Virus record (IMG/VR): IMGVR_UViG_3300005613_000253
Location: 1-32,607 of that record
Reading direction: 5' to 3' (one strand)
DNA length: 32,607 nucleotides
Source: a virus
A program made the position numbers and the translations under genes. Shown here piece after piece: positions 1 to 32,607 of the stretch (the stretch's first letter is position 1; each line of letters begins with the position of its first letter). The notes under the pieces were generated by a model. That model saw only the letters and a program-made list of their open reading frames with translations, ran no database searches and was not told where the DNA came from.

Positions 1-17
1 TAAACAAGGAATAACGC

Positions 18-782
18 ATGAAAAGGTTAGTTTTTAAAAGTTTGCATTTTGGTTGCGCACATTTTCCCTATGAAGATAAGAAAAGTGTTGAGATAGTAAA
101 AAAGGTTGCTGACGTGTTTAAGCCTGACGTTGTGGCAAGCTTAGGCGATTTGGTTAGCTGTGACCAGTTTTCAGCACACCCTCCGACTCACGGCATGAAA
201 GAAACAGACTACAAAGACGACATGCAGCGCACTAATCTTTTTTTAGATTATATGCAAAAGAAAAGCAAAAAGCTTGTGCTGGTTGAAGGCAATCATGAAT
301 ACAGGGTTGCAAGGTGGGCGGCTAAAAGCAAAGAAGGTAAAAACGCTTTTGCAAGCATCGCTCCGCACGTACACCTAACAAATAACCGTAATAACGTTAA
401 ATACGTTAGATACCATACGCAAAAAAATCAGTACGCACACTATAAATTAAACTCAAGGATTGTGCTTGTTCATGGCTGGTCTTATGCAGAAAACGCTACC
501 AAAAAACATCTACAGTTAGCGCAAGGTAAAACAATCATTCATGCACACACGCACCGCGTAGATATGTCAGCCAACCAAAACATTTGGAGCAGTGGCTCAC
601 ATCAAGCGCGTAGTGTCGGTTGTTTATGTCGTCCGATACCGATGTATCAAACGTCAAGCCCTGTAAAGTGGGTTAATGCTTTTGTTGTAGGGTATCACGG
701 TTCGCATTCAGACACGCTGTATACGGTTTTAATTGAAAAAAATAGAGCTGTTCTGCCTGACGGCAAGGAGATAAAGATATGA
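18..782 (+). CDS. Calcineurin-like metallophosphoesterase, first metal Asp replaced
   Basis: 254 aa, related to phage metallophosphoesterases that hydrolyse phosphate esters with two metal ions. Visible motifs: GDLVSCDQFS (Asp44), EGNHEYR (Asn92, His93, Glu94), LVHGW (His152) and HAHTHR (His175, His177, His179). In the family the first motif is G-D-x-H-x-P; here it reads GCAHFP, so Cys13 sits where the metal-binding Asp normally is. The start has AAGGA a few bases upstream, and the TAA at position 1 probably ends the preceding gene. Its TGA overlaps the next start. Substrate is unknown; the neighbours suggest nucleic acid or nucleotide metabolism. Family call is firm, activity is not. Confidence 0.85.
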   Translation: MKRLVFKSLHFGCAHFPYEDKKSVEIVKKVADVFKPDVVASLGDLVSCDQFSAHPPTHGMKETDYKDDMQRTNLFLDYMQKKSKKLVLVEGNHEYRVARWAAKSKEGKNAFASIAPHVHLTNNRNNVKYVRYHTQKNQYAHYKLNSRIVLVHGWSYAENATKKHLQLAQGKTIIHAHTHRVDMSANQNIWSSGSHQARSVGCLCRPIPMYQTSSPVKWVNAFVVGYHGSHSDTLYTVLIEKNRAVLPDGKEIKI

Positions 783-1135
783 AATACTTAGCAGTACCTT
801 ATAGCGATAAGGACGAAAACGTAATGCAACACCGTTTCAATGTTGTTACTAAAGTGGCGGCTGAATTAATGAAACAAGGTAAAGAAGTATTTAGCCCTAT
901 AACGCATAGTCACCCGATAGCGTTACATCTTGACGCGGGTGCCGCTGTCGATTGGCAAGCGTGGGAGAAATTTGATACCAAGATGTTAAAGTGTTGCGAT
1001 GAGCTATACGTTTTAATGTTGGCAGGTTGGCGTGATAGTGTTGGTGTTGAGGCAGAGATGCAGCTTGCTAAAGATTTAGGCATGAAGATTACGTTTATTA
1101 CAGAAGATTTGCAAACGATTGCGCGGGAGAAGTGA
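779..1135 (+). CDS. DUF1937 / nucleoside 2-deoxyribosyltransferase-like protein
   Basis: 118 aa. The N-terminal AVPYSD, the FSPITHSHPIA segment and the GWRDSVGVEAEMQLA segment are the pattern of the DUF1937/DUF4406 branch of the nucleoside 2-deoxyribosyltransferase-like fold. True family enzymes exchange bases on deoxynucleosides; the conserved Glu in GVEAEM sits where the catalytic Glu of that fold would be, which is an inference from pattern and not from alignment. It overlaps the phosphoesterase by ATGA and lies two genes before a dNMP kinase, so a role in nucleotide handling during infection is plausible. Confidence 0.75.
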   Translation: MKYLAVPYSDKDENVMQHRFNVVTKVAAELMKQGKEVFSPITHSHPIALHLDAGAAVDWQAWEKFDTKMLKCCDELYVLMLAGWRDSVGVEAEMQLAKDLGMKITFITEDLQTIAREK

Positions 1136-1137
1136 CC

Positions 1138-2016
1138 ATGAAAAACGAAGCAAGTGTAGCCGAAAACGATATTCCTTATGGTTTTCGTGTGGACGTGCGT
1201 GGCAACCTTTGTCAAAATGAATACGAGCAAAAGACGACTAAGCTGATTGTAAAGTTAATTGCCGATGGTTTTAATTATCGTGAAATTATCGAAAAGCTAA
1301 ATAAGGGTGGTTATTTTTTTCGCTGTGATGGTTGGGATGAAAATATAATCAAAGAAATATTAAATACAGCAAACAGGGCAAGAGTTCCAAACAAGGAATA
1401 TATCATAAACGCAGTCAGAGTGCGTGTTTTAATAGAAAACATGTACCTTTGTGGCTGTTCTGTTTGGGATATTGTCGATGCGTTAACTGCTGCGATGATA
1501 AAACCACCGTGCGGTTTTGTGTGGGACAGCAAAATGGTTGAAGATATTATAAATAACGCAAAAAACAACAATGATTATTTTATTTCTGAAAATTGTGTAT
1601 CTAATTCTAAATATGGATTTGACAATCTTGGAAGAGAAATACAATACGAGCAAGAAATATTACATAGAATAAGAAATGAGTGTTGCTGTTATGAAGACTT
1701 TAAACACATGGCTCAAAAGTTGTTTGATGATGGCAAGATTACGCGTGTTGGCGGTAATTTTAGACCAAAACATGTTGCTCTTATTTGGGGTGGCTTAGCT
1801 TTTGGCTTTGATTTGCGTGGCGTTTATGTAGAAAGTGATGCAGAGCAAAAAATAGAAAAAATGATTTTTGAATATTTTGAAGGCGGCTTGTCCGCTCATG
1901 GAATAGTCGTGAAATTGTTGGAAAAGTTCATCATAAAAACAAGCGGAAAGACGTATACAAAAAAGGTCGTAATGGACATACTATGTAAGCACAAAAAAAT
2001 TATGGAGCTGAAATGA
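1138..2016 (+). CDS. Protein of tandem serine-recombinase-like DNA-binding repeats, no catalytic domain
   Basis: 292 aa from ATG 1138, which has GGGAGA seven bases upstream; a GTG at 1132 is the less likely start. I see up to four units of about 65 aa. The first (PYGF...RG...EQK...G...REIIEKLN...GW...IKEIL) and last (AFGF...RG...EQK...GG...VVKLL...VVMDIL) are clearly alike; the two middle ones are weaker. The pattern recalls the PF07508 'recombinase' domain of large serine recombinases (GY..d..G....E...I...y..G.s...Ia..Ln....W....v..iL). No resolvase catalytic domain precedes it, so it is not a working recombinase. A DNA-binding or architectural role is inferred. It overlaps the dNMP kinase start by ATGA. 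Confidence 0.5.
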   Translation: MKNEASVAENDIPYGFRVDVRGNLCQNEYEQKTTKLIVKLIADGFNYREIIEKLNKGGYFFRCDGWDENIIKEILNTANRARVPNKEYIINAVRVRVLIENMYLCGCSVWDIVDALTAAMIKPPCGFVWDSKMVEDIINNAKNNNDYFISENCVSNSKYGFDNLGREIQYEQEILHRIRNECCCYEDFKHMAQKLFDDGKITRVGGNFRPKHVALIWGGLAFGFDLRGVYVESDAEQKIEKMIFEYFEGGLSAHGIVVKLLEKFIIKTSGKTYTKKVVMDILCKHKKIMELK

Positions 2017-2543
2017 CATATAAAATAGGCATCGCCGGACGTGCTGGCTCTGGCAAGTCAACGTTTGCAAAGATGTTAGCTGAACACCTCGACAGTTTCG
2101 CCATACTCCCTTTTGCTCGACCACTAAAAGATATCGCCCGCCAAATGGGATGGAACGGCGAGAAAGACGACAAAGGGCGTAGATTGCTACAACTGCTAGG
2201 TACAGAGTGTGGACGTGAGTGTATAGACGAAAATATATGGGTGCGTAAATGGCAAGAGAGAGCGCATGAGATAGGCGCAAAGTTTACGATTGCCGATGAC
2301 TGCAGGTTTGATAATGAAGCTGAAGCTTGCGATTTTGTTATTAACCTGATAGGCAGGCAAGATAACAACTGCGACAGTAGGCACAAATCAGAACACGGCG
2401 TAAGTTCAACGTATTTTCATGCGATGTTACCAAACAAATGGGATATGAGATTTCTTGAGCAAGAAGCTGAAAATTTAGCAGCAAAACTAAAATGTCTACA
2501 ATTCAAAAAGGTGAAAAATGAAGAAGCCCAGACGGTATTATAA
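2013..2543 (+). CDS. Deoxynucleoside monophosphate kinase
   Basis: 176 aa. Walker A GRAGSGKS lies at residues 9-16, followed by the ARPLKDIA segment, LLQLLGTECGRECID with WV soon after, and ADDCRFDNEA. This set is typical of phage dNMP kinases (T4 gene 1 family and relatives), which phosphorylate dNMPs to dNDPs to feed phage DNA synthesis. The length is a little under T4 gene 1. The start overlaps the previous stop as ATGA, with GGAGC upstream. The C-terminal tail overlaps the next small ORF. Confidence 0.85.
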   Translation: MTYKIGIAGRAGSGKSTFAKMLAEHLDSFAILPFARPLKDIARQMGWNGEKDDKGRRLLQLLGTECGRECIDENIWVRKWQERAHEIGAKFTIADDCRFDNEAEACDFVINLIGRQDNNCDSRHKSEHGVSSTYFHAMLPNKWDMRFLEQEAENLAAKLKCLQFKKVKNEEAQTVL

Positions 2544-2595
2544 GAAATACGCAGTGCGTTGCGTCTTGAGTTGTAACGAAAGGCAAAAAAAATGA
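2518..2595 (+). CDS. Tiny basic ORF, 25 aa, doubtful
   Basis: A 25-codon ORF (MKKPRRYYKKYAV..., rich in Lys and Arg) sits inside the 3' end of the kinase gene and ends in an ATGA overlap with the next small gene. AAAAAGGTG lies upstream. It may be a real micro-protein or only a coupling leader for the next gene. No family recognised. Confidence 0.3.
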   Translation: MKKPRRYYKKYAVRCVLSCNERQKK

Positions 2596-2762
2596 TTAGT
2601 TTAGCAAGAGCATACCACCTCGATATACCCGAAAGCGGGAAATTCACCATTACAGCAGAACAGCTTAAGCAGCTTGTAGAGACCTTTGAAGAAGAAAAAG
2701 GCTCACAGTTCGCAGGCGTTATTAAGGCTGTGTTAGTTTTTGGGGGTGGGTATGAAGAATAA
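2592..2762 (+). CDS. Small hypothetical protein, 56 aa
   Basis: 56 aa, starting in the ATGA overlap at 2592 and preceded by GAAAGG. The acidic middle (QLKQLVETFEEEKG) looks helical and the last part (VIKAVLVFGGG) is hydrophobic. It overlaps the next gene by 11 bases. No family recognised; supported mainly by tight packing and a good ribosome binding site. Confidence 0.5.
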   Translation: MISLARAYHLDIPESGKFTITAEQLKQLVETFEEEKGSQFAGVIKAVLVFGGGYEE

Positions 2763-3036
2763 AACATATAGCGGCAGGGGCATGGCCAGAGAAAAAAGAT
2801 ATCTTGCTGCACACGCCGGAGATTTCGCAAGTTTAGTAAAAAAAGCTAAAGACAATAAAGGCAAAACTGTTGTTGTTGACAAAACGCAAGCCGACGCGCT
2901 AAGAGATAACGCACGTAAGGCTTTCTTAACAATGACACCGGCACAAAAGATTAGAAACCGTGTAAGAGGTCGAAATCAAGCTTGTTACTGTGGTTCAGGG
3001 AAAAAATTAAAAAGTTGTTGTGGAGTTGGGTTATGA
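2752..3036 (+). CDS. SEC-C motif zinc-binding protein
   Basis: 94 aa. The C-terminus CYCGSGKKLKSCCG is the SEC-C zinc-binding motif known from SecA and from many small bacterial and phage proteins. The rest is basic and lysine-rich. ATG 2752 is chosen because GGGGGTGGG lies directly upstream; a TTG start at 2740 would put this site inside the gene. SEC-C motifs bind zinc and often mediate nucleic-acid or ribosome contacts; the role here is unknown. Confidence 0.75.
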   Translation: MKNKTYSGRGMAREKRYLAAHAGDFASLVKKAKDNKGKTVVVDKTQADALRDNARKAFLTMTPAQKIRNRVRGRNQACYCGSGKKLKSCCGVGL

Positions 3037-3293
3037 AAAAATGTTCTCCTATGGAGTGGCTTGTGGCTTTTGCTTGTCTTATTATGGTTATCACTGTTTT
3101 TTGCGCTACCGACTTTTCTTTTTTGACTGGCAAGAAGCGAAAGTTAACATGGCAAGAGCAAGCCGTAATGCGGGGTTATGGCGAGTGGAAAACAAGAACA
3201 ATCCTTGTGCCCGTACATGTTGGCAAAATTATTGTCCAACAACCACGAGTATCAAGATATTTCGTGTGGAAAAACAATGAAAAGAAAAAATAA
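3033..3293 (+). CDS. Small single-pass membrane protein
   Basis: 86 aa. Residues 7 to about 24 (EWLVAFACLIMVITVFCA) form one strong membrane segment, followed by a basic, tryptophan-containing tail ending in NNEKKK. The start overlaps the SEC-C gene by ATGA. The end overlaps the methyltransferase start by 17 bases. No family recognised; inner-membrane location is inferred from hydrophobicity. Confidence 0.6.
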   Translation: MKKCSPMEWLVAFACLIMVITVFCATDFSFLTGKKRKLTWQEQAVMRGYGEWKTRTILVPVHVGKIIVQQPRVSRYFVWKNNEKKK

Positions 3294-3981
3294 AAATAAC
3301 ACAAGCCGCTGGGATAAAGAACGCCTTGAGCAAATGGGAGAACACGCCGACGCTTTAAACCCGATAGCGGTTGTTGACGGCAAGAAATATCTCACTATGC
3401 AGCCAGACCGTGCAAAGGTTCACATTGACCGTTATAAGTTCGTTAATTCACTCGTGACTGGTAGAAATATACTTGACTGCCCTTGTGGGTTTGGCTACGG
3501 CTCAAAGATACTTGATTACGACAACTACACAGGCTTTGACATAAGCGAAACTGCTATATCGTACGCCATAGCGAAATATGGAAGTGACAAGGCAAGCTTT
3601 TACTTAGCTGATGCTACTATTGTTGCGGAGCAGTTACCAGACTTAAACCAAGTTGATACGGTTATAAGTATTGAAGGAATAGAGCACGTATTCCATCCCG
3701 AAAAGATGTTAGAGAACTTTTACAAGTGGACGAGTAAACAATTGATTATAAGTTACCCGGAAGCTTGGGGCGTCAATGCCGAGATTAAAGACGGCAAACG
3801 TGTTGGCGGTGGCTACCACGTTGTTGATATTGATACTAGCATGATGACGAAAATGCTTGAGAATGTAGGGTTTAGAATTAAAAACAAATATTGCATGGAT
3901 AACGAGGCGAGAGTTTATCCGTTCGATGATATGCCGCAAGTTCAGTTGCCGTGTGGGATTTTAGATTGTGAGAAGATATGA
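3277..3981 (+). CDS. SAM-dependent class I methyltransferase
   Basis: 234 aa. Motif I is ILDCPCGFGYG (residues 65-75), followed by an acidic residue ending strand 2 (GFDIS, Asp89), an ADA segment near 111 and ISIEGIEHVFHPE near 131-142. This order is typical of Methyltransf_11/23-type small-molecule or protein methyltransferases, not of DNA methylases, since no DPPY or NPPF motif is present. The start at ATG 3277 lies inside the end of the membrane protein; the frame stays open upstream to 3178 but that part encodes no recognisable fold. The substrate is unknown; glycan, protein or tail modification are all possible. Confidence 0.8.
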   Translation: MKRKNKNNTSRWDKERLEQMGEHADALNPIAVVDGKKYLTMQPDRAKVHIDRYKFVNSLVTGRNILDCPCGFGYGSKILDYDNYTGFDISETAISYAIAKYGSDKASFYLADATIVAEQLPDLNQVDTVISIEGIEHVFHPEKMLENFYKWTSKQLIISYPEAWGVNAEIKDGKRVGGGYHVVDIDTSMMTKMLENVGFRIKNKYCMDNEARVYPFDDMPQVQLPCGILDCEKI

Positions 3982-4160
3982 TTAAAGTTTTTTGTGATGT
4001 TTGTGGCTGTGAGATAAGCAGCGGTGAACTTTCATGTGAAGTAACAACTTCGGAAAAGTACGTAGATAGAAACGTGATTACTGAACACGACTTTAACCTT
4101 ACATTGTGCATGAATTGTGCAAATAGAATTTACGCTATATTTGAGGCCAAAAATGATTAA
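3978..4160 (+). CDS. Small CxxC zinc-ribbon-like protein
   Basis: 60 aa with CDVCGC at the N-terminus and CMNC near residue 45, the spacing of a small treble-clef or zinc-ribbon. It overlaps the methyltransferase by ATGA and the next gene by 8 bases. It belongs to a group of tiny paired-Cys proteins spread across this genome. Function unknown. Confidence 0.6.
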   Translation: MIKVFCDVCGCEISSGELSCEVTTSEKYVDRNVITEHDFNLTLCMNCANRIYAIFEAKND

Positions 4161-4407
4161 AGGCAAAACATACGTTGTAAAGTCTTCAGGTATGCCGATA
4201 ATGCCGGTACACCCTGCCGATGTAAACGCAGGTAACGTAGCGCAGATTTTGTCGCAGGTTGATAGACCGCAGAAAGGTGATACGATTACTTGCTTAGATA
4301 AACGCAAAGATAACAAGCACGGTTGGTTTTACAAGGTTCAGACTAAAGACGGCGAAGGTTGGATAAGTGGTGCCGCGTTGCTTAAATATGAGGTTGAAAA
4401 AATATGA
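4153..4407 (+). CDS. SH3-like domain protein
   Basis: 84 aa from ATG 4153. The second half (GDTITCLDKR...GWFYKVQTKDGEGWISGAAL) resembles a bacterial SH3 domain, which ends in a W-Y-K-V ... G-W-I/V pattern. Such domains bind peptides or cell wall. No signal peptide or lytic domain is attached, so it is not an endolysin by itself. It is translationally coupled to both neighbours by overlap. Confidence 0.5.
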   Translation: MIKGKTYVVKSSGMPIMPVHPADVNAGNVAQILSQVDRPQKGDTITCLDKRKDNKHGWFYKVQTKDGEGWISGAALLKYEVEKI

Positions 4408-4568
4408 AGCTTACAGATTTGCGACCGTGCCCGTTTTGCGGTGGGCATAAACTCACAGTAAACAAGACAGAGCGCGTAGCAAGCGTTATATGCTTAAAGT
4501 GCGGTGCAGAAGGCCCGGTAAGACGGTTTAAGACGCGCGCTAAAGATAGTTGGGAGAAAAGAGTATAA
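4404..4568 (+). CDS. Lar-like restriction alleviation zinc ribbon
   Basis: 54 aa. LRPCPFCGG near the N-terminus and CLKCGAEGP in the middle give the zinc ribbon of the Lar/restriction-alleviation-like family (LKPCPFCGG...C..CGA.GP...W..R), and the end DSWEKR matches the usual A-W-N-x-R tail loosely. Rac prophage Lar modulates type I restriction; many family members are untested. It overlaps the previous stop by ATGA and shares one base with the next start. Family is likely, anti-restriction activity is inferred. Confidence 0.7.
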   Translation: MKLTDLRPCPFCGGHKLTVNKTERVASVICLKCGAEGPVRRFKTRAKDSWEKRV

Positions 4569-4879
4569 TGGGCTTGTTTAGTGATTTGTTTGGCGACAAA
4601 AAGAAAAGGTACGAGAAAAGGCGTACAGAGAAAACGTACAACAAAGCGCTTAAGCATTTTCCTGAAGCAAAAAAAGATGAAAAGGTTGATTATGTTGTAA
4701 TAGAGAAGAAGCCTAAACCCGTTGGCAAGGATGTTTTTAAAGACATACCAAAGCCATTAAATTTTAGTTGTGCAATCGCAACTCACTCAGTTGTAAGAGA
4801 TTTTTGGCATGGCGGTTCGGCTACGGCGACATTTTCAAGATCAGACCCGACAACAAGAAAAAACGATTATGATTATTAA
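4568..4879 (+). CDS. Hypothetical charged protein, 103 aa
   Basis: 103 aa starting MGLFSDLFGDKKKRYEKRR. The N-terminal third is very lysine- and arginine-rich, the middle repeats Lys-Pro pairs (KKPKPVG, IPKPLN), and the C-terminus is polar with two His. I do not recognise it. ATG 4568 overlaps the Lar-like stop by one base; GGGAGAAAAG lies upstream. Confidence 0.6.
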   Translation: MGLFSDLFGDKKKRYEKRRTEKTYNKALKHFPEAKKDEKVDYVVIEKKPKPVGKDVFKDIPKPLNFSCAIATHSVVRDFWHGGSATATFSRSDPTTRKNDYDY

Positions 4880-4891
4880 AGGAGATAAGGA

Positions 4892-5020
4892 ATGAGAGTT
4901 ACACTTTTTGAAGCGATTTTTGAAAGTATTAACATGGCAAATAGCCAATGGCAGAAACTTTTAAGATGCATCGGGCTTGGTGCAATGGTTGATTATGCCA
5001 ATAGACCGAGAAAGAGGTGA
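4892..5020 (+). CDS. Small hypothetical protein, 42 aa
   Basis: 42 aa with a very good ribosome binding site (AAAGGAGATAAGG) just upstream. One amphipathic segment, then a basic end (NRPRKR). No family recognised. The strong translation signal is the main support. Confidence 0.5.
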   Translation: MRVTLFEAIFESINMANSQWQKLLRCIGLGAMVDYANRPRKR

Positions 5021-5023
5021 GAT

Positions 5024-5164
5024 ATGTTTGCAGAGTTTTGCACTATAATGAGTTGTGTTTGTTTTGCATGTATCCCGCTTTCGATTGCAGATGGTGAGTG
5101 TGTACCTGCGTTGACACTCGGCATAAATATGTTTACTTTTCATATATTGTCTAAGGTTAAATAA
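5024..5164 (+). CDS. Small cysteine-rich hydrophobic protein, 46 aa
   Basis: 46 aa, with five cysteines in the first 26 residues (FCTIMSCVCFACIP) and a hydrophobic second half. AGAGGTGAG lies upstream. It could be a membrane micro-protein. Its TAA shares one base with the methyltransferase ATG. Function unknown. Confidence 0.45.
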   Translation: MFAEFCTIMSCVCFACIPLSIADGECVPALTLGINMFTFHILSKVK

Positions 5165-6720
5165 TGCAACTGATTAAAGACTGTGATATAAACAAACTAA
5201 GACCGTGGGAAGGTAATCCGAGAAAGCACGATGATGACGTTGATATGCTCGTAGTAAGCATAACAGCGCACGGATTTAAAGACCCAATCGAGGTTGATAG
5301 AGATTACGTGATACTTGCCGGGCACGGCAGAACAGAAGCCGCGAAAAAGATGGGCTTACAAAGAGTTCCTGTAATTGTGCATGATGTAAGTGTGCGAGAT
5401 AAGAAAGTGCAAGCGTACGTTTTAGCTAATAACAAGACGGCAGAACGGAGTGAATGGGATTTCCCGAAGCTTAAAGACGTGTTTACTGAGATAGACACGG
5501 GAGAGTTTGCGCTTGAAATTACGGGTTTTGATATGGGGGAGATTGAGGATGTTATGACTTGGGGCGTTGAGCCAGAAGAAGACGAAAAAGCGGATAGCGT
5601 GCCGAGTGCACCGGCCGAAGCGGTTAGTAAGTTAGGTGAGATGTACCAACTTGGCGAGCATAGGCTTATTTGTGGCGATTGCACGCAGCCTGACGTGGTT
5701 GAAAAGCTGATGCAGGGTGAAAAGGCTGATATGGTGTTTACAGACCCGCCATATGGGATGAAGAAAGAAAAAGACGGAGTGTTAAACGATAATTTAAATC
5801 TTAAAGATTTGTTTGATTTTAATATGACGTGGATACCGCTTTCTTTCGGGTGTCTTAAGGATAATGGTTCTTGGTACTGTTGGGGTACAGACGAGCCTTT
5901 AATGGATATTTATTCAGGAATAATCAAGCCATATACAGCAGAACAAAAGGCAACATTTAGAAATTTAATAACTTGGGATAAAGGACATGGGCAAGGGCAA
6001 AATGCAGAAGGTTTTAGAATGTATCCAATAGCAGATGAAAAGTGCCTGTTTGTTATGTGTGGAGTTCAGGGCTTTAATAATAACGCAGATAACTACTTTC
6101 ACGGGTGGGATAATATTGTGAAGTATTTATCAGACGAAAAAGACAGGGCGGGGTTAACAATCAAGGAATGTAAAAGGATAGCAGGACACTCCGAAAATAG
6201 TGGTTGTCATTGGTTTGATAAAAGTCAGTGGAGTATGCCAACAAGAGAAGTCTATAACTCATGGCGTGAACATTGTGCAAAAAAGAATACCGATGCATTC
6301 AAAAAAGAATATGACGAAATTAAAAAAGAATATGACGAAATTAAAAAAGAATATGACGAAATTAAAAAAGAATACTATGCTACGCGAGCGTATTTTAACA
6401 ACACGCACGACAATATGAACAACGTTTGGCATTTTGCAAGACACGAGCGCACTGGCGTAGAAGGTGGACACGCAACACCGAAACCGATAGATTTATGCTC
6501 AAGAGGTATTTTATCAAGCTGCCCTGATGGTGGCATTACGGTGGATTTCTTTCTTGGCAGCGGCTCAACGTTAATCGCCTGCGAAAAGACAAAGCGCAAA
6601 TGCTACGGCGTAGAGCTTGAGCCTAAGCACTGCGATGTAATAAGGAAACGATGGGCTGAATATACACAAGGCGAAGGCGTTGATTGGCAACAGCTTACGC
6701 CGCAAGTGTTCAAATATTGA
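5164..6720 (+). CDS. ParB-domain / DNA adenine-or-cytosine-N4 methyltransferase fusion
   Basis: 518 aa. Residues 1 to about 130 form a ParB/Srx-like nuclease-fold domain (RPWEGNPRKH, then the GHGRTEAAKKMG segment). After a linker comes the methylase: DPPYG at 194-198 (motif IV) and DFFLGSGST at 461-469 (motif I, SAM binding). Motif IV before motif I is the beta-class order seen in N6-adenine and N4-cytosine methylases. This fusion is common in phages and is usually taken as a solitary methylase that shields phage DNA. An in-frame 21-bp repeat (6301-6374) adds three KKEYDEI copies from residue 380, in the variable part between the two motifs where target recognition usually lies. No restriction enzyme gene is adjacent. 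Confidence 0.9.
   Translation: MQLIKDCDINKLRPWEGNPRKHDDDVDMLVVSITAHGFKDPIEVDRDYVILAGHGRTEAAKKMGLQRVPVIVHDVSVRDKKVQAYVLANNKTAERSEWDFPKLKDVFTEIDTGEFALEITGFDMGEIEDVMTWGVEPEEDEKADSVPSAPAEAVSKLGEMYQLGEHRLICGDCTQPDVVEKLMQGEKADMVFTDPPYGMKKEKDGVLNDNLNLKDLFDFNMTWIPLSFGCLKDNGSWYCWGTDEPLMDIYSGIIKPYTAEQKATFRNLITWDKGHGQGQNAEGFRMYPIADEKCLFVMCGVQGFNNNADNYFHGWDNIVKYLSDEKDRAGLTIKECKRIAGHSENSGCHWFDKSQWSMPTREVYNSWREHCAKKNTDAFKKEYDEIKKEYDEIKKEYDEIKKEYYATRAYFNNTHDNMNNVWHFARHERTGVEGGHATPKPIDLCSRGILSSCPDGGITVDFFLGSGSTLIACEKTKRKCYGVELEPKHCDVIRKRWAEYTQGEGVDWQQLTPQVFKY
6301..6374 (+). repeat. 21-bp tandem repeat inside methyltransferase gene
   Basis: Three perfect 21-bp copies (6301-6321, 6322-6342, 6343-6363) are followed by 11 bases of a fourth. 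Each copy encodes KKEYDEI, so gain or loss of a unit keeps the reading frame. The repeat lies in the methylase region between motifs IV and I. Confidence 0.97.
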
Positions 6721-6754
6721 ACAGTTGATAACATAATAATAGTGAAATGATACA

Positions 6755-7072
6755 ATGGCATGGCAAAAAGGACAATCTGGCAACCCAAACGGCAGACCTA
6801 AAATCAGCTTAACGGAGGAGATAAAGCGTAACTTATCTCAAGAGGTAACGCTAACCGATGGTAAGAAAGTTAAGGTATGCGAGGCTGTAATACAGGCACT
6901 TGTGCGTAAGGCGGTTAAAGGCGATTTGAAAGCGATTGATATGTTGCTTGACCGCAACGATGGTAAATGCCCGGATGTTATACAAGCTGATATAAACGCC
7001 GTCGAAGGCGTGATATTTTGCGATGAAGATGGTAACAAGATTGAGGAGGACGGCGATGCCGATACTGCGTGA
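6755..7072 (+). CDS. DUF5681 protein, candidate small terminase
   Basis: 105 aa opening with KGQSGNPNGRPK, the hallmark of DUF5681, found in many phage genes just upstream of terminase and sometimes considered a small-terminase-like DNA binder. Basic helical middle (EAVIQALVRKAVKGDLKAIDMLLDR) and acidic C-terminus. It starts 34 bases after the methylase with a poor ribosome binding site, and lies about 1 kb before the large terminase. The small-terminase role is inferred from position and family. Confidence 0.6.
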   Translation: MAWQKGQSGNPNGRPKISLTEEIKRNLSQEVTLTDGKKVKVCEAVIQALVRKAVKGDLKAIDMLLDRNDGKCPDVIQADINAVEGVIFCDEDGNKIEEDGDADTA

Positions 7073-7271
7073 TAATAACTACTTTATGGTTCCTGATGGT
7101 TTTATGGTTTTGCCAGAAAGTGAATATAAAAGGCTGCGGAAACTTGAAGACGAGTACGATAATATGGTTGATATGCTCAAAGCGTGTGCCGACAGATTAG
7201 AGTTCGACGGCGGATGGGACTTACATTTTGAGATTAAAGCTTTATTAAAAGATTTGGAAAATAATGGTTAA
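7056..7271 (+). CDS. Small hypothetical helical protein, 71 aa
   Basis: 71 aa from ATG 7056, which has the excellent site GAGGAGGA just upstream. The stretch ESEYKRLRKLEDEYDNMVDM suggests a short coiled coil. It overlaps the DUF5681 gene by 17 bases and the next gene by 8. Unknown role in the packaging block. Confidence 0.55.
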   Translation: MPILRDNNYFMVPDGFMVLPESEYKRLRKLEDEYDNMVDMLKACADRLEFDGGWDLHFEIKALLKDLENNG

Positions 7272-7374
7272 CGGTGAAGCAGGTAAAGGCGATAAGCCTA
7301 GGAAACAAACTAAAGCTGAGCGTGAACGGTTTAGAAAGAATTACGACAAGATATTTAAGAAAGGAAAAAAATGA
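7264..7374 (+). CDS. Small basic hypothetical protein, 36 aa
   Basis: 36 aa, over one third Lys or Arg (GDKPRKQTKAERERFRK...). It starts inside the end of the preceding gene and overlaps the next start by ATGA. Possibly nucleic-acid binding by charge; no family recognised. Confidence 0.45.
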   Translation: MVNGEAGKGDKPRKQTKAERERFRKNYDKIFKKGKK

Positions 7375-7568
7375 GTGAAGGTGGAGAAATGACAGACAAA
7401 ACGTTACCAGAAAATTTTAAGTGGAGTCAGTTTGTACAGTCTGGTAAACCAATAAGCGAGTACGTTGATAGTCCGTTCGGTGGCGTAAATTTCAGCGATG
7501 CAAATAACCCTGTGTTTGGTATGTTTGAGAAGATATTCTATGAAGCAGATAAACGCAAAGAGAGCTAA
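7371..7568 (+). CDS. Hypothetical protein, 65 aa
   Basis: 65 aa. Two starts are possible: 7371, coupled by ATGA and preceded by AAGAAAGGA, or 7389, preceded by GGTGGAGA. No motif recognised. It overlaps the HNH gene by 29 bases. Confidence 0.5.
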   Translation: MSEGGEMTDKTLPENFKWSQFVQSGKPISEYVDSPFGGVNFSDANNPVFGMFEKIFYEADKRKES

Positions 7569-7821
7569 CAAGCGTAAACAACTCTGGCACGAAGCTCAAC
7601 CGTACAAGCTTGATTACTGCGAGGCTTGCGGGGCGTTAGGCATTAAATTAGACTTACATCATGTGCATCATCGCACGATGACCAACTGGTCGAACCCTGC
7701 TAACCTAATGACGCTGTGTTATGTTTGCCATAGGCAGATATTACATCAGAAAGGCAAAGCGCATTTTCTTGACGTTTACCCGCATTTACGCGGACGCTAT
7801 GAGCATCTGGAGTGTACTTAA
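7540..7821 (+). CDS. HNH endonuclease
   Basis: 93 aa. Zinc-binding Cys pairs (C27-x2-C30, C60-x2-C63) surround the LDLHHVHHR active-site strand (His40/His41), Asn55 and the final CHR (His64), giving the HNH fold. ATG 7540 lies inside the end of the preceding gene. Small HNH nucleases beside the terminase genes are known in HK97-like cos phages to act with the terminase in cutting the packaged DNA, so this points to that packaging role rather than a homing nuclease. Confidence 0.85.
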   Translation: MKQINAKRANKRKQLWHEAQPYKLDYCEACGALGIKLDLHHVHHRTMTNWSNPANLMTLCYVCHRQILHQKGKAHFLDVYPHLRGRYEHLECT

Positions 7822-7822
7822 T

Positions 7823-7981
7823 ATGTGGGGATTATTCAACGAGTGCGGCTCGCTTCATATAGTGCCGATTAACGATATTAAAGACCACATGTATAGCTTA
7901 ACGTGCGATTGTAACCCTACGGTAACAATAGCGGACAAAGGGTTTTTAGTGGTACATAACGCTTGGGATGGACGAGAATGA
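7823..7981 (+). CDS. Small conserved phage protein, 52 aa
   Basis: 52 aa with HIVPINDIKDH, CDCNP and a VVHNAWDGRE ending. From memory this resembles small phage proteins with a VP..DL..H / C.C.P / H.A.DGRE layout found near packaging and lysis genes; their function is not known. The Cys pair could bind metal. It overlaps the next gene by ATGA. Confidence 0.6.
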   Translation: MWGLFNECGSLHIVPINDIKDHMYSLTCDCNPTVTIADKGFLVVHNAWDGRE

Positions 7982-8133
7982 AAGAGAAAATTTATGATTG
8001 GTTTTTTCTTTGCGATGGGTGCAAAAAATCACATTCAACCAAAGATTTACGCGCATTGGATAACGGGTTGTTTTGCCACGATTGTTACGATGAGAGATTA
8101 AAAAAAGAAGATGTACCAACGAATAACGCTTAA
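7978..8133 (+). CDS. Small CxxC zinc-finger-like protein, 51 aa
   Basis: 51 aa with CDGC near residue 12 and CHDC near residue 33, a small zinc-ribbon layout. It overlaps the previous gene by ATGA and the terminase by 23 bases, so terminase translation is probably coupled to it: the terminase ATG has only a weak site of its own. Function unknown. Confidence 0.6.
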   Translation: MKEKIYDWFFLCDGCKKSHSTKDLRALDNGLFCHDCYDERLKKEDVPTNNA

Positions 8134-9373
8134 TCCGCTTAAAGCACAACGCGCTTTTCTGTTTGACGACATACGGCATTCGGCTTTTGTTGGCGGTTAC
8201 GGTTCAGGTAAAACGTACATCGGTTGCCATAAGTGCTTAAGATACGCGGCTTATAATTGTGGTTGTTACGGTATGTACACTGCTCCAACGTATCGCATGA
8301 TGCGTGATATTCTGTGGAGAACGTTTGAAGACATCCTCAACAAGAACTTCATCAATTACAAACTGCACAAATCAGAATGGCGGTTAGAATTACCTGACTA
8401 CAAGTCAAGCATACTTTTACGCTCAACTGATAACCCGTCAAGCCTTGAAGGTGTAAACTTAGGTTGGGCAGGCATGGACGAAGCGTCTTTATCATCCATC
8501 AAAGCATGGCAAACACTCTTAGCTCGTACGCGAGATAGACGGTCTAAGGTTAGACAAGTATTCTTAACAACAACGCCGGAAGGTTTTAACTGGATATACG
8601 ATGAGTTCGTAGAAAAGAAAAGACGTACTACTTACAAGATACATCATAGCCCGACAACAGATAATCATTACTTGCCGGACGACTACGTGGACAGTTTGAG
8701 AGAAAGTTACGACCCTAAATTAATCAGTCAATACATTAAGGGCGAGTTTGTTAATGTTGGTACTGGGGCGGTATACTTCGAGTTTAACCGCGATGACCAT
8801 ATAAAGGAAACAGCTTTAGACGTTAGTAAGATTTTGCATATCGGGATTGACTTCAACGTGTGCCCGATGCTTGCTGAAGTATTCCAAATAACATCTACTG
8901 AAAATAACGGGTATTTTATTCACGGGATAGACGAGCTTCATATTCCTGATAACGCGTCAACGTTAAGACTGGCAGGCATGATTAAAGAGCGGTTCAAGCA
9001 AAGTTATGAAGCTGGCAAAATATGGTTGTATCCTGATGCAGCAGGCGGAGCAAGAAAGACAAGCGGGAAATCAGACCACATCATTCTACGTGAAGAGTTA
9101 CCCAAAGCGACATTCAAGCAAACCAGTAGCAATCCGCGAGTGAAAGACCGCATAAACGCATTCAACCGCTGTCTACGCGACGCAAACGGCACCATCGGCA
9201 TGTCGATAAGCCCCAAACAAAACGAGCTTAGAAAAGACTTAGAGCAGGTTGTATACGGTGACAACGGCACGATTAATAAAACGCAAGACGCACGACGCAC
9301 GCACGCGAGCGATGCGGCGGGGTATGTGATTGAGAAGTTACGACCAGCGAAGAAACCTGCGTTTAGTATTTAA
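8111..9373 (+). CDS. terL: Phage terminase large subunit
   Basis: 420 aa. ATPase: Walker A GGYGSGKT (28-35), Walker B GWAGMDE (118-124) and coupling motif TTTPEG (153-158). Nuclease: IGIDFN (Asp247) and, near the end, HASDAAGY (Asp401). It drives DNA into the procapsid and cuts the concatemer. The length is typical for the shorter Terminase_3/6-type enzymes. It is the last gene of the packaging block; a hairpin followed by nine T residues lies about 60 bases after its stop. Confidence 0.95.
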   Translation: MYQRITLNPLKAQRAFLFDDIRHSAFVGGYGSGKTYIGCHKCLRYAAYNCGCYGMYTAPTYRMMRDILWRTFEDILNKNFINYKLHKSEWRLELPDYKSSILLRSTDNPSSLEGVNLGWAGMDEASLSSIKAWQTLLARTRDRRSKVRQVFLTTTPEGFNWIYDEFVEKKRRTTYKIHHSPTTDNHYLPDDYVDSLRESYDPKLISQYIKGEFVNVGTGAVYFEFNRDDHIKETALDVSKILHIGIDFNVCPMLAEVFQITSTENNGYFIHGIDELHIPDNASTLRLAGMIKERFKQSYEAGKIWLYPDAAGGARKTSGKSDHIILREELPKATFKQTSSNPRVKDRINAFNRCLRDANGTIGMSISPKQNELRKDLEQVVYGDNGTINKTQDARRTHASDAAGYVIEKLRPAKKPAFSI

Positions 9374-9385
9374 TTTATTTTTTAC

Positions 9386-9414
9386 TTGACAAGAGGCGGT
9401 TAATATTATAGACT
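9386..9414 (+). promoter_or_regulatory. Candidate sigma70 promoter P1
   Basis: TTGACA at 9386-9391 and TAGACT at 9409-9414, 17 bases apart. The -35 box is perfect, the -10 box matches 4 of 6. The expected start is near 9421, only about 57 bases before the end of a strong terminator. Confidence 0.5.
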
Positions 9415-9420
9415 AATTGT

Positions 9421-9477
9421 GTATCCCTATTCAATTCCGTTGCATATGGGCTGTAACCCGCAACGGGATTTTTTTTT
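9421..9477 (+). ncRNA. Possible short RNA between promoter P1 and terminator
   Basis: If P1 is active, the transcript would be about 57 nt: a 16-nt single-stranded 5' part and a terminator hairpin with a U tail, the architecture of a small regulatory RNA. No ORF fits. It may instead be only the end of the terL mRNA. The call rests on the promoter-terminator geometry. Confidence 0.3.
9437..9477 (+). terminator. Rho-independent terminator after terL
   Basis: CCGTTGC (9437-9443) pairs with GCAACGG (9460-9466), with a GGG/CCC inner stem, followed by nine T residues (9469-9477). It ends the packaging transcript and any short RNA from P1. Confidence 0.9.
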
Positions 9478-9488
9478 GTAAAAAAGTG

Positions 9489-9517
9489 TTGACAATTTCG
9501 CAGATGTATTATATAGT
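9489..9517 (+). promoter_or_regulatory. Strong sigma70-like promoter P2
   Basis: TTGACA at 9489-9494, 17-base spacer, TATAGT at 9512-9517. It drives the three small genes 9554-10265. The promoter and leader closely resemble those at 30542, sharing TTGACAATTT, TAGATTTAAGA and AAGAAAGGGA. Confidence 0.85.
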
Positions 9518-9553
9518 GTAGGTAGATTTAAGATATTTTAAGAAAGGGAAACA

Positions 9554-9676
9554 ATGACTAAACAAGAAGCAATGGGCCGTATTGATGAAATTGATGCAGA
9601 GATTGACGAACATCAACGCGAGATTGACGAGCTAAGCAAGCTAAGAAAAGAGTTAATGCTGGAGGTGGTGATATGA
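9554..9676 (+). CDS. Small coiled-coil protein, 40 aa
   Basis: 40 aa, first gene after P2, with AAGAAAGGGA upstream. The sequence is one acidic heptad-like helix (RIDEIDAEIDEHQREIDELS). It overlaps the next start by ATGA. Unknown function; a small early regulator is possible. Confidence 0.6.
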   Translation: MTKQEAMGRIDEIDAEIDEHQREIDELSKLRKELMLEVVI

Positions 9677-9939
9677 CAAATTACTTCAACAAGCCGCTAA
9701 ACGCATCTGGAAGGTGTCGTGATTACATGTTAGACCCGCCCGACGATGCCGAGATTGTTTGTTTTGAATGCGGCTATGAGATTACGTTTGGGGAAGATAT
9801 TGAACACGGCGATTATGTCTACTGTCCTAATTGTTATCATTACTGCAGACTTTGTGACAAGATTGAAATTTTCTACGATTGCTGCAAGCCGGATGATTGG
9901 GTTTGCAAGGAATGCAAAGGAGATAAGGAGGTTGAGTGA
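9673..9939 (+). CDS. Multi-CxxC zinc-binding protein
   Basis: 88 aa with CFEC, CPNC, CRLC and CKEC pairs plus a CC doublet, enough for two zinc sites. Acidic overall. GGAGGTGG precedes the start. It lies in the P2 operon between two coiled-coil proteins. Probably a small rubredoxin- or ribbon-like binder of protein or nucleic acid; no family recognised. Confidence 0.65.
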   Translation: MTNYFNKPLNASGRCRDYMLDPPDDAEIVCFECGYEITFGEDIEHGDYVYCPNCYHYCRLCDKIEIFYDCCKPDDWVCKECKGDKEVE

Positions 9940-10265
9940 TGTTAGGGTATAGAGTAAAACGTGGTGGCAAGGATAGAATTGTTTTAATTTCTACTGGCAT
10001 ACAAAATCAAACTATAGGTGCAGGAGAAACCGTATACATCAGGGAAGAAAAATATAAACAACTGGAAGCTGAAAACGAAAAGCTTAAAGCGAAAAGCAAT
10101 GCATACCGCGAGGAAATTAAAAAGCTATCAGTAGAGGTTAGGTTACGGACAGAGGACGCAATGAGCGCGGTTAAGCGTGAAGAGGCAGTCAGACAAGAAC
10201 TAAAAGAGCTTCAGGATGAAATCAAAGAGGAGGGTGAACTTTACGACAATCTCGATTGTTTTTAA
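9939..10265 (+). CDS. Coiled-coil hypothetical protein, 108 aa
   Basis: 108 aa. The first 45 residues look beta-rich (VKRGGKDRIVLISTGIQNQ); from about residue 40 to the end is a long charged coiled coil (YKQLEAENEKLKAK...). AAGGAGG lies seven bases before ATG 9939. Last gene of the P2 unit. Function unknown. Confidence 0.6.
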   Translation: MLGYRVKRGGKDRIVLISTGIQNQTIGAGETVYIREEKYKQLEAENEKLKAKSNAYREEIKKLSVEVRLRTEDAMSAVKREEAVRQELKELQDEIKEEGELYDNLDCF

Positions 10266-10273
10266 TTTTTCCC

Positions 10274-10302
10274 TTGACACGAGACAAACGCTCTGTTACA
10301 AT
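10274..10302 (+). promoter_or_regulatory. Strong sigma70-like promoter P3 for tRNA
   Basis: TTGACA at 10274-10279, 17-base spacer, TACAAT at 10297-10302. Next downstream features are two leader hairpins and the tRNA. Confidence 0.85.
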
Positions 10303-10313
10303 AAGCTCAACAC

Positions 10314-10356
10314 ACCGTGAGACACGGTTTACTTAATGCCCCGTAGGTGTACGGGG
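10314..10356 (+). other. Two hairpins in tRNA leader
   Basis: Hairpin one: ACCGTG (10314-10319), loop AGA, CACGGT (10323-10328). Hairpin two: CCCCGTA (10339-10345), loop GGTG, TACGGGG (10350-10356), then TCTTTG. The following tract is not T-rich enough for a clear terminator. They may be processing or stability elements for the precursor tRNA. Confidence 0.7.
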
Positions 10357-10370
10357 TCTTTGACAATTAG

Positions 10371-10442
10371 GCCTCGATAGCTCAAAGGTAGAGCAGCGGT
10401 TTTGTAAACCGCAGGTTGTTGGTTCAATCCCAATTCGAGGCT
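10371..10442 (+). tRNA. tRNA-Thr (anticodon TGT)
   Basis: 72 nt cloverleaf. Acceptor GCCTCGA pairs with TCGAGGC, D arm GCTC/GAGC with loop AAAGGTA, anticodon stem GCGGT/ACCGC with loop TTTGTAA (anticodon TGT), T arm GTTGG/CCAAT with loop TTCAATC, discriminator T. CCA is not encoded. It reads ACA threonine codons, frequent in the structural genes here. It is flanked by its own promoter and terminator. Confidence 0.92.
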
Positions 10443-10467
10443 CGGCAATCCCCTTTCTTAAATCTGG

Positions 10468-10498
10468 CCTCCTGCAATCGCAGGGGGTCTCTTTTTTT
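10468..10498 (+). terminator. Rho-independent terminator after tRNA-Thr
   Basis: CCTCCTGC (10468-10475), loop AATC, GCAGGGGG (10480-10487), with one G-T wobble, followed by TCTC and seven T residues (10492-10498). Confidence 0.88.
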
Positions 10499-10536
10499 GT
10501 GCTGTGCAAAAATTTAACATTTTTTTTATTTTTTCC

Positions 10537-10566
10537 TTGACACCAGATAACGAGACTAAGTATCAT
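10537..10566 (+). promoter_or_regulatory. Sigma70-like promoter P4 for the head operon
   Basis: TTGACA at 10537-10542, 18-base spacer, TATCAT at 10561-10566. The predicted start near 10573 would leave the ATG at 10579 almost leaderless, which favours ATG 10591 as the portal start. Confidence 0.75.
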
Positions 10567-10590
10567 TAAGGTGTTTACATGAGGAAAAGT

Positions 10591-12069
10591 ATGGCAATAC
10601 AAAAGCCGGAAGCTCTTGAACAACATCTTAACCAATTAGAATTCTTGCAGTTAACGTACGTGGGTGGTTCGGACTACAAGTACGGTGTGGATGCAAACGG
10701 CAACAATGTTTTAATCAGACTAAAGCGAGAAAAAGCAAAATTATCCGTTCAAGGTAAAGATGACGATTATATAGACCGAAAGAAATTCTCTGTATATAAG
10801 CCTTATTATCGTTCGATTACTGACAAAATCGCAGGTTACATTGTTGGTGAACCTGTAACGCGTGATGCAAATATTCCAGAGGGTGCCTACGTAGCGGAAA
10901 CGATGAAAGAAGTTGTTAGCGATGGTTTGCCACTTGGCGAATATTGGGTTGGCGTTGATGCACCACAGATAGACACGCCGCCGGTCAGCAAGCTTCAAGA
11001 GATGGAGATGGCAACTACACCATATTTTACGATGGTATCACCTTTAAACGTTGTTGATTACGAGCATGACGAAAACGGGGAATTGTTAAGGTTCGCATAT
11101 TCAGAGACTTACAGTCGTAAACCTTCGATGTTTGAAAAAGAAGTTGTTTTTGTGCAGTACTGGGAATGGACGCAAACGGAAGTACGCGTTTATGAAGCTC
11201 AAGAAGGACAGCAGCCAGACGAAACACCTAAAGAAACCTATGTAAATTCTTTCGGCGTTGTGCCTTTTGCGCACTTCAATCCTTCAATTCCAGTTGATGA
11301 CATGGCTGAAATTGCTAAACATCTTTACAATTTAGGTTCTCTATACGATGAAGAAATCGTAAAAGCCGTATTTAGTGCATGGTTAATATCCGGTGTGCAT
11401 CAAGACGAGATATTGCAACGCAATCCCGAAACTGGCGAAGTCAACGGAGATCCGAAAGCTGGTTCAATGATATTTGCCGGCGACCAAAACGCGGCCGTTA
11501 ATTCCATATCAGGCCAGCCGGAAGTGCCGCAGAATATCTTAAACGCTATCTACGCAGACATTGATGAGCTTTATAGATTAGTTGGTTTGCAAAACACGTA
11601 TAAAAATCAGGTTGAGAGCGGAGAGGCAAAACGTCTTGACTTCCAAAACTTAAACGCATTGCTCGTGAGTATCGCTGAAGAAGCTCAACGTGTTGAGAAT
11701 TATCTCTTGCCATTAGTTGGAGATTTTGAAAAATCACAATGGCCTACAGAATTTGACGTTAAATCCTTTGCAGAAGACCTTGCGGAATATCTTGACGAAA
11801 TGAAGGTGCAGTATTTGCCGATATCGTACCGCAAAAAACGTGCTGCTGACATGATTAACAAACGAAATCAAGAGCAAGATAACACAGCATACGTTAACGA
11901 TATTGCAGAGGCTCCGCTACTTGATAAAGAAGCTCTTGCCGGTTACTTGATGATTGAAGGTAATCTTAAAGACGAGAAGAAAGCTGAAATTATCGGCGTA
12001 GGTAAAAAGAACTACAGGCCTGATGAGATAACTCCAGTTGACCTGACAGGAGATATGCTTGATGGCTAA
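10591..12069 (+). CDS. Phage portal protein
   Basis: 492 aa from ATG 10591 (GAGGAAAAG upstream). Portal signatures: N-terminal KPYYRSITDKIAGYIVGEPV, central domains with FGVVPFAHFNP, the crown-side helices LYNLGSLYDEEIVKAVFSAWLISG and IDELYRLVGLQ, then SGEAKRLDFQNLNALL. Resembles SPP1 gp6-type or DUF4055-type portals. It forms the dodecameric ring through which DNA enters the capsid. Its end overlaps the MuF start by 8 bases. An upstream ATG at 10579 would add four residues and fits the promoter less well. Confidence 0.9.
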   Translation: MAIQKPEALEQHLNQLEFLQLTYVGGSDYKYGVDANGNNVLIRLKREKAKLSVQGKDDDYIDRKKFSVYKPYYRSITDKIAGYIVGEPVTRDANIPEGAYVAETMKEVVSDGLPLGEYWVGVDAPQIDTPPVSKLQEMEMATTPYFTMVSPLNVVDYEHDENGELLRFAYSETYSRKPSMFEKEVVFVQYWEWTQTEVRVYEAQEGQQPDETPKETYVNSFGVVPFAHFNPSIPVDDMAEIAKHLYNLGSLYDEEIVKAVFSAWLISGVHQDEILQRNPETGEVNGDPKAGSMIFAGDQNAAVNSISGQPEVPQNILNAIYADIDELYRLVGLQNTYKNQVESGEAKRLDFQNLNALLVSIAEEAQRVENYLLPLVGDFEKSQWPTEFDVKSFAEDLAEYLDEMKVQYLPISYRKKRAADMINKRNQEQDNTAYVNDIAEAPLLDKEALAGYLMIEGNLKDEKKAEIIGVGKKNYRPDEITPVDLTGDMLDG

Positions 12070-13813
12070 ACGTGTTGCTACCGCTACAGAAAACGCCACA
12101 GATTACCCTATAAGTTTATTGCAGGGTGACTTGGCAGATGCATGGAAAGATACAGACAAGGCTGAAAAAAAGGCAGCTAAATATATTGCAGAGCAACACA
12201 AAAAAGCGTCCGAAAAAATAGTTAATCAATCAGTTGGCTTTGTTCAGCGCAACGGCACATATCAAGAAGCTAAAGCGGGCGGAAAACTAAATGCCTATTT
12301 TGATGCCGTCGATGATGAGCTGAAAAAAATGAGTGCTAAACAGATTTCGTATATAGATGAAGAAAGCCTTGCGGTTTTCAAGCGTGCTTACGTTGGTACA
12401 AGCGATGCATACGGCGAGGCATTTGGGGTGTCTCTGGGCAAAGTGTCAAAAAACACATTAGCAGCGTTTGACACTATGCCTGTGCTGGGTGCGTCTACTA
12501 AAGCTGAAACGATAAATCAATACTCACAGCTTGCGTCTCGTATACGCAAGGATATTGCGCAAAGCTTGCTACTTGGTGAAAGCCCATACAAGGCAGGGGA
12601 AAAGTTGAGCAGGTCTTTAGGCATTAGCCGTAATCACGCTGTAACATTGGCACGTACGAATATAGTAGCAGCTCATAATAGGTCTACGGAAGTGCTTGCA
12701 AGTAAAAATAAAGATTTATTTAGCGGAATGAGGTGGATAACCCAACTCGACGAAAGAACCTGTATCGTTTGTGGGCCTCGACACGGCAGAATATATCCAG
12801 TTGGTCAAGCCCCGTATCCTGCACATTTTAATTGCAGATGTGCGGTTAATCCTGTGCCTGCATACAGAATAAGACGCGGTCTCGAAGCTGAAAGCACGAA
12901 ACGGTATAATAAAGAGAAAAATGCGTGGATAAAAAACGGCGCAAAAGAAGATAAACGCAAAAACGACAACAGAATAAACAACCTGAAAAAACAACAATCA
13001 GACATTGAAAAACGCAATGTGAAAAATCAAAAACGCTTAGAGAAGATACAGGTCGAAAATGCTAAGCTTGCTAAAGAGATAGCCAAGACAGAACAAAAAA
13101 CCGTAAAATATGCACCAGTCACTGCGGATGGAGTTAGAACACTTAAGGGAGGCAAGCTGCAAACGACAAGCGAAACAAAAAAACAGATGGAAGAGATTGG
13201 TTTTGGCGGTTTTCGCATTAAAGGTTTTACGGATAAAGACGAGGCACTAAATCGTATAAATCTTGTCAAGCAAGATTGGACACGTGTTTTAAATGAAAAC
13301 CCAAGACTTCAAAAATCATTAAAAGGTAAGCAGTTTTGCAAATTATTTAATGTTGAAAATGTGGTAGGCACAGTCAACGATAGCGGCAAAAAGGTTGCTG
13401 GTATAGCAACAGATACCGGAAGAATTTCTGTTGCCGCAAAAAAACGACTAAAGAAATTAACAACAAGCAGTATTAACGTAGGCAAGGTCGGCAATGAGCT
13501 GGGAATTTCTGCAACAGACATGACGGGAACTGCCAGACACGAAATAGGACACATGTTGTCTCGTTCTACTTGGGTTCAAAAGGGTGGCGAAGTAGAGCTT
13601 GCTGGAGGCGTACGGGGTAAAGTGAAATCATGGAATGCAATAGCCGGAAATAAATCTGCAGGTTGGTGGAAAAGCAACGTCAGCGAATACGCTTCGACAA
13701 ACACGGCAGAGGCATTTGCTGAAAGCTTTTCGGTTTATACTGCACCGGGCGGCCGCGAGGTTTTGCCGACAGAATTACGTGTGTATTTTGATGCAGTCTT
13801 GAGGGGGAAATAA
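12062..13813 (+). CDS. MuF/SPP1 gp7-like head protein with C-terminal zinc-peptidase-like domain
   Basis: 583 aa. Residues about 140-270 form the phage Mu F domain, with ARTNIVAAHNR, DERTCIVCGPRHG (C234, C237) and AHFNCRC (H255, C258, C260). Next is a lysine-rich coiled coil (about 275-350). The last 230 residues are extra to the usual minor head protein and carry ARHEIGHML (HExxH, His493, Glu494, His497) and a downstream EAFAESFSVY (Glu550, Glu554), a minimal zincin layout. MuF proteins with C-terminal effector domains are known as phage polymorphic toxins, possibly injected with DNA. A structural maturation protease is the alternative. Confidence 0.85.
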   Translation: MAKRVATATENATDYPISLLQGDLADAWKDTDKAEKKAAKYIAEQHKKASEKIVNQSVGFVQRNGTYQEAKAGGKLNAYFDAVDDELKKMSAKQISYIDEESLAVFKRAYVGTSDAYGEAFGVSLGKVSKNTLAAFDTMPVLGASTKAETINQYSQLASRIRKDIAQSLLLGESPYKAGEKLSRSLGISRNHAVTLARTNIVAAHNRSTEVLASKNKDLFSGMRWITQLDERTCIVCGPRHGRIYPVGQAPYPAHFNCRCAVNPVPAYRIRRGLEAESTKRYNKEKNAWIKNGAKEDKRKNDNRINNLKKQQSDIEKRNVKNQKRLEKIQVENAKLAKEIAKTEQKTVKYAPVTADGVRTLKGGKLQTTSETKKQMEEIGFGGFRIKGFTDKDEALNRINLVKQDWTRVLNENPRLQKSLKGKQFCKLFNVENVVGTVNDSGKKVAGIATDTGRISVAAKKRLKKLTTSSINVGKVGNELGISATDMTGTARHEIGHMLSRSTWVQKGGEVELAGGVRGKVKSWNAIAGNKSAGWWKSNVSEYASTNTAEAFAESFSVYTAPGGREVLPTELRVYFDAVLRGK

Positions 13814-14010
13814 TGCTGTTGCCGTCAAACTGTAAAAAAAGAAACTGCATCCATTACGGTGGTGTTAGATGGTTAGGGGAAAGTGAAGCTACAGAGGTAT
13901 ATTACTGCGCTGCCTTTCCTAAGGGTATACCAGATGATATTAGTTCCGGCGATATTAAACACGTTAAGCCAATTGATGGTGATAACGGCATACAGTTTGA
14001 GGAAGCGTAA
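13813..14010 (+). CDS. Small conserved Cys protein after MuF, 65 aa
   Basis: 65 aa with C7, C12 and C32 and the string AAFPKGIPDDISSGDIKH then GDNGIQFEE. From memory, a widespread bacterial small-protein family shares C.AFP.GIP..I..G...H....GD.GI.FE; its function is unknown. It starts in a TAATG overlap with the MuF stop and ends in another with the next gene. Position makes it a possible partner of the MuF C-terminal domain, which is speculation. Confidence 0.6.
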   Translation: MLLPSNCKKRNCIHYGGVRWLGESEATEVYYCAAFPKGIPDDISSGDIKHVKPIDGDNGIQFEEA

Positions 14011-14492
14011 TGGCTATAGTATTCGATGCAACAGTAGCAGGCACGACAACAAACTCTTACGTCACGGTTGCCGTAGCTGATGACTATTTTGAAAGATACG
14101 TATATGCTACAGGACAAAAGCAATGGCCAAGCGGTTCAAGCACGGCCACGATTACGCTTAAAGAAAATTATCTGATGGCTGCCACAGCAAATATTGATAA
14201 AAATCTTTTCATTAGTGAAAAATATGACGAAGAGCAAGCGTTACAGTTTCCTCGATATATGCAAGAAGACATGACAGAAGATGTTGACGTAATACCCACA
14301 GATATAATTAATGCTACATTAGAAGAAGCGTTAGGAGTTATCAACGGTTGTGGTTCAACTGCTCAATGCGATGGAATAGTATCTCAAAGCATGGGCAGCA
14401 CTTCGGTGCAATATGGCTTTAAGCGACGTAAGACTATCTCCGCTAAAGCTTGGGAATATTTGAGAGATTGGTTACAAAGGAGAAATGATTAA
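14010..14492 (+). CDS. Head-tail connector, 'DnaT-like' family
   Basis: 160 aa. NSYVTVAVADDYFERY near the N-terminus, the EEQALQFPRYM segment and the IPTDIINATLEEA helix match the phage family often labelled 'DnaT-like ssDNA-binding', which structurally corresponds to head-tail adaptors (HK97 gp6-like). It sits between the MuF and scaffold genes, as adaptor genes often do. Starts in a TAATG overlap. Confidence 0.7.
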   Translation: MAIVFDATVAGTTTNSYVTVAVADDYFERYVYATGQKQWPSGSSTATITLKENYLMAATANIDKNLFISEKYDEEQALQFPRYMQEDMTEDVDVIPTDIINATLEEALGVINGCGSTAQCDGIVSQSMGSTSVQYGFKRRKTISAKAWEYLRDWLQRRND

Positions 14493-14542
14493 CGTTGCAG
14501 GGCGTTAGTCTTAAAAGTTGTACTTTTTATAAGGGAAATGAA

Positions 14543-15310
14543 ATGAGTGATGAAGTTCATCAAGACAATGTCAGTGACAGTAACACGCCTTCGGTTGAAG
14601 AACTGCAGGCAAAAGTGGCAAGCTTAGAAAAAGCGGCTAACGATTACAAAGGCGATATGTTTAAATACAAAGAGCAATCTAAAACCGCCTCTGAACAGTT
14701 GGAGAGCTTACAAGCTAAGATGCCAAACGATGACGAGTTGAAAGCTTTAAGAGAATTCCAGGAAGCGCAGAAACAGAAGCTTGAAGAAGAGGCCAAATTG
14801 TCAGTTGATAAAATGGAAAAGCTCAAGAAAGCCGAAATGAAAGCCCTTGCTGAAAAACTCGAGAGCGAAAAATCCGCATTGGCGGAAAAAGTAAGCAAGC
14901 AAGAACAAGTACTACGTGATTTAACAGTAAACGCACAAATCACAAACGCGGCGGCTGAAGCCGGTGCAGTTAAGCCAGAGCAATTAGTAGCTTTGTTGGG
15001 TTCGCAATTTGACGTTGTGGACGACAATGGCAAAATGATTGTTGTTGCGCTTGATGAAACAGGCGAGCCAAGACGTGGTGAAGAAGGTGTATTAACTGCC
15101 AAAAACGTAGTCACTAATTTTTTAAATGATAACCCGCATTTTCTAAAACCTTCTCACGTTGTGAGCGGCACGGGGGGCACGGGTTCAGTGACACAAACAC
15201 AACAGCCAACGTTAACGGCAAACGAAGCTTTACAGCTTGTAAGGTCTGGCAAAATGACCAAGCAAGAGGCAAACTCGATGCTTAGAGTTGGCAAAGCAAT
15301 AAAGGAATAA
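14543..15310 (+). CDS. Scaffold protein
   Basis: 255 aa from ATG 14543 (AAGGGAAATGA upstream); the frame is open from 14495 but has no ATG there. Very acidic and helical: coiled coil from about residue 20 to 130 (ELQAKVASLEKAA..., EKLKKAEMKALAEKLE...), a QITNAAAEAGAVKPEQLVALL segment, and a small C-terminal helical end (ANEALQLVRSGKMTKQEANSML). This is the usual design of scaffolds directly before the major capsid gene, whose C-terminal part binds the shell. Confidence 0.85.
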   Translation: MSDEVHQDNVSDSNTPSVEELQAKVASLEKAANDYKGDMFKYKEQSKTASEQLESLQAKMPNDDELKALREFQEAQKQKLEEEAKLSVDKMEKLKKAEMKALAEKLESEKSALAEKVSKQEQVLRDLTVNAQITNAAAEAGAVKPEQLVALLGSQFDVVDDNGKMIVVALDETGEPRRGEEGVLTAKNVVTNFLNDNPHFLKPSHVVSGTGGTGSVTQTQQPTLTANEALQLVRSGKMTKQEANSMLRVGKAIKE

Positions 15311-15314
15311 CAAA

Positions 15315-16439
15315 ATGAAATACAGTTACGATTACGATGTAAAACGTGACGTGAGCGAAATGTTCGAATTTCGCAGACAGACAGCCGCTCTTTTAATTGG
15401 AATGCTTGGACTTGCAGATGCAGGTACAGCAATTAAACATGAGTGGAAAGAGTTCAGCACAACTGCCAAAACTGGTGCGATTAGCGCGGCAGCAATGACC
15501 GCAGGTCTTACAACTCTTACACCTACTACGGCGAGTTTCTCAACACTCGCAGTTGGGCAAATTTTAGCTTTCCAGAATGCGGCAGGCGTAACCTATTCGG
15601 AACGTATGAGAGTTACAGCAGTTGCAACAGCAACCGCAACTGTTGAGCGTGGATTTGGTTCCACGACTGGCGGATCTATTAGTGCAAGTGCAGTTTTCAG
15701 AGTTATCTCTGTTGCTAAAGACGAAGGCACTTCGGCAGGCGATGACACCACATCAATACCGACAACTGCTTATAACGCGATGCAGATTTTTGCTAAGACC
15801 GGTAAAGTTACCGGCACTTCACAGGCCGTTGGAAAATACGGTGTGCCCGATGCAATCGGCTTTGCGGAAGAACAGCTTGCAGACCAGTTACTACGCGAAA
15901 TGAATATGTCAGTAATTTGGGGTATTTATCAGCTTAGAACAAGTTCCGTCAAAGGTACAATGGGCGGCTTGATGGAATACATCTCGACTAACGCAACATC
16001 TGCCGGAACTGCTCTGACTTCAACAATTCTTAATAACTCGATTGAAGATATCGTTGAAAAAGGTGGCGCGCCGCAGACAATTATTTGTCATCCTTCGGAA
16101 GCTCGTATCATCTCTGGTTGGAATACAAGCAACACACGTTATCAGCAGACAGACCGCGTCGCAGGTGGATACGTATCCCAGTTCGAAAGCGATTTAGGTA
16201 TCATGTCAAATCTTGGCATTCTGAACCTCGTAGCAGATTTCAACATGCCGAAAGACCAGTTGTTTATCGTTGACATTAACAACATCAAGCTCGTGCCTAT
16301 GGTCGGCCGTGCAATGATGTCAATGGACGCGACACAGCCCGGTGACGATGCTAAATCTCGTAGACTTCTCGGTGAATACTCACTCGAAGTTAAAAACGAA
16401 AGCACAGATGCAGCAATCATCACAGCATTGACAGTTTAA
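15315..16439 (+). CDS. Major capsid protein, DUF5309 / SU10-type
   Basis: 374 aa. The GKVTGTSQAVGKYGVPDAIGFAEEQ region is the signature of the DUF5309 major capsid family (HK97 fold). Residues about 55-140 form a beta-rich inserted segment (FSTLAVGQILAF...RMRVTAV...VERGFG) common in that family. The end VKNESTDAAIITAL matches typical capsid C-termini. It follows the scaffold by four bases and is followed by a strong hairpin, as expected for the most abundant late protein. Confidence 0.9.
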   Translation: MKYSYDYDVKRDVSEMFEFRRQTAALLIGMLGLADAGTAIKHEWKEFSTTAKTGAISAAAMTAGLTTLTPTTASFSTLAVGQILAFQNAAGVTYSERMRVTAVATATATVERGFGSTTGGSISASAVFRVISVAKDEGTSAGDDTTSIPTTAYNAMQIFAKTGKVTGTSQAVGKYGVPDAIGFAEEQLADQLLREMNMSVIWGIYQLRTSSVKGTMGGLMEYISTNATSAGTALTSTILNNSIEDIVEKGGAPQTIICHPSEARIISGWNTSNTRYQQTDRVAGGYVSQFESDLGIMSNLGILNLVADFNMPKDQLFIVDINNIKLVPMVGRAMMSMDATQPGDDAKSRRLLGEYSLEVKNESTDAAIITALTV

Positions 16440-16447
16440 CAAATAAA

Positions 16448-16473
16448 GGGGGGTGAAATTCCCCCCATTTTTT
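16448..16473 (+). terminator. Hairpin terminator after major capsid gene
   Basis: GGGGGG (16448-16453), 7-nt loop, CCCCCC (16461-16466), A, then six T residues (16468-16473). No promoter is clear between it and the next gene, so it probably acts as a partial terminator or 3' end stabiliser. Confidence 0.85.
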
Positions 16474-16495
16474 AGGGTAAGGGAAAAGGAATTTT

Positions 16496-17593
16496 ATGAC
16501 AGATATGCTTACGAGACAGGTGAAAATTGAAAAAGCAATTGACGCGATGAACAAGATTCGTACGTCCTCTTGTCACTTGAAAGACGCTGGCGTGTGCCCG
16601 CAAGGATACGACAGGCCCTGCGGCAAGCAGGTAGGTATTGAGTACGTAAAATTAAACGAAGATAAGCAGACTGGCAAGATTATGACGGTTCGCAACTGGA
16701 CGCAGACAGGTTCAGACAACGAGCCTCATTGCTGGGGTCGGTTACGTTCAGCGCACGAGCATATTTGGGAAGCTAATTTTGAGGCGAATGAACCGCGTAT
16801 TAAAAAGATGTTTCCAAAAGGCAGACCTGATGATGATGCCCCTAAGTTTGGGCAAACAGGATATTTGCTTGGTAATGGTCCCGGACTAAAAGTTAACGGC
16901 GATTTGTTGAAAGACGTTAAGGGTGATATCTGGGGTTGTAACCGTCACGGAGATTTAGACGTAGCTTTAGATTATTACATGGTGTTGGATGCACGTTGTA
17001 AAGACTACGAAGAAAGCATCAAAAAGATTAACAAAGACGTAACTCCTATTTTTAGTGTGTTTGCAAATCCTGAAGTAACCAAACATTTCAACACTAACAA
17101 TGCCTTGTGGTACAACGTTTGGGGTGCAGGTTCTAAACTCCACAAACGCACCCGTAAGTTTGCCAACAAGAAATTCAAGGCTGATGATTTCTCTAAACTC
17201 GATAGCGGCTTTAACGTTTGTTATTCGATGCTACATGCAATGTATAAAATGGGATATGAAAAGATCGTCATACTCGGCATGGATTATGCCTTTTCTGGTG
17301 GTTACGAATATTTCAACTCGGCAGATGATGACCGCTTTATTTTTCAAGACAAAGAAAAAGGCTTTGTGATACGTCAAGACATTCAAGAAAAATACAACAA
17401 GATGGGCGGTTTATTTCAAGCTCGCGACGCTTGGGGTAACGTTACTTTTACATGTCAGCCGATGCAGATGGCGGCCGTAATGATGAAAACCGCTGCGTAT
17501 TGGCTTAAAGATAAAATTGAATTGGTAAATTGTACGGAGGCGGGTTTAGACATAGGCATTAAAAATGACAAGCTCGAACATCACTTATGTTGA
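16496..17593 (+). CDS. DUF115 / Maf-like glycosyltransferase-family protein
   Basis: 365 aa. LLGNGPGLKVNG (124-135), WGCNRHGD (146-153), YYMVLDA (160-166) and the MGYEKIVILGMDYAF end of the central segment (to 266) match the DUF115 / MptE-like domain, also present in flagellin-modifying Maf proteins. The first 85 residues add four cysteines (C26, C34, C42, C79) and look like a separate small metal-binding region. AAAAGGA precedes the start. DUF115 proteins include pyrophosphokinases and putative sialic-acid-type transferases; activity here is unknown. It opens a cassette between capsid and neck genes, so virion or host-surface glycan modification is possible. Confidence 0.65.
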   Translation: MTDMLTRQVKIEKAIDAMNKIRTSSCHLKDAGVCPQGYDRPCGKQVGIEYVKLNEDKQTGKIMTVRNWTQTGSDNEPHCWGRLRSAHEHIWEANFEANEPRIKKMFPKGRPDDDAPKFGQTGYLLGNGPGLKVNGDLLKDVKGDIWGCNRHGDLDVALDYYMVLDARCKDYEESIKKINKDVTPIFSVFANPEVTKHFNTNNALWYNVWGAGSKLHKRTRKFANKKFKADDFSKLDSGFNVCYSMLHAMYKMGYEKIVILGMDYAFSGGYEYFNSADDDRFIFQDKEKGFVIRQDIQEKYNKMGGLFQARDAWGNVTFTCQPMQMAAVMMKTAAYWLKDKIELVNCTEAGLDIGIKNDKLEHHLC

Positions 17594-17768
17594 CGTTTAT
17601 TTTGACCACAAAGGTCGTTACTGGGGTTATGCAGGTAGGCTTAATTTGAAGCCGAGAATTGTAAGGATGGATTTTGAAAAGTTTGAAAAGTTTATCGAAA
17701 TGCCACAAGAGATTAGACATCTCGGACGCGCTTTGCTTTACGGTAGGGAGATAAAAGATGGCGAGTAA
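17565..17768 (+). CDS. Hypothetical protein, 67 aa
   Basis: 67 aa, starting inside the end of the preceding gene. Beta-rich start (ITYVDVYFDHKGRYWGYAGRL) then helix. No family recognised. Its stop overlaps the next gene by 11 bases. Confidence 0.5.
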   Translation: MTSSNITYVDVYFDHKGRYWGYAGRLNLKPRIVRMDFEKFEKFIEMPQEIRHLGRALLYGREIKDGE

Positions 17769-17934
17769 TTATATAGAAGCTTATCGAACGATTGCTGAAA
17801 ACTACGGCGTAGCAGATGCAAGCGGTTTTAACGACATGGAATGTTTACGCGGTATTTGCTCAAGTCTTTATGGCGAAAGCGTGGCAACATTCAACAAACT
17901 TGAACTACTAAGAATATGGGCAGACAGAACATGA
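17758..17934 (+). CDS. Hypothetical protein, 58 aa
   Basis: 58 aa with TAGGGAG upstream of ATG 17758. Helical, with two Cys and one LRIW segment near the end. It overlaps the next gene by ATGA. Resembles the small 'tail or head fibre accessory' ORFs often found here, but no family is recognised. Confidence 0.5.
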   Translation: MASNYIEAYRTIAENYGVADASGFNDMECLRGICSSLYGESVATFNKLELLRIWADRT

Positions 17935-18281
17935 AAAAGATTTTACTTTGTACTTTACTTCTTTGCAGTTGCCAAGCGGTTGGCGCGGGCGTTAACCTTA
18001 TCGGTGGTTTTTATCACGAGTATCAATCAATCGAAAGACACGATGCAACCACAGCACAGCTTGAATTCATGCAGGCTGATTTAACCGCCATTAAAAATAA
18101 GCTCGATGGCAAACAGGATACTATCCCGTTTAACAAGACGGCTACAGGCGGTGCAATTGCAACTGGGATTGCAGGTGCTTGGGTATGGCGCGAGAAGCTT
18201 AAAAAACTTTTTGGTAAAATAAATTTAGGCAAGGTTAAAGAATTGTTTAGCAATTTGTCTAACATAAAGTGGAGACGTTAA
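17931..18281 (+). CDS. Signal-peptide (lipoprotein-like) membrane protein
   Basis: 116 aa. The N-terminus MKKILLCTLLLCSCQAVGAG is an export signal: Cys14 in LCSC could be a lipobox Cys, or cleavage by signal peptidase I could occur after VGA. A helical middle (AQLEFMQADLTAIKNKLDG) is followed by a possible second membrane segment (TGGAIATGIAGAWVW, near 73-88) and a basic tail. Layout recalls spanin or other lysis accessory proteins, but no family is recognised. Confidence 0.6.
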   Translation: MKKILLCTLLLCSCQAVGAGVNLIGGFYHEYQSIERHDATTAQLEFMQADLTAIKNKLDGKQDTIPFNKTATGGAIATGIAGAWVWREKLKKLFGKINLGKVKELFSNLSNIKWRR

Positions 18282-20657
18282 ATGAGTATTGCTTTAAATT
18301 GGCTTGCCGGACCATCAGAAATGACCATTGGTGAATATACAGCTTACGCTGAAGTTGGCGAAGGTGTTAGTAAGGTTGTAATGCGCCATGCCGGTGGTGC
18401 TAACTGTTACGATTTTGGCAACGGCTTTGACTTGACAGACGACGGCGACATAAAAAATCGTTGGGTTTTCACAAATCCCGACAGCGTTACCGGTGCAACA
18501 GTTACTACGTCGGCAACTTCAGCTGGCAGCGGTGCAGGCTTAGAGCTCAACTACCAGATCAGTGGCGATCCCTCTGCACAATCTCAATACGGGGTTGGTG
18601 TTCTTCGACCGTGTAAGAAAATATACACAGAGGGCGATGATTATAATTTTATGTACATTGTTCACAAAGACCAAGTCGAAGGTGCAACGAGTTCATCGCA
18701 AACGATGTGGTTTGGACTAACTGAAACTGAAAAGATTAACAGGCAAGAAAAACGCGAGAGCGGTGGCACTACTATCACTTATCAGTTCGAGTTGCTGATG
18801 GGTATCTGGAACGATGGAACCAATCTAAAAGCTCGTTGCGAGTTTGGAACTTTAAGTGGGAATACGAGTGGTGTCACTCAAGTCGTTTCGCCAGTTACAA
18901 TAACTCCAAGCGATGATTACGTGGTGGGGAAAGTTATAAAATCTGGCACAAATTATCGTAGTGCTTTTTTTGAAGCAGAAACGGTCGCGGAGGCTTGGAC
19001 AAGAGCGGCGGCGTGGACTTCAGGCAGTGCATCGGCTTTAGATGGCTACTTGACGGAAGGTTCAATAACTAATACTGCAACGGTTAGTTTCAAATATTTG
19101 GGTCTCGGTTTTACTGACGACAGCGACACTGCTACAGCTGAAAGCCGCAAGGTTACTTGTTACGGTATAGACGGAACCGTCTGTAATTGGTACGCTCCGC
19201 ATTACGGAAATGCAAACGATTGCGGATTGTGGAATGTTTACGAAGTACCAGACACGGCGGCGGAAACTAAAAACGGTTGGACGTTTGTGCTTGACGGCGG
19301 TGCATCATCTTCAGGTGAACTCAAACATGACCACGCAGAATTTACAATCGCTCGTGAAAACTCCGATACAAAAGTTTTCGGATACACGCACGATACAAAC
19401 TTAACGGTTACTCAAAGCTCAACATCTAAATATATTTTCGGCAAGTTTCAATTTGATGCAAACAATGTAAACGATGCTTGGCGTTACGGTTTTTTCAACT
19501 CAACAACTAACGACTGTGCGAATAATGGCCACTCAATAGGGTCAGACAGCACCGGACATTTTTTTACGTGCATCGGTGGCACGGCAGGCAACACAACAAC
19601 ATCAACGTTTACGGTTGATACTGATTATTGGTTACGTTTAGAAATAGACGAAGGCACATCTTATCTTGATGTATTCAACGCTTCGGCTACACGTAGCGAA
19701 GTTGATGCAGGGCGCGGCAATGGAGACTTCGCAAGCTTGTCAAGAGACATCTCCAGTGCTACAATTACTTGCGATGAAGTCGGCTTACGCAACACAAATA
19801 GAATTGGCGCAAACTCTTCAATGACGATGAGGGGATATGAGACGGAAGGTAACGCACACGCTGACCATGCCGATGGATTGCATGACGGCTGGTATCCTGA
19901 TATCGAGTTTGACTTCAACCAGCAAGCTTTAGGAGTTTCTTCAGCTTACACGTTCAGTTATTCAACATTTGCTGTAAGTTCGACCGGTTCTAATATTATG
20001 TACTCACGTCGTATTGACACAACTGGCGATAGCTCGTTAGACTTTACAGGTGGCTACTTATCAGAAAGCGCAACGGCTGCCCTTGATGACGAAGACGGTT
20101 TTGAGATGGCGTGGAAGTGCAACTTTGACCCAACCGAATTAAGCTCTGCGGTAACGCTTGCTGAAATTACTGCGGAAGCCGATGAACTCGCACCAGATGT
20201 AAATTATTTGTTTGTGCGTAAAAATACTACGCTTGCGAGTTATGCAGTTGAGTGCCAAATGGCGGACAACGTCGCCATGAAATTTGGAGAGGTCAGGTAT
20301 TCGCCGGACGGTGGAACCACGCTTTACATTGTTGACTGGAACGACACAACTAGGAAACGTGTCGGTACTGCTTTTGCCTCTTACACTGTTACAAACAGTT
20401 ACAAGATTGCAAATGAGGGAGATACACAGGCCGTATTAACTCCGGCAGGACAGTACGACGAAATCTTATCACTCAAGCTTGCAAATCTCGGGCTAAGCGC
20501 AAACGCAACTATACTTATACAAGTAAGAGCTACAGACGCAGCAGATAATCAAAGCGGATGGGTAACAGCTACTGAATACGGAACAAACATTACAGAAGCG
20601 ATTGCTAATGCTAACGAGATGGAACTTTTAAGAATTATAGCGACACAAACAGCATAG
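18282..20657 (+). CDS. Large beta-sandwich fibre or surface protein
   Basis: 791 aa, rich in Thr, Ser, Gly and aromatic residues. At least two lectin-like (LamG/concanavalin-like) units seem present: around 110-275 (YNFMYIVHKD...MWFGLTETEK...FELLMGIW) and around 325-510 (FGKFQFDANNVNDAWRYGFF...DYWLRLEID...). A third, Ig-like or fibronectin-like part ends the protein. Such domains bind carbohydrate on the host or decorate the virion. GTGGAGACG lies upstream. Direct family name not recognised. Confidence 0.65.
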   Translation: MSIALNWLAGPSEMTIGEYTAYAEVGEGVSKVVMRHAGGANCYDFGNGFDLTDDGDIKNRWVFTNPDSVTGATVTTSATSAGSGAGLELNYQISGDPSAQSQYGVGVLRPCKKIYTEGDDYNFMYIVHKDQVEGATSSSQTMWFGLTETEKINRQEKRESGGTTITYQFELLMGIWNDGTNLKARCEFGTLSGNTSGVTQVVSPVTITPSDDYVVGKVIKSGTNYRSAFFEAETVAEAWTRAAAWTSGSASALDGYLTEGSITNTATVSFKYLGLGFTDDSDTATAESRKVTCYGIDGTVCNWYAPHYGNANDCGLWNVYEVPDTAAETKNGWTFVLDGGASSSGELKHDHAEFTIARENSDTKVFGYTHDTNLTVTQSSTSKYIFGKFQFDANNVNDAWRYGFFNSTTNDCANNGHSIGSDSTGHFFTCIGGTAGNTTTSTFTVDTDYWLRLEIDEGTSYLDVFNASATRSEVDAGRGNGDFASLSRDISSATITCDEVGLRNTNRIGANSSMTMRGYETEGNAHADHADGLHDGWYPDIEFDFNQQALGVSSAYTFSYSTFAVSSTGSNIMYSRRIDTTGDSSLDFTGGYLSESATAALDDEDGFEMAWKCNFDPTELSSAVTLAEITAEADELAPDVNYLFVRKNTTLASYAVECQMADNVAMKFGEVRYSPDGGTTLYIVDWNDTTRKRVGTAFASYTVTNSYKIANEGDTQAVLTPAGQYDEILSLKLANLGLSANATILIQVRATDAADNQSGWVTATEYGTNITEAIANANEMELLRIIATQTA

Positions 20658-20668
20658 AAAGCGACACC

Positions 20669-20899
20669 ATGACGCCAAACGTAGATGAAAAACTTTGCAA
20701 CGAGAGGACACATCATTTGAGTGATGCAGTACACGATTTAAATGTCACTTGTGAGAAGATAAATTCAAAGCTTGATAAACTTGTTGAGCATGAAGTCAGA
20801 ATTGACCATCTTGAGAAGGTTGTAAGTTGGACGTGGAAAACGGCGGTCATTGCCGTGCTTGGTTTCGTTGGTGAAATTGTTTACAGGGTGTTTAAATGA
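20669..20899 (+). CDS. Holin-like / XhlA-like membrane protein
   Basis: 76 aa. A coiled-coil N-terminus (SDAVHDLNVTCEKINSKLDK...RIDHLEKVV) is followed by one C-terminal membrane helix (TAVIAVLGFVGEIVYRVFK). This is the layout of haemolysin XhlA-type and some phage holin-like proteins. No endolysin lies next to it, so the lysis role is inferred only from topology. Confidence 0.55.
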   Translation: MTPNVDEKLCNERTHHLSDAVHDLNVTCEKINSKLDKLVEHEVRIDHLEKVVSWTWKTAVIAVLGFVGEIVYRVFK

Positions 20900-21084
20900 A
20901 TTTTGATTGCCAGTTTATTAATGGTGATTTCTTACAGGCGATTAAAAGCCCTGCACATTGGGGTAGTGGCGATAATAAAGACCCGTTGCATATTGAGTTT
21001 GATGTGGCGTTTGAATTGAACGTGCCGAAAGAGGTTTACGGTGTAACGTTGGTTTTTAATGGTGATGATGTGGAGAAGGCTTAA
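20896..21084 (+). CDS. Hypothetical protein, 62 aa
   Basis: 62 aa, acidic, beta-rich (HIEFDVAFELNVPKEVYGVTLVFNGDD). It overlaps the previous gene by ATGA and shares one base with the next start. No family recognised. Could be a small fibre or chaperone of the beta-helix protein. Confidence 0.5.
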   Translation: MNFDCQFINGDFLQAIKSPAHWGSGDNKDPLHIEFDVAFELNVPKEVYGVTLVFNGDDVEKA

Positions 21085-22391
21085 TGGCAACCTTAACAGT
21101 TGGTGATGGAAAAACTTATTCAACCATTACAGCAGCTAACGCATTGGCTAACGATGGTGACACGATAGAGATTTATGCCAACACAAACGAAGCGGCTTAT
21201 TCAGAAGGCAACATAGTCGTAATAAAAGCAATTACTATTGTTGGTATGGTTGACAAATGTGGCGTAAGGACTGCACGACAAGCGGTTCTCTATCTCGGCT
21301 CTGGTGGTAGTGCTGTGAGTGGAACGATAACTATTCGTAACATGACACTTTATCGAGCAAACATACGCCTCGACGTTATAAGTGGTGATGTTCTTTTCGA
21401 TAAGTGCATCATTTATTCAGACCCGAACAGAATTGAGCCGTCAGGCGCGTACACGAGAACGAATACTTATACGTTTAGAAACTGTTTATTTATTGGCGCA
21501 CGTTGGGATGTGGTTTACGTTCGTTCGGGTTCAGGTGGTGATTTCAGGTTTGAGCATTGCACGTTTACAGAGTGCGGCGTAAATGCCCTTAATATCACGA
21601 CCGCAAATGTTAATTCTGTCAGTGTGAAAAACTGCGATGGTATCGGCGGTGGAGACGCTTGGGTTACGGTGGCAGGTGAAACTGACAGTAGCTACAACTC
21701 AACACAAACAAGCGCAACTTGTGGAACCAATAACCTCACTAACAAAACTAAAGACGACGCTGATTACTACCCGTCAGATATTCTACCAAACGGAATTTTA
21801 ACAACGTCTTGCTTGTATCAAGCAGGGGCGGCCATAGGCGGCGTTACAGAAGATATTTTCGGTTATACCCGTCATTCTTCAACTCCGTCAATAGGATGCT
21901 TTGAGGGCGGCGTATACAGCCCTGATGCAGACGATGTTTTAGCCACAGCGACTTATGAACTTGGAACAGAAACAGGTAACTATGTTGCCCCTGATGCAGG
22001 AGACGTTAAGGCAGGCGTTAATTTCGGCGTTGGCGAGATTGGCACTTATTCAGAAGGCGGTGCTTCTGGTTGTGGCATGGGTTCACAAGCGGTAATATTA
22101 ACATTTAGAACAGAAACAGGGAAAGACAGCGTACTAAATCCCATATTTACCACAACAACATCGACGGCATACGGTCAATGGGAAGATAAGACAGGCGGGT
22201 TGGTATTCACCTTAGGTTCTGCAACCGATAAACGTATTGACGCTTTGTTTATTACTTCAGATGATTTAGTCAAGACGGCAAATAAATTTACGTACGCAAA
22301 TAAAGATTATGAACGTACGTTCCTGAAACGTGTAACAGACTTTAACGGCAATCTACATCATTACGAAGTCTCTTTAACGGAGATTACCTAA
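21084..22391 (+). CDS. Right-handed beta-helix protein, tailspike-like
   Basis: 435 aa. The N-terminus VGDGKTYSTITAANALANDGDTIEI is a classic start of a pectate-lyase-like beta-helix. Repeating coils follow (GTITIRNMTLYRANI, DVLFDKCIIYSD, TYTFRNCLFIGA, FRFEHCTFTECG). The helix ends near residue 210; the rest (LATATYELGTETGNY...) is a non-helical C-terminal part. Such proteins cap tails or degrade host polysaccharide; catalytic residues cannot be assigned. Confidence 0.75.
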   Translation: MATLTVGDGKTYSTITAANALANDGDTIEIYANTNEAAYSEGNIVVIKAITIVGMVDKCGVRTARQAVLYLGSGGSAVSGTITIRNMTLYRANIRLDVISGDVLFDKCIIYSDPNRIEPSGAYTRTNTYTFRNCLFIGARWDVVYVRSGSGGDFRFEHCTFTECGVNALNITTANVNSVSVKNCDGIGGGDAWVTVAGETDSSYNSTQTSATCGTNNLTNKTKDDADYYPSDILPNGILTTSCLYQAGAAIGGVTEDIFGYTRHSSTPSIGCFEGGVYSPDADDVLATATYELGTETGNYVAPDAGDVKAGVNFGVGEIGTYSEGGASGCGMGSQAVILTFRTETGKDSVLNPIFTTTTSTAYGQWEDKTGGLVFTLGSATDKRIDALFITSDDLVKTANKFTYANKDYERTFLKRVTDFNGNLHHYEVSLTEIT

Positions 22392-22762
22392 TGGCGTTAA
22401 ATAGAAAAAAGTTTTTTAATAGCTTAAAAAAAACACAAAAAGCGGTAAAAAAGGAACTTGACAAAAGAGAAAAAAAAGCTGTTGCGTGTCTTTTTGCTGT
22501 GGTAAATGGACCAATGATTGAGGAGATTAAAAAAGTAACTCCGGTTGATACGGGTGCATTATGGGCGGCAACTCAAACAAAGCAAAACTCTCCGTCAAAT
22601 CCTTTAATACTTGAGAACACCAAAAATTACGCAGCATCGGTTGAATTTGGAAACAAGAGGCACGGCGAAGGTAAAAAAGGTGCATTTATGCAACACGGCC
22701 TTGATTGGTTTGTGCAAAACGGCGAGAAAGAAATAGCGGAGTTTATTAATGACAATCAATAA
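22391..22762 (+). CDS. Neck protein, HK97 gp10-like
   Basis: 123 aa. Lysine-rich N-terminal helix, then EIKKVTPVDTGALWAATQT, NTKNYAASVEFG and a C-terminal HGLDWFVQNG helix, the standard layout of HK97 gp10-like tail-completion proteins that join connector and tail. It shares one base with the preceding gene and overlaps the next by 14 bases. Confidence 0.85.
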   Translation: MALNRKKFFNSLKKTQKAVKKELDKREKKAVACLFAVVNGPMIEEIKKVTPVDTGALWAATQTKQNSPSNPLILENTKNYAASVEFGNKRHGEGKKGAFMQHGLDWFVQNGEKEIAEFINDNQ

Positions 22763-23171
22763 AGTACGTGAAAGAATAGCATCAAGCTTAAACGTTTCGG
22801 CGGTAACTTCAACGTGTGAACTTTACCCAGAATTGAACACGCCCGATAGTGCTGATTTTCCGCGTGCAACTTACTACGTCATTGATGATTTACTCGACCG
22901 CGATGAAAATATATACAATGACGAATACACGACATTAGGCGAGACTGTAGTACAGTTGAAAGCTTATTACCCGTCTGACGTAAACGGTGCGGAAACGTCA
23001 GCGACAGCCATGCTTGAAACTATGCGTAGGCTTATTTATCCTGCAAATTTAAGCGACGACATTTTCCGAGTTGGCAGTGTTACTACTCAAACACAATTCA
23101 CAGAACGTGACGTAAACGGTGTGTGGATTGCTATAGGTAGATACCGCATCAAGTACAATATGTTATCATAA
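22749..23171 (+). CDS. Tail terminator-like protein
   Basis: 140 aa, acidic N-terminal helix (INKVRERIASSLNVSAV), then beta strands (ATYYVIDDLLDRDE, TVVQLKAYYP) and a helix with AMLETMRRLIYP. Size, order after gp10-like and before the tail tube are those of tail terminator proteins (lambda gpU, HK97 gp11-like). Assigned largely from position and secondary-structure pattern. Confidence 0.65.
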   Translation: MTINKVRERIASSLNVSAVTSTCELYPELNTPDSADFPRATYYVIDDLLDRDENIYNDEYTTLGETVVQLKAYYPSDVNGAETSATAMLETMRRLIYPANLSDDIFRVGSVTTQTQFTERDVNGVWIAIGRYRIKYNMLS

Positions 23172-23182
23172 AGGATTAAAAC

Positions 23183-23974
23183 ATGGCTCAAAATTATAGA
23201 GCGGGCGAAAGTGGCCTGTACACTTTAGGCGGCGGGACACTCCTGCTATCTGAAGTTGACGCCACACTCGTCGGCGGTTACAAGGGATTTGTTTCTGTAG
23301 GAAACATGCCCAATTTCACGTCAACACTCGACCCTGAATTTTTAGAACACTATACCTCGCAGAGCGGTAAACGTGTTAAAGACGAAGAAGTAGTTAGTCA
23401 AATTAATGCTTCTATTACCGCTGAAGTAGACGAATTTTCTGCGGAAAATATCCGTGCATTCTTCTACGGTGGTGATGTGTCAAGTTACGCGGCACAGACT
23501 GCAACAACTGCAACGGCAACTGGTATCATCGGCACGACAAGAGATTTGTATCTTGCTCAAAAAGGTGTTGCATCTGTTGTCGTTAAATCGGCTGGCGGGA
23601 CAACTACTTATTCTGTCACTACTGATTACACGGTTGAAGATGTTTTTGAACTTAAAGCTATCCGTTGGGTTAGCACTGGTTCTATTGGTGATGGTGATGA
23701 AGTTCTCGTTGAGTACGTCTACACAGAAGACGCCGGACAGGAATTTGACGTTCTTTCTAACACGCAGAAAGAAGGTAAGGCTATCCTCATCGGACGTTCT
23801 GACGCAGGTACTAATTGGCGTTGGGATATCCCGTCTGTCAAGATTAACGCATCTGGCGACTTCGGCTTAACTGGTGATGACTGGTCAAGTTTCAGTCTTG
23901 AGATTGCGGTTCTTGAAGATAGCACGGGCGGATTTGGGACATTCCAAATTCCTAACAACAAGTGGAACACGTAA
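23183..23974 (+). CDS. Major tail tube protein
   Basis: 263 aa. YRAGESGLYTLGGG at the start, FEL and GDEVLVEYVYTE strands, and the closing WSSFSLEIAVLED. A middle part (residues about 100-160) with Ala, Thr and Ser-rich strands is probably an added surface domain. Position between the terminator protein and the tail chaperones supports tube. A strong hairpin follows. Confidence 0.85.
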   Translation: MAQNYRAGESGLYTLGGGTLLLSEVDATLVGGYKGFVSVGNMPNFTSTLDPEFLEHYTSQSGKRVKDEEVVSQINASITAEVDEFSAENIRAFFYGGDVSSYAAQTATTATATGIIGTTRDLYLAQKGVASVVVKSAGGTTTYSVTTDYTVEDVFELKAIRWVSTGSIGDGDEVLVEYVYTEDAGQEFDVLSNTQKEGKAILIGRSDAGTNWRWDIPSVKINASGDFGLTGDDWSSFSLEIAVLEDSTGGFGTFQIPNNKWNT

Positions 23975-23981
23975 GCAAATA

Positions 23982-24002
23982 GGGGAGGTTAATAGCCTCC
24001 CC
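23982..24002 (+). terminator. Hairpin after tail tube gene
   Basis: GGGGAGG (23982-23988), 7-nt loop, CCTCCCC (23996-24002), then GACTTTTAGG. The T run is short, so it likely protects or partly terminates the tube mRNA rather than ending it. Confidence 0.65.
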
Positions 24003-24022
24003 GACTTTTAGGAGAAAGTACA

Positions 24023-24484
24023 ATGGCAAAAAAATTTGAGGCAGCGTTGAAACAAAGCGAAGCGTTTCTTGAGGTTGCAGGCAAGCGACTTTTAATCAAA
24101 AAGTGGAATCTTAAACAGACCATGAAATACGGTGGTGAGGTTGCAATGATTGCTAAAAAGCTTTACGGGCAACAAGACAAACTTGTAGACATGGAAGTAA
24201 GCGAATTAATTACTTCATGTATGGATAACGTTCTACCCATCGTAGCGGATACAATCACTAATGATAAAAACGGATTTGACAGCATTGATGAGGCTGAAAA
24301 ATGGCTTAACGACACGGCAGGCTTGTTGGGTTTTGTGTCTCTTGCAACGTTTATTATTCGCCAAAACTTCGGCGGTGATAAAAAAAAAGAAATCGAAACT
24401 CTAAAAGCTCTGATACCGGGATTGAACAAGTTGTTTGCGAAGCTGTCGCCGATGGCTTCAGTTATGAAACAATTCTTAACATGA
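24023..24484 (+). CDS. Tail assembly chaperone (gpG-like)
   Basis: 153 aa. The ALKQSEAFLEVAGKRLLIKKW start is typical of tail assembly chaperones that coat the tape measure. GDKKKE (around residue 118-123) is coded by a run of nine A residues (24380-24388), a slippery site. The -1 frame is open from just before this run into the next ORF. ACATGA overlap at the stop gives an additional coupling signal. Confidence 0.85.
   Translation: MAKKFEAALKQSEAFLEVAGKRLLIKKWNLKQTMKYGGEVAMIAKKLYGQQDKLVDMEVSELITSCMDNVLPIVADTITNDKNGFDSIDEAEKWLNDTAGLLGFVSLATFIIRQNFGGDKKKEIETLKALIPGLNKLFAKLSPMASVMKQFLT
24380..24388 (+). promoter_or_regulatory. Programmed -1 ribosomal frameshift site (A9)
   Basis: Zero-frame codons AAA AAA AAA (24380-24388) contain the heptamer A_AAA_AAA. 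Directly before it the -1 frame has TGA and TAA (24376-24381); after it that frame is open to 24684. A shift here joins 122 residues of the chaperone to 98 residues of the next ORF (220 aa in total), like lambda G-GT. Confidence 0.8.
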
Positions 24485-24684
24485 CGCTTGATGAAATTGA
24501 AATTTTATTGCCCGAAATTATTAAAAAGAAGAAAGAGCAAAGATTAGTAAACATGATTGATTATAGAGTTGCACAACATGCAGACAAAAAAGGCTTTGAA
24601 CAAGCTACTGATAGGTTGAGGCCTAAGGAAGATGATGTCGATGACGTGCAACGTCTTGCTCGAAGATTAGGGCGTAAAGGTTAA
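24481..24684 (+). CDS. Tail assembly chaperone extension (gpT-like frame)
   Basis: From ATG 24481 this would be 67 aa (MTLDEIEILLPEIIKKKKEQR...), but the same frame is open back to 24382, through GIEQVVCEAVADGFSYETIL, so it is best read as the C-terminal half of the frameshift product. LDEIEILLPE and the helical rest resemble T-type extensions that contact the tape measure. It may also be made alone by coupled restart at ATGA. Confidence 0.7.
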   Translation: MTLDEIEILLPEIIKKKKEQRLVNMIDYRVAQHADKKGFEQATDRLRPKEDDVDDVQRLARRLGRKG

Positions 24685-24689
24685 AAACT

Positions 24690-27600
24690 ATGGCTACAAC
24701 AGTTGGCGAAATACTTATCCCGCTTGAGGTCGAGACCAAAGGGCTTAAAAAAGGTGAGAAAGCTATTAAAGGTCTTGGTGATAGTTTACGTTCTCTTGCT
24801 AAACCGGCGGCGATTGCTGCGGCAGCATTGGCCGCTATTGGTGGCAGCGCATTAAAGGCGGCGGCTGATTTAGAAAAGTCTTTGCGTGAGGTTAACACGT
24901 TGCTCGGCAAGACTGCAAGTGGTTTTGCAAAGATACAAAACGATGTTATATCTCTGTCTGGTGAATTAGGTCAATCCGCAAATGATTTATCTTCAGCGTT
25001 ATATCAAGCTGTATCGGCCGGTAATGATTATGACGACGCGTTAAAAGTTGTTGCACAATCAAGCAAGTTAGCGGTTGCAGGTGTGGCAGATTTAACGGAT
25101 ACAGTTAATCTTGTTACTACCGTATTAAACGCTTGGAAGCTCGAGGCGAGTGAACTTGAAGCGGTTTCTGACAGCTTATTTACCACAGTCCGTCTAGGTA
25201 AAACAACAGTGGCGGAAATTGCCGCGGCCATAGGCCAAATCGCACCGACGGCTTTTAATGCAGGTGTGTCATTAGATGAAATTAACGGCGGTCTTGCTTT
25301 ACTTACTGCAAACGGTTTGAGTACAGCCGAAGCTATAACAGGCTTACGAGCTATTCTTTCAGGTGTTATTAAACCCGTTCAAGAGGCGACAGATGCAGCG
25401 GAAAAATTAGGCATTGATTTCAGTGTTGCCGCTATTAAGTCAAAAGGACTTGCCGCCTTCTTGGGTGAAATCGGAGAAGCTACAGACGGAAGCGTTACTG
25501 CATTGGCAGAGTTTTTTCCAAACGTGAGAGCTATTGGTCCGGTGTTAACACTGGCGGCGAAGGGTGGTGCAGAGTTTAATAAGGTTCTTGATGAATACTT
25601 GCAGAAAACAGGTGCAGTTGCAAAGGGAACTGCCGAGATTGAGAAATCAACATCGAGACAGACAGAAAGACTTATTAATGACCTAAAAAACCTACAATTA
25701 GAGTTTGGAAAAAACTCATTACCTGCGTTTAATGTTTTCCTGAAAGGTTTAGGGCGTGTGAGTAAGGGGGTTAAAATTTTAATCGACCGCTCGAAAACAT
25801 GGAGTGAAAGACTTAAGGAGTTGTGGGCAAGAACAAGAAACCTTGCAGGTGCAACAAATGAGCTTAGAAACCTACTCTATGAGGAGCGGCTGGCAAGGCA
25901 AAATAAAGGTTTAGAATTACTCAAAAACGACCTAAAAGCAACCGAACAAGAGGTTAAAGATTTTATAAGAGAATATGAAAAGCTTAACGGGCTACCTGCT
26001 TATAGCGTCAAAACAGATACAGCTACAAAAGAGTTTGGCGAGCTTAGGGCTGAACTCAAAGAGCTTGCAGAACTCCGTAAGCAACCGGGCGAAGAGGACT
26101 CAACACTCGAAAGCCTGCGTAAAATAAAAGCGGAACGTGCGGCAGAAAGAAAAGAACTTGAGCAAAATAAAAAGGTAGAAGAACAGCGAATAAAAAACAT
26201 ACTAAAGCTTAACGAGGAAGCTGCAAAGTTAAGAGAAGAGCTAAAGGCGCAAGACGATATTCCAGTATGGGAAAGGCGTGTGCAACAAGCCGAGACGCTA
26301 TTAAAGACCGCAAAAGAGCTTGGAGATGAGCAAGCAGTGGCAGGAGCGCAGGCAACGCTTGAAGCGGCGCAAAGGGCTAAAAATGCAAAGCTTGCCGAGA
26401 AGCAGGCAAAAAATGAGATAAAACGCAGAAAGGAAGTTGAGAAGATTGCCGCCGCTGAAGCGGAAGCATCAAAACAGCGTGAAATTGCAGAAAAGAAACG
26501 TGCGGAAGCTACGGCAAAAGCAGCGCAAGGCGTTAAAGACTTCTTACGCGAGCTTGAGATATCTACAGAAAACGCGCCAACTCAAAAACTTATTAGCGAC
26601 TTCGAAAAGATAAGCGAACTACTAAAAGATGCACTTCCTGAAGATGTTAAAAAGCTTGAGGATGCATTTGCAAGTTTGGCAGAGCAGGCAGGCAAGCAGT
26701 TCGAAAACGAGCTTAAAAATGTTCAAGACAGAATAAACCAAATCGAAACAGACATTAAAAAGTCAATCGGCCGCGCGTTGGCTGCCGGTCAAGATTACGA
26801 TAGCCGCCGTGCTGCAATCACCAGCGACAAAAGCTTGAACCGTAAAGAGAAAAAAGAGGCACTTGAGAAAATCAATGTTGAGTTTCAAGCGGAACGTGAC
26901 AAGGTTGAGAAGCTTAAAAAGTTCGATGTGATAGATGAAGATACCGCAGAAGAAGCAGGCAGACTTACAAAGTTTGGTTTTAGTGCCGATGAAGCTATTG
27001 GCATAGTAGAACAGCAGAAAAAACTTGAAGAATTAAAGATACAACAAGAAGAGATAAGAAAAGAACAACAGGCGTATGATGACAGAAAGGTTGATTTACT
27101 TGCACAGATAGCAGCAAACACAGCGAAAGGACCACAGCAACCGCCACCACCGCCAGAGGTTTTAGTTACACCGCCAAAACCGGGAGAGCTTGACACGGCA
27201 TTAATCGAGAAATTCAAGGAAGGCATGCACGAGCTTTATGGAGAGTTTACTGATGAAGCTGAAAATGCCATTCAAGGTCTTATTGATAAATTTGGCGGTA
27301 GCGAAATAGAGGCCGCGAATTATTACTTTGATGAACGAAAGAGAATTAGAGAGGGTCTTGGTTTAGATTTTGATGACCCAAGAAAAGAAAAAGAAGAAGA
27401 GCCGCCAATAAGCGTTAGACCTGCCATTATTGGCCCGGGCTTAGAAAATGAGTTAATTGCGCCAGCATTTTCAGGCGCACCGTTAGCACCAACAGAAGAA
27501 GATTTGCAAGATGAGTTATTCGGCACGGCACCAGAAGTAAGTCCCGGCGCGGAAGGTCTCGTAATACCCGAAGGTGGATTTTTGCCGCCCGAATTAGACC

Positions 27601-27809
27601 CTGATGTTTTAGGCGATGTTGGCGTCGATGCGTTAGCCGGATTTGCCGACAGTGCCGGTGGCTTAACAGACGAGATAAGCAACCTCGCTGCAAATATAGT
27701 TGAGAAGTTCACGGAAGTTGACGACCAGTTTACGGAAGTAACAGAATTTCTCACACAGATTAATCAATACTTTTCACCCGGTGGCAACGGTGGCGTAGGA
27801 GTTGTGTAA
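24690..27809 (+). CDS. Tape measure protein
   Basis: 1039 aa, the longest gene. N-terminal VGEILIPLEVETKGLKKG, a small hydrophobic helix (about 37-59), then the conserved TMP core (ALYQAVSAGNDYDDAL, GLSTAEAITGLRAILSGVIKP). Residues about 480-800 are a very charged coiled coil (Lys, Glu, Ala, Arg). From 815 a Pro-rich linker (PPPPPEVLVTPPKP) leads to an acidic C-terminal region. By the usual relation of about 0.15 nm per residue, a tail near 150 nm is expected. No lytic domain seen. Confidence 0.93.
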   Translation: MATTVGEILIPLEVETKGLKKGEKAIKGLGDSLRSLAKPAAIAAAALAAIGGSALKAAADLEKSLREVNTLLGKTASGFAKIQNDVISLSGELGQSANDLSSALYQAVSAGNDYDDALKVVAQSSKLAVAGVADLTDTVNLVTTVLNAWKLEASELEAVSDSLFTTVRLGKTTVAEIAAAIGQIAPTAFNAGVSLDEINGGLALLTANGLSTAEAITGLRAILSGVIKPVQEATDAAEKLGIDFSVAAIKSKGLAAFLGEIGEATDGSVTALAEFFPNVRAIGPVLTLAAKGGAEFNKVLDEYLQKTGAVAKGTAEIEKSTSRQTERLINDLKNLQLEFGKNSLPAFNVFLKGLGRVSKGVKILIDRSKTWSERLKELWARTRNLAGATNELRNLLYEERLARQNKGLELLKNDLKATEQEVKDFIREYEKLNGLPAYSVKTDTATKEFGELRAELKELAELRKQPGEEDSTLESLRKIKAERAAERKELEQNKKVEEQRIKNILKLNEEAAKLREELKAQDDIPVWERRVQQAETLLKTAKELGDEQAVAGAQATLEAAQRAKNAKLAEKQAKNEIKRRKEVEKIAAAEAEASKQREIAEKKRAEATAKAAQGVKDFLRELEISTENAPTQKLISDFEKISELLKDALPEDVKKLEDAFASLAEQAGKQFENELKNVQDRINQIETDIKKSIGRALAAGQDYDSRRAAITSDKSLNRKEKKEALEKINVEFQAERDKVEKLKKFDVIDEDTAEEAGRLTKFGFSADEAIGIVEQQKKLEELKIQQEEIRKEQQAYDDRKVDLLAQIAANTAKGPQQPPPPPEVLVTPPKPGELDTALIEKFKEGMHELYGEFTDEAENAIQGLIDKFGGSEIEAANYYFDERKRIREGLGLDFDDPRKEKEEEPPISVRPAIIGPGLENELIAPAFSGAPLAPTEEDLQDELFGTAPEVSPGAEGLVIPEGGFLPPELDPDVLGDVGVDALAGFADSAGGLTDEISNLAANIVEKFTEVDDQFTEVTEFLTQINQYFSPGGNGGVGVV

Positions 27810-28231
27810 TGGCTGATAGAGATGGAAGTTTCGCATATTTAAGCGGTACTGTAACCGTGACTTTAACCTTCGGTGAAGATTTTGAGGTTGTCAGTAATCA
27901 GCAATCTAACCTGCAAGTAACGCCGATATTACGCGCTAATTCTGTAGCTTGGAATGACGGCAGGCAGCCCGAACGAAAAGAGATACGGCAGATATGGCAG
28001 AAGTTTACAGCGACAGGCACAACACAATCTGCGATTGAAGATTATTTTGAAACTAAGCGGCAATCTTTTTTAGACAAATCCGGCACGTTAACTTATAAAA
28101 AGCCTGATGGGTCTGCACAATTCAGCGAAGCGGGTTGGTTTCTGACAGAGTTTGGATTACCCACAATTACGTCTGGTTTCAAAGGAACGTTTTGGATTGC
28201 CGAATATCAGCTTAAATTTATTAAGCCTTAG
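27809..28231 (+). CDS. Minor tail protein, distal-tail candidate
   Basis: 140 aa, beta-rich (SFAYLSGTVTVTLTFGEDFEVV, FKGTFWIAEYQLKF). It directly follows the tape measure (TAATG overlap), the place of the Dit/lambda gpM-type protein. No exact family recognised. Confidence 0.6.
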   Translation: MADRDGSFAYLSGTVTVTLTFGEDFEVVSNQQSNLQVTPILRANSVAWNDGRQPERKEIRQIWQKFTATGTTQSAIEDYFETKRQSFLDKSGTLTYKKPDGSAQFSEAGWFLTEFGLPTITSGFKGTFWIAEYQLKFIKP

Positions 28232-28239
28232 GAGAAATA

Positions 28240-29760
28240 ATGGCTAATCATGAGTTATACACGTCTACTGCGGCGGTTAAGAATTCTGTTGTAATACAGC
28301 GTAATTTTAATATGGCTTCTACTCTAACATTTCAGGAGCCTAAACGGTACGATGCCACAAGCACTTTTTCCTTGTTAGATACTGTTACTTATACCGACCC
28401 TGAAGCGGGTTTATTGTTTGAGGGTGTGCTTATTAGCAAGAACCCTAAAGCATCGGCGCGTAACGAAAGTATCGGTTGGTCTTGTCAAGACGCCGCCATG
28501 CGAGACATAGCGCGTACGATATACCGTACGACTGCTTCAAGCACGTTCAAATACAATGTTATTGGCAATACTCAAACAACTACCGTAAAAGACGTGCTAC
28601 AAGAGGTTTTAAGCTCCGCTGCAAGCGTTTTAAGCTCGATTGATGGATACACCCTACCAACGGCTACAACGGCTGTTATCCCCGCTACAACTTATTCAGG
28701 ACAAACGTACAAAAGCATTATTGATGACTTAATGAGGCAAGTGCCAAATTGGGGATATTATCCGCTATACGGTGCATCTGGAACTGTCACTTTAACCGTG
28801 GTTGATTTCGTTGCAGGTGGTGCATCTCAAACTATTACGGTTGGTGATGGTTCAGACGTTACATTAAACTCAAGTACAAATTCATCATTAGTAATTCAGC
28901 TTAGCGAAAATATTAATTCAGATGGTAAGTTTAAGAAACTGACTTTAGAAGGTATCGGAGATTTTACCGAGTATTATCGTGTTGAACATTTAGCACCGGC
29001 TTGGGGTTCGGCTACTGCAACGGCTAATATGTTGTTTAGCACAACTTATCCCTGCACGGATTTATTCACGGTTCAAGATGACAATACAGGTGAGTGGCGT
29101 TTTTACCGCGCACCGATAATGTTGTATTATTTTAGCGGTTCGGCTTTGTTAGCGTATACAACGTTAGACCCTGCCGAATATTATCAAGAGACATACGACC
29201 CGATTACGCCGAGTAATCTAATTAATACTCAATTTTTTGAGAACATCGGTAAAACTTGGAGCACTGCAACTGCATCTAATTTTCAGATTTCGTACACGGC
29301 AAGAACGGCTGATTTTTCAAAGACTTTATCAAGCTCAAGCACGGCGTTAGATGGCGAGAAGATAATACAAGATGAAACGTGGGGTAAGTATACCATTACC
29401 GAGAGGTGGAACTTATCGGCAACTTCTACCGTTGTTTATAATACATCTTCAACAATGAATGCTATTTTAACTGATTACGCAAAAATTTACTTGACAGAGA
29501 ATAAAGTTGGGCAAGTTGTTACGTATAAATACGGTGATATTCCATACGAGCTTGGCGATGTAATAACTAACTTTGATAGTTTGCGCATCGGTGGCATGGA
29601 AATAAGGCCAGAACAACGGCAAGTAAGTTTAAGGTTGACAGATGATTTATCTGCAATGCCGTTAGCGTATTACGCGAGGTTGAGAAATACCTTGTGCGAT
29701 GTGCAGCCAGAGACAAAACAGAAACGTAAATTCGGAGGGAGAGAGGACAGAGATGCCTAA
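28240..29760 (+). CDS. Tail hub / baseplate-like protein
   Basis: 506 aa. TFSLLDTVTYTDPEAGLLFEG at the start and TYSGQTYKSIIDDLMRQV in the middle, then FKKLTLEGIG, and a C-terminal section (TYKYGDIPYELGDVITNFDS) that resembles hub proteins which fold like T4 gp27. AGGAGAAATA precedes the start. It is placed after the distal tail candidate, as hub proteins usually are. It overlaps the next gene by 8 bases. Confidence 0.65.
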   Translation: MANHELYTSTAAVKNSVVIQRNFNMASTLTFQEPKRYDATSTFSLLDTVTYTDPEAGLLFEGVLISKNPKASARNESIGWSCQDAAMRDIARTIYRTTASSTFKYNVIGNTQTTTVKDVLQEVLSSAASVLSSIDGYTLPTATTAVIPATTYSGQTYKSIIDDLMRQVPNWGYYPLYGASGTVTLTVVDFVAGGASQTITVGDGSDVTLNSSTNSSLVIQLSENINSDGKFKKLTLEGIGDFTEYYRVEHLAPAWGSATATANMLFSTTYPCTDLFTVQDDNTGEWRFYRAPIMLYYFSGSALLAYTTLDPAEYYQETYDPITPSNLINTQFFENIGKTWSTATASNFQISYTARTADFSKTLSSSSTALDGEKIIQDETWGKYTITERWNLSATSTVVYNTSSTMNAILTDYAKIYLTENKVGQVVTYKYGDIPYELGDVITNFDSLRIGGMEIRPEQRQVSLRLTDDLSAMPLAYYARLRNTLCDVQPETKQKRKFGGREDRDA

Positions 29761-30412
29761 TTTCAGCACACTTAAATTTATTCAACGGGACAGCACATCG
29801 GGTGATAGTGACATTGTTGTATTGCAAGCCGCGATTAACGATGGAGATTTCGGTCAAGTGAAATTTGGTTACATTTCAGGCTCGACCGTAGTCGGTACGG
29901 GTTCATCATTTTCAGCCTTCAACGCTTCCGGGGCTAACTACACAACAGGAACAGCGGCGGTCTTCGGGAGAGATCGCAACTCACGCCCTTTTTTCTATAA
30001 GCCCGGCGGCGGTTCAGATAATGTATCGTTGCCGAGCGCGTCGTTCAGTATGTATCTATCTAATGCGTACAGTTACTCGAGCTACATTACAAGTACCGGT
30101 TCAGTAGGGGCGGCGAATGAAAAATATTTCTTCTACGGAACGGCGGTTAATGACCTATTTTCGCAAGTTGATACATGGAGAATTGAATTTTATACGTTAA
30201 GTGGAACGTCCACATATACGCTTGTTGATGCTTTGGACATATCTGCCGGTTCAGGTGCTTTTTTCGACGCAGGTACTGGGATGCAACAGCAGGGCATAAT
30301 GTCTGCCACCGGTTCGTTTACGCACGTTAGATATGGTGTGTATCCAACAAGTTTTGCATTCACCGGAAGCGTCAGCTTATACAGTATGCGCTTCGGCGTA
30401 TTCGACCCATAA
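29753..30412 (+). CDS. Tail tip / receptor-binding candidate, 219 aa
   Basis: 219 aa from ATG 29753, with GGAGGGAGAG upstream. Beta-rich and full of Ser, Gly, Tyr and Phe (PSASFSMYLSNAYSYSSYIT). As the last structural gene before a terminator it is a candidate tail-tip or receptor-binding protein. No family recognised. Confidence 0.6.
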   Translation: MPNFSTLKFIQRDSTSGDSDIVVLQAAINDGDFGQVKFGYISGSTVVGTGSSFSAFNASGANYTTGTAAVFGRDRNSRPFFYKPGGGSDNVSLPSASFSMYLSNAYSYSSYITSTGSVGAANEKYFFYGTAVNDLFSQVDTWRIEFYTLSGTSTYTLVDALDISAGSGAFFDAGTGMQQQGIMSATGSFTHVRYGVYPTSFAFTGSVSLYSMRFGVFDP

Positions 30413-30434
30413 AAGACCCTTTCTCCTAAGAAAT

Positions 30435-30464
30435 GCCCCTAACTTGTTGTTGGGGGCGCCTTTT
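30435..30464 (+). terminator. Terminator at end of structural operon
   Basis: GCCCCTAAC (30435-30443), loop TTGTT, GTTGGGGGC (30449-30457), one G-T wobble, then GCC and four T residues. It marks the end of the late block. Confidence 0.75.
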
Positions 30465-30541
30465 AACTCTTTGATTATCATACAAACATAATTAGATTAA
30501 ATATAAATAGCGAAATAATGCAAAAAGTTTAAGATTTTGTA

Positions 30542-30570
30542 TTGACAATTTGCAGGGTGTGATATAAGAT
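30542..30570 (+). promoter_or_regulatory. Sigma70-like promoter P5 for downstream small-gene operon
   Basis: TTGACA at 30542-30547, 17-base spacer, TAAGAT at 30565-30570. The leader shares TAGATTTAAGA and AAGAAAGGGA with the P2 leader, as if both units were under one control. Confidence 0.8.
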
Positions 30571-30596
30571 ACTTTTAGATTTAAGAAAGGGACAAA

Positions 30597-30872
30597 ATGA
30601 CAAACGTAGAAAAAATCAAAGAAGCAGCAAAAAAACAAGAAACAAAAGTAAAAAACTTAATCGAGAAGAAATACAAAGTTGTTTCTAATTGTTTCGATTG
30701 TGGAGTTCAAGTTATCAACTCAATGTTCGGAATTTTAGTTGAATACAACCTAACATCAAGCGTAGACGACATCCAAGCCAAAAATGAAGAAGTAAAATCT
30801 TACTTACAGAAAAACGGATTAGCTTGTGTTAAATATAACAACTCACAAGTTTTAGTAAAAATTGCCATTTAA
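30597..30872 (+). CDS. Hypothetical protein, 91 aa
   Basis: 91 aa, first gene after P5, with AAGAAAGGG upstream. Lys-rich helical start, a CFDCGVQVINSM segment, then a mixed part. One paired Cys (CFDC) only. No family recognised; probably expressed early because of the strong promoter. Confidence 0.65.
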   Translation: MTNVEKIKEAAKKQETKVKNLIEKKYKVVSNCFDCGVQVINSMFGILVEYNLTSSVDDIQAKNEEVKSYLQKNGLACVKYNNSQVLVKIAI

Positions 30873-30885
30873 GAAAGGGCGTAAA

Positions 30886-31137
30886 ATGCAAATTAAAGGT
30901 GAACAGTTGATTGATGTTGAAGGCGAGTACGAAAGTGTTGAAGATTTTGAGGCAAAGCACGAAAACTCCAGAATATGTTCAATAGATGGCGTGCAAGTGT
31001 TGTGCTATTGCTACGAGTGCAATAAACCACTACTTAACCACAACAATGAAACATACTATGATGACGTAATGTATTTATGCAAAGAGTGTGATGAAAAGCA
31101 TTATTCCGGACTTATAGCAAACAAAACTGTCATTTAG
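30886..31137 (+). CDS. Small CxxC protein, 83 aa
   Basis: 83 aa from ATG 30886 (AAGAAAGGG upstream). Acidic N-terminus, then CYCYEC and CKEC give a zinc-ribbon-like pair. No family recognised. Confidence 0.6.
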   Translation: MQIKGEQLIDVEGEYESVEDFEAKHENSRICSIDGVQVLCYCYECNKPLLNHNNETYYDDVMYLCKECDEKHYSGLIANKTVI

Positions 31138-31150
31138 AAAGTGAGCTAAA

Positions 31151-31405
31151 ATGTATCGCATTAATTTTGAATTGTACGAAGAAATTATAGATGTTGGGAG
31201 GGTTTATGGTCACGTTGCGCTAACAAAAGACAACAAGCTACAAGATGAACTTTGCTTTGACAAATACAAAAGGTGTATAATAACAGAAAAAAACATTGAC
31301 AAAATAAAGGATGGTATTTGCCGCATGCGAGACAAGCTCGAGCAGGTTAAGCTTGGGTTTTACAATATCTTCGGTTTTGAAATACGTCAAGGTGGCGAGC
31401 AATGA
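31151..31405 (+). CDS. Hypothetical protein, 84 aa
   Basis: 84 aa with AGAAAGTGAG upstream. Beta-rich first half, helical second half (IDKIKDGICRMRDKLEQV). It overlaps the next gene by ATGA. No family recognised. Confidence 0.6.
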   Translation: MYRINFELYEEIIDVGRVYGHVALTKDNKLQDELCFDKYKRCIITEKNIDKIKDGICRMRDKLEQVKLGFYNIFGFEIRQGGEQ

Positions 31406-31575
31406 GTTGGGCAAGTGACCACGACTACGCAGGGCATATAATACACATTAGAGATTATACGTGTAAGTATTGCGGAAAAGGCAGGCTTGATTGGCACGAG
31501 CAAGACGACGGCAAGTGGGTTTTAGTTAAAGACGGAACAACAGAAAAACATATTTGCAGAAAGGTTGAAAAATGA
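31402..31575 (+). CDS. Small zinc-ribbon-like protein, 57 aa
   Basis: 57 aa with CKYCGKG near residue 21 and a HIC near the end, plus several His. It overlaps its two neighbours by ATGA. The Cys and His pattern suggests a metal site; no family recognised. Confidence 0.6.
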   Translation: MSWASDHDYAGHIIHIRDYTCKYCGKGRLDWHEQDDGKWVLVKDGTTEKHICRKVEK

Positions 31576-31796
31576 GTGAAGTAAGATTTAACGTTGGAGA
31601 TTTTGTTTATATTGCAAGTCATATTGGCTATGTTTACGGCGGCCAAATTAAGCTTATAAAGATATACAAAGATTGTGTGCAGTATGAAATATTATTGCCC
31701 GGTCGTGGCGATAACGACATTCGATGGCACAATGTAATTGATCGTGAATGTTATGCAACTCTTGAAGGTGCATTAGAAAAGGTCGAGGCAGAATGA
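31572..31796 (+). CDS. Hypothetical beta-rich protein, 74 aa
   Basis: 74 aa. VRFNVGDFVYIASH followed by strands (QIKLIKIYKD, VQYEILLPG) looks like a small beta-barrel such as an SH3- or KOW-like fold. It overlaps the next gene by ATGA. Role unknown. Confidence 0.6.
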   Translation: MSEVRFNVGDFVYIASHIGYVYGGQIKLIKIYKDCVQYEILLPGRGDNDIRWHNVIDRECYATLEGALEKVEAE

Positions 31797-31972
31797 AAAG
31801 ACAAGATATATATTTTAACGGTGGAACGTTAGCACCTATTGTAGTTGTAGCTTGCGTTTATTGGCTAATCTGGACGGATGATAGACTGCTTGCAGGGCGC
31901 ATACTTGCAACCGCTTTTTTTGCAATGATTAACTTTATGGCGTTACTTGCAGTTAGCAAGGACGACGAATGA
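31793..31972 (+). CDS. Small membrane protein, two membrane segments
   Basis: 59 aa with two hydrophobic stretches, LAPIVVVACVYWLIW (13-27) and ILATAFFAMINFMALLAV (37-54), separated by a short charged turn. An inner-membrane hairpin is likely. It overlaps both neighbours by ATGA. Such small phage membrane proteins can act in superinfection exclusion or lysis control; no evidence decides. Confidence 0.55.
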   Translation: MKRQDIYFNGGTLAPIVVVACVYWLIWTDDRLLAGRILATAFFAMINFMALLAVSKDDE

Positions 31973-32121
31973 AATACTCAACCACTACGCAAATACGCAC
32001 AAGTGCGGAACTTAAGCAAGCGTTTCAACGTTTGTGCAAGAAGAAGAAAACAACGCCGAGCAAGTTTTTACGTGCGGCAATGAGATTATTTACAGAAAGG
32101 GCGATATCATATGAAGAGTGA
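31969..32121 (+). CDS. Ribbon-helix-helix DNA-binding protein candidate
   Basis: 50 aa. STTTQIRTSAELKQAFQRLC forms a possible strand and first helix, and TPSKFLRAAMRLF the second helix, matching the Arc/MetJ-type ribbon-helix-helix layout. Such dimers bind operator DNA and often regulate their own operon. It is the best candidate for a transcription regulator in this window. Confidence 0.6.
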   Translation: MKYSTTTQIRTSAELKQAFQRLCKKKKTTPSKFLRAAMRLFTERAISYEE

Positions 32122-32191
32122 AGATTTAATTTTTATCGGTTGTCTGTACATCGGCGCAATAGCTCTATACGTAGCATTGGGGGCGTTATGA
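32111..32191 (+). CDS. Tiny membrane peptide, 26 aa
   Basis: 26 aa, almost entirely one membrane segment (LIFIGCLYIGAIALYVALGAL). GAAAGGG lies upstream at about the right distance and both ends overlap neighbouring genes. Possibly real, small. Confidence 0.4.
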   Translation: MKSEDLIFIGCLYIGAIALYVALGAL

Positions 32192-32529
32192 TATCTAAAG
32201 ATTTTACAGAGAAACTACAAGAGCAAGTTGACTTTCTCAAGGCACAAAAAGAAACGCTTTGCAGTGGCTTGGATGTTATCGAAGCTTCTGCATTGTCTTA
32301 TGAAATAGACCTTGCTGCAACCGATATAGCGTGGCGTTTAGATGTTCTTGCGCACATGATTAAAGACCAGTTACCACAAGAGATTAAGGCTATGCAAGTG
32401 AGATTAGAACAGCTTTACGATTATAAGTCATTGCTTGAAGATATACTTGAAGACGCGGTAAGTGAAACGGGGTTAACTGGCAACTATCACGACATAAAAT
32501 TAACCGAGAAAGGGCTTGAAATAAAATGA
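32188..32529 (+). CDS. Helical hypothetical protein, 113 aa
   Basis: 113 aa from ATG 32188. Charged coiled-coil helices (KLQEQVDFLKAQKE, AMQVRLEQLYDYKSLL) and an acidic pI. It overlaps the preceding peptide and next gene by ATGA. No family recognised. Confidence 0.6.
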   Translation: MISKDFTEKLQEQVDFLKAQKETLCSGLDVIEASALSYEIDLAATDIAWRLDVLAHMIKDQLPQEIKAMQVRLEQLYDYKSLLEDILEDAVSETGLTGNYHDIKLTEKGLEIK

Positions 32530-32607
32530 ATGAAAAAATGAAAGTGGCACTTGCAAACGCAGTGCTTGACCAATGGCACAGCATGATGCGAGACTACAGC
32601 ACGTGTT
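32526..32607 (+). CDS. Truncated gene at window end
   Basis: Starts ATG 32526, coupled to the preceding gene by ATGA, and is still open at the window edge after 27 codons (MNEKMKVALANAVLDQW...). Nothing can be said of its product. Confidence 0.5.
   Translation, partial: MNEKMKVALANAVLDQWHSMMRDYSTC

Follow-up and report, generated by a model that had tools for sequence, protein, structure and literature searches.

The DNA analysed here, referred to below as the window, is a viral contig of 32,607 bases that possibly represents a partial genome. Its head module follows the order terminase, portal, MuF-zincin protein, a 65-amino acid ORF, adaptor, scaffold and SU10-like capsid protein. The MuF-zincin gene (12062–13813, plus strand), delineated by ORF, Pfam and PHROG analysis, encodes a minor head protein of 583 amino acids with a C-terminal zincin; its reading frame is open throughout, from the ATG at 12062 to the stop codon at 13811–13813, and AGGAG precedes the ATG by about 9 nt. 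Its start overlaps by eight bases the end of the portal gene lying immediately 5′ (10579–12069; PHROG 145, 4.7e-38). On the 3′ side follow genes for a 65-residue Cys-rich protein (13813–14010), called the companion below, a head-tail adaptor Ad1-like protein (14010–14492; PHROG 477, 1e-16), a scaffolding protein (14495–15310; PHROG 206, 7e-20) and the SU10-like major capsid protein (15315–16439; Pfam PF17236, 9e-49), all on the plus strand. A search of viral contigs with the window capsid protein returned no close relative. Immediately 3′ of the major capsid gene, an MptE-like protein is encoded at 16496–17590 (PF01973, 7.6e-10, above the cut-off), an unexpected location within a head module, and positions 5164–6717 hold a DNA methyltransferase fused to a ParB-like N-terminal domain (PHROG 498, 1e-103, together with many ParB-like families).

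The sequence-only reading had described the 583-residue protein as a MuF head protein, and this assignment is borne out by a Phage_Mu_F domain at residues 160–262 (12539–12847; PF04233, 6.6e-8), which scores 33.7 bits against a Pfam cut-off of 29.6. The protein also matches several PHROG minor-head families, including the PHROG 115 minor head protein (6e-33). The residue positions given in that reading are correct, namely the cysteines at 234, 237, 258 and 260, which belong to the Phage_Mu_F domain, the HEIGH motif at 493–497 and the EAFAESF stretch at 550–556. A coiled-coil linker joins the Phage_Mu_F domain to the zinc-peptidase domain, which spans residues 357–583 (13130–13810) as delimited by alignment, an AlphaFold model and VIA structure comparison.

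The peptidase domain carries what appears, by homology, to be a complete zincin active site, made up of H493, E494, H497, Y543 and E550. In a 12-sequence alignment, in which identity to the window ranges from 19% to 29%, the R-H-E-x-G-H motif, a Tyr and a Glu seven residues further on are invariant. The HEIGH motif (13538–13552) would provide two zinc-binding histidines and the general-base Glu, and the segment from Y543, at the position of the catalytic Tyr, to E550, the predicted third zinc ligand (13688–13711), reproduces the spacing of seven that is shared by Pro-Pro endopeptidase 3 (PPEP-3) and the lethal-factor enzyme. PPEP-3 binds zinc through His153, His157 and Glu197 and uses Glu154 as its base; its oxyanion tyrosine, Tyr190, lies seven residues before Glu197 (PMC12828418). 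The third ligand had been left between two glutamates; homology favors E550, and not E554, which is nearly but incompletely conserved and is replaced by V in one relative (L011). Loss of the HExxH motif among homologues was also looked for, and the motif was retained in 12 divergent sequences. A profile derived from the alignment picks out well over 100 domains from viral contigs; HExxH is present in 126 of 130 such domains and a later Y-x6-E in 118 of those 126, the profile having been trained on part of the 130-domain set on which it was scored. Taken at the level of sequence, these results confirm that the peptidase domain is real and beyond chance.

Structure prediction and fold comparison point in the same direction. 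The AlphaFold model of residues 357–583 has a pTM of 0.76 and a mean pLDDT of 69, with values of 87–90 for the helices carrying the Tyr and the Glu ligand. Compared by VIA, the model aligns with the lethal-factor catalytic domain over 186 residues (Z 13.0) and with PPEP-1 over 157 residues (Z 11.7, rmsd 2.9), and its best Foldseek match has an E value of 2.4e-3 at a probability of 1.00. As a whole-domain comparison, the predicted zincin can thus be superposed on solved M34-type peptidases from end to end, and the active site falls within the aligned region. Searched against solved structures by sequence alone, the alignment profile found the lethal-factor catalytic domain and gave a weak match to PPEP-1. 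The alignment, the model and the fold search together support the earlier suggestion of a zincin-type C-terminal domain with a full set of ligands. Pfam ATLF remains below its cut-off of 27.4, both for the full protein (17.1 bits) and for the domain alone (17.9 bits), and the domain is therefore termed M34-like rather than filed as a member of that family. Sequence and model lead us to predict that the C-terminal domain is an M34-like zinc endopeptidase.

The domain is widespread and occurs on several kinds of carrier protein. Scanning viral contigs with the C-terminal part first yielded two relatives, an alignment of which led to twelve loci, and a second scan gave 57 loci. Altogether, zincin domains were found in about 60 loci of uncultivated phages, mostly on MuF proteins and also on portals and polyvalent-type proteins. 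Among 116 zincin ORFs, a set that includes some near-identical contigs, 79 have a MuF domain and 3 a portal domain; of the rest, 15 are truncated or short and 19 belong to other kinds, among them polyvalent-type proteins. In two loci, L015 and L016, the zincin is fused to the portal, and the MuF gene is separate and lacks a zincin. One chain, encoded by a single ORF of 1379 amino acids (L029:3473-7612), combines a MuF domain with three zincins and an ART-like end. Its domains are separated by repeated GSGNFGHAGRPGAVGGSGGG linkers, and the companion protein of L015 ends in the same linker type. We considered GHAGRPG-type linkers as a common release site and rejected the idea, as the motif was matched in 7 of the 116 zincin ORFs and the window protein has no such motif. 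In another MuF-zincin gene (L006:1766-4573), an intein interrupts the MuF domain just before its Cys-rich end.

The two halves of the window protein have different nearest relatives, those of the MuF half being phiH1, PaMx74 and a set of other contigs and those of the zincin half L097, L017 and L019, and the peptidase module therefore appears to have been shuffled. Comparison of C-termini, made with domain swapping in mind, revealed that they vary among related MuF proteins: the MuF-type proteins of PaMx74, Javan311, Bacillus KLEB27-1 and Vibrio 1.284.A are short and lack HExxH, and the phiH1 relative has a long extension annotated as an XopAI-type effector. In BFVD, a structure search retrieved predicted minor capsid proteins whose C-terminal fold matches, e.g. 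A0A8S5NZA9 and A0A8S5QA17, with an identity to the window C-terminus of only about 18% over the match. No zincin homologue was confirmed in genome contigs, nor in GenBank phages searched by sequence with the window zincin domain. The profile recognised the zincin in two cultivated phages, Flavobacterium phage lotta8 (gp028, L063:3416-4966) and Brevibacillus phage Jenst (JENST_116, L064:3570-4691), where it is unannotated and a companion gene lies near it.

Given a MuF domain, a zincin fold with its active-site residues, conservation, modular swapping and a head-module gene order, we consider it probable that the gene encodes a MuF minor head protein with a swappable M34-like effector peptidase that is delivered at infection and cleaves one or more host proteins. 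The MuF part would place a few copies of the protein inside the head, next to the portal, and at infection the peptidase would enter the host with the DNA, either attached or cut free, and would cleave one or a few host proteins in favor of the phage. The virion location, delivery, catalysis and host target are inferences from this architecture. Because the window zincin closes the chain, it most likely attacks a host protein once delivered, and effector-like mobility is further supported by its attachment to MuF, portal, other or short proteins and by its position beside an ART-like end in L029. The placement among MuF effector proteins made in the sequence-only reading agrees with the MuF domain, the C-terminal domain of enzymatic type and the swapped C-termini. 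Several observations count against an effector. In L015 the zincin sits on the portal; the portal stays in the capsid, and this zincin could therefore be delivered only after cleavage, so that self-release is a possible intermediate step that would be needed for portal fusions. In addition, MuF toxins have been reported only from temperate phages (PMC5576092), and the 32.6-kb record, which may be a fragment, yielded no convincing lysogeny gene; a 294-amino acid ORF at 1132–2013 contains only a 47-amino acid Recombinase stretch (PF07508) and may not be an integrase. A companion family that is not toxin-specific and the mean pLDDT of only 69 for the zincin model weigh on the same side.

The start codon of the companion, the gene directly 3′ of the zincin, overlaps the zincin stop codon and is preceded by its own GAGGGGG ribosome-binding sequence. 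The encoded protein, with C7, C12, C32 and H50, belongs to no family of Pfam or NCBIfam, and its single weak match, PHROG 33375, is of unknown function. In the widest alignment C12, C32, A34, I39, I43 and H50 are invariant, and identity to the window is 32–58%, compared with 19–29% for the zincin domain, so that the companion is the more conserved of the two. The companion model (pLDDT 87.6) matched no PDB entry in a fold search, which does not imply a new fold.

Companion relatives adjoin the zincin in 52 of 61 loci, a set containing some near-duplicates and in which at least two of the nine loci without a companion are truncated at that place; in 45 loci the companion starts between −37 and +128 nt from the stop of the zincin ORF. 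Where zincin and MuF are separate, as in L015, the companion follows the zincin-bearing gene and not MuF. It lies 3′ of the zincin in lotta8 and two genes on in Jenst, both phages having been picked solely for their companion. Such linkage is what would be expected of a strict toxin-immunity pair, in which the zincin is a bacterial toxin and the 65-residue product a dedicated inhibitor protecting the producing cell. This explanation is compatible with a delivered effector and adds a claim about the companion, one that we regard as rather doubtful in view of the reverse search. When the companion was used as the query against viral contigs, at least 399 relatives turned up, and among the best 80, which were examined, a zincin is adjacent in about 50 of 77. 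The loci without it have MuF or portal genes with ADP-ribosyltransferase (ART), endonuclease-like, intein or unassigned regions.

The association differs between two companion subtypes, distinguished by their N-terminal Cys motif. The window companion is of the C-x4-C subtype, which has an adjacent zincin in 21 of 22 loci, the only exception (L146) lying at a contig end with only about 350 nt upstream, whereas in the C-x2-C subtype a zincin is adjacent in 33 of 60 loci and absent from the other 27 (Fisher p 4e-4, for sequences that are related and non-independent). A nearest-neighbour comparison of companion sequence with the zincin label, restricted to full-length hits, gave the same label in 26 of 29 cases, a value reached in 48 of 5000 shuffles, and the link is only suggestive. 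The C-x4-C counts favor a dedicated inhibitor; the C-x2-C loci without a zincin argue against it, as does the stronger conservation of the companion relative to the putative toxin domain, which is unusual for a toxin-specific inhibitor. The companion family also follows ART and other effectors and is therefore not simply a peptidase-specific immunity gene; a strictly zincin-specific role, strong at the 52 of 61 loci, is weakened by the ART and other C-termini of the reverse search. As judged from sequence and gene order, the companion is tied to virion effectors in general and one subtype to zincins, and it may have an inhibitory or a loading role. We tentatively suggest that the 65-residue Cys-rich family might be a general companion of virion-carried effectors, acting as inhibitor, chaperone or loading factor, where the C-x4-C subtype would silence the zincin until ejection and the C-x2-C subtype would serve zincins, ADP-ribosyltransferases and other MuF or portal effectors.

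Companion-family genes are not confined to phage loci with a recognised zincin. In three plasmid or chromosome records the companion is present and no zincin was recognised; two of the genes lie on small plasmids, pGP6 of the archaeon Methanothrix soehngenii (L065:5423-5668) and pDMC2 of the bacterium Solidesulfovibrio magneticus (L066:1508-1714), with no zincin recognised near either. Inteins were seen in 3 of 26 other head genes located 5′ of a companion.

An unlikely alternative is that the zincin is a self-processing enzyme, cutting its own head protein or packaged neighbours in the prohead or at ejection and sparing host proteins. Autoproteolysis has been proposed for the zincins of polyvalent proteins, with the processing of P1 DdrB cited (Iyer et al. 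2017, PMC5512222). The portal-zincin fusions of L015 and L016, which could not be injected whole, and the single chain of L029, with its three zincins, MuF domain and ART-like end, would be in keeping with such an activity. In the window and in many relatives, however, the zincin is the last domain and nothing lies behind it to be released; self-cleavage would free only the zincin itself, which suits an effector equally well. A role in head maturation, with the zincin processing the scaffold or capsid protein of the window phage, is most improbable: no prohead protease was recognised between the window terminase and capsid genes and the scaffold gene is adjacent, but several relatives (L005, L009, L012 and L015) carry a separate maturation protease or protease-like protein besides the zincin, Bacillus KLEB27-1 and Vibrio 1.284.A, whose capsid proteins are the most similar, build heads without the module (with a scaffold and a coil protein, respectively, encoded 5′ of the capsid gene), and fusion to many carriers with repeated domains per protein is ill-suited to an assembly enzyme. 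Scaffolds that function without proteolysis are normal, SPP1 and P22 being examples. Judged from the relatives and the similar-capsid phages, maturation is thus rejected as the main reading.

A peptidase delivered with the DNA and acting on host proteins, our preferred reading, can be compared with three known systems. The lethal-factor catalytic domain and PPEP-1/PPEP-3 resemble the window domain in fold, HExxH motif, third Glu ligand and the Tyr at −7. The window domain differs in being only 12–15% identical to these enzymes, in scoring under the ATLF cut-off and in riding on a phage head protein without secretion or cell-entry parts. A lethal-factor-like metallopeptidase has been described among polymorphic toxins, not on MuF (Zhang et al. 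2012, PMC3482391). With polyvalent proteins, the window protein shares a zincin on a phage head-associated protein expected to enter the host. Zincins occur in that class more often than any other domain, and self-processing, in-host activation and attack on host proteins have all been considered there (Iyer et al. 2017, PMC5512222). Polyvalent proteins have at least two effector domains per chain, whereas by Pfam and PHROG the window chain falls short of that number, having a MuF domain and one zincin only; its relative in L029 is truly multi-domain.

A further parallel is with MuF polymorphic toxins, with which the window shares the MuF domain, a C-terminal extension of enzymatic type and a small ORF directly 3′ (PMC5576092). 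Their C-terminal domains are treated as effectors expected to travel with the DNA, and a metallopeptidase domain was found in 20% of 191 MuF toxins (Jamet et al. 2017, PMC5576092). MuF-metallopeptidase fusions are thus already described as a class. The present data confirm that a single M34-like peptidase module is widely joined to MuF and portal proteins among uncultivated phages, and they supply a clear signature for finding further modules of this kind. The companion gene is the new and less expected part. A toxin-specific immunity role had been proposed, from size and position, for small ORFs that follow MuF toxin genes (PMC5576092), whereas the small downstream protein of the window belongs to one family common to zincin, ART and other carriers. 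It therefore bears on the question of whether the small genes behind MuF effectors are toxin-specific immunity genes or a shared accessory of virion effectors. If the family does serve virion-carried effectors in general, a single shared companion would take the place of the immunity proteins, each specific to its toxin, that are at present assumed for MuF toxins.
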